From the NCBI RefSeq assembly GCF_017302275.1, contig NZ_JAFLDR010000041.1:1-34438 (forward strand): 34,438 nucleotides of DNA, read 5' to 3'. The translations under genes were made by a program, and so were the position numbers. The first letter of the stretch is position 1; each line of letters opens with the position of its first letter. This stretch comes from Sulfuritalea sp. (GTDB lineage Bacteria > Pseudomonadota > Gammaproteobacteria > Burkholderiales > Rhodocyclaceae). The notes under the pieces were generated by a model, which was given only the letters and a program-made list of their open reading frames with translations, was not told the origin of the DNA and searched no databases. Below, piece by piece: positions 1 through 34,438 of the stretch.

Positions 1-545
1 GCCGGCGCCGTCGCCAGCAGCGGATCAGCGCGCAGCGCGGCGAGCAGCTTGCGGCCGTCGGCGCGGCGGTGGAACAGGCCGTCGGGCACGGCGACGAAGG
101 TCACCGCCGCCACCAGCCGCGTCTGCAGGCTGACCGGCACGCCGCGCACCTGCACCGCGCCGTGTTCGGGCCTGAGCATGGCCAGCGCCGCATCGAGCTG
201 GTCCAGCCCCTGCTCGGTGAATTTCAGCTTGTTCCACGGCATCCACGCCGCCTTGCCCTGCATGGCCAGCGCGCTGCCGAGATAGGCCGCCTGCAGCGGC
301 TGGCGTTGCGGATCGGCCGGGAGGGCGCGCAACGCGGCCACGGCGGCATCGACGCGCTTTTCATCGGCCCGCGCGGCGTCGAACTCGCGCAACGCGCCAT
401 CGAAGCCGGCATCGGCAGCCGGAGCGGCGTAAGCGGCCTGGATGAAGGGATGCGCCGTCGGTGGCTGGCCAAGCACCGCGCCGAGGGCGAGCAGCTTGAC
501 GGCGGCCAGCGCCAGCCAATGGCGGCGGATGGGAAACTTCTTCAT
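1..545 (-). CDS. Exported protein of unknown function, C-terminus cut off by window edge
   Basis: Reading on the minus strand from the ATG at 545 gives 181 codons without a stop up to the window edge. A GAGGAG Shine-Dalgarno lies 7 bases before the start. The N-terminus (two Lys, Arg-Arg-His, then a run of Leu/Ala/Val) looks like a signal peptide or anchor. The rest is Ala/Leu-rich and predicted helical, with segments such as YLGSALAMQGKAAWMPWNK and a region around residues 90-150 reminiscent of TPR-like exported proteins. No catalytic motif is visible. It follows the membrane protein gene at 749-1774 on the same strand, about 200 bp downstream, so the two may be co-transcribed. I do not recognise its function; its downstream neighbours, which might reveal it, are outside the window. 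Confidence 0.7.
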   Translation of the reverse strand, partial: MKKFPIRRHWLALAAVKLLALGAVLGQPPTAHPFIQAAYAAPAADAGFDGALREFDAARADEKRVDAAVAALRALPADPQRQPLQAAYLGSALAMQGKAAWMPWNKLKFTEQGLDQLDAALAMLRPEHGAVQVRGVPVSLQTRLVAAVTFVAVPDGLFHRRADGRKLLAALRADPLLATAP

Positions 546-748
546 GGCATGACTCCTCGGGGGTTGAAGGTGAGGCCATGCTAGAAAGCGCCGCCGCCGC
601 CGTCACCGGGCGTGCGACGAATGGCGGAAAGCGGGGGGCGAATTGCCGGGCGGGGGGATGGGTGGCGGCGTCGATTCGCCGTATCTCCAGCGCCGACTCT
701 TGGCAAAGGCCATTTCCCAACCGCGTCGAGGGTACTTCCCTCAGCTAC

Positions 749-1774
749 TCACTCGGGCGGGCGGCTGAAGCCGGCAAGCCCCATGCGCCGGGCATCGCGC
801 AGCCACATCCGGATGGCGACGCCGGTCACCACCGATTCCGCATCGCGGTTGCGGTAGGGCGTCGGCAGGCAGGTATCGGTCGGGGCGGGTAGCGCCTGGC
901 CATCCAATGCGCCGGACTGCAGGACCTTGCCCGAGGCCCAGCGCCGCTCGACGCTCACGAAATCGCGCGGGATGCGGACCGGAAACGCGAAGCCGTCCGG
1001 CGTCCAGGACGGGGCCATCGCCGCCGCCGGGGTCGCTGCCTCCGCGGGGGCCGATGTCCAGGCGGAACGCTGCAGGCTGCCTGCCGCATCGCGCCAGTGC
1101 ATGCGCCAGCGCGGGGCGGGATCGGCGGTGAGGCGGAAAACATGGAAGTCCTCGCCGTCCCGGCAGAGGATGCTGCCGGTGCTGTCGCCCGTCTGCAGGT
1201 ACTGGCCGCCCAGCTCCCATTCGATGCGCTCGACCTTGATGCCGGGCGGCGCCTGCCAGTGCTCGGTGAGCACCTCGCCGATCTCGGGCAGGAGCAAGCG
1301 CCGGCGGTCCGCGATGCGGTGGGCAAGCGGCGCTTCGGCTGCCAGGCTGCGCTGCATTTGCTGCGCACCCAGGTCCAGTTGATGCACCCAGGGCGAGGCC
1401 ATGCTGGCCAGCAGTGCGGGGAGTATCACCATCAGCAGGCCGCTGACGGCTATCGAGGCCGCTTCGCCGGCGCTCAGGGCGGGCGTCGCCATGCGGCCGG
1501 CGAGCCAGTGCAAGCCAAAATAGACGAGCGGACCCAGCGAGAACATCAGCAGGTAGAACGCGGCCAGCGCTTCCGGGCCATTGACGGCGCGCGCGGGCAG
1601 CCACACTGCCGCCGCAGCGACCAGGCCGATCGGCAGGCTGGCCAGCCGCAGCCCTAGCCAGGCCACGGCCTTGCCGCGCGCGGCAAAGCGGCGGCGCTCG
1701 GCGCGCAGGGCCAGGACAACGAGCAGCACGGCCACCAGGGACAGCACGCTCCAGGTGAGGTACGTTACCGACAT
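749..1774 (-). CDS. Membrane protein of unknown function (341 aa)
   Basis: The ATG at 1774 is preceded by AAGGAG at a 5-base spacing, so the start is well supported. The first half is hydrophobic, with about four likely membrane segments near residues 5-22, 40-60, 70-92 and 108-130. The second half is soluble, with many Trp and Arg, and reads as an extracytoplasmic or cytoplasmic domain of unknown fold (around 150-341). No enzyme motif was seen. It is transcribed towards the exported protein at 1-545. The coding frame is favoured over overlapping frames because it gives a coherent membrane topology and a good ribosome site. Function unknown. Confidence 0.7.
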   Translation of the reverse strand: MSVTYLTWSVLSLVAVLLVVLALRAERRRFAARGKAVAWLGLRLASLPIGLVAAAAVWLPARAVNGPEALAAFYLLMFSLGPLVYFGLHWLAGRMATPALSAGEAASIAVSGLLMVILPALLASMASPWVHQLDLGAQQMQRSLAAEAPLAHRIADRRRLLLPEIGEVLTEHWQAPPGIKVERIEWELGGQYLQTGDSTGSILCRDGEDFHVFRLTADPAPRWRMHWRDAAGSLQRSAWTSAPAEAATPAAAMAPSWTPDGFAFPVRIPRDFVSVERRWASGKVLQSGALDGQALPAPTDTCLPTPYRNRDAESVVTGVAIRMWLRDARRMGLAGFSRPPE

Positions 1775-1834
1775 CTCGACTCCTTCATCGCATTGATCAC
1801 GGCGCTAGCGGGAATCTACCGGAACTGGACGCGC

Positions 1835-1859
1835 AAGAGTCGGCGCCGGCGACACGGCG
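1835..1859 (+). repeat. Dispersed intergenic repeat, short form
   Basis: Short copy reading AGTCGGCGCCGGCGACACGGCG with no internal insert. It directly abuts the displaced eamA fragment. Confidence 0.7.
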
Positions 1860-1921
1860 ATGCGCATGTCGGGCGAGCGCGTGCGTCGCTACCAGTGGCT
1901 GGCCCTGCTGCCGGCCGCCGG
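1856..1921 (+). pseudogene. Displaced 66-bp fragment of eamA
   Basis: Bases 1856-1921 match 10481-10546, inside the EamA exporter gene, with a single mismatch (C instead of T near the end). In eamA this codes for the residues around MRMSGERVRRYQWLALLLAAG. On both sides of the match the sequences are unrelated, so this is an isolated gene fragment and not a second gene copy. Its left edge abuts a copy of the dispersed repeat at 1835-1859. Confidence 0.85.
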
Positions 1922-2031
1922 AGTCGAAGTTTCTCCCGAATGCCGCCCTGGATATCCTATCCATCTCGCGATTCCACGCATCGCATTCGAGAAAGCCTCT
2001 TGGCCCGAAGCGAACCCAATGGAGCAATCCA

Positions 2032-2060
2032 TTGTCCCTGTGCTTAAGATGGGGTTTAAT
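2032..2060 (+). promoter_or_regulatory. Candidate sigma70 promoter for the kinase operon
   Basis: TTGTCC (2032-2037) and TTTAAT (2055-2060) are separated by exactly 17 bases in the AT-richer part of the intergenic region. A small hairpin (2060-2075) follows. The match is partial, so this is a suggestion only. Confidence 0.35.
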
Positions 2061-2212
2061 GCTAGCCTTCTAGCATGCATAGCAAGTATCGATTTACTGG
2101 ATTCCTTTGTTCCCGCGAAGGTGGGGTTGGTTAAATCGATGCACGAGATTCTGTCTTCACTTGGGTGGCGAATTGATCAGCGCCCACTTGACTGAAAATG
2201 AACAGGGAGAAA

Positions 2213-2353
2213 ATGATGACCACGATCCCGTTCGAACCGATTGGCAATGTCCTCAAAACTCTGGCACCGATCGAGGCACGCGAAGCCTGCATGCCGGAGC
2301 CTGATGCGCTCGTTGTCAAGCCTGACTTTGCGACAGCGCATTCCCGTGCGTGA
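2213..2353 (+). CDS. Possible 46-aa leader ORF before the hybrid kinase
   Basis: An ORF starting with two ATG codons at 2213 and 2216 is preceded by AGGGAGA at short spacing and ends at a TGA at 2351-2353, 18 bases before the kinase start. It encodes a 46-residue acidic-to-neutral peptide with no recognisable motif (begins MMTTIPFEPIG). An upstream in-frame ATG at 2198 would add five residues. It has a better ribosome site than the kinase gene, whose own start lacks a clear Shine-Dalgarno, so translation of the small ORF might help translation of the kinase. No homolog is recognised and it may not be a real protein. Confidence 0.35.
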   Translation: MMTTIPFEPIGNVLKTLAPIEAREACMPEPDALVVKPDFATAHSRA

Positions 2354-2371
2354 CGAAAATCGGGCTCTCGC

Positions 2372-4789
2372 ATGAAAGCGCCGCTTCCCGCCAACGAGTC
2401 CGGGCGCCTTGCCGCCCTGCGTGGCTATGACATCCTCGACTCTTTGCCCGAGCAGGCCTTCGACGATCTGACCCTGCTTGCCGCTCATATCTGCCAGACC
2501 CCCATCGCGCTCGTCTCGCTCGTTGACGAGAACCGCCAGTGGTTCAAGTCCAGGGTTGGCGTCGACGCCACCGAGACGCCCCGGGACATCGCCTTTTGCG
2601 CCCATGCCATTTCGCAGCAGCACGAGGTTTTCGAGATCGACGACGCGCTGCTCGATCCGCGTTTTGCAGACAACCCCCTGGTCACCGGCGAACCTAAAAT
2701 CCGTTTCTACGCCGGCGCGCCGTTGATCGCTCCCGACAACCACGCCCTGGGTACCTTGTGCGTGATTGATCGCACCCCGCGCCAGATGAGCGCCGACCAG
2801 CTGGCCGCATTGCAGGCCTTGGGTCGCCAGGTTGTCACCCAGCTCGAGCTGCGCCGCTCTGCCCGGCAACACAGACGTGAGGAAGATCTCTTCCGCCTCG
2901 TTGTCGAGGCCGCTCCCAACGGCTTCGTCATGGTGAACGCCGACGGACTGATCACGCTGGCGAACGCGCAGATGGAAAAACTGTTCGGTTACACGCGGGA
3001 GGAACTGGTCGGACAGGCGATCGAAAAACTGGTGCCCGAACGCTACCGAAGCCGGCATCCCGCGCCTCGATCCGGCTTTTTCACGGCACCGAAAGCGCGT
3101 GCCATGGGTGCCGGCCGCGACCTCTTCGGCCTGCATAAAAATGGTCGCGAATTGCCTATCGAGATTGGCCTGAACCCCGTCAACGCCCCAGACGGCAAGT
3201 TCGTGCTCGCTTCGGTCATTGATATCACCGAACGCAAGCGGGCCGAGGTCAATCTGGCCCGCTTGGCCGACATAGTCACCTGCTCCGAGGACGCCATCAT
3301 GAGCAAGACGCTCGATGGCGTCGTCACCAGCTGGAATGCATCCGCCCAGAGGCTGTTTGGCTACTCGGCGCAGGAAATGATCGGCATGCCGATGGCGAAG
3401 CTCATTCCGTCGGACCGCCTCCATGAGGAGCCCGCCATCCTGGCGCGAATCGGTGCCGGCGAACGCATCGACCATTTCGAGACAGTCAGGGTCACAAGGG
3501 ACGGGGCATCGGTCGAAATCTCGGCGACCATCTCGCCAATAAGAGACACAGCGGGACATATCGTCGGCGCCTCCGCGATCCTGCGCGACATCACCCAGCT
3601 CAAGCAGTCCGAACTGGCATTGCAGGAAGCCAAGGAAGCCGCGGAAAAGGCCAACCAGGCCAAGTCCGATTTCCTGTCCAACATGAGCCACGAATTGCGC
3701 ACGCCGATGAATGCCATCCTCGGCTTTGCGCAATTGCTGGAAGACAACCCGGAGGAACCGCTGAGCGAGGAGCAGGCGGAGTGTGTCCGCCAGATACTCA
3801 AGGGCGGCAATCATCTTCTCGAACTGATCAACGAAGTTCTGGACATGGCCAGAATCGAGGCCGGCAAGGTGACGCTCTCCATCGAAACCTTGCATACACG
3901 CGATGTGCTTGACGCCTGCCTGGATCTGATCGGCAGCATGGCGGATAAACGCGGCATCCACCTCCAAGACCTGACGGCGGGGTACGAACTGCCCAGCGTG
4001 CAGGCCGATTACACGCGCTTCAAGCAGGTGCTGCTCAATCTGCTGTCCAATGCGGTGAAATACAACCGCGAGGGCGGCGAAATCTGGCTGGACTGCCAGC
4101 CGGCCGCCGCCGGGAGGCTGCGCTTTTCGGTGCGCGACAGTGGTCCGGGCATCGCGGACGAGAAAAGGGCCGGGGTGTTTATCCCGTTCAACCGGCTCGG
4201 CGCGGAAGGCAGCGCCATCGAGGGTACCGGCATCGGCCTGACCATCGCCAAACGCCTGGTGGAACTGATGGAGGGGCAGATCGGCTTCGACAGCAAGGTG
4301 GATGTCGGCAGCACCTTCTGGCTGGAGTTGCCGGTGGGGGCCATGGACGCCCATCATGCGGCGATCCATGCCGCCGCACATCACACGGAACCGGTCACCA
4401 AGCCCGGGCGGGCGGCCAAGCGACTGCTCTATATCGAGGACAACCCGGCCAACACGAGCCTGATGGAGATGATCGTCAGTCGCATGGCCCACATCGAGCT
4501 GATTACGGCGCACAACGCCGAGCTGGGCCTGGAACTGGCGGCGGCGAAAATGCCGGACTTGATCATCATGGACATCAATCTGCCCGGGATGGATGGCTTC
4601 GAGGCGCTGGAAGAGCTGCGCCAGAATGAACAAACCAAGGATATTCCGGTGATTGCCTTGAGCGCCAATGCCATGCCCAAAGATGTCGAGCGCGGACTGG
4701 TGGCCGGCTTTGCCGTCTATCTCACCAAGCCGATCCGGGTTAACGAGGTGCGCGCAGCGATTGCTGAAATTCTGGACGACGCACGATGA
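2372..4789 (+). CDS. Hybrid sensor histidine kinase, GAF-PAS-PAS-HisKA-HATPase-REC (805 aa)
   Basis: A cytoplasmic hybrid histidine kinase with no membrane segment. Domains in order: GAF (about 15-165, including FCAHAI and the YAGAPL segment), PAS (170-290), PAS (293-412), HisKA with phospho-acceptor His440 in NMSHELRTP, HATPase (N box around NLLSNAVKY 557-564, G boxes DSGPGI and GTGIGL), and a C-terminal receiver (about 683-805) with Asp734 as the phospho-acceptor and the late Lys in LTKP. It should autophosphorylate on His440 and pass phosphate to its receiver. Its stop overlaps the next gene's start (ATGA at 4786-4789), so the two kinases are translationally coupled. The signal is unknown; the GAF domain resembles the N-terminal GAF common in free-living betaproteobacterial sensors. 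No DNA-binding output is encoded nearby. Confidence 0.92.
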
Positions 4790-6561
4790 ACCATGCCATC
4801 GAATCCGGCCCCGCGACACATGTCCTGATCGTCGACGACGTTCAAGCCAATCTCGCCGTGCTGCAGAAACGTTTGCAGCGATCCGGCTTTCAGGTGCACG
4901 TCGCCGGCAACGGCAAAGAGGCCCTGGAAACCCTGCGCCGACAAGCCATCGACCTGATCATCAGCGACATCCTGATGCCGGCGATGGACGGCTATGAACT
5001 GTGCCGCCAGTGCCAGGAGGACAAGGAACTGTCCCGCATCCCCTTCATCTTCTACACCGCCACCTACACCGGCGAAGAAGATCGCTCCTTCGGACTCAGC
5101 CTGGGGGCGGCGCGTTTCATCATCAAGCCCGCCGAACACCGCGTTCTGCTGGGGGAAATCGCCGAAGTGCTGGATGAGTTCCGCGCACACCGGCTGCCTG
5201 CGCTCGCGGCAACGCCGCCGCTCACGGAAGGCGCGTACCAGCGCGAACACAATCTCCGGCTGGTGCAAAAGCTGGAGCGCAAGCTGGAGCAGTTACGACA
5301 GGAGGTTGCCGAGCGCAAGCGCGCCGAGGAAGAATTGCAGCGACACCGCCATCACCTCGAACAGCTGGTCGCGAAGCGCACCGCCGCGCTGGCCATCGCC
5401 AAGGAAGCGGCCGAAGCCGCCAACATAGCCAAAAGCGCCTTCCTGGCCAACATGAGCCACGAAATCCGTACCCCGATGAACGCCATCATCGGCATGGCCA
5501 ACATCCTGCGCCGCGAAGGTGTTACCAGCAAACAGGCCCAGCGCCTAGATACCATCGACGCTTCCGCCCAACACCTGCTGTCGGTCATCAACGATATCCT
5601 CGACCTGTCCAAGATCGAGGCCGGCAAGTTTGCCCTCGAGGAGACGCCGTTGAACCTGTCCGGACTGCTGGGCAACCTGGCCTCCATCCTCGCCGAACCC
5701 ATCAAGGCCAAGGGCCTGCGCCTACAGTTCAAGGCCGTACCTTTCCCGCCCAACCTGGTGGGCGATGCCACGCGCCTGCAGCAAGCCATGCTCAACTACG
5801 TCACCAACGCCGTCAAATTCACCGAGCGCGGCGACGTGATCCTGCATCTTGGCCTGGTGGAGGAAACCGCCGATTCGGTGCTGCTGCGTTTCGCCGTCGA
5901 GGATAGCGGCGTCGGTATCGCGCCCGAGGCGCTTTCCCGGCTGTTCTGTGCCTTCGAGCAGGCCGACAACTCGACCACGCGCAAGTATGGCGGCACGGGG
6001 CTGGGCTTGGCCATTACCCGGCGCCTGGCTGAACTGATGGGCGGCGAAGCCGGGGTGGAGAGCACGCCAGGCGTCGGTAGCACCTTCTGGTTTACGGCCA
6101 GGCTGAAGAAGGGCAACGAGGCCACGGTCATGGCGGCGGCGCCCGCCGATATCCAGGCCGAGGCGGCGCTGCGACAAAACCATGCCGGAAAACGCGTTCT
6201 GGTGGTTGATGACGAGCCGATGAACAGGGAGATTGCCCAGGAACTGCTGGAATCCGTCGGCCTTGTCGTCGACACGGCGGAGGATGGCGCGGAAGCCGTC
6301 ACCCTGGCCCGGAAGACCATCTATTCCACCATCTTCATGGACATGCAAATGCCGAAGGTCAATGGACTCGAGGCCACGCGGGAGATTCGCCAGCTCGCCG
6401 GTTATCGGATAACACCGATCATCGCCATGACCGCCAACGTCTTTACCGAGGACAAGGCACGGTGCGTCGCGGCCGGGATGGATGACTTCCTGACCAAACC
6501 CTTCAAAACCGACGAGTTGTTTACGACCTTGTTGCACTCATTGAGTCGGCTTGACACTTAG
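4786..6561 (+). CDS. Hybrid histidine kinase with two receivers, REC-HisKA-HATPase-REC (591 aa)
   Basis: The protein begins with a receiver domain (residues 12-132, phospho-acceptor Asp61 in SDILMP, Lys114 in IKP), then a coiled coil (about 155-215), HisKA with His225 in NMSHEIRTP, HATPase ([24 protein letters not shown]) and a second receiver (about 468-591, Asp519 in MDMQMP). It lacks a sensory domain, which suits a phosphorelay partner taking phosphate from the upstream kinase, whose gene overlaps it by four bases. The kinase core and C-terminal receiver are closely similar to those of the kinase at 24818-26791, including the long stretch from [14 protein letters not shown] to STFWFTARL, which points to a paralogous family. 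Confidence 0.92.
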
Positions 6562-6740
6562 CAGCGATCCAGCGGTAGCCGGATTGACCGAAAAGCGGGT
6601 GAATCGGGAACGTGGCGAATGGTAGGAGACCGGCTGCAAACGGCCGATACGCGGATCTCCTCCATCCGGACTGAAAAGTCGGCGCCGACGACACGGCGGC
6701 GAGGCTGCCTCAGGCCGAAACGAATGGCCCGGGTCCTCTT
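6562..6740. other. Intergenic region between convergent genes, with dispersed repeat copy
   Basis: The convergent kinase operon and HD-GYP gene are separated by 179 bp. A copy of the dispersed repeat lies at 6673-6699. No hairpin with a T-run was found here. Confidence 0.5.
6673..6699 (+). repeat. Dispersed intergenic repeat, short form
   Basis: Short copy AAAGTCGGCGCCGACGACAC followed by GGCGG, between convergent genes. Confidence 0.7.
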
Positions 6741-7961
6741 TCAGAGCGCCCGCGTGGCAGCGTACCAGCTGGCTTCCATGTCCTCGGTGGCAACCGCGAC
6801 CACGTCGCCGTCGAGCACGCCCTTGGTGACAAAGCCGTCGAGGATCCCGGAGATTTCCTCGGCGGGCTGGGCACCGCGGTAGGGGCGCTCCTGGGCCAGG
6901 GCCTGGAAGACATCCGCCACGGCGACGATGCGCGCTTCCATGCACAGGCGACCACCCTTGTGGCGGAAGGGATAGCCATGGCCGTTCAGCGCCTCGTGGT
7001 GGAAGGCCGCCCATTCGGCGATGGCCTCCAGCCCGGGAACATGGCGCAGGATCTGCCAGGTCTCGAAGCTGTGGCGCTCCATTACCGAGAACTCGACCGG
7101 GGTGAGGCGGGCAGGCTTTTCGACGATTTCGTCGGGCACACAGAGTTTGCCCACGTCATGCATCAGACCGGCGATCTCGACCTGGGCCCGGGCGCCTTCG
7201 GCCAAACCCATGCGCTGCGCCAGATGCCCCGCCAGCTGGGCGACGCCGAGCGAATGCGATGCCGTGAAATGGCTCTTGGCGTCGACGATGCTCGATACCA
7301 ACCGGGCGACGTGGCGGAAGTTCGGGAAATCGATGGTGACCCGCCAGGCACTGAGCGGCAACTCGTCCAGCCAGGCCTTTACATGGCGCGGCACCAGCGC
7401 GATCCAGAAGGCCTCGCTGGCGGCGGCGCCGAGGAAGGCGGCCACCAGCTCCGGCGCCAGTTCGCGCCCCGCCAGTGCCTGGATTTCGTCGCGGATGCAC
7501 TCCCGGTGCACCAGCGGGTTGCCCAGGCCTTCGCGCAGCAGCAGGCTATCCACCCGGTCGGCGAGCAGGATCAGGTTGCTGTCGATCGCATCGGCCTCGT
7601 CGAGGCCGGACGGCAGTTCCACCCAGGGCGTGTGGTGATGGCGGACCGCCTCGGCCACCAGCGAGAGGTGGGCGAAAGGCTGCAACAGCTCGCGCCCCCG
7701 TTCGCAATGGACCTGCGTGTCGTCCGCGTCCATTTCATGCACCAGCCGCCGGTGCGCCGCAGTTGAAGATACGCCGACGTCATGAAGCAATCCGGCGCAG
7801 ACCAGGTTGTCCAGCCGCGATTCGGGCAGGCCGAGCAGGAGCCCGGTCGCGCGCGCGATCATCGCGACGCGCTTGCCGTGCTGGCAGTCATCCACCCCGA
7901 CCAGGTCGAGGGCGTCGGACAACGCGTATACGGCGCTTCTGAGGTCAATTTGCAGGGGCAT
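6741..7961 (-). CDS. Tandem-HD protein with HD-GYP cyclic-di-GMP phosphodiesterase domain (406 aa)
   Basis: Two HD-type domains are visible. The N-terminal one carries GLLHDVG (HD at 60-61) and a His triplet at 108-110 but lacks the Lys after HDxG that HD-GYP domains carry. The C-terminal one has the full HD-GYP signature: MHDVGK (HD at 268-269), the HHE pair at 321-322, and GHGYP (GYP at 329-331). HD-GYP domains hydrolyse cyclic di-GMP with a di- or tri-iron centre. This suggests a phosphodiesterase with a degenerate or separate N-terminal HD domain. It has no receiver or membrane segment. It converges with the kinase operon that ends at 6561. Start at the ATG at 7961. Confidence 0.88.
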   Translation of the reverse strand: MPLQIDLRSAVYALSDALDLVGVDDCQHGKRVAMIARATGLLLGLPESRLDNLVCAGLLHDVGVSSTAAHRRLVHEMDADDTQVHCERGRELLQPFAHLSLVAEAVRHHHTPWVELPSGLDEADAIDSNLILLADRVDSLLLREGLGNPLVHRECIRDEIQALAGRELAPELVAAFLGAAASEAFWIALVPRHVKAWLDELPLSAWRVTIDFPNFRHVARLVSSIVDAKSHFTASHSLGVAQLAGHLAQRMGLAEGARAQVEIAGLMHDVGKLCVPDEIVEKPARLTPVEFSVMERHSFETWQILRHVPGLEAIAEWAAFHHEALNGHGYPFRHKGGRLCMEARIVAVADVFQALAQERPYRGAQPAEEISGILDGFVTKGVLDGDVVAVATEDMEASWYAATRAL

Positions 7962-8043
7962 CGATCAATCGCTCGGCAATGCTCGCGAAGAGCATACCAC
8001 CGCCGCGTTCATGCGCTGCGCGGGCCGGGGGCCGGCCAACGGC

Positions 8044-9219
8044 TCAGGCGCTCGCCCAGTGGGCGGTGGCGATGCCCTCGCCGAGGTCGGCCTCGACCAG
8101 GCGTCGCCGCACCGCGAGCAGCTTCTCGATCAGCGCCGGCTCGGCCTGCCCGTAGGCTTCGGCATCCGGCACTCGCTTGACGACGACGCCGAGCAGTTCG
8201 GTGATGGCATTGCCGATCGAATTCTGGCTGATGGTGACGATCAGCTCGCCCGCGTCGTTGCGGTAGAGCAGCTGCTTGAAGGCCGGCTGCCAGCGGATGG
8301 CATTCGCATAGCGGGCGTCGGTGATGCAGCGGTCGCGCACCATTTTGGCCGCCTTGAGGAAGTCATTGTTGAACTGCAGCCTGTCCTCGACCAGGGCCGG
8401 GAAGGAGATGTCGCCCGGCAGCGGCGCATTGCGCGTCGACACTTGCGAGAAGAAGCAGCGGTAAAAGTCGATGAAGCCCTTGAGCAGCACGTCGTACTCG
8501 CGCCAGAAGCGGACTTCCTTCAACGCGGCGGCGCCGCCCCTGACCTTCCAGCTCGGCAGGCCCTGCGGGTAGCCGGTCAGGGCCAGCCGGCAGTCGGCGT
8601 CGGCGCAGGGTTCGAGGATCGCGAATTCCAGGCCGGCAAAGAAGTTGCGATACACCTCGCGCATGTGGGCCTGGAACAGCGAGTGCTGGCCGCCGTCGGT
8701 CAGGTTCGGGTTGTCCGGGTCGGCCAGCGGCGCAGCGCGCAGTGCGGCCTGGTCGAAGGCGATGAAATGGTTGTGCAGCATGCGGATGCTGGGCACGCCG
8801 GGCGAGGTCAAGGGCCAGGTGGCGTCGAGGCTGGCTTCGCCGGCCAGCAGCAGGTGCCGCTCCGGGTCCGGATAGAGTTCCAGCATGAAGGAGAAGATGA
8901 TCCCGTTCATGCGGTTCCACACCTGGCGCACGACATCCGGCAGCTGGGTGCGCCGCACCGGTCGCCCGAGCGGGTCGAGGATGCGCTGCGAGGTGTTGTA
9001 GATGATCGAGGCGTCGAACTCGTTGCTGTGGCCCAGCGCCTTGCGGTAGAGCAGCAGGCCTTCCGGGTTCAGCAGCAGGCCGTTGTTGTGCACCAGGTCG
9101 GCCAGGTTCTCGGCGCTATTGAAGAACTCGTTGGGCTTCATTCCCTGCGGAACATCCAGGGGAATGGGGCGGTAGGGCGTGAGGATCTCCCGCGGGCCGG
9201 ATGGCGTCAACTTGGTCAT
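8044..9219 (-). CDS. Conserved-looking protein of unknown function (391 aa)
   Basis: A soluble protein without signal peptide or membrane segment, in the same direction as adk and 67 bp downstream of it, so possibly co-transcribed. The codon pattern is strong and the frame is well filled. Visible landmarks are RMLHNHF with His149/His151, GQHSLFQAHM, and PSWKVRGG. The paired histidines might bind a metal or act in catalysis, but no family was recognised with confidence. The start ATG at 9219 has only a weak ribosome site. The long open frame on the opposite strand (7807-9393) is a shadow of this gene. Confidence 0.75.
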   Translation of the reverse strand: MTKLTPSGPREILTPYRPIPLDVPQGMKPNEFFNSAENLADLVHNNGLLLNPEGLLLYRKALGHSNEFDASIIYNTSQRILDPLGRPVRRTQLPDVVRQVWNRMNGIIFSFMLELYPDPERHLLLAGEASLDATWPLTSPGVPSIRMLHNHFIAFDQAALRAAPLADPDNPNLTDGGQHSLFQAHMREVYRNFFAGLEFAILEPCADADCRLALTGYPQGLPSWKVRGGAAALKEVRFWREYDVLLKGFIDFYRCFFSQVSTRNAPLPGDISFPALVEDRLQFNNDFLKAAKMVRDRCITDARYANAIRWQPAFKQLLYRNDAGELIVTISQNSIGNAITELLGVVVKRVPDAEAYGQAEPALIEKLLAVRRRLVEADLGEGIATAHWASA

Positions 9220-9286
9220 TCAGGCAAGATGCCCCTGTCGCGCGCGGTGTCGCTGGAGCTGTGCCGGCAACACCGTCGCGCCAGGC

Positions 9287-10036
<750 letters not shown>

Positions 10037-10160
10037 CTAGTCAACTCGGAAGGCAAGCGAAAATCAGGATTTCTTACCGTTTCGATAAGCAAATGGTCTC
10101 GGCGACAGTGCGAAATCGAAACGGCCCGGTTGTCCTCGCAGCCGCGTGCGACAATCCCGC

Positions 10161-11054
10161 ATGCCCGCCGCCCTGCCCCTGCGCCACTTCCTGCTCGCGC
10201 TTGCGGTGGTGGCCGTCTGGGGCATCAATTTCGTGGTCATCAAGTTCGCGCTGGGGGCCTTGCCGCCGCTATTGATGGCGACTCTGCGCTTCGGCCTGGT
10301 GCTGCTGCCCGGCCTGTTCTTCTGCGCGCGCCCGGCGGTGCCGCTGGGCAATCTGGCGCTCTATGGCTTCCTGATCGGCTTCGGCCAGTTCGGCCTGCTC
10401 TACGTGGCGATGAACGGCCACATCTCGCCGGGCCTGGCCTCTCTGGTGATCCAGTTGCAGGTGTTCTTCACCATCGCCCTGGCGATGCGCATGTCGGGCG
10501 AGCGCGTGCGTCGCTACCAGTGGCTGGCCCTGCTGCTGGCCGCCGGCGGCATAGTCGTGATCGTGCTGCATACCGACGGCAGCACCACGCCGCTGGGCCT
10601 GCTCCTGGTGCTGCTGGCAGCGTTGGCCTGGGCCGGCGGCAACATCGCGGCGAAACAGGGCGCGCCTGCCAACATGCTGGCCTATGTGGTGTGGTCCAGC
10701 GCCTTCGCCGTGCCGCCGCTGGTCGCGCTGTCGCTCGCGGTCGAGGGTTGGGACGCGATAGCGGCGGCACTGGCCACGGCCGATGGCGCGGCTTGGGCGG
10801 CGGTGGTCTGGCAGGCCTGGGGCAATTCGCTGTTCGGCTACGCGGCCTGGGGCTGGCTGCTGGCGCGCCACCCCGCGGCGACCATCACGCCGATGGCGAT
10901 GCTGGTGCCGGTGTTCGGCATGGGCGCCTCCGCCCTGTGGCTGGACGAAGCGCTGCCGCCCTGGAAGCTCGCCGCCGCCGCGCTGGTGCTGGCGGGCCTG
11001 GCGATCAACCTGCTGTGGCCGCGGCTGCGCGCGGCGCTGGCGGCAAGGGGTTGA
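10161..11054 (+). CDS. eamA: EamA-family exporter, O-acetylserine/cysteine exporter type (297 aa)
   Basis: An inner-membrane drug/metabolite transporter with about ten membrane helices in two EamA repeats. The N-terminus (VVAVWGINFVVIKFALG, PPLLMATLRFGLV) and the middle (GHISPGLASLVIQLQVFFTI) resemble E. coli EamA (YdeD), which exports O-acetylserine and cysteine. The substrate is inferred from that resemblance only. An in-frame GTG at 10146 could add five residues; the ATG at 10161 was preferred. Bases 10481-10546 are duplicated at 1856-1921. The gene stands alone between adk (divergent) and the binding protein gene (convergent). Confidence 0.85.
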   Translation: MPAALPLRHFLLALAVVAVWGINFVVIKFALGALPPLLMATLRFGLVLLPGLFFCARPAVPLGNLALYGFLIGFGQFGLLYVAMNGHISPGLASLVIQLQVFFTIALAMRMSGERVRRYQWLALLLAAGGIVVIVLHTDGSTTPLGLLLVLLAALAWAGGNIAAKQGAPANMLAYVVWSSAFAVPPLVALSLAVEGWDAIAAALATADGAAWAAVVWQAWGNSLFGYAAWGWLLARHPAATITPMAMLVPVFGMGASALWLDEALPPWKLAAAALVLAGLAINLLWPRLRAALAARG

Positions 11055-11084
11055 GCGAGGGGATAAGGCGCGCGGCCGGTCTTC

Positions 11085-11136
11085 GACAGCCGGCGCCCCA
11101 CAGGGACTTCCTTCGGTCGCCGGCGATACGGCAGGG
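11085..11136 (+). repeat. Dispersed intergenic repeat, long form
   Basis: Copy of a repeat seen six times in the window: GCCGGCGCCCC, then AGGGACTTCCTTCGGTC, then GCCGGCGATACGG. It lies between the eamA stop and the convergent binding protein gene. The other long copy is at 21868-21920; both share AGGGACTTCCT-CGGTCGCCGGCG. Confidence 0.75.
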
Positions 11137-11168
11137 ATGGCAGCCGCCACCCCTGCCCCACCCGCCGA

Positions 11169-12317
11169 TTACGGCACGTACACCCACTTGCCGTCCTTGA
11201 TCTGGACCATGACGCGGGCGCGGTTGTCGAGGCCGATGTGGTCGCTCTTCGACATGCTGTAGACGCCGTTCGAACCGTGGACGTCCTTCGCGCCTTCGAT
11301 CGCGTCGCGCAGCGCCTTGCGGAATTCCGCGCTGCCGGGCTTGGCCGACTTCAGCGCAACCGGAATCGCCTTGTCGAGGATCTGCACCGCGTCCCACAGA
11401 TACACGGCGAACGGCGAGCGCGCGCCGGCGCCGGGCAGCGCTTCGTATTTCGCGACGAACTCGAGGCCCTGCTTTTTCGACGGATGGTCCGCCGGCAATT
11501 GATCCGCAACCAGCACCGGGCCGGATGGCAGCAGCGTGCCTTCGACGTTCTTGCCGCCCAGGCGCAGGAAGTCGTTGTTGGCGACGCCGTGCGTCTGGTA
11601 CACCTTGCCCTTGAAGCCGCGCTCGGCGAGCGCCGCCTGGGGCAGCACGGCCGGCGTGCCGAAGGAGGCGATGAACACCGTGTCTGGATTGTTCGCCAGC
11701 AGCTTGAGGATCTGGCCGGTGACGCTGGTGTCGGTGCGAGCGTAGCGTTCGTTGCCGACGATGGCGATGTTGGCGCCCTCGGCGAGCTTGCTGAAGGCTC
11801 GCCACCAGCCCTCGCCGTAGGCGTCATTGACGCCGATGAAGCCGACCCGCTTGCTGCCGTTCTTGGCCATGTGCTCGACGATCAGCGCCACCATCATGGC
11901 GTCGCTCTGCGGCGTCTTGAAGGCCCACGTTCGCTTGGCGTCGATCGGATCGACGATGGCCGCGCCGGCGGCGAGGCTGATCATCGGCGTACCGGATTCG
12001 GCGATGACGTCGAGCACGGCCAGCGAACTGGTGGTGAGCGACGGGCCGACGAGGACGTCGATGGCGTTTTCGGTGGTGAGCTTTTTCGCGTTCTTGGCGG
12101 CGGTGGTGGTGTCGGATGCGTCGTCGAGTTCGATGTAGCGCACTTTTTCACCACCCAGCGTGGTCGGCAGGACCGGCATCAGGCGCTGCTGCGGCATGCC
12201 CACCGAGGCGCCGGGACCGGTCGCCGAATAGATCACGCCGATCTTGATTTCCGCCTGCGCGGACGCGGCGAACAGGATGGAACCGGCGAACCCGGCCAAC
12301 AGTTTCCGAATCTTCAT
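11169..12317 (-). CDS. Periplasmic substrate-binding protein, branched-chain amino acid ABC type (382 aa)
   Basis: A periplasmic binding protein of the LivJ/LivK-like family. The signal peptide covers about residues 1-22, ending ASAQA before EIKIGVIYSATGPGA, the typical opening of this family. Later segments (LDVIAESGTPMISLAAG, KRVGFIGVNDAYGEGWW) also fit. These proteins bind amino acids, carboxylic or aromatic acids, urea and others. No permease or ATPase gene is in the window, so the transporter must be encoded elsewhere. Start ATG at 12317 has an AGGAG site. Upstream (12421-12442, inverted) lies the same operator-like sequence found before the ligase and mutase genes, so I infer that this protein captures the acid that feeds that pathway. 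Confidence 0.9.
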   Translation of the reverse strand: MKIRKLLAGFAGSILFAASAQAEIKIGVIYSATGPGASVGMPQQRLMPVLPTTLGGEKVRYIELDDASDTTTAAKNAKKLTTENAIDVLVGPSLTTSSLAVLDVIAESGTPMISLAAGAAIVDPIDAKRTWAFKTPQSDAMMVALIVEHMAKNGSKRVGFIGVNDAYGEGWWRAFSKLAEGANIAIVGNERYARTDTSVTGQILKLLANNPDTVFIASFGTPAVLPQAALAERGFKGKVYQTHGVANNDFLRLGGKNVEGTLLPSGPVLVADQLPADHPSKKQGLEFVAKYEALPGAGARSPFAVYLWDAVQILDKAIPVALKSAKPGSAEFRKALRDAIEGAKDVHGSNGVYSMSKSDHIGLDNRARVMVQIKDGKWVYVP

Positions 12318-12647
12318 GCGTTTCTCCTCTTGATGTGATGCGCTGACGTGGTGTTCGATGCGGCGGCAGGCCGACCATGCGAGCCGTGGTTCCGCAGCTC
12401 ACGGCGGCCGACGGTATAACAAACCGGTCGGTCGGTCAACTTATTTGAATTGCGCAGTACCGCGACTATCAATGCCACGCCACGCACAAACACGCGAATA
12501 AAGGCAGGCGTTGCCGGCCAGACCCAACGCCGTGCCACCAGCGCCGACTATTCGCAATCCGCTCGATCGGCTTTTATTCGCAGCCGGGGCCCTGTGTTAG
12601 CATTCCGGCGCTGCGCAGGGGCTGCGCATTTCGGCGATTGGGAAGAC
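12318..12647. other. Divergent control region between the binding protein and tetR genes
   Basis: It holds the minus-facing operator-like site at 12421-12442 and, closer to tetR, an inverted pair GCGAATAAA (12494-12502) and TTTATTCGC (12573-12581), with a further TATTCGC at 12549-12555. These could belong to the tetR promoter, but no good -35/-10 pair was found for tetR. No small gene was seen. Confidence 0.5.
12421..12442 (-). promoter_or_regulatory. TetR-type operator, site 1, upstream of the binding protein gene
   Basis: On the minus strand it reads AGTTGACCGACCGACCGGTT. It shares TTGACCGACCG with sites 2 and 3, followed by a core fitting CCG-RY-CGG/CCGG. A possible -10 (TATACC) lies 15 bases after the TTGACC, a short spacing. 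It is about 105 bp upstream of the binding protein start and about 205 bp from tetR, so either could be regulated. Confidence 0.7.
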
Positions 12648-13274
12648 ATGGCGCGAACAAGATCGCAGGGCTACGATTCGGTCAAGCAGGCCATCATCGA
12701 CAACGCGGCCAAGCTGTTCGCCACCAAGGGTTTCCCCAGCACGTCGATCAACGAGATCGCCGAGTCGGCCGGGCTTTCCAAGGCCGGGGTCTATCACTAC
12801 TTCGATTCGAAGAGTGAAATTCTGCGCGCGATGCTCACCGAGCACCTGGAAACGGTGACCGAGATCGTCGATACCGCGCTCAACACCTCCGAGCCGCCGC
12901 GCGCCAAGTTCCTCGCCTTCACCCGCATGCTGGTCGAAAGCTACACGCGCGCCGCCTCGCGCAACCAGCATGTGGTGCTGATGAGCGACATCGACGCGTT
13001 GCAGCCGAAGGACCGCGAGTTCGTCGTCGCCACCGAACGGCGCATCATCCGGGCCATCGAGCGCCTGCTGGAGAGCATCCACCCGCCGCTGAAGGACCAC
13101 CCCGATTTCAGCCGGCCCCTGACCATGCTCTTCTTCGGCATGATCAACTGGACCGACAACTGGTATTCGGAGAAGGGCCGGCTGGCCCCGGTCGAACTGG
13201 CTACTCTGGCGGCCGAGCTGTTCCTCAACGGGCTCGAACACACCGACTATTCCGGCATCCAGAAGCCGGCCTGA
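12648..13274 (+). CDS. TetR/AcrR-family regulator (208 aa)
   Basis: A one-component DNA-binding regulator. The N-terminal helix-turn-helix domain (about residues 10-57) has the family pattern AAKLFATKGFPSTSINEIAE followed by AGLSKAGVYHYFDSKSEIL. The C-terminal part is an all-helical ligand domain with no recognised ligand. The open frame extends upstream to 12450, but the ATG at 12648, with GGGAAG just before it, gives a normal-length TetR protein. It lies between the binding protein gene and the ligase gene, and three shared palindromic sites nearby suggest it represses these and the mutase operon. TetR proteins beside CoA-ligase genes often respond to acyl-CoA or the free acid; the ligand here is unknown. 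Confidence 0.92.
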   Translation: MARTRSQGYDSVKQAIIDNAAKLFATKGFPSTSINEIAESAGLSKAGVYHYFDSKSEILRAMLTEHLETVTEIVDTALNTSEPPRAKFLAFTRMLVESYTRAASRNQHVVLMSDIDALQPKDREFVVATERRIIRAIERLLESIHPPLKDHPDFSRPLTMLFFGMINWTDNWYSEKGRLAPVELATLAAELFLNGLEHTDYSGIQKPA

Positions 13275-13316
13275 TTTAGCGCGGCGACGACGAGCGCCGC
13301 AGAAGCCTGTTGCGTC

Positions 13317-13336
13317 GTTCCCGCAAAAGCGGGAAC
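13317..13336. repeat. Hairpin GTTCCCGC-aaaa-GCGGGAAC
   Basis: A perfect 8-bp stem with a four-base loop, 43 bp after the tetR stop, continuing into CCAGTGACT. The whole unit resembles a widespread beta/gammaproteobacterial repeat (compare neisserial dRS3, ATTCCC-N8-GGGAAT). There is no T-run, so it is not a typical terminator. A degraded copy may lie near 2109-2127. Confidence 0.6.
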
Positions 13337-13468
13337 CCAGTGACTCTCGCCGATAGAACCTCCGGATTTCCCCTTTGCGGCAATGCCGGGGCCAGGGTCG
13401 GCACTGCCGTACCGTTCCAACCACCCTCTTCCCCCACCCCAAGCTGCCGTGCCACGCCGCCAATAATT

Positions 13469-13499
13469 AGTTGACCGACCGGTCGGCCGTGTGTATTAT
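13469..13499 (+). promoter_or_regulatory. Promoter plus TetR-type operator, site 2, for the ligase gene
   Basis: TTGACC (13471-13476) and TATTAT (13494-13499) are exactly 17 bases apart, a strong sigma70 promoter. The spacer holds the perfect 12-bp palindrome CCGACCGGTCGG (13475-13486). A repressor bound here would block RNA polymerase directly. The ligase start is 75 bp downstream of the -10. Confidence 0.85.
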
Positions 13500-13573
13500 T
13501 TTCGGCAAACAGGGCGGCGCGGCTGGATGGCGCCACAGCGGACAACCAAAAACCCCGGGCCGAGGAGGAAGCA

Positions 13574-14917
13574 ATGGACAAGGCAATCCAGTTCGAACAT
13601 CCCGAGATCGAAAAGCTCGACCGGGACGGCATCGTCGCCATCCAGAAAACCAAGCTCAAGGCCCTCGGCGCGCGCCTGCAGAGTTCCCCCGAGTGGGTGC
13701 AGCATTTCAGGAAGGCCGGCATGACGCCGCGCGACCTGGGTGATTTCGACAGCCTGCACCACGCCCCGACGCTGGAAAAATCCAACCTGCGCGCGCTTTA
13801 CCCATTCCCGATGCTGACGGTCGACATGTCGCAGGTGCGGCGCTTCGTCGCCACCTCCGGCACCACCGGCCTGCCGGTGATGTTCGGCCTCACCGACAAG
13901 GACCTCAAGCAGCTGATCCCCTACCAGATGTGCCGCGTGCTGCGCGCTGCCGGCATGACTCCGGCCGACCGCGTCTACCAGGGCTACGGCTACGGCCTGT
14001 GGATCGGCGGCCTGGCCATGGACATCGGCCTCGCCGCCTTCGGCGCCACCAACTTCCCGCTCGGCCCCGGCCGCGGCGACCTGGTCACGACCTGGCTTTC
14101 CGACCACGGCTATACCGCCTGCAGCCTCTCGCCGCTGTGGCTGATGACCCTGGTGACCATGGCCAAGGCGCAGGGCATCGACCCGCGCAAGGCGTGGAAG
14201 CTGCGGGTCGGCGTCTTCGGCGGCCAGTCGATTTCCGCCGCCTTCCGCGACCAGCTCGAAGCCGAAATGCCGCCGGGATTCATGGCGCAGAACATCTACG
14301 GCACCACCGAAGCGGGCGGCCCGCTGGTCAGCATCTCCTGCCCCTACTCGCACGACGTGGACGAGATGCACCTGATCAATGAGGACACCATCATCACCGA
14401 AGTGGTCGACCCGGCGACGTTGAAGCCGGTGGCGCCGGGCGAAATCGGCGAAATCGTGATCACCACGCTGGACCGCGACGCCAGCCCGGTAGTGCGCTGG
14501 CGCACCCGCGACCTGGTGCGCCTGTCGGCCGACGCCTACTCTTGCCCCTGCGGGCGCCACGGCATGCCCAAGATCGGCCGCATCATCGGCCGCAGCGACG
14601 ACATGATCAAGGTGCGCGGCGTGATGGTGTTCCCCACCCAGGTGGAAGACATCATCGCCGCCACCGAAGGCGCGGTGAAGGAAGCCTGGCACATCTACAT
14701 CGACCAGGACGACGAGGCGATGGAACAACTCACCGTCGCCGTCGAGCGCAGCAAGGCCAGCACCATGCCCAGGGAGGACATACAGTACCGCATCGGCCAC
14801 GCGATCCACTCGCGCCTGGGCATCCGCGTCACCGTCGAATGCCACGACGAAGGCTTCCTGCCGCGCTACGAAGCCAAGGCGGTGCGCGTGCACCGGCGTG
14901 GCAAAGCCAAGGCCTGA
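13574..14917 (+). CDS. Acyl-CoA ligase of the phenylacetate-CoA ligase (PaaK-like) family (447 aa)
   Basis: An AMP-forming acid-CoA ligase: acid + ATP + CoA gives acyl-CoA + AMP + diphosphate. Motifs: TSGTTGLP at 94-101 (ATP-binding loop), YGTTEAGGP at 242-250, TRDL with Asp313, the hinge region GRSDDMIKVRG at 339-349, and a late Lys in EAKAVRV. The CPCGR motif at 324-328 and the length fit the PaaK family. The N-terminal VYENVPFYR-type segment of phenylacetate enzymes is replaced (LQSSPEWVQHF), so the acid need not be phenylacetate. Start ATG has AGGAGGAAG before it. Its promoter carries operator site 2. I infer it activates the substrate of the mutase at 16407-18501. The symbol paaK is withheld because no other paa gene is present. 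Confidence 0.9.
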   Translation: MDKAIQFEHPEIEKLDRDGIVAIQKTKLKALGARLQSSPEWVQHFRKAGMTPRDLGDFDSLHHAPTLEKSNLRALYPFPMLTVDMSQVRRFVATSGTTGLPVMFGLTDKDLKQLIPYQMCRVLRAAGMTPADRVYQGYGYGLWIGGLAMDIGLAAFGATNFPLGPGRGDLVTTWLSDHGYTACSLSPLWLMTLVTMAKAQGIDPRKAWKLRVGVFGGQSISAAFRDQLEAEMPPGFMAQNIYGTTEAGGPLVSISCPYSHDVDEMHLINEDTIITEVVDPATLKPVAPGEIGEIVITTLDRDASPVVRWRTRDLVRLSADAYSCPCGRHGMPKIGRIIGRSDDMIKVRGVMVFPTQVEDIIAATEGAVKEAWHIYIDQDDEAMEQLTVAVERSKASTMPREDIQYRIGHAIHSRLGIRVTVECHDEGFLPRYEAKAVRVHRRGKAKA

Positions 14918-14956
14918 CGTCCTGTCGAGCAGGTACCAATGCCGCGCACTTGATCG

Positions 14957-15037
14957 TTCGTGGTGATCGTGAGCCAGTCGAACGGTCGAACCACCTGACC
15001 CGCAACGAGGGTCCTTCGACAGGCTCAGGGCGAACGT
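14957..15037. repeat. Inverted pair of REP-like units
   Basis: GTCCTTCGACAGGCTCAGGG followed by CGAACG (15011-15036) is a very common bacterial intergenic REP-like sequence. An inverted, diverged partner (GTTCGTGGTGATCGTGAGCC continuing AGTCGAACG) lies at 14957-14986. The pair sits between the convergent ligase and MeaB-type genes and could fold and end transcription from either side. Confidence 0.65.
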
Positions 15038-15056
15038 GGCGACGGCGCGTCCAGTT

Positions 15057-16028
15057 TCAGGCGAACATGCGCGCCAGCAGCTCGTCGGCCACCGCGTAGG
15101 GATCGCCGCGGCGCGCCAGCACCGGCTCGATCAGCGGATCGAGCAAGGGGCTGGCTTCCGACTTCAGGCGCCGGTCGAGCTGATGGCGCAGGATCTCCGA
15201 GACCCGATGCCTGACCCGCTCCGCCATCCGCGCGCGCGCCAACTCGGGATGGGCGGCGAACGTGGCGAAGCACCTGTCGATCTGCGCGGCGAGGTCCTCG
15301 ACCCCCGCCCCGCTCGCTGCCCGGGTGCGAACCACGGGCGGATGCCAGGACCGGTTGCCATGCAGGCGCTGGCTCAGGGAGAGCATGTCCTCGAGGTAGC
15401 GCGCGGTGCGCTCGGCGTCCGGGTGGTCGCTCTTGTTCACCACGAAGATGTCGCCGATTTCGGTGATGCCGGCCTTGGCGGCCTGGATGTCGTCGCCGCC
15501 CATCGGCGTCTGCAGCAGCACCACGACCGCCGCGTGGCGCATGACGTCGGTCTCATTCTGGCCGACGCCGACCGTCTCCACCAGCACCACGTCCCAAGGC
15601 ATGGCTTCGAGCACGGTGAGCGCGTCGCCGGCCGCCCTGGCCAGGCCGCCCAGTTGTCCGCGCGAGGCCATGCTGCGGATGAAGACGCCGGGATCGCCGC
15701 TGTGGTCGCCCATGCGCAGGCGATCGCCGAGCACCGCGCCCCCGGTGAAGGGACTCGACGGATCGATCGCCAGCACCGCCACGCTACGGCCCTGTCTGCG
15801 CCAGTGGCCCACCATGCGATTGATCAGCGTGCTCTTGCCGGCGCCGGGCGGACCGGTGACGCCGATCACGCGGCCGTGGCCGCCGTGCAGGAACAGCGCG
15901 CGCAGGATGGGCGTGACGCCGTCATCGCCGCGCTCGATGCGGCTGATGAGCCGGGTGCCGGCGCGTATCTGGCCGGCGGTCACCGCCGCGACGGTGGCGG
16001 CCAGGTCGGAATCGGGTTCGGTGGTCAT
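15057..16028 (-). CDS. MeaB/ArgK-type G-protein chaperone of a B12-dependent mutase (323 aa)
   Basis: A P-loop GTPase that protects and reloads adenosylcobalamin-dependent acyl-CoA mutases. Motifs: Walker A GPPGAGKST at 59-67, the IDPSSPFTGGAVLGDRLRM segment (about 88-106), ETVGVGQNE (151-159, switch and G3 area), and NKSD at 198-201 for guanine recognition. The C-terminal helical part fits the family's dimerisation arm, and length is typical. An upstream in-frame GTG at 16073 is possible, but the ATG at 16028 gives the usual N-terminus. It is convergent with the ligase and divergent from the mutase. Unlike its neighbours it has no TTGACCGACCG site, so it may be outside the TetR regulon. Its obvious client is the mutase next door. 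Confidence 0.93.
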   Translation of the reverse strand: MTTEPDSDLAATVAAVTAGQIRAGTRLISRIERGDDGVTPILRALFLHGGHGRVIGVTGPPGAGKSTLINRMVGHWRRQGRSVAVLAIDPSSPFTGGAVLGDRLRMGDHSGDPGVFIRSMASRGQLGGLARAAGDALTVLEAMPWDVVLVETVGVGQNETDVMRHAAVVVLLQTPMGGDDIQAAKAGITEIGDIFVVNKSDHPDAERTARYLEDMLSLSQRLHGNRSWHPPVVRTRAASGAGVEDLAAQIDRCFATFAAHPELARARMAERVRHRVSEILRHQLDRRLKSEASPLLDPLIEPVLARRGDPYAVADELLARMFA

Positions 16029-16406
16029 GATGGTCGCAGGCCTCGAAGGTTCGACAAGGGCCGGGCTTAGCACCCGGTGCGAAAAGTATATCGCTTATTG
16101 CCGTCCATACGGTCGCTTTTTAGAATGGATTTTCGTCATTGTGTCCCAGGCACTTGCGGGGACGCGTCGCCACGCCATCAAGGCGTCATTGCGGCGAAAG
16201 CTGAAATGGCTTTGTGACTAGCCACTCGGCGCCTAATCTGGTCGTCGCCGGGGCAAACCATCCGTAGCCGGATCAGCACGACCACAGCGCCCGCACAAAT
16301 CAGTTGACCGACCGATCGGCTGGTTTTATACTCGCCTCACTGAGCGTTTCGTTCCCCTGCCGCATCCGCCGCAAGCGCTGGCCCTGACCCCAACCGGAGA
16401 GCACCC
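16029..16406. other. Divergent control region between the MeaB-type and mutase genes
   Basis: About 380 bp. The mutase-proximal part holds the promoter/operator at 16302-16332. An AT-richer patch at 16080-16140 has a minus-strand TATACT (16085-16090), which could be the -10 of the MeaB-type gene, though its -35 (ACCGTA) is poor. No small gene was seen. Confidence 0.5.
16302..16332 (+). promoter_or_regulatory. Promoter plus TetR-type operator, site 3, for the mutase operon
   Basis: TTGACC (16304-16309), a 17-base spacer, and TATACT (16327-16332) form a strong sigma70 promoter. The spacer starts GACCGATCGG, the same layout as at the ligase gene, with the CCGATCGG core at 16312-16319. The mutase start is 75 bases beyond the -10, the same distance as for the ligase. 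Confidence 0.85.
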
Positions 16407-18038
16407 ATGAAGCGTGAAACCGACTACGGCTACCAGATCAAGAGCGTCTATTCTCCCGAGGACATCGAAGGCTTCGACTACGACAAGGATCTCGGCAACC
16501 CGGGCAGCTTTCCCTACACCCGCGGCTACCACGCCGAGGGTTACCGCACGCGGATGTGGACCCAGCGCATGACGGCCGGCCTCGGCAGTTCCGTGCAGGC
16601 CAACGGCGTGCTCAAGAAATACCGCGAGATGGGCCAGCGCGGCGGCATGTGCGTGATCAGCGACCGCGTCTTTTCCGACTGCATCGATCCGGACCACCCC
16701 AATGCCAGGCGCGAGGCCGGCGTGCTGGGCTGGCCCGGCTGCTCGCTGCTGGAGTTCGAGGAACTGATGGACGGCATCCCCCTTACCGGCCAGTCGATCA
16801 CCCTGCTCGGCTCCTCGGCGCCGACGGTACTGCGCCTGGCCTATGTCGTTGCACTGGCCCGCAAGCGCGGCATCGACCCGAGCGAAGTGCATGGCAGCGT
16901 GATGGAATCGCCGTTCGAGAACTACTTCGGCCAGACCGACGTGCAGCCTTTCGACCTCAACCTCAAGCTCTGGCTCGACGCCTCGGAATACGTGGTGCGC
17001 AACAAGATCCGCATGCGCTCCAGCGTGATCAGCCAGCACTTCCAGGAATCCGGCGGCAACAACGCGCAGGCCATCGCGGTGGTGCTGTCGATGTACAAGG
17101 AGCTCTGCGGCAAACTGGTCAACGAGCGCGGGCTCGACTTCGACGACGCGGCGATGGTGCCCTACGAACTGGTAAGCATCGGCAGCCGTTTCTTCGAGGA
17201 GATCGCCAAGGTGCGCGCCATGCGGCGCATGTGGGCGCGCATGGCGAAAGACCACTTCAAGGCGAAGAAGGAAAAGTCCTGCCAGATGCTGATCGCGGTG
17301 CATACCTCGGGCCGCACCATGACCTACCAGCAGCCGCTCAACAACATCGCGCGCTGCGCGATCCAGACCCTGGCCGGCGCCATCGTCGGCTGCACCGCGC
17401 TGGACAACGCGACCATGGACAACGCCTACGCCGAGCCTTCCGCGCTGGCCGCGCGCATGTCGCTCAATACCCAGCACATCGTCGCGGTCGAGACCGGCGT
17501 CACCGACGTGGTCGATCCGCTGGCCGGCTCCTATTTCGTCGAGGCGCTGACCAACCAGGTCGAGGCCGAGGCCTACCGCATCCTCAAGGAGATCGACGAC
17601 CTGGGCGGCATGATCGCCGCCGTCGAAAAGGGCTACATCCAGACCATGCTGCGCGAGGAGGCGGCCAAGAAGTTCCGCGAAGTGGATACCAGGGAACGCT
17701 TGGTGGTGGGCGTGAACCACCTCGTCATCGCGCCCGAGGAGGACTTCGAAATTCCGATCCAGGAAGTGCACGAAGGCGATTCCGAGGCGATCGCCACACG
17801 CATGGAAACCTGGAAGAAAACGCGCGACATGCCGCTGGTCACCGCACGGCTGCGCCAGCTTCATGCCGACGCCGGCAAGGGCGACCGCTTCAACCTGATG
17901 CCGGCCATCGTGGAGGCTGTCGAGGCCTACGCCACGGCCGGCGAGGTGATCGGCGTGATCCGCATGGCGCGCGGCCTCAGCTACGATCCCTTCAAGGTCA
18001 TCGACTGCCCCTACGATTTCCAACTGGAAGCCGCGTGA
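16407..18038 (+). CDS. B12-dependent acyl-CoA mutase, large (catalytic) subunit, divergent type (543 aa)
   Basis: The catalytic TIM-barrel subunit of a split acyl-CoA mutase. Family landmarks: FPYTRG (35-40), RMWTQRMTAGLG (49-60), DPDHP (94-98), SQHFQESGG (209-217) with the active-site His211, TSGRTMTYQQPLNN (300-313), LNTQHIVAVETGVTDVVDPLAGSYFVE (353-379). Alignment by eye to known enzymes: the methylmalonyl-CoA carboxylate-binding Arg207 is Gln176 here, as in isobutyryl-CoA and 2-hydroxyisobutyryl-CoA mutases. Tyr89 (Phe in isobutyryl, Ile in hydroxyisobutyryl) is Thr56. The Asp117 of hydroxyisobutyryl-CoA mutase is Ile84. Tyr243 is Gln210. The usual FDLPT stretch is replaced by SDRVF. So it is neither a methylmalonyl- nor a 2-hydroxyisobutyryl-CoA mutase in strict sense; the substrate is probably a monocarboxylic acyl-CoA. 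GGAGAG precedes the ATG. The B12 domain is the next gene. Confidence 0.92.
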   Translation: MKRETDYGYQIKSVYSPEDIEGFDYDKDLGNPGSFPYTRGYHAEGYRTRMWTQRMTAGLGSSVQANGVLKKYREMGQRGGMCVISDRVFSDCIDPDHPNARREAGVLGWPGCSLLEFEELMDGIPLTGQSITLLGSSAPTVLRLAYVVALARKRGIDPSEVHGSVMESPFENYFGQTDVQPFDLNLKLWLDASEYVVRNKIRMRSSVISQHFQESGGNNAQAIAVVLSMYKELCGKLVNERGLDFDDAAMVPYELVSIGSRFFEEIAKVRAMRRMWARMAKDHFKAKKEKSCQMLIAVHTSGRTMTYQQPLNNIARCAIQTLAGAIVGCTALDNATMDNAYAEPSALAARMSLNTQHIVAVETGVTDVVDPLAGSYFVEALTNQVEAEAYRILKEIDDLGGMIAAVEKGYIQTMLREEAAKKFREVDTRERLVVGVNHLVIAPEEDFEIPIQEVHEGDSEAIATRMETWKKTRDMPLVTARLRQLHADAGKGDRFNLMPAIVEAVEAYATAGEVIGVIRMARGLSYDPFKVIDCPYDFQLEAA

Positions 18039-18078
18039 CGCGGCGCGACGAACAAAACATCAGAAGAGGAAACACATC

Positions 18079-18501
18079 ATGGCAAAGGGCAACGGACTCA
18101 AGGTCATCGTCTCGATGATCGGACTCGACGGACACACCACCGGCGGCGAAGTCGTCTCCATGCTGTTGCGCGACGCCGGCTTCGAGGTGGTCTACCTGGG
18201 CGTGAACCAGACCCCGCAGACCATTGTCGACGCGGCGATCCAGGAAGACGTGGACGCGATCGGCATCAGTTCCCACGCCGCCAACTATTCGCTGATCGAG
18301 GAACTGATGGACCTGGTGCGCGCCAACGACCTCGACGACGTCATCGTCGTCTGCGGCGGCAACATCCCCAGGAAGCAGATCGAGCAACTCACCGCCAGGG
18401 GCGTGGCGAAAGTATTCACACCCGGCTCGGCGAGCAGCGACATCGTCGACTACCTGGCGAACAACACCCGCCGCTCGAACGCCGCCGCACTCCCCGCCTG
18501 A
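18079..18501 (+). CDS. B12-dependent acyl-CoA mutase, small (cobalamin-binding) subunit (140 aa)
   Basis: A stand-alone cobalamin-binding Rossmann domain. It has the DxHxxG signature as Asp17-Gly-His19-Thr-Thr-Gly22, where His19 should ligate cobalt in the base-off form. GGNIP (112-116 region) and VFTPGS near the end match the nucleotide-loop sites of the family. Where relatives read DGHDRGAK and LSGAH, this has DGHTTGGE and SSHAANY, so it diverges along with the large subunit. It follows the large subunit by 40 bp with an AGAGGA ribosome site, and a strong terminator follows. The two subunits surely form one enzyme. The split layout is like 2-hydroxyisobutyryl-CoA and isobutyryl-CoA mutases. 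Confidence 0.94.
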   Translation: MAKGNGLKVIVSMIGLDGHTTGGEVVSMLLRDAGFEVVYLGVNQTPQTIVDAAIQEDVDAIGISSHAANYSLIEELMDLVRANDLDDVIVVCGGNIPRKQIEQLTARGVAKVFTPGSASSDIVDYLANNTRRSNAAALPA

Positions 18502-18556
18502 CGCGGCGCGAGGCGCCGGACGGATCTCCTCCCGGACGCATTCCCGTCTGGAGTTG

Positions 18557-18584
18557 AGCGCGCCCCCGGGCGCGCTTTTTTTTT
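18557..18584 (+). terminator. Rho-independent terminator of the mutase operon
   Basis: AGCGCGCC (18557-18564), a four-base loop, GGCGCGCT (18569-18576), then a run of nine T ending at 18584. This is the clearest terminator in the window and ends the mutase operon, separating it from the phasin region. Confidence 0.92.
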
Positions 18585-18640
18585 GCGAACGAAGAAACCC
18601 GTCGAGGGGCTTCAAACCCTCCGGGCACGAACGGACAAGC

Positions 18641-18666
18641 GGAAAGTCGGCGCCGGCGATACGGCG
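18641..18666 (+). repeat. Dispersed intergenic repeat, short form
   Basis: Short copy AAAGTCGGCGCCGGCGATAC followed by GGCG, between the mutase operon terminator and the convergent phasin-like gene. Confidence 0.7.
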
Positions 18667-18686
18667 CCGATGGACCGCTCAGTCGA

Positions 18687-19178
18687 TCAGGCGGCCAGCT
18701 TGGCAGCGGGACGCGCCTGGCGCCTGGCCACGAACTTCGTCACCACCTTCTTCGCGACCGGCTTGCGCACCGGACGCTTGGCGGCGGGCCGGCGCACGCG
18801 GGTCAGCTCGACCACCTGTGCCGAAACGCGGTGCACGCCCTTGCCGAGCAGATCGACGCCAAATTGCGCGGGTGCGGCCAGCCCGACTTTGTCCAGCACC
18901 GGCATCACGCGCGCTTCCAGCACCTGCTCGACCGCCTCCCACGCCGCGACCGATTTGTCATTGGCGGCGGCCACCGTGGTCCGCAGCAGCTTCAGGTTCT
19001 GCCCGGCCAGGTTGCCGGCCGTCGCGCCCAGCACGCCCCATACCTTCTTGCCCTGGTCGCGGGCGACGTAGAGCACGTTCAGGTTGGCCGAAAGCACATT
19101 GACGGCGGCTTCCCGCATCGCGACCACGACCTGATTGGCGGCAAGATCCTTCGGGAGCAGCTTTTTGGTCTTCAGCAT
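18687..19178 (-). CDS. Phasin-like protein with basic Ala/Lys/Pro tail (163 aa)
   Basis: The first about 125 residues are predicted amphipathic helix, rich in Ala, Val, Leu and Asn (AAVNVLSANLNVLYVARDQGKK), as in phasins that coat polyhydroxyalkanoate granules. The last about 35 residues are rich in Arg, Lys, Ala and Pro (RRPAAKRPVRKPVAKK), like the DNA-binding histone-H1-like tail of PhaF. It could tie granules to the nucleoid. The family match is by general character, not by a firm motif. The ATG at 19178 (MLKTKKLLP) has AAGGA at a good distance and is preferred over the ATGs at 19196 and 19193. Hairpins upstream (19236-19256, 19297-19316) may be regulatory. Confidence 0.7.
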   Translation of the reverse strand: MLKTKKLLPKDLAANQVVVAMREAAVNVLSANLNVLYVARDQGKKVWGVLGATAGNLAGQNLKLLRTTVAAANDKSVAAWEAVEQVLEARVMPVLDKVGLAAPAQFGVDLLGKGVHRVSAQVVELTRVRRPAAKRPVRKPVAKKVVTKFVARRQARPAAKLAA

Positions 19179-19235
19179 GATTGTTCCTTTCATCATTCAC
19201 GGGCCGGCCAGTGGGCCTGCCATCCAGCGATCGGA

Positions 19236-19256
19236 CTCTAGCGGGCTTGCCTAGAG
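19236..19256. promoter_or_regulatory. Hairpin CTCTAG-N9-CTAGAG
   Basis: A 6-bp perfect inverted repeat in the divergent region between the phasin-like and dehydrogenase genes, about 58 bp upstream of the phasin-like start. A second small repeat, CACCC (19261-19265) and GGGTG (19275-19279), follows. It may be an operator; no regulator is known. Confidence 0.35.
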
Positions 19257-19296
19257 CGGACACCCTAAAACCCTGGGTGACGCCCTCTAGATTCGT

Positions 19297-19316
19297 GCCC
19301 GGCCCCGGGGCCGGGC
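19297..19316. repeat. Perfect 20-bp GC palindrome
   Basis: GCCCGGCCCCGGGGCCGGGC is its own reverse complement. It lies in the divergent region about 95 bp before the dehydrogenase start. Too GC-rich to act as a typical regulator site; it may be an exported hairpin or a chance repeat. Confidence 0.45.
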
Positions 19317-19410
19317 AATCATCGGCGCGGGTAAAATCCTTGGCAAGGCATGCCGGTCGCAGAGCCGGCACAACCCCTCCGGCAATACCCCAACCTACAG
19401 GAAACCAACC

Positions 19411-20262
19411 ATGGCGATCATTGCATTTCTCGGCACCGGCCTGCTCGGCGCGGCCTTCGCGGAAGCGGCGGCGCAGCGTGGCGACCGCGTCACGGTATGG
19501 AACCGCTCGGCGAGCAAGGCGCAGGCACTGGCGCAATTCGGCATCACGATCGCCGCGACCCCGGCGGAAGCGGTGCGCGGCGCATCGCGCGTGCATCTGG
19601 TGCTGAAGGACGATCCGGTGGTGGATGACATCATCGCCGCGGCGCGCGCGGGATTGTCCGCCGGCGCGGTGATCGTCGACCACAGCACGACCTTGCCGAC
19701 ACTGACCGCCGCACGCGCGGCAAAGCTGGCGGCAGCTGGCGTGAACTACCTGCATTGCCCCGTGTTCATGACGCCGCTGATGGCGCGCAACGCCAGGGGA
19801 TCGATGCTCGCCGCCGGGCCGGCCGCGCTGTTCGAGGCGGTCAAGGCGGACCTCGCGGCGATGACGGGACGCCTCGAATACCAGGGCGAACGCAGCGACC
19901 TCGCGGCGGCCAAAAAGCTCTTCGGCAACGCACTGATCCTAAGCCTGTCGGCGGCGATGGCGGACGTGTTGACGCTGGCCCAAGCCTGCGACGTGCCGGG
20001 ACAGGACGCGATCGGGATGATGGAACTGCTCGACCTCAACATGATGGTGGCGACGCGCGGTGCGAACATGGCGCGCGGGGATTTTCCGCCGAGCTTCGAA
20101 CTGGCGATGGCGCGCAAGGACGTCAGCCTGATGCTGGAGACGGCCGGCGCCCGCCCGCTGGCCCTGCTGCATGGCATCGCGGCACGGATGGACCAGTTGC
20201 TGACGGCCGGCCACGGCGCCGACGACGTCAGCGTCCTGGCGATCGACGCCGTGCAGCGCTGA
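19411..20262 (+). CDS. Beta-hydroxyacid dehydrogenase / imine-reductase-like NADP-binding protein (283 aa)
   Basis: An NAD(P)-dependent oxidoreductase of the 3-hydroxyisobutyrate dehydrogenase superfamily. The Rossmann loop GTGLLG is at 8-13. VWNRS (29-33), with Arg after the second strand, suggests NADPH. VDHSTTLP (89-96) and AAKKLFGN (166-173) are present, the latter giving the KxxxN pair Lys169/Asn173. Where classical members read PVSGGxxGA, this has PVFMTPLMARNA (117-128), so the usual Ser-Gly-Gly substrate loop is missing, as in imine-reductase-like relatives. The substrate cannot be named. An AGGA site precedes the ATG. It heads a tight plus-strand run through 21860. Confidence 0.85.
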   Translation: MAIIAFLGTGLLGAAFAEAAAQRGDRVTVWNRSASKAQALAQFGITIAATPAEAVRGASRVHLVLKDDPVVDDIIAAARAGLSAGAVIVDHSTTLPTLTAARAAKLAAAGVNYLHCPVFMTPLMARNARGSMLAAGPAALFEAVKADLAAMTGRLEYQGERSDLAAAKKLFGNALILSLSAAMADVLTLAQACDVPGQDAIGMMELLDLNMMVATRGANMARGDFPPSFELAMARKDVSLMLETAGARPLALLHGIAARMDQLLTAGHGADDVSVLAIDAVQR

Positions 20263-20276
20263 ACCCGGGAGCCGCC

Positions 20277-20585
20277 ATGGTCCTGCTCGAATTTTCCATG
20301 TCGCCCTTCGGCAAGGGCGAAAGCCTGAGTCCTTACGTGGCCCGTTCGCTGGACATCATCGACCAGAGCGGCCTGCCTTACCAGCTGACGCCGATGGGCA
20401 CCATCATCGAGGGCGAATGGGCCGAGGTGATGGCGGTGGTGGCAGCCTGCTTCGAGGCGATGAGCGCCGATTGCGAACGCATCAGCACGCAGATCAAGAT
20501 CGACTACCGCGCCGGCCCCGGCGGGCGGATCAAGGCCAAGGTGGCCGCCGTCGAGGACCGCCTCGGACGCAAGCTGAGCACCTGA
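20277..20585 (+). CDS. MTH1187-family thiamine-binding protein (102 aa)
   Basis: A small ferredoxin-like-fold protein. The opening LEFSMSPFGKGESLSPYVARS, the middle YQLTPMGTIIEG and the ending VAAVEDRLGRKL follow the MTH1187/YkoF-like pattern, members of which bind thiamine or related compounds. The start is the ATG at 20277 with GGGAG upstream. It lies 14 bp after the dehydrogenase gene and 22 bp before the HIT gene, so all are probably in one operon. Its role in the cell is unclear; these proteins are usually cytoplasmic and of unproven function. Confidence 0.85.
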   Translation: MVLLEFSMSPFGKGESLSPYVARSLDIIDQSGLPYQLTPMGTIIEGEWAEVMAVVAACFEAMSADCERISTQIKIDYRAGPGGRIKAKVAAVEDRLGRKLST

Positions 20586-20607
20586 ACCACGCCGCAATCC
20601 GCGCCCC

Positions 20608-21051
20608 ATGCCCGCCTTCATCGATCCCACGCCGCCCGGCCAGTGCCTGTTCTGCCGCCTCGTTGCCGGCGAAATTCCCGCCACCCGGGTGTATGAGGAC
20701 GAGCTGACGCTGGCCTTCATGGACCTCGGCCAGGTCAATCCCGGCCATGTGCTGGTGGCGGTCAAGCGCCACGCCGCCACCCTGCTCGACCTGACCACCG
20801 ACGAAGCCGCCGCCTCGATGCGCACCGCGCAGAAGATCGCGCGGGCGGCGAAGGATGCCTTCGACCCGCCCGGCATCACGCTGCTGCAGGCCAACGGCAA
20901 GGAGGGCGAGCAGACCGTGTTCCACTTCCACCTGCATGTCGTGCCGCGCCATGCCGGCGACGGCATCACGTTTTCCTGGCCGCGCAAGGACCCGCCGCGC
21001 GAAACCCTGGAGGCCTGCGCGGCGCTCCTGCGCGCGGCGCTCGCGGGCTGA
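20608..21051 (+). CDS. HIT-family nucleotide hydrolase/transferase (147 aa)
   Basis: The histidine-triad motif HFHLHVVPRH is at residues 106-115, the catalytic site of HIT proteins, which hydrolyse or transfer nucleotides bound to phosphate, amines or other groups. CLFCRLVAGEIP (13-24) holds the two Cys seen in zinc-binding HIT proteins. NPGHVLV (44-50) is also typical. Family members vary in substrate (adenosine phosphoramidates, dinucleoside polyphosphates), so no symbol is given. It is followed five bases later by the hydrolase gene. Confidence 0.93.
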   Translation: MPAFIDPTPPGQCLFCRLVAGEIPATRVYEDELTLAFMDLGQVNPGHVLVAVKRHAATLLDLTTDEAAASMRTAQKIARAAKDAFDPPGITLLQANGKEGEQTVFHFHLHVVPRHAGDGITFSWPRKDPPRETLEACAALLRAALAG

Positions 21052-21056
21052 GCGAC

Positions 21057-21860
21057 ATGTCCTTCATTCGCCTCGGCGACATCGATTTCTGCTACAACAC
21101 CGAGGGCAGCGGACCGCGCCTGCTGAAGATCTGGGGCACCGGCGGCGACCTGCGGCGGCTGCCGACGGAGTTCGACCGGCGCCTGGCCGACCGCTTTACC
21201 GTGCTGGCCTTCGACCAGCGCGGCATGGGCCGCAGCGGCAAGCCCGCACGCGACTACACCATGGCCGACTACGCCGACGATGCCGCCGGCCTGATGGATG
21301 CGCTGGGTTGGGACAGCGCTGCGGTACTGGGCTATTCCTTCGGCGGCATGGTGGCGCAGGAACTCGCGCTGCGACATACGCTGCGCGTGACGCGCCTGGT
21401 GCTGATGTCCACCAGCGCCGGCGGCGCCGGCGGCTCGTCCCACCCGATGCACGAACTGGCGGCGCTGGACGATGCCACGCGCGTGCGCCGCTTCCTCGAA
21501 CTGGCCGACACCCGGCGTACGCCGCAATGGCAGGCCGAACACCCGGCGCTGTGGCAGGGCATGGTCGATGACGGCCTGGCCGCGCTGCATCTGGCCGACG
21601 AAGACCCCGCCGCACGCGAGGGCGCCCGGCGCCAGATGGAAGCGCGGCGGCACCACGACACCTGGCAGCGGCTTCCCGCGCTGGCGCTGCCGGTCAGTGT
21701 GTTCGCCGGCCGCCACGACGCGATCGCCGCGCCCGAGGTGCAGCGCCGGATGGCACAGCGCATCGCCGGAGCGGCCCATCGCGAATTCGAGGGCGGCCAC
21801 CTGTTCTTCGTGCAGGACCCGGCCGCGACGCCGGCGATCGTCGAGGCGCTTGGTGGCTGA
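21057..21860 (+). CDS. Alpha/beta hydrolase (267 aa)
   Basis: An alpha/beta-hydrolase-fold enzyme. The nucleophile Ser94 is in GYSFGG (92-97); the acid is probably the Asp in AGRHD, and the base is the His in EGGHLFF near the C-terminus. The FDQRGMGRSGKP segment (52-63) is typical of ester or lactone hydrolases and of haloperoxidase-like members. No signal peptide, so cytoplasmic. The substrate cannot be told. It overlaps no neighbour, five bases after the HIT gene, and completes the run of four plus-strand genes. Confidence 0.9.
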   Translation: MSFIRLGDIDFCYNTEGSGPRLLKIWGTGGDLRRLPTEFDRRLADRFTVLAFDQRGMGRSGKPARDYTMADYADDAAGLMDALGWDSAAVLGYSFGGMVAQELALRHTLRVTRLVLMSTSAGGAGGSSHPMHELAALDDATRVRRFLELADTRRTPQWQAEHPALWQGMVDDGLAALHLADEDPAAREGARRQMEARRHHDTWQRLPALALPVSVFAGRHDAIAAPEVQRRMAQRIAGAAHREFEGGHLFFVQDPAATPAIVEALGG

Positions 21861-21867
21861 CGCAATT

Positions 21868-21920
21868 CAAGAGTCGGCGTCCCAAAGGGACTTCCTGCGG
21901 TCGCCGGCGGCACGGCAATG
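21868..21920 (+). repeat. Dispersed intergenic repeat, long form
   Basis: Long copy with GAGTCGGCGTCCCAAAGGGA, then CTTCCTGCGGTCGCCGGCGG and CACGG. It sits between the hydrolase stop and the small membrane protein gene, in the same direction as both. Confidence 0.75.
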
Positions 21921-21953
21921 CGGCCCCTCCCGACAACCGACCGGAGCATTCCC

Positions 21954-22178
21954 ATGAAACTCCTGGACCAGATTCCGCTTGTCGTGCTGATAGCCGCGAC
22001 CGTATTCATGCTCGGCGCGCCCTTCGTGCCCGAGCCGCACCTGGTGGAAAAGCTGCGCATGCTCGGCGAAGGCCGTCTGACGCGGCCGCTGGACATCTTC
22101 GACGTGTTCTGGCACCTGCTGCCGGCGCTGCTGCTCGCGCTCAAGCTGGTCCGCGCCAAAGGCAAGCCGCCGGCGTGA
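21954..22178 (+). CDS. Small two-helix membrane protein (74 aa)
   Basis: Two hydrophobic segments (about 8-24 and 52-66) flank a polar loop with PEPHLVEKLRML and RPLDIFD. This pattern is seen in small proteobacterial membrane proteins of unknown function, sometimes labelled as related to RND transport without proof. The ATG at 21954 with GGAG before it is preferred over the upstream start at 21918, which lies inside the repeat at 21868-21920. It ends four bases from the convergent glcF stop. Confidence 0.75.
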   Translation: MKLLDQIPLVVLIAATVFMLGAPFVPEPHLVEKLRMLGEGRLTRPLDIFDVFWHLLPALLLALKLVRAKGKPPA

Positions 22179-22182
22179 CGGC

Positions 22183-23445
22183 CTATGCCGCGCCGGGCTT
22201 CGCCTGAGCGGTCGCCGCCAGCGTTTCGTCGAGCAGTTCGATCCAGTGCCGCACCGGCAGCGGCGAGGCTTCGGCAAGGTGGGTCAGGCAGCCGATATTG
22301 GCGGTGACGATCATCTTGGGCCGCGTCGACAGCAGCGTGTCGAGCTTGGCGGCGCGCAGCGCTCCCGAAATTTCCGGCTGCAGGATGGCGTAGCTGCCGG
22401 CCGAACCGCAGCACATGAAGGGATAGGCGACCGGAGTCGGCGTGTAGCCGGCGTGCTTGAGCAGGCGTTCCACCACGCCCTTGAGCTTCTGCGCGTGCTG
22501 CAGGCTGCACGGCGACTGGTAGGCGACGCGCCGGTCGGGCGAGCGCGGCTGCGGCGGAATGGCCGGCAGGCGCCCGGCGGCGAGCTCATCGCTGATGATC
22601 TCGGCGATGTCTCTCGTCAGTTCCGAAAAGCGCCGCGCCTTGTCGCGGTACCCCGGATCGTCCGCCAGCAACGCGCCATAGTCGCGCACGTGGGCTCCGC
22701 AGCCGCTGGCTGTCATGACGATGGCTTCGGCGCCGGCCTCGATCTGCGGCCAGCAGGCGTCGATGTTGCGACGCATGAAGTCGCGCGCCTCGCCGGTTTC
22801 GGCCATGTGGTAGCTCAGCGCGCCGCAGCAGCCGGCCTTGGCCGCCACCAGCCGGATGCCGCAGCGATCGAGCACGCGCGCCGCGGCGGCGTTGATGTCC
22901 GGCGCGATGGCCGGCTGCACGCAGCCCTGCCAGACCAGCATGGTGCGCGCGTGGCCGGCGGCGGGCCAGGGCCCGGCCACGCGCTTTTGCGGCACCTTGG
23001 CGCGCACATCGGCAGGCAGCACGCCGCGCAGCGCCTGGCCGACGCGCAGCAGCGCCGTGAAGCGGGACCGGTAGGGCACCACGGCACGCAGCGCGCGGCG
23101 CAGCAGGCGCTCCTTGGTGCCGCGCTTCGCCACCGGCTCGATCTGCTCCCGCGTGATGTCCAGCAGGCGGCCGAAGCGCACGCCCTCGGGACACATCGCC
23201 TCGCACGAGCGGCAGGTCAGGCAGCGGTCGAGGTGCAGTTGCAGGTCGGCGCCGCTGGGTTCGCCCTCGAATAACTGGCGGATCAGGCTGATGCGCCCGC
23301 GCGGGCTGTCCCAGTCGTCGTTGAGGATGCGGAAAGTCGGGCAGTTGACGGTGCATTGGCCGCACTGGACGCAGGCGCCGAGGATGGCGGCGGCCTCCTC
23401 GCCGTGGGCGGTACCGCGATATTTTTCGGCAAGCGCGATGGGCAT
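22183..23445 (-). CDS. glcF: Glycolate oxidase iron-sulfur subunit GlcF (420 aa)
   Basis: The Fe-S electron-transfer subunit of glycolate oxidase, which oxidises glycolate to glyoxylate. Two 4Fe-4S motifs are seen: CVQCGQCTVNCP (25-36) and CLTCRSCEAMCP (75-86). Two CCG-type domains follow (AGCCGALSYH and MCCGSAGSY), as in GlcF and heterodisulfide reductase D-like proteins. The ATG at 23445 is chosen; an extension to 23481 is unlikely. The flavin subunits GlcD and GlcE are not in the window; they could be encoded elsewhere. The next upstream gene, methionine gamma-lyase, lies 108 bp away with a repeat between them. Confidence 0.9.
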   Translation of the reverse strand: MPIALAEKYRGTAHGEEAAAILGACVQCGQCTVNCPTFRILNDDWDSPRGRISLIRQLFEGEPSGADLQLHLDRCLTCRSCEAMCPEGVRFGRLLDITREQIEPVAKRGTKERLLRRALRAVVPYRSRFTALLRVGQALRGVLPADVRAKVPQKRVAGPWPAAGHARTMLVWQGCVQPAIAPDINAAAARVLDRCGIRLVAAKAGCCGALSYHMAETGEARDFMRRNIDACWPQIEAGAEAIVMTASGCGAHVRDYGALLADDPGYRDKARRFSELTRDIAEIISDELAAGRLPAIPPQPRSPDRRVAYQSPCSLQHAQKLKGVVERLLKHAGYTPTPVAYPFMCCGSAGSYAILQPEISGALRAAKLDTLLSTRPKMIVTANIGCLTHLAEASPLPVRHWIELLDETLAATAQAKPGAA

Positions 23446-23519
23446 TTCAGGACTCCGGTTCAATCTGCCCGCGACCGGCAAAATGGTTCGCGGGATTCAT
23501 CATTCGATGGGCGCGCCGC

Positions 23520-23547
23520 AAAGGTCGGCGCCCGCGGCACGGCGGTT
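23520..23547 (+). repeat. Dispersed intergenic repeat, diverged short form
   Basis: A more diverged copy, AAGGTCGGCGCCCGCGGCAC followed by GGCGG, between the methionine gamma-lyase and glcF genes. Confidence 0.55.
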
Positions 23548-23553
23548 CACGCG

Positions 23554-24750
23554 TCACGCGGCATCCAGCGCCTGCTTGACGTCGGCCAGCAGGTCTTCGA
23601 GATCCTCCAGGCCGGCCGAAATGCGCACCAGGCCTTCGCCGATCAGGTGCTCTTTGCGCTCTTCCGGCGTGTAGAAGGAATGCGTCATGCTCGCCGGATG
23701 CTGGGCCAGGCTCTCGGCGTCGCCGAGGCTGACGGCGCGGGTGATCAATTGCAGCGCATTCATGAAGCGCCGTCCGGTCTCGATGCCTTCCTTGAGCTCG
23801 AAGGCCAGCATGCCGCCGGGCAGTTTCATCTGGCGCCTGGCCAGTTCGCGCTGCGGAAAGGATTCCAGCCCCGGGTAATGGCAGACCTCGACCTTGGGAT
23901 GGCGCGCGAGGAACTCGGCGATGCCCTGTGCGTTCTCGCTGTGACGGTGCATGCGCAACGAAAGGGTCTTGATCCCGCGCAGGATGAGGAAGGCGTCCTG
24001 CGAGGAGAGTACAGCGCCGGTCATGTCCTTGAGGCCATGGAAGCGCACCTGCAGCAGCGGCTCTTTCGGCCCGACGATGGCGCCGGCGATCAGGTCGCCG
24101 TGGCCGCCGAGATACTTGGTCGCCGAGTGCAGCACGTAGTCGGCGCCGAGTTCGATCGGGCGCTGCAGGTAGGGCGTGCAATAAGTGTTGTCCACCACGG
24201 TCAGCGCGCCATGGCGGCGGGCGATGGCGGAAACCGCGGGGATGTCGATGAGGCGCATGTTGGGGTTGGCCGGCGACTCGAAGAACACGATCTTCGTCTG
24301 CGGGCCGATCGCCGCTTCGAGATTGCGCGGGTCGGTCAGGTCGAGGTGGGTGATCCTGACGCCGAACTTGGCCAGGCCGTGGTTGAGGAAGCCAAAGGTG
24401 CAGCCGTAGAGCGTCTTGTCGGCGATGATCTCGTCGCCGGGCGCGAGCAGCGTCCATAGCAAGGAGGTGGTGGCGCCCTGTCCCGAGCCGGTGACCACGG
24501 CGGCCTCGCCGCCTTCGAGGTCGGCGATGCGCTGTTCGAGCAGGTGCGTGGTCGGGTTGCCGACGCGGGAATAAACGTAGCCAGCCTGCTCGCCGGCGAA
24601 GCGAGCCGCGCCGTCCTCGACCGTGGGGAATGTGTAGGTCGAACTCAGATAGACCGGCGGATTCAGCGAGCCGTGGCCGGCATAGGGGTCGTAGGAATGG
24701 TGGATGGCGCGCGTCGAAAAGCCCTTGCGGAGCCCGCTGGATTTGGTCAT
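23554..24750 (-). CDS. megL: Methionine gamma-lyase (398 aa)
   Basis: A PLP enzyme splitting L-methionine into methanethiol, ammonia and 2-oxobutanoate. The sequence follows the Pseudomonas putida enzyme closely: FSTRAIHHSYDP near the start, YSRVGNPT (60-67), TLYGCTFGF with Cys117 (Cys116 in P. putida, typical for this activity over cystathionine enzymes), ESPANPNM, and HSATKYLGGHGD with PLP-binding Lys212. The length equals the P. putida enzyme. The ATG at 24750 is chosen over the longer frame to 24813. The related O-succinylhomoserine sulfhydrylase or cystathionine gamma-lyase are possible, but the active-site Cys argues for the lyase. 2-oxobutanoate would feed propionyl-CoA. Confidence 0.86.
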   Translation of the reverse strand: MTKSSGLRKGFSTRAIHHSYDPYAGHGSLNPPVYLSSTYTFPTVEDGAARFAGEQAGYVYSRVGNPTTHLLEQRIADLEGGEAAVVTGSGQGATTSLLWTLLAPGDEIIADKTLYGCTFGFLNHGLAKFGVRITHLDLTDPRNLEAAIGPQTKIVFFESPANPNMRLIDIPAVSAIARRHGALTVVDNTYCTPYLQRPIELGADYVLHSATKYLGGHGDLIAGAIVGPKEPLLQVRFHGLKDMTGAVLSSQDAFLILRGIKTLSLRMHRHSENAQGIAEFLARHPKVEVCHYPGLESFPQRELARRQMKLPGGMLAFELKEGIETGRRFMNALQLITRAVSLGDAESLAQHPASMTHSFYTPEERKEHLIGEGLVRISAGLEDLEDLLADVKQALDAA

Positions 24751-24817
24751 GGCCGGATTTCCCCTGTTGATGGTGGACCGCAGCGGCGGTGCCGCGCGGG
24801 TGGCGCCGTGCAACGCC

Positions 24818-26787
<1,970 letters not shown>

Positions 26788-26791
<4 letters not shown>

Positions 26792-28086
26792 GACGCCACC
26801 TCGCTTTCACCGCCCGGGCGAGCGCGCTCGAAGTAGTAGCAAAGGCGCTTGCGCGGCGACAGATAGTCGTACACGGCGCGGGGCAGCTGCAGCGGCTTCA
26901 GGCTGCGACGGATGCCGATTGTCGGCAAATGTTCGAGGTCCTCGACCATGGCTTCGGCGCGCGGCACGCGCGGCTCGAAGATGACAATGCGCGGCTTGAG
27001 CGGGCGCAGGGAATTCACCGAAACGACCAGCGCATAGCGGCCGTCGGTCAGTTCGACCGCCGAGCCGGGCGGATAGACGCCCATCATGCGGATGAAGAGG
27101 GTCAGCACCTCGCTGTCGTAGTGGGGCCTCATCAGTGCGTAGATCTGCGACAGCGCATTGTGCGGCGTGAGCGCCAGCGACGGGTTCTGCGGGTTGCACA
27201 GGTTGTCGTACTGGTTGACCAGGGCGCAGATGCGCGCCGGCCGTGCAATGGCGGCGCCCGCCAGGCGGCGCGGATAGCCGCTGCCGTCGGCCAGCTCATG
27301 GTGTTCGGCGATCGCGGCTAGCGCACGTGGCGCGAGCTGCATGGCCTGGCCGATGGCGACGCCATGGGCGACATGCTCCTGGTGCAATTTTCGTTCGGCG
27401 GGGTTGAAATCCGGATCGGACCAGCGCAGGCGTTCCGCCAGACGCATCTTGCCGATGTCGTGCAACAGCGCGCCGGTGCCAACCTCGGCCAGTTCAGCCG
27501 AATCCAGGCCGAGGGCCTTGCCCAGCAGCAGCGCGATGACTGTCACATTGACGGCGTGCAGGGAAGATTTCTCGCCAGCGTTTTCGGACAGCAGGCGAAT
27601 GTCCGATTCCCCGTGCTCCAGCATCTTCTCCACCATGCCGCCGACGATCTGTTCCGAGCGCAGGCGTGCCATCCCAGGCTGGACATCAACGTTGTCCACC
27701 ACCTGGCGGAACCCATGCGCCGCGACGGCAAACTGCCGCTCGCAGATGGCCAGGCTTTCCTGCTGGGCCGCCAGCAACTGGCGGCGCTGGCGCACCAGCT
27801 CGGCTTCGGCCACCACCGCGTCGACCACCGCCTGGCGCGCGACATGGTTGCCGTTGGGCGGCAACTGTGGTGCCCGCTTTTCACGTATCACGTCCGGGTC
27901 GCTCTGCTCGGGCGACCAGCGGATCTGCCCGATGCCGAAGCCGCGGATGGTCTCGATCTGGTCGCGCGACGAAATCCGGAAGCTGTTGAGTGCGAACGGA
28001 TGCTTCATCCAGTCAAGGTCCAGAAAGACGTACATGCCTACCCGCAGGTCGCTTACGTCGATGAATTTTGCTTCGCTGTTCTGCAT
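26788..28086 (-). CDS. HD-GYP phosphodiesterase with N-terminal DUF3391-like domain (432 aa)
   Basis: A cyclic-di-GMP phosphodiesterase. The N-terminal part (IDVSDLRVGMYVFLDLDWMKHPF) is typical of the DUF3391 domain that often precedes HD-GYP. The catalytic domain has LLHDIGK (HD at about 209-210), HHELADGSGYP (HH at 262-263, GYP at 270-272). The start may be the ATG at 28086 or a GTG at 28122, neither with a strong ribosome site; the ATG was chosen. Translation is coupled to the downstream kinase, so phosphorylation signalling and c-di-GMP turnover may be linked here. Confidence 0.88.
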
Positions 28087-28186
28087 TGCCTTGTCGAACC
28101 TGCGGAAAATGGAATGAAGCACCCAGTATGTATAACTATCGCACTAAAACCTGCAGGTCCGGTATCCGTAGTCGCCGCATTGAGGA

Positions 28187-28215
28187 TTGCATCCACCCTG
28201 AGAGAGTCATATATT
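28187..28215 (+). promoter_or_regulatory. Candidate sigma70 promoter of the Cys-rich protein gene
   Basis: TTGCAT (28187-28192), 17 bases, TATATT (28210-28215). Transcription would start near 28222, so the first ATG (28220) would not be inside a normal leader. This favours the ATG at 28244 as the start. Confidence 0.5.
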
Positions 28216-28229
28216 AGATATGGCTAATA
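28212..28229. promoter_or_regulatory. Inverted repeat TATTAG-N6-CTAATA over the promoter
   Basis: A perfect 6-bp inverted repeat overlapping the -10 box and likely start of transcription. This is a good place for a repressor. The ArsR-rhodanese regulator at 28746-29405 is the nearest candidate. Confidence 0.5.
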
Positions 28230-28243
28230 CCCTAGGGCTGATC

Positions 28244-28600
28244 ATGGATTCCGACCGTATTGTGCTGGCCGACGAGACCTACCAAAAGGCAACCCAGTAC
28301 GAACTCGACTACGGTTGCTGTCCGCAGTGCGTACTTGCCACCGCGCAGGAAACCATCGGCATTGTCGGCGACCAGATGGTCAAGGCGAGCCATGGACTCT
28401 CGGGCGGCGGCGCCCCGTTCGGCGAAGGCGTCTGCGGCACGCTCACCGGCGGCCTTCTGGCGCTGAGCGCGAAGTACGGGCGCGATCGCGACAAACCGGA
28501 CAAGGGCCGCTACATCAACAACGTCAAGAAAGCGAAGAAGCTCAGGGAGCGCTTTCGCGCGGAGTTCGGCGGCATTGCCTGCCGCGAACTGCAGCAGTAG
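28244..28600 (+). CDS. C_GCAxxG_C_C-family redox protein, ended by an in-frame amber codon (118 aa)
   Basis: A Cys-rich protein of the C_GCAxxG_C_C type, with CCPQCV, SGGGAPFGEGVCGTLTGGLLAL, and IACREL near its end. Such proteins are thought to act in redox or metal chemistry; none is well characterised. The coding frame stops at TAG (28598-28600) but continues in the same frame with good coding sequence to 28723. The full protein would carry a further Cys (KCAHANG), as is usual for the fifth Cys of the family. The start at 28244 is chosen because of TAGGG six bases before it and the promoter position; the earlier ATG at 28220 is possible. Confidence 0.75.
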   Translation: MDSDRIVLADETYQKATQYELDYGCCPQCVLATAQETIGIVGDQMVKASHGLSGGGAPFGEGVCGTLTGGLLALSAKYGRDRDKPDKGRYINNVKKAKKLRERFRAEFGGIACRELQQ

Positions 28601-28723
28601 TTCACCGGCCGCACCTACGACATGTGGAATGCCGCCGAATACGAGGCTTTCGACTCCGCGCACGGCGGCAAGTGCGCCCATGCCAATGGCATCGTGACAA
28701 AATGGGTGATCGAGATCCTATAG
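28601..28723 (+). pseudogene. In-frame continuation of the Cys-rich gene after the amber codon
   Basis: The frame reads on from FTGRTYDMWNAAEYEAFDSA to KCAHANG, then WVIEIL and a TAG at 28721-28723, 40 codons. The composition is protein-like and the Cys suits the family's final conserved position. The stop at 28598 follows two CAG Gln codons, so a single C-to-T change from a CAG is the simplest origin. Confidence 0.65.
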
Positions 28724-28745
28724 GCGAACGAAGGAGGCGACCGGC

Positions 28746-29405
28746 TTAGGCCTCGACCGGCATGCCGGCGGCCTTCCACTCGGGAAAGCCGTCTTCCAGG
28801 CGCCGTGCCTTGTAGCCTTTTTCCCGCAACAGGGCCACGGCGTCCACCGACAACAGGCAATAGGGGCCGCGGCAGTAAGCGATGACCTCACGTCCCTTGG
28901 GCAGGCGCTTGAGGTGGCCGCCGAGGGCTTGCACGGTGATATTGACGGCGCCCGGCAAATGGCCCGCGGCATATTCCTCAGGCGGACGCACGTCGAGTAC
29001 GGTGACCAAGCCCAGCCGGGCGCGTTCCATAAGCTCTTCCGCCGGTATCGGTTCCAGGTCGTCACGCGCCGTGATGTAGGTGCGCAGCAGTTGCGAGACC
29101 TCGGCGACGCGAGTTTCCGCCACCACGCGCAGGGAACCCAGCAGATCGACGACATCGGGCCCCGCCACTTCGTAAAACACACGCACGCCTTCCTTGCGCG
29201 CCCGGACCAACCCGGCCAGGCGCAGTTCCTGGAGGTGCTTCGAGGCATTGGCGACCGACAGATGCGTCATGTTGGCCAGTTCATCGACGCCGCGCGGCCC
29301 CTGCGCGACGAACTCGAGCAGCTCCAAGCGGTTGGCATGGCCGACCGCCTTGGCCACCCGCGCCAGTTGTGCATAGACGTCCTGCTTGAAATTTCCGCCT
29401 GACAT
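28746..29405 (-). CDS. ArsR-family regulator fused to a rhodanese domain (219 aa)
   Basis: The N-terminal half is a winged helix of the ArsR/SmtB type (about 12-90, with GVDELANMTHLSVANASKHLQELRLAGLV). No Cys for metal binding is present in this half. The C-terminal rhodanese domain (about 115-215) has LDVRPPEEYAAGHLPGAVNI and the active-site loop CRGPYC with Cys178 and Cys183. Such fusions probably sense sulfane sulfur or oxidants through the rhodanese Cys. A GAGGAG site lies before it: 10 bases to the ATG at 29405 and 4 bases to a TTG at 29411. Convergent with the Cys-rich gene. The inverted repeats at 28212 and 30241 are candidate targets. Confidence 0.92.
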   Translation of the reverse strand: MSGGNFKQDVYAQLARVAKAVGHANRLELLEFVAQGPRGVDELANMTHLSVANASKHLQELRLAGLVRARKEGVRVFYEVAGPDVVDLLGSLRVVAETRVAEVSQLLRTYITARDDLEPIPAEELMERARLGLVTVLDVRPPEEYAAGHLPGAVNITVQALGGHLKRLPKGREVIAYCRGPYCLLSVDAVALLREKGYKARRLEDGFPEWKAAGMPVEA

Positions 29406-29469
29406 TTGCAATGCGCTCCTCGTTGTTCGCCAGCGTTCGCCTGCCTGCGCGTCCCTGAATTGTACCGGG

Positions 29470-29790
29470 CTAGCCCGACAGCGGCCTCATGAAGTCATCG
29501 TGGATCGCCTGCAAGCGAACCATCAACGCATTTAGCGTCCCTGGCGCCACTCCCAGCCCGGCAAGGTGAATGCGGATCTCCTCCGGCGTCAGGATGAACG
29601 CATCTTCCGGCTGCAGCGCGACATCGCGGATGGCCAGGCTCGGGAACCCCTCGCCATGCGCATCACGGGTTTCGCTGTGCACCACGCTGTGCGGCCAGCC
29701 GGTGACCGCTTCGATGGCTTCCGCATAGCGGGTGTAGAGGCCGCAACGCCCGCCGGGGGGCTGCTGCGAAATGACCTTGACCGGACTCAC
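29470..29790 (-). CDS. Small protein of unknown function (106 aa)
   Basis: Starts at a GTG (29790), 13 bases after the DsrE-like gene's stop, so the two are probably one operon. Landmarks are GGRCGLYTRYAEAIEAVTGWP and HGEGFPSLAI, with a single Cys (16). I do not recognise the family. The tight linkage to a DsrE-like gene suggests a role in the same sulfur or redox process. The ribosome site is weak. Confidence 0.65.
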   Translation of the reverse strand: MSPVKVISQQPPGGRCGLYTRYAEAIEAVTGWPHSVVHSETRDAHGEGFPSLAIRDVALQPEDAFILTPEEIRIHLAGLGVAPGTLNALMVRLQAIHDDFMRPLSG

Positions 29791-29803
29791 GACGGGCGGC
29801 CCA

Positions 29804-30157
29804 TCAGAACACCAGAACCTTGTCAGCCCAGACCGTCCATTCGGTCAGTTGCGCCAGCGTGCCGCGCAGCGCGCCCGCCACCAGCTCGCCTTCGGCGATG
29901 CCACGCGCGTCCATGCAGGTGCCGCAGACAGCTACCTCGGCGTTGCGCCGCGCGACCATGCCCAGCATGTCGCCGGCGTTGTAGTAACCCTGGGGCACCT
30001 TCTGCCCGGACTTGGCGCAGGCGGCGGCATCGCCCATGAGGAACACACGGACCTGCCCGCCCTCGACCTTGGCCAGCGAAATCGCAAGGCGCAAGGCGTT
30101 GTAACTGCGCTCCGTGCCATACGGCGGATCGTTGAGTATGAATAGATGCTTTGCCAT
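29804..30157 (-). CDS. DsrE/DsrF-like sulfur-relay protein (117 aa)
   Basis: A small cytoplasmic protein of the DsrE/DsrF/TusD family, which carries sulfur as a persulfide on a Cys. The fold signature is MAKHLFILNDPPYGTERSYNALRLA, VRVFLMGDA, and the CGTCMDARG segment with Cys78 and Cys81, the likely active Cys. The ATG at 30157 with GGAGG is preferred over the frame extension to 30247. It is divergent from the hydroxylase gene and shares the region 30158-30320 with it. Other Dsr proteins are absent here, so a role in dissimilatory sulfur oxidation cannot be claimed. Confidence 0.88.
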   Translation of the reverse strand: MAKHLFILNDPPYGTERSYNALRLAISLAKVEGGQVRVFLMGDAAACAKSGQKVPQGYYNAGDMLGMVARRNAEVAVCGTCMDARGIAEGELVAGALRGTLAQLTEWTVWADKVLVF

Positions 30158-30214
30158 TTCCCTTGCCTCCAATCTTTTCCGAACAGGGCGGTCGGCCCCG
30201 CGGGGAATTGCCCC

Positions 30215-30243
30215 TTGACATCCCGCAGCGGCCTTCGTACTAT
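30215..30243 (+). promoter_or_regulatory. Strong sigma70 promoter for the hydroxylase operon
   Basis: TTGACA (30215-30220), a 17-base spacer, and TACTAT (30238-30243). This is a near-consensus promoter, 77 bases upstream of the hydroxylase start. The inverted repeats at 30241-30270 begin within its -10, so a repressor there would block it. Confidence 0.8.
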
Positions 30244-30274
30244 TCAACTGTTTGGTTGATTATTTGAATATTAG
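30241..30274. promoter_or_regulatory. Nested inverted repeats, probable operator
   Basis: TATTCAA (30241-30247) and TTGAATA (30264-30270) form an inverted repeat with 16 bases between. Inside it, TCAAC-N6-GTTGA (30244-30259) forms a second one. It continues into TATTAG (30269-30274), the same hexamer as in the repeat at 28212. The position over the -10 fits an ArsR-type repressor. Confidence 0.65.
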
Positions 30275-30320
30275 CCGCTTCTCATTCCGGGCGCAAGCGG
30301 CATTTACGAGGAGGGTTCGC

Positions 30321-31184
30321 ATGGCGTTCAATGAATTTGCGCTGGCCAACGAAACGGTGACCCGGCTTTCCTTCTTCTTCGGCATCTTCGCCCTGATGGC
30401 GGTCTGGGAAGTCGCCGCACCGCGCCGTGCGCGCTTGCATACCCGCACCCGGCGCTGGAGCGCCAACCTCGGGCTGGTGGTGTTCAACACCGTGCTGGTG
30501 CGCCTGACCTTCCCCTTCGCCTCCGTGGCCTTCGCCACGCTGGCCGCGCAGCGCGGCTGGGGCCTGCTCAACAACATCGACCTGCCCGACGGGCTGGCGC
30601 TGGTGCTGGCCGTGGTTGCAATGGACTTCGCGATATGGGTCCAGCACGTGATGGTCCATGCCGTGCCGGTGCTGTGGCGCCTGCATCAGGTGCACCACGC
30701 CGACCCGGATTACGACTTGACCACCGGCGCGCGCTTCCACCCGCTCGAGATCATCCTCTCGATGCTGATCAAGTTCGCCGTGATCGCCGTGATCGGCGCA
30801 CCGGCCGCCGCCGTGCTGGTATTCGAGGTGCTGCTCAATGCCACGGCGATGTTCAACCACGGCAACGTCAAGCTGCCCGCCGCTGCCGATGCCGGCCTGC
30901 GCGTGCTGCTGGTGACGCCCGACATGCACCGCGTGCACCACTCCACCGACAACGCCGAGGCCAACAGCAACTTCGGTTTCAACCTTTCGGTCTGGGACCG
31001 ACTCTTTGGCACCTACCGTGCCGCCACACGCCTGCCGCAGGAGAGCATGGAAATCGGCGTCGCCGGCCTTGGCGGCGACCCGCGCTGCGTCAGCCTGCCC
31101 GGGATGCTGGCAATTCCCTTCATCAATTCCGGCGAGGGCTATGCAATCGGCCACGGCGGCGCGGCCGGCCATGAAGCCCGCTAG
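30321..31184 (+). CDS. Sterol desaturase / fatty acid hydroxylase family protein (287 aa)
   Basis: A di-iron membrane oxygenase. The His motifs HVMVH (about 110-114), HQVHH (121-125) and HRVHH (near residue 215), with FHPLE and NHGN between, form the usual eight-His metal site. Several membrane segments lie before and between the His boxes. The substrate is unknown. The ATG at 30321 has GAGGAGG upstream. Its gene overlaps the next one by 14 bases. In this setting, next to rhodanese and ArsR genes, hydroxylation of a lipid is the family expectation but not shown. Confidence 0.9.
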   Translation: MAFNEFALANETVTRLSFFFGIFALMAVWEVAAPRRARLHTRTRRWSANLGLVVFNTVLVRLTFPFASVAFATLAAQRGWGLLNNIDLPDGLALVLAVVAMDFAIWVQHVMVHAVPVLWRLHQVHHADPDYDLTTGARFHPLEIILSMLIKFAVIAVIGAPAAAVLVFEVLLNATAMFNHGNVKLPAAADAGLRVLLVTPDMHRVHHSTDNAEANSNFGFNLSVWDRLFGTYRAATRLPQESMEIGVAGLGGDPRCVSLPGMLAIPFINSGEGYAIGHGGAAGHEAR

Positions 31185-32190
31185 CCTGGCACGCCTCGCC
31201 CTGGGCATCGCCCTGGTCGCGGGCCTGGCCCTGGCCTTCGCCAACCGCGAACAGTTCTCGCAGGAGGCGCTGCAAGCCTGGCTTACGTCGGCCGGCTGGT
31301 GGGCGCCAGTTTTGTTCATCGCGATCTACGCCGCCGGCACCGTGCTGTTCCTCCCCGGTTCGGTGCTGACGCTGACCGCCGGCGCCCTGTTCGGCATCCT
31401 GCCCGGTGCACTCTACAGCCTGGCCGGCGCCACGCTGGGCGCCGTGCTGGCCTTCCTCGTCGCGCGCCACCTGGCCGGCGAGTGGGTGGCGCGGAAGGCC
31501 GGCGGACACCTCAAGCAACTGATCGAGGGCGTCGAGGCCGAGGGCTGGCGCTTCGTCGCCTTCGTCCGGCTGGTTCCGCTCTTCCCCTTCAATGTGGTGA
31601 ATTACGCCCTGGGCCTGACACGCATTCCGCTGGCCGCCTACGCACTGGCTTCCGCCGTGTGCATGCTGCCCGGCGCGCTGGCCTATGCCTGGCTGGGCCA
31701 TGCCGGGCGCGCGGCGCTGGCCGGTGATGCCAACGCCATCCGCAACGGCCTGCTGGCGCTGGCCGTCGCAGCGGCGCTGATGTTCCTGCCGCGCCTGGTG
31801 CGCCAGTTCAAGGCCGGCCTGATGATCACGCCGGAAATGCTGCGCGCTCTGCAGGCGGCAGGCGGCATTGCCGTGATCGACGTCCGCGAGGCAAAGGACT
31901 TCGATGGCGAAACCGGCCATGTGCCCGGCGCCATCAACCTGCCGCTGGGCGAGTTGCGGGCGCGCATCGATGAACTCGGCTCCTGGCGCAAGGACGGGAT
32001 CGTGCTGATCTGCCGCACCCAGGTGCGTTCGGGGCAGGCCGCGCGCCTGCTGGCGAAGCATGGCTTTTCCGGCCTGCGCGTCGTACGCGGCGGCATCCTC
32101 GCCTGGCGCGAACTGGGCTATCCGACCGCCGGCGCCACCACTCCCGCCACCCCTATCGCGGAGAACGCCCTTGGCCACCATCACGCTTGA
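31171..32190 (+). CDS. VTT (TVP38/SNARE-associated) membrane protein fused to a rhodanese domain (339 aa)
   Basis: The N-terminal part (about 1-215) has about five membrane segments with the TVP38/VTT pattern (FLPGSVLTLTAGALFG, FVRLVPLFPFNVVNYALGLT). The C-terminal part (about 220-325) is a rhodanese domain with IDVREAKDFDGETGHVPGAINLPL and active Cys281 in ICRTQVRSG. It may move sulfur across or at the membrane. The start at 31171 overlaps the hydroxylase stop. The end (ENALGHHHA) overlaps the start of the next gene by 20 bases, so translation is coupled. Confidence 0.9.
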   Translation: MKPASLARLALGIALVAGLALAFANREQFSQEALQAWLTSAGWWAPVLFIAIYAAGTVLFLPGSVLTLTAGALFGILPGALYSLAGATLGAVLAFLVARHLAGEWVARKAGGHLKQLIEGVEAEGWRFVAFVRLVPLFPFNVVNYALGLTRIPLAAYALASAVCMLPGALAYAWLGHAGRAALAGDANAIRNGLLALAVAAALMFLPRLVRQFKAGLMITPEMLRALQAAGGIAVIDVREAKDFDGETGHVPGAINLPLGELRARIDELGSWRKDGIVLICRTQVRSGQAARLLAKHGFSGLRVVRGGILAWRELGYPTAGATTPATPIAENALGHHHA

Positions 32191-34438
32191 ACAACCCATC
32201 GGCGGCTTTCCGCGCGCGCCGCATTGCGTCACGGCGGACGAGCAGGACACCCTGCCCTCGCGCTATGGCTGGCCGGTCAAGCTGCTGTCGCTGGCGGCCT
32301 TCACCCTGGCCTTCGTCGGCTGGCTCAACGAGACCTGGCTATTCCTTTTCGAGAGCCCGATCTGGCTCAACCGTTACACCGAATACGCCATCATCCTGGC
32401 CTTCGGCATCTGGCGCATCGTCGCCGAAAAAAATGCCTACACGCGGCGCCGCCTGATCATCCTGGTCGGCGTGGTCACCGGCCTGTGGTGGCTGGTGCCC
32501 TGGCTTAATCCCTTCTTCGAACCCTACATCGGCTACCTCTGGTCGCAACCGGTGTTTCCCTCTTTGCATACGCCGGGCACGTTGACTTTCTTCCTCGTGC
32601 TGGCGCTGGTCTTCTTTTTCGGCCGGCGCGTGATCTGCGGCTTCGGCTGCCCCTGCGTCGGCATCCGCGAGACGGTGGGCTTCGCCTTCCGCGAGAATTC
32701 CCCGCGCGGCGAATTGGCCTGGAAGCTGCGCCACATCAAATGGCTGTTCTTCGTCTACTACGTCGGCGTGCTGGTGGTGACGCAATACCCGCCCAACTCC
32801 TGGACGATTTCCTTCGTTAGCGGCTTTTACCTGCTGGTCGCCGCCACCTACTTCGGCACCTTTTTCATCGCGCCGCTGGTCGGCAACCGAGCCTACTGCC
32901 GCTTCCTCTGCCCCTTCGGCGCCACCTTCGGCCTGCTCAACCATGCCGGCTTCTACGACGTGAAGATGGACGAGAAACGCTGCATCGACTGCGGCCGCTG
33001 CGAACAGGCCTGCGACATGGGCATCCCGGTGTGGAAGCAGGGCAAGGCCCACGGCCGCGTCACCGGCCTCGAAGACTGCATGGGCTGCGCGCGCTGCGTG
33101 GTCTCCTGCCCCACCGACGCGCTGGAAATCCGCGACGTGCGCAACCTGCTGCGTCCGGCGCTGAGGCAGGACGCGACCCATCTCCTGCGCCGCGTCGCCG
33201 CGCCGGAACTGCCGCGCATCGACGCCTGCGCCGAGCGCCTGCCGCTGGCCGAGATCCAGGCCCAGGCCACGCGCTGCCTCGACTGCGGCGAACCGACCTG
33301 CCGCACGGCCTGCCCGCTGCACAACCGCATACCCGAGTGGCTGATGCAGGCCGCCAAGGGCAGGATCGAGGCCGCCGCCGAAATCATGGCCTCTACCTCG
33401 CCGATGCCGGAACTCTGCGGCGCGCTGTGCCCGCAGGACCGGCTCTGCGAAGGCTCCTGTGCCCGCGTGCGGCAGGGCGAGGCGGCCGTCGCCATCGGCG
33501 CCATCGAGCACGCGGTGACCGAGGAAGCCCTGGCCCGCGGCTGGCGTCCGCAACTGGCACCGGCCAAACGCATCGACAAGGACGCCGCGGTAATCGGCGC
33601 CGGCCCGGCCGGACTGGCCTTCGCCGAGGCAATGAATCGCGCCGGCTGGAACGTGACGGTTTACGACCGCGATACGCAGGTCGGCGGCATGCTGTCCAGC
33701 GGCCTGCCACCCTTCCGCTTCGACAAGCGCGCGCTGGACCGCCGCCGCATCCTGCTGGAGCAGGCCGGCATCCGTTTCGAGCTCGGCACCGAGGTCGATG
33801 CCGAACGCTTCCTGCAATTGCGCGACGACAACGAGGCGGTCTTCCTCGGCCTCGGCGCGCGCCAGGCGCGCGAGGTTTCGCTGCCGGGGCGCGAGCTGTT
33901 CGGCGTCGATGACGCGTTGTCCTATCTCGGCCGCATCAACCGTGGCAAGGACGGAGCCGTCGCCGGCAGCCTCGTCGGCAAGCGTGTGCTGGTGCTGGGC
34001 GGCGGCGACACGGCGATGGATTGCGCGCGCGCCGCGTTGCGCGACGGCGCAACCAGTGTGGCGATCGCCTATCGCGGCACGGCCGAGAAGCTGCGTGCCA
34101 ACCCGCACGAGCGCGTCGCGGCGATTGAGGAAGGCGTGAGTTTCCTCTTCGAGCACACGCCGCTCGCCATCGAAGGCGACGCCTCAGTGCGTAGCGTGAA
34201 CTTCAAAGTCGGCGCTGACGCTACGGCGATTTCCGTGCCCTGTGATGCCGTGATCCTCGCCTTCGGCCAGCAGCCGGCGGCGCCCTACTGGCTTGAAGCC
34301 GGCGGCGTCGCCACCGAATACGGCGCGATCAAGGTCGACGCCCACGGCCGCACTTCCCACCCGCGCATCTTCGCCGGCGGCGATGCCGTGCATGGCGCCG
34401 ACCTGATCGTCACCGCCGCCGCCGCCGGCCGCCGCGCC
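32171..34438 (+). CDS. Membrane polyferredoxin fused to a GltD-like FAD/NAD(P) oxidoreductase, C-terminus cut off (756 codons seen)
   Basis: A long frame from a TTG start (32171, GGAGA at eight bases) that is still open at the window end. Residues 1-260 hold about five membrane segments and two Cys clusters, CGFGCPC (156-162) and CRFLCPFG (243-250), like NosR/NapH proteins. Then come two 4Fe-4S motifs: CIDCGRCEQAC (271-281) and CMGCARCVVSC (303-313). From 365 it is like the glutamate synthase small subunit or NfnB: CLDCGEPTCRTACP (369-382), the cluster 416-430, FAD site IGAGPAGLAFAE (475-486), and GGGDTAMDCA for NAD(P). So it may move electrons between NAD(P)H, FAD, Fe-S centres and the quinone pool. 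Probably only a few tens of residues are missing. Confidence 0.9.
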   Translation, partial: MATITLEQPIGGFPRAPHCVTADEQDTLPSRYGWPVKLLSLAAFTLAFVGWLNETWLFLFESPIWLNRYTEYAIILAFGIWRIVAEKNAYTRRRLIILVGVVTGLWWLVPWLNPFFEPYIGYLWSQPVFPSLHTPGTLTFFLVLALVFFFGRRVICGFGCPCVGIRETVGFAFRENSPRGELAWKLRHIKWLFFVYYVGVLVVTQYPPNSWTISFVSGFYLLVAATYFGTFFIAPLVGNRAYCRFLCPFGATFGLLNHAGFYDVKMDEKRCIDCGRCEQACDMGIPVWKQGKAHGRVTGLEDCMGCARCVVSCPTDALEIRDVRNLLRPALRQDATHLLRRVAAPELPRIDACAERLPLAEIQAQATRCLDCGEPTCRTACPLHNRIPEWLMQAAKGRIEAAAEIMASTSPMPELCGALCPQDRLCEGSCARVRQGEAAVAIGAIEHAVTEEALARGWRPQLAPAKRIDKDAAVIGAGPAGLAFAEAMNRAGWNVTVYDRDTQVGGMLSSGLPPFRFDKRALDRRRILLEQAGIRFELGTEVDAERFLQLRDDNEAVFLGLGARQAREVSLPGRELFGVDDALSYLGRINRGKDGAVAGSLVGKRVLVLGGGDTAMDCARAALRDGATSVAIAYRGTAEKLRANPHERVAAIEEGVSFLFEHTPLAIEGDASVRSVNFKVGADATAISVPCDAVILAFGQQPAAPYWLEAGGVATEYGAIKVDAHGRTSHPRIFAGGDAVHGADLIVTAAAAGRRA

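Follow-up and report, generated by a model that had tools for sequence, protein, structure and literature searches.

The window, a 34,438-nucleotide stretch from a Sulfuritalea sp. contig, carries a gene module in which, on the reading we favor with moderate confidence, a PaaR-type repressor would control the uptake of an aromatic acid, its activation with CoA, and a B12-dependent rearrangement. Matches to Pfam and TIGRFAM profiles fit the order of import, CoA activation, and rearrangement outlined by an earlier sequence-only reading. On the minus strand lies a gene for an aromatic-acid-type periplasmic binding protein (11169..12317; Pfam Peripla_BP_6), and on the plus strand are genes for a PaaR-like TetR repressor (12645..13274; Pfam TetR_N and TetR_C_24) and a PaaK-family acyl-CoA ligase (13574..14917). 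In addition, the minus strand encodes a MeaB-type GTPase chaperone of the mutase (15057..16073; TIGR00750 over cut-off), and the plus strand encodes the large subunit of a B12-dependent acyl-CoA mutase (16407..18038; PF01642, E 5e-125) and its B12-binding small subunit (18079..18501; PF02310, and TIGR00640 over cut-off).

A search of the window with the 16-mer TTGACCGACCGNNCGG, allowing up to one mismatch, returned three matches, all exact and all where the sequence-only reading had placed its sites. Operator 1 (TTGACCGACCGACCGG, 12424..12439, minus strand) lies between the binding-protein gene and tetR. Operator 2 (TTGACCGACCGGTCGG, plus strand; 16-mer at 13471-13486, element at 13471..13499) is within the ligase promoter TTGACC-17-TATTAT, and operator 3 (TTGACCGACCGATCGG, plus strand; 16-mer at 16304-16319, element at 16304..16332) is within the mutase promoter TTGACC-17-TATACT. 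Across 100 shuffles of the window the 16-mer occurred 0.01 times on average, and none of the shuffles reached three matches. The proposed genome-wide search for the palindrome found exact TTGACCGACCGNNCGG three times in 4.41 Mb (two forward and one reverse, with none for the reversed control), in every case within the window. When one to three mismatches were allowed, the genome held fewer matches than the reversed controls gave, and the specificity is thus limited to the strict motif; the bare 11-mer with two mismatches was found 18 times against 13.2 expected, which is not above chance. A wider regulon was considered and rejected, as eight near-matches fetched from elsewhere in the genome (all six other sites with one mismatch to the 16-mer and two exact matches to TTGACCGNNCGGNC) all fall inside program-made ORFs, an argument of little weight given that ORFs abound in GC-rich DNA and that site 2 itself overlaps two of them.

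The core of these sites differs from the CCG-RY-CGG first proposed, which is displaced by 4 bp; relatives show GACCG-NN-CGGTC within TTGACCGNNCGGTCGG, and the true operator core is TTGACC-G-NN-CGGTCGG. The inverted repeat GACCG-NN-CGGTC, conserved in the relatives, overlaps the -35 box. The ligase and mutase promoters are true consensus matches, as had been claimed, and make up two of the three promoter-like matches between 12300 and 16450, where 0.6 would be expected. Counted from the final base of the -10 box, the distance to the ATG is indeed 75 in both (13499 to 13574; 16332 to 16407). From TTGACC to the ATG it is 103 for both genes in the window and 77 and 78 at the mutases of the related loci L007 and L008; because the equality is lost in relatives, the 75-base spacing is probably without function.

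Conservation in relatives suggests that these sites work as operators of one regulator. The operator is kept ahead of the ligase and mutase genes in relatives whose TetR is at least 64% identical. It is conserved in L005-L008 and also in L078, which is from another genus of the same family and whose genome was fetched after the motif was set. Within the window and L005-L009 together (137,757 bases), 12 sites have at most one mismatch to TTGACCGNNCGGTCGG. Ten of these are at the promoters of the ligase and mutase genes, in the window and in L005-L008, and L009, whose ligase and mutase carry variant sites only, has the remaining two. In L078, the operators of the binding protein, ligase, and mutase have 0, 0, and 1 mismatches, respectively, and no further sites with up to two mismatches are present in 15,000 bases; the window's operator 1 has two mismatches to TTGACCGNNCGGTCGG, while its L078 counterpart has none. 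We strongly infer from these footprints that the adjacent TetR represses the binding protein, ligase, and mutase genes together. At the sequence level, shared control is thereby well supported by the conserved sites and by the out-of-sample L078 genome. Moreover, meaB is probably under an operator of its own (ACCGTATGGACGG, 16101..16113, minus strand), which is followed by a TATACT -10-like box and recurs at the same place in L005 (0 mismatches to ACCGNNCGGWCGG) and L006 (1 mismatch); it was not seen in L007 or L008. No site with up to one mismatch to the 16-mer occurs in nine other loci, L010-L018 (133,097 bases), but L011 has ACCGACTAGTCGGT ahead of its mutase and ACCGACTGGTCGGT ahead of its tetR. 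A second late-fetched genome (G830, locus L077) has the mutase pair and, within 18 kb, no ligase, tetR, or operator. Judging by these loci, the module appears in a few environmental bacteria.

By sequence comparison, both the regulator and its operator fall into the known PaaR type, which the sequence-only reading had missed. The TetR shares 39% identity with a Novosphingobium TetR encoded next to paaA-E and 32% with that of a Paracoccus paa cluster, in which TTGACCGGCCGGTCGGTT, an element of the same type, stands ahead of paaG. Two other close relatives (38% and 35%) are on plasmids, outside paa clusters. In its own genome the window TetR is the sole close TetR of the PaaR-like kind, with the next at 24% identity. 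According to the accessible text of PMC2770484, the PaaR operator of Burkholderia cenocepacia is ACCGACCGGTCGGT and lies between the -35 and -10 boxes; site 2 has one mismatch to it, and sites 1 and 3 have two each. PaaR binds its operator and is released by phenylacetyl-CoA, not by phenylacetate, as stated in the accessible part of a review (PMC9493321), in whose numbering we take compounds II and I to be these two molecules, respectively. A literature search for surveys of the PaaR regulon found none.

The mutase pair has the features of the B12-dependent acyl-CoA mutase family: in addition to the PF01642 and PF02310 domains, the catalytic His244 is kept as His211, and the DxHxxG motif of the small subunit is present as DGHTTG. 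Placed in a tree, it belongs to an isolated subfamily with no assigned function, on a stem of 2.2 changes per site and with at most 37% identity to other mutases; the hosts of this clade are Rhodocyclales, an alphaproteobacterium, and syntrophic or sulfate-reducing deltaproteobacteria. Tyr89 and Arg207 have active-site roles in MCM, and Ile90 and Asp117 are active-site residues of HCM. In the alignment, Thr56 replaces MCM Tyr89, Gly45 replaces Met78, and Gln176, the same in all 16 rows, takes the position of Arg207, while the HCM residues Ile90 and Asp117 are replaced by Thr56 and Ile84. The residues lining the pocket are, on this alignment, smaller than those of MCM; pocket size was read from the sequence only because the predicted model (mean pLDDT 70) is poor at the active-site loops, and a pocket analysis from that model was dropped for the same reasons. 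The mutase is also not an IcmF, in which the GTPase is fused to the mutase, as the genes are separate and NF045497 scores far below its cut-off. The accessible portions of PMC11599936 and PMC10481361 do not give the roles of the MCM and HCM residues.

Among solved mutases the best sequence match is HCM (4r3u), with which the window mutase shares Gln at the Arg207 position, and the ligase matches 2-hydroxyisobutyryl-CoA synthetase (E 9e-30). These likenesses would suit a TetR-controlled module in which an HCM/ICM relative acts on branched or tertiary aliphatic acids of the 2-hydroxyisobutyrate, pivalate, or isobutyrate kind; branched or tertiary acids had been suggested earlier as substrates. 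We consider this unlikely. The characteristic HCM residues are replaced, the regulator is of the PaaR type, and PaaK structures match the ligase far better than the 2-hydroxyisobutyrate ligase does (about 1e-59 vs 1e-29). The ligase probably works like PaaK, to judge from these nearest structures, although it is no PaaK equivalog (TIGR02155, E 1e-80, 271 bits against a cut-off of 646). Likewise, the binding protein belongs to the aromatic type: its best PDB relatives are 3sg0 (E 2e-115) and 4dqd (E 1e-113), at 48% identity, the latter titled as a complex with 3-phenylpyruvic acid, and it is 42-43% identical to p-coumarate/caffeate binders. A literature search for papers on aromatic binding proteins found nothing. 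In L005, whose mutase is 97% identical, the binding protein is reduced to a 31-residue remnant (81% identical), implying that uptake by this protein is dispensable there or that the gene was lost. Furthermore, two relatives have phenylglyoxylate genes at a distance of a few kb, one of them with boxABC as well: in L007, PaaK, PadI, and PadH score over cut-off and are encoded about 6 kb from the mutase genes, and in the L008 genome boxA and boxB are about 5 kb and 6.5 kb from tetR, with boxC next. The organism's own boxABC is on a different contig. Taken with the regulator, these features make an aromatic substrate likely.

It is quite unlikely that the module belongs to an indoleacetate-type pathway, with the mutase acting as a benzylmalonyl-CoA / (2-aminophenyl)succinyl-CoA mutase like IaaGH, as a dicarboxyl substrate should require the Arg that Gln has replaced in the window mutase, and no iaaF-, iaaL-, or iaaC/E-like gene was found among the module genes or the neighbors scanned. 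This pathway does have the same cast in Aromatoleum, with the IaaM binding protein, IaaB CoA ligase, IaaGH, and IaaQ/IaaR regulators described in the accessible text of PMC8360864. That the TetR is the organism's own PaaR, and the module an add-on to ordinary phenylacetate degradation, agrees with its PaaR-like sequence and operator and with the paaA gene in the genome but is very unlikely, since the 18-kb stretch around that paaA contains neither a TetR relative nor an exact GACCGNNCGGTC (one site, L048:4782, has a single mismatch), GACCGNNCGGTC sites with 0-1 mismatches are absent from the paaA stretches of three related genomes, the strict operator occurs nowhere else in the genome, which speaks against control of its paa genes, and phenylacetyl-CoA lacks a C3 for a 1,2-shift.

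In the model of PaaR-type control over an aromatic-acid module, the TetR would sit on the TTGACC-G-NN-CGGTCGG operators overlapping the binding-protein, ligase, mutase, and probably meaB promoters and keep these genes off. Once an aromatic acid has been imported and the ligase has attached it to CoA, the resulting aryl-acyl-CoA would release the repressor, and release by an acyl-CoA seems somewhat more probable than not. MeaB would load the mutase with B12, and the mutase would move the CoA-thioester carbonyl to the adjacent carbon, so that a 2-aryl acyl-CoA, hard to beta-oxidize, becomes a straight-chain acyl-CoA. In the simplest case, 2-phenylpropionyl-CoA would yield 3-phenylpropionyl-CoA and, by beta-oxidation, benzoyl-CoA. 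As the exact reaction we propose only tentatively a C6-C3 aryl-acyl-CoA, perhaps this 2-phenylpropionyl-CoA to 3-phenylpropionyl-CoA conversion. It is similarly speculative that the subfamily as a whole interconverts 2-aryl- and 3-aryl-propionyl-CoA under a repressor of the phenylacetyl-CoA type that now serves this pathway. In the deltaproteobacterial loci L011, L013, L015, and L017, the mutase is instead accompanied by a FadD-like ligase and an MmgE/PrpD protein, neighbors that do not obviously suit an aryl acid. To our knowledge, the acyl-CoA mutases known so far take short aliphatic or phenylsuccinate-type chains as substrates, and a literature search on 2-phenylpropionate mutase found nothing useful. 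If the proposal is true, hydratropate, tropate, or acids of the profen type would have a direct path to benzoyl-CoA, and it would explain how some bacteria break down alpha-branched aryl acids, including profen-type drug residues, without prior attack on the ring. A clade with a rebuilt pocket, linked through its promoters to an aromatic-acid-sensing kind of regulator, offers a concrete reaction open to direct test.

Comparing the module with known systems, the HcmAB mutase of Aquincola likewise consists of two subunits, is paired with a PaaK-like ligase (6hdw), and has Gln at the substrate-selecting position, and the gene set of that system includes a MeaB-like protein, as in the window. However, the window mutase is only about 30% identical to it and is set apart by the replaced Ile90 and Asp117 and by its long stem. 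The iaa operon of Aromatoleum similarly combines aromatic acid import, CoA ligation, and a B12 mutase, as far as the accessible text describes it (PMC8360864), and the window differs from it in having no iaaF-, iaaL-, or iaaC/E-like gene among the proteins scanned. Lastly, the PaaR regulon of B. cenocepacia, within the source text accessible, shares with the window a TetR repressor and an operator of the same type, placed between the -35 and -10 boxes, and PaaR is released by its pathway's CoA compound, as the window repressor may be. Whereas PaaR targets paaA-K there, the targets in the window would be the genes for import (binding protein), CoA activation (PaaK-like ligase), and rearrangement (B12 mutase).

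The module comprises a periplasmic binding protein (11169-12317, minus strand), a PaaR-like TetR regulator (12645-13274), a PaaK-family ligase (13574-14917), MeaB (15057-16073, minus strand), and the large (16407-18038) and small (18079-18501) subunits of a B12 mutase. All match their family profiles, with the ligase scoring well under the PaaK equivalog cut-off. Further along lie a conserved 169-residue protein (18687-19196, minus strand; found in the related locus L005, without a Pfam or NCBIfam match) and a 3-hydroxyisobutyrate-dehydrogenase-like protein (19411-20262). Among the fetched loci, these two genes and the transporter gene at 10146 have counterparts in L005 only.

The three sites that the sequence-only reading had placed upstream of the binding protein, ligase, and mutase are present at those positions, and TTGACCGACCGNNCGG matches the window three times against 0.01 expected from 100 shuffles. 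Genome-wide, TTGACCGACCGNNCGG occurs three times in 4,409,354 bases, always inside the window, and its reversed control not once. Loosened forms of the motif are not specific: TTGACCGNNCGGTCGG with up to two mismatches gave 57 + 59 matches on the two strands versus 81 + 77 in the control, and other relaxed searches gave like results. Within the window, no site with up to two mismatches was found at the 10146 transporter gene or at the genes beyond 18501. Both promoters described as having 17-bp spacers are consensus-like with that spacing. The equal distance of 75 bases from -10 to start codon is exact within the window but not kept in relatives.

Across the window and L005-L009 (137,757 bases), 12 sites lie within one mismatch of TTGACCGNNCGGTCGG. 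Ten are the ligase and mutase promoters of five of the six loci, and the other two are upstream sites in L009, where the ligase and mutase carry shorter variant sites. The central NN differs freely between sites (AC, TC, AT, TT, CT, CA, and AA), which is what the middle of a repeat should show. Because the arms are kept while NN varies, the comparison suggests selection on GACCG-NN-CGGTC. In L078, an out-of-sample locus from a different genus whose binding protein is 77% identical to that of the window, exactly three sites with up to two mismatches were found, upstream of the binding protein (0 mismatches), ligase (0), and mutase (1). The shorter form ACCGNNCGGWCGG, which also matches elsewhere by chance, precedes meaB in three loci, perfectly in L005 and with one mismatch in both L006 and the window, each time with a TATACT box 3' of it; it was not seen before meaB in L007 or L008. 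Separately, L009:3415-5208 holds an operator-like site (1 mismatch) that lies, beside the module, upstream of a small ORF together with a gene of the phage integrase family.

Two reports describe the PaaR system: the Burkholderia cenocepacia operator ACCGACCGGTCGGT sits between -35 and -10 at paa promoters (PMC2770484), and PaaR is released from DNA by a CoA compound, not by the free acid (PMC9493321). Some plasmid relatives of the window's TetR sit inside paa clusters and two others outside them; a Paracoccus paa cluster with a related TetR carries TTGACCGGCCGGTCGGTT upstream of paaG. The window's own genome has a single TetR of the PaaR-like kind (the next is 24% identical), its paaA is on another contig, and the 18 kb around that gene contain neither the exact operator nor a TetR relative. 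The PaaR-type switch therefore seems to serve the B12-mutase module rather than paa in this genome. PaaR-type palindromes also lie upstream of the mutase and tetR in the deltaproteobacterial locus L011, whose TetR is just 34% identical.

A single-protein pattern scan of 84,980 species, a lower bound since exact 8-mers were required, found at least 15 mutase loci, 14 with at least 69% identity (L013 and L014 being one genome) and one with 37%. In sampled whole genomes, the mutase (E 1e-95 to 1e-100) occurred in 1/300 of the order, 1/398 of the phylum, and 4/199 of the family, in overlapping draws that each count the window's own genome and, for the family, the L007 genome again (as G824, judged by its contig number and position). 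TetR, ligase, MeaB, and mutase are clustered in L005-L009 and L078. The other out-of-sample genome, G830 (L077), has a same-clade mutase pair amid genes unrelated to the module; ligase, tetR, and operator are all missing from its surroundings. L005:6099-6191 encodes a binding-protein remnant (31 residues, 81% identity) where the window has the intact gene, which would reflect recent gene loss in this near relative.

The fold and family membership of the mutase are certain. Fetched clade members are 69-97% identical to it and everything else seen at most 37%; the clade stem measures 2.2 changes per column (SH-aLRT 100, in a quick tree with long-branch warnings). Alignment on 2-hydroxyisobutyryl-CoA mutase (HCM) and methylmalonyl-CoA mutase (MCM) places Gln176, Thr56, and Gly45 at Arg207, Tyr89, and Met78, Ile84 at HCM Asp117, and Ser85/Arg87 at MCM Phe117/Leu119, while the catalytic His244, invariant in the alignment, is His211. 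These replacements suggest a mono-acyl-CoA substrate bearing a larger side group.

The neighbouring proteins offer further substrate clues. The binding protein (predicted model, pLDDT 83) is 48% identical to 3sg0/4dqd, the latter titled as a complex with 3-phenylpyruvic acid, followed by p-coumarate and caffeate binders (42-43%). The ligase matches structures of PaaK (1e-59) and 2-hydroxyisobutyryl-CoA synthetase (1e-29). The L008 contig carries boxA ~5 kb and boxB ~6.5 kb from tetR, as well as boxC; PaaK, PadI, and PadH lie above cut-off ~6 kb from the L007 mutase genes, with counterparts in L008 that are 78-89% identical. Among 13 mutase genomes searched, boxB exceeded its cut-off in six, including the window's own, paaA was found in four, and TIGR02263 benzoyl-CoA reductase in one. 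Counting against an aromatic substrate, the deltaproteobacterial loci L011, L013, L015, and L017 have same-clade mutases beside a conserved FadD-like ligase and an MmgE/PrpD protein, with TRAP transporter genes also in L011 and L017; these loci possibly handle a different substrate. In L018 (Desulfobacteraceae MAG), a 25-bp palindrome, ACTGGTCGGAATTAGTCCGACCAGT (2592-2616), directly follows a TTGACA/TATTAT promoter-like pair and precedes a PaaK-like ligase gene and mutase. Given the replacements and these clues, conversion of 2-phenylpropionyl-CoA to 3-phenylpropionyl-CoA, a shift that would leave a benzylic radical, is the simplest fit as candidate reaction, with tropoyl-CoA or atrolactyl-CoA as variant candidate substrates.

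Searches of open-licence PMC papers turned up no description of a 2-phenylpropionyl-CoA mutase. A ligase producing 2-phenylpropanoyl-CoA is reported in PMC9956071, in the consulted passages of which the word "mutase" is absent. The regulation is of a known kind; as far as these searches reach, neither the mutase clade nor its connection with a PaaR-type switch appears to have been described.
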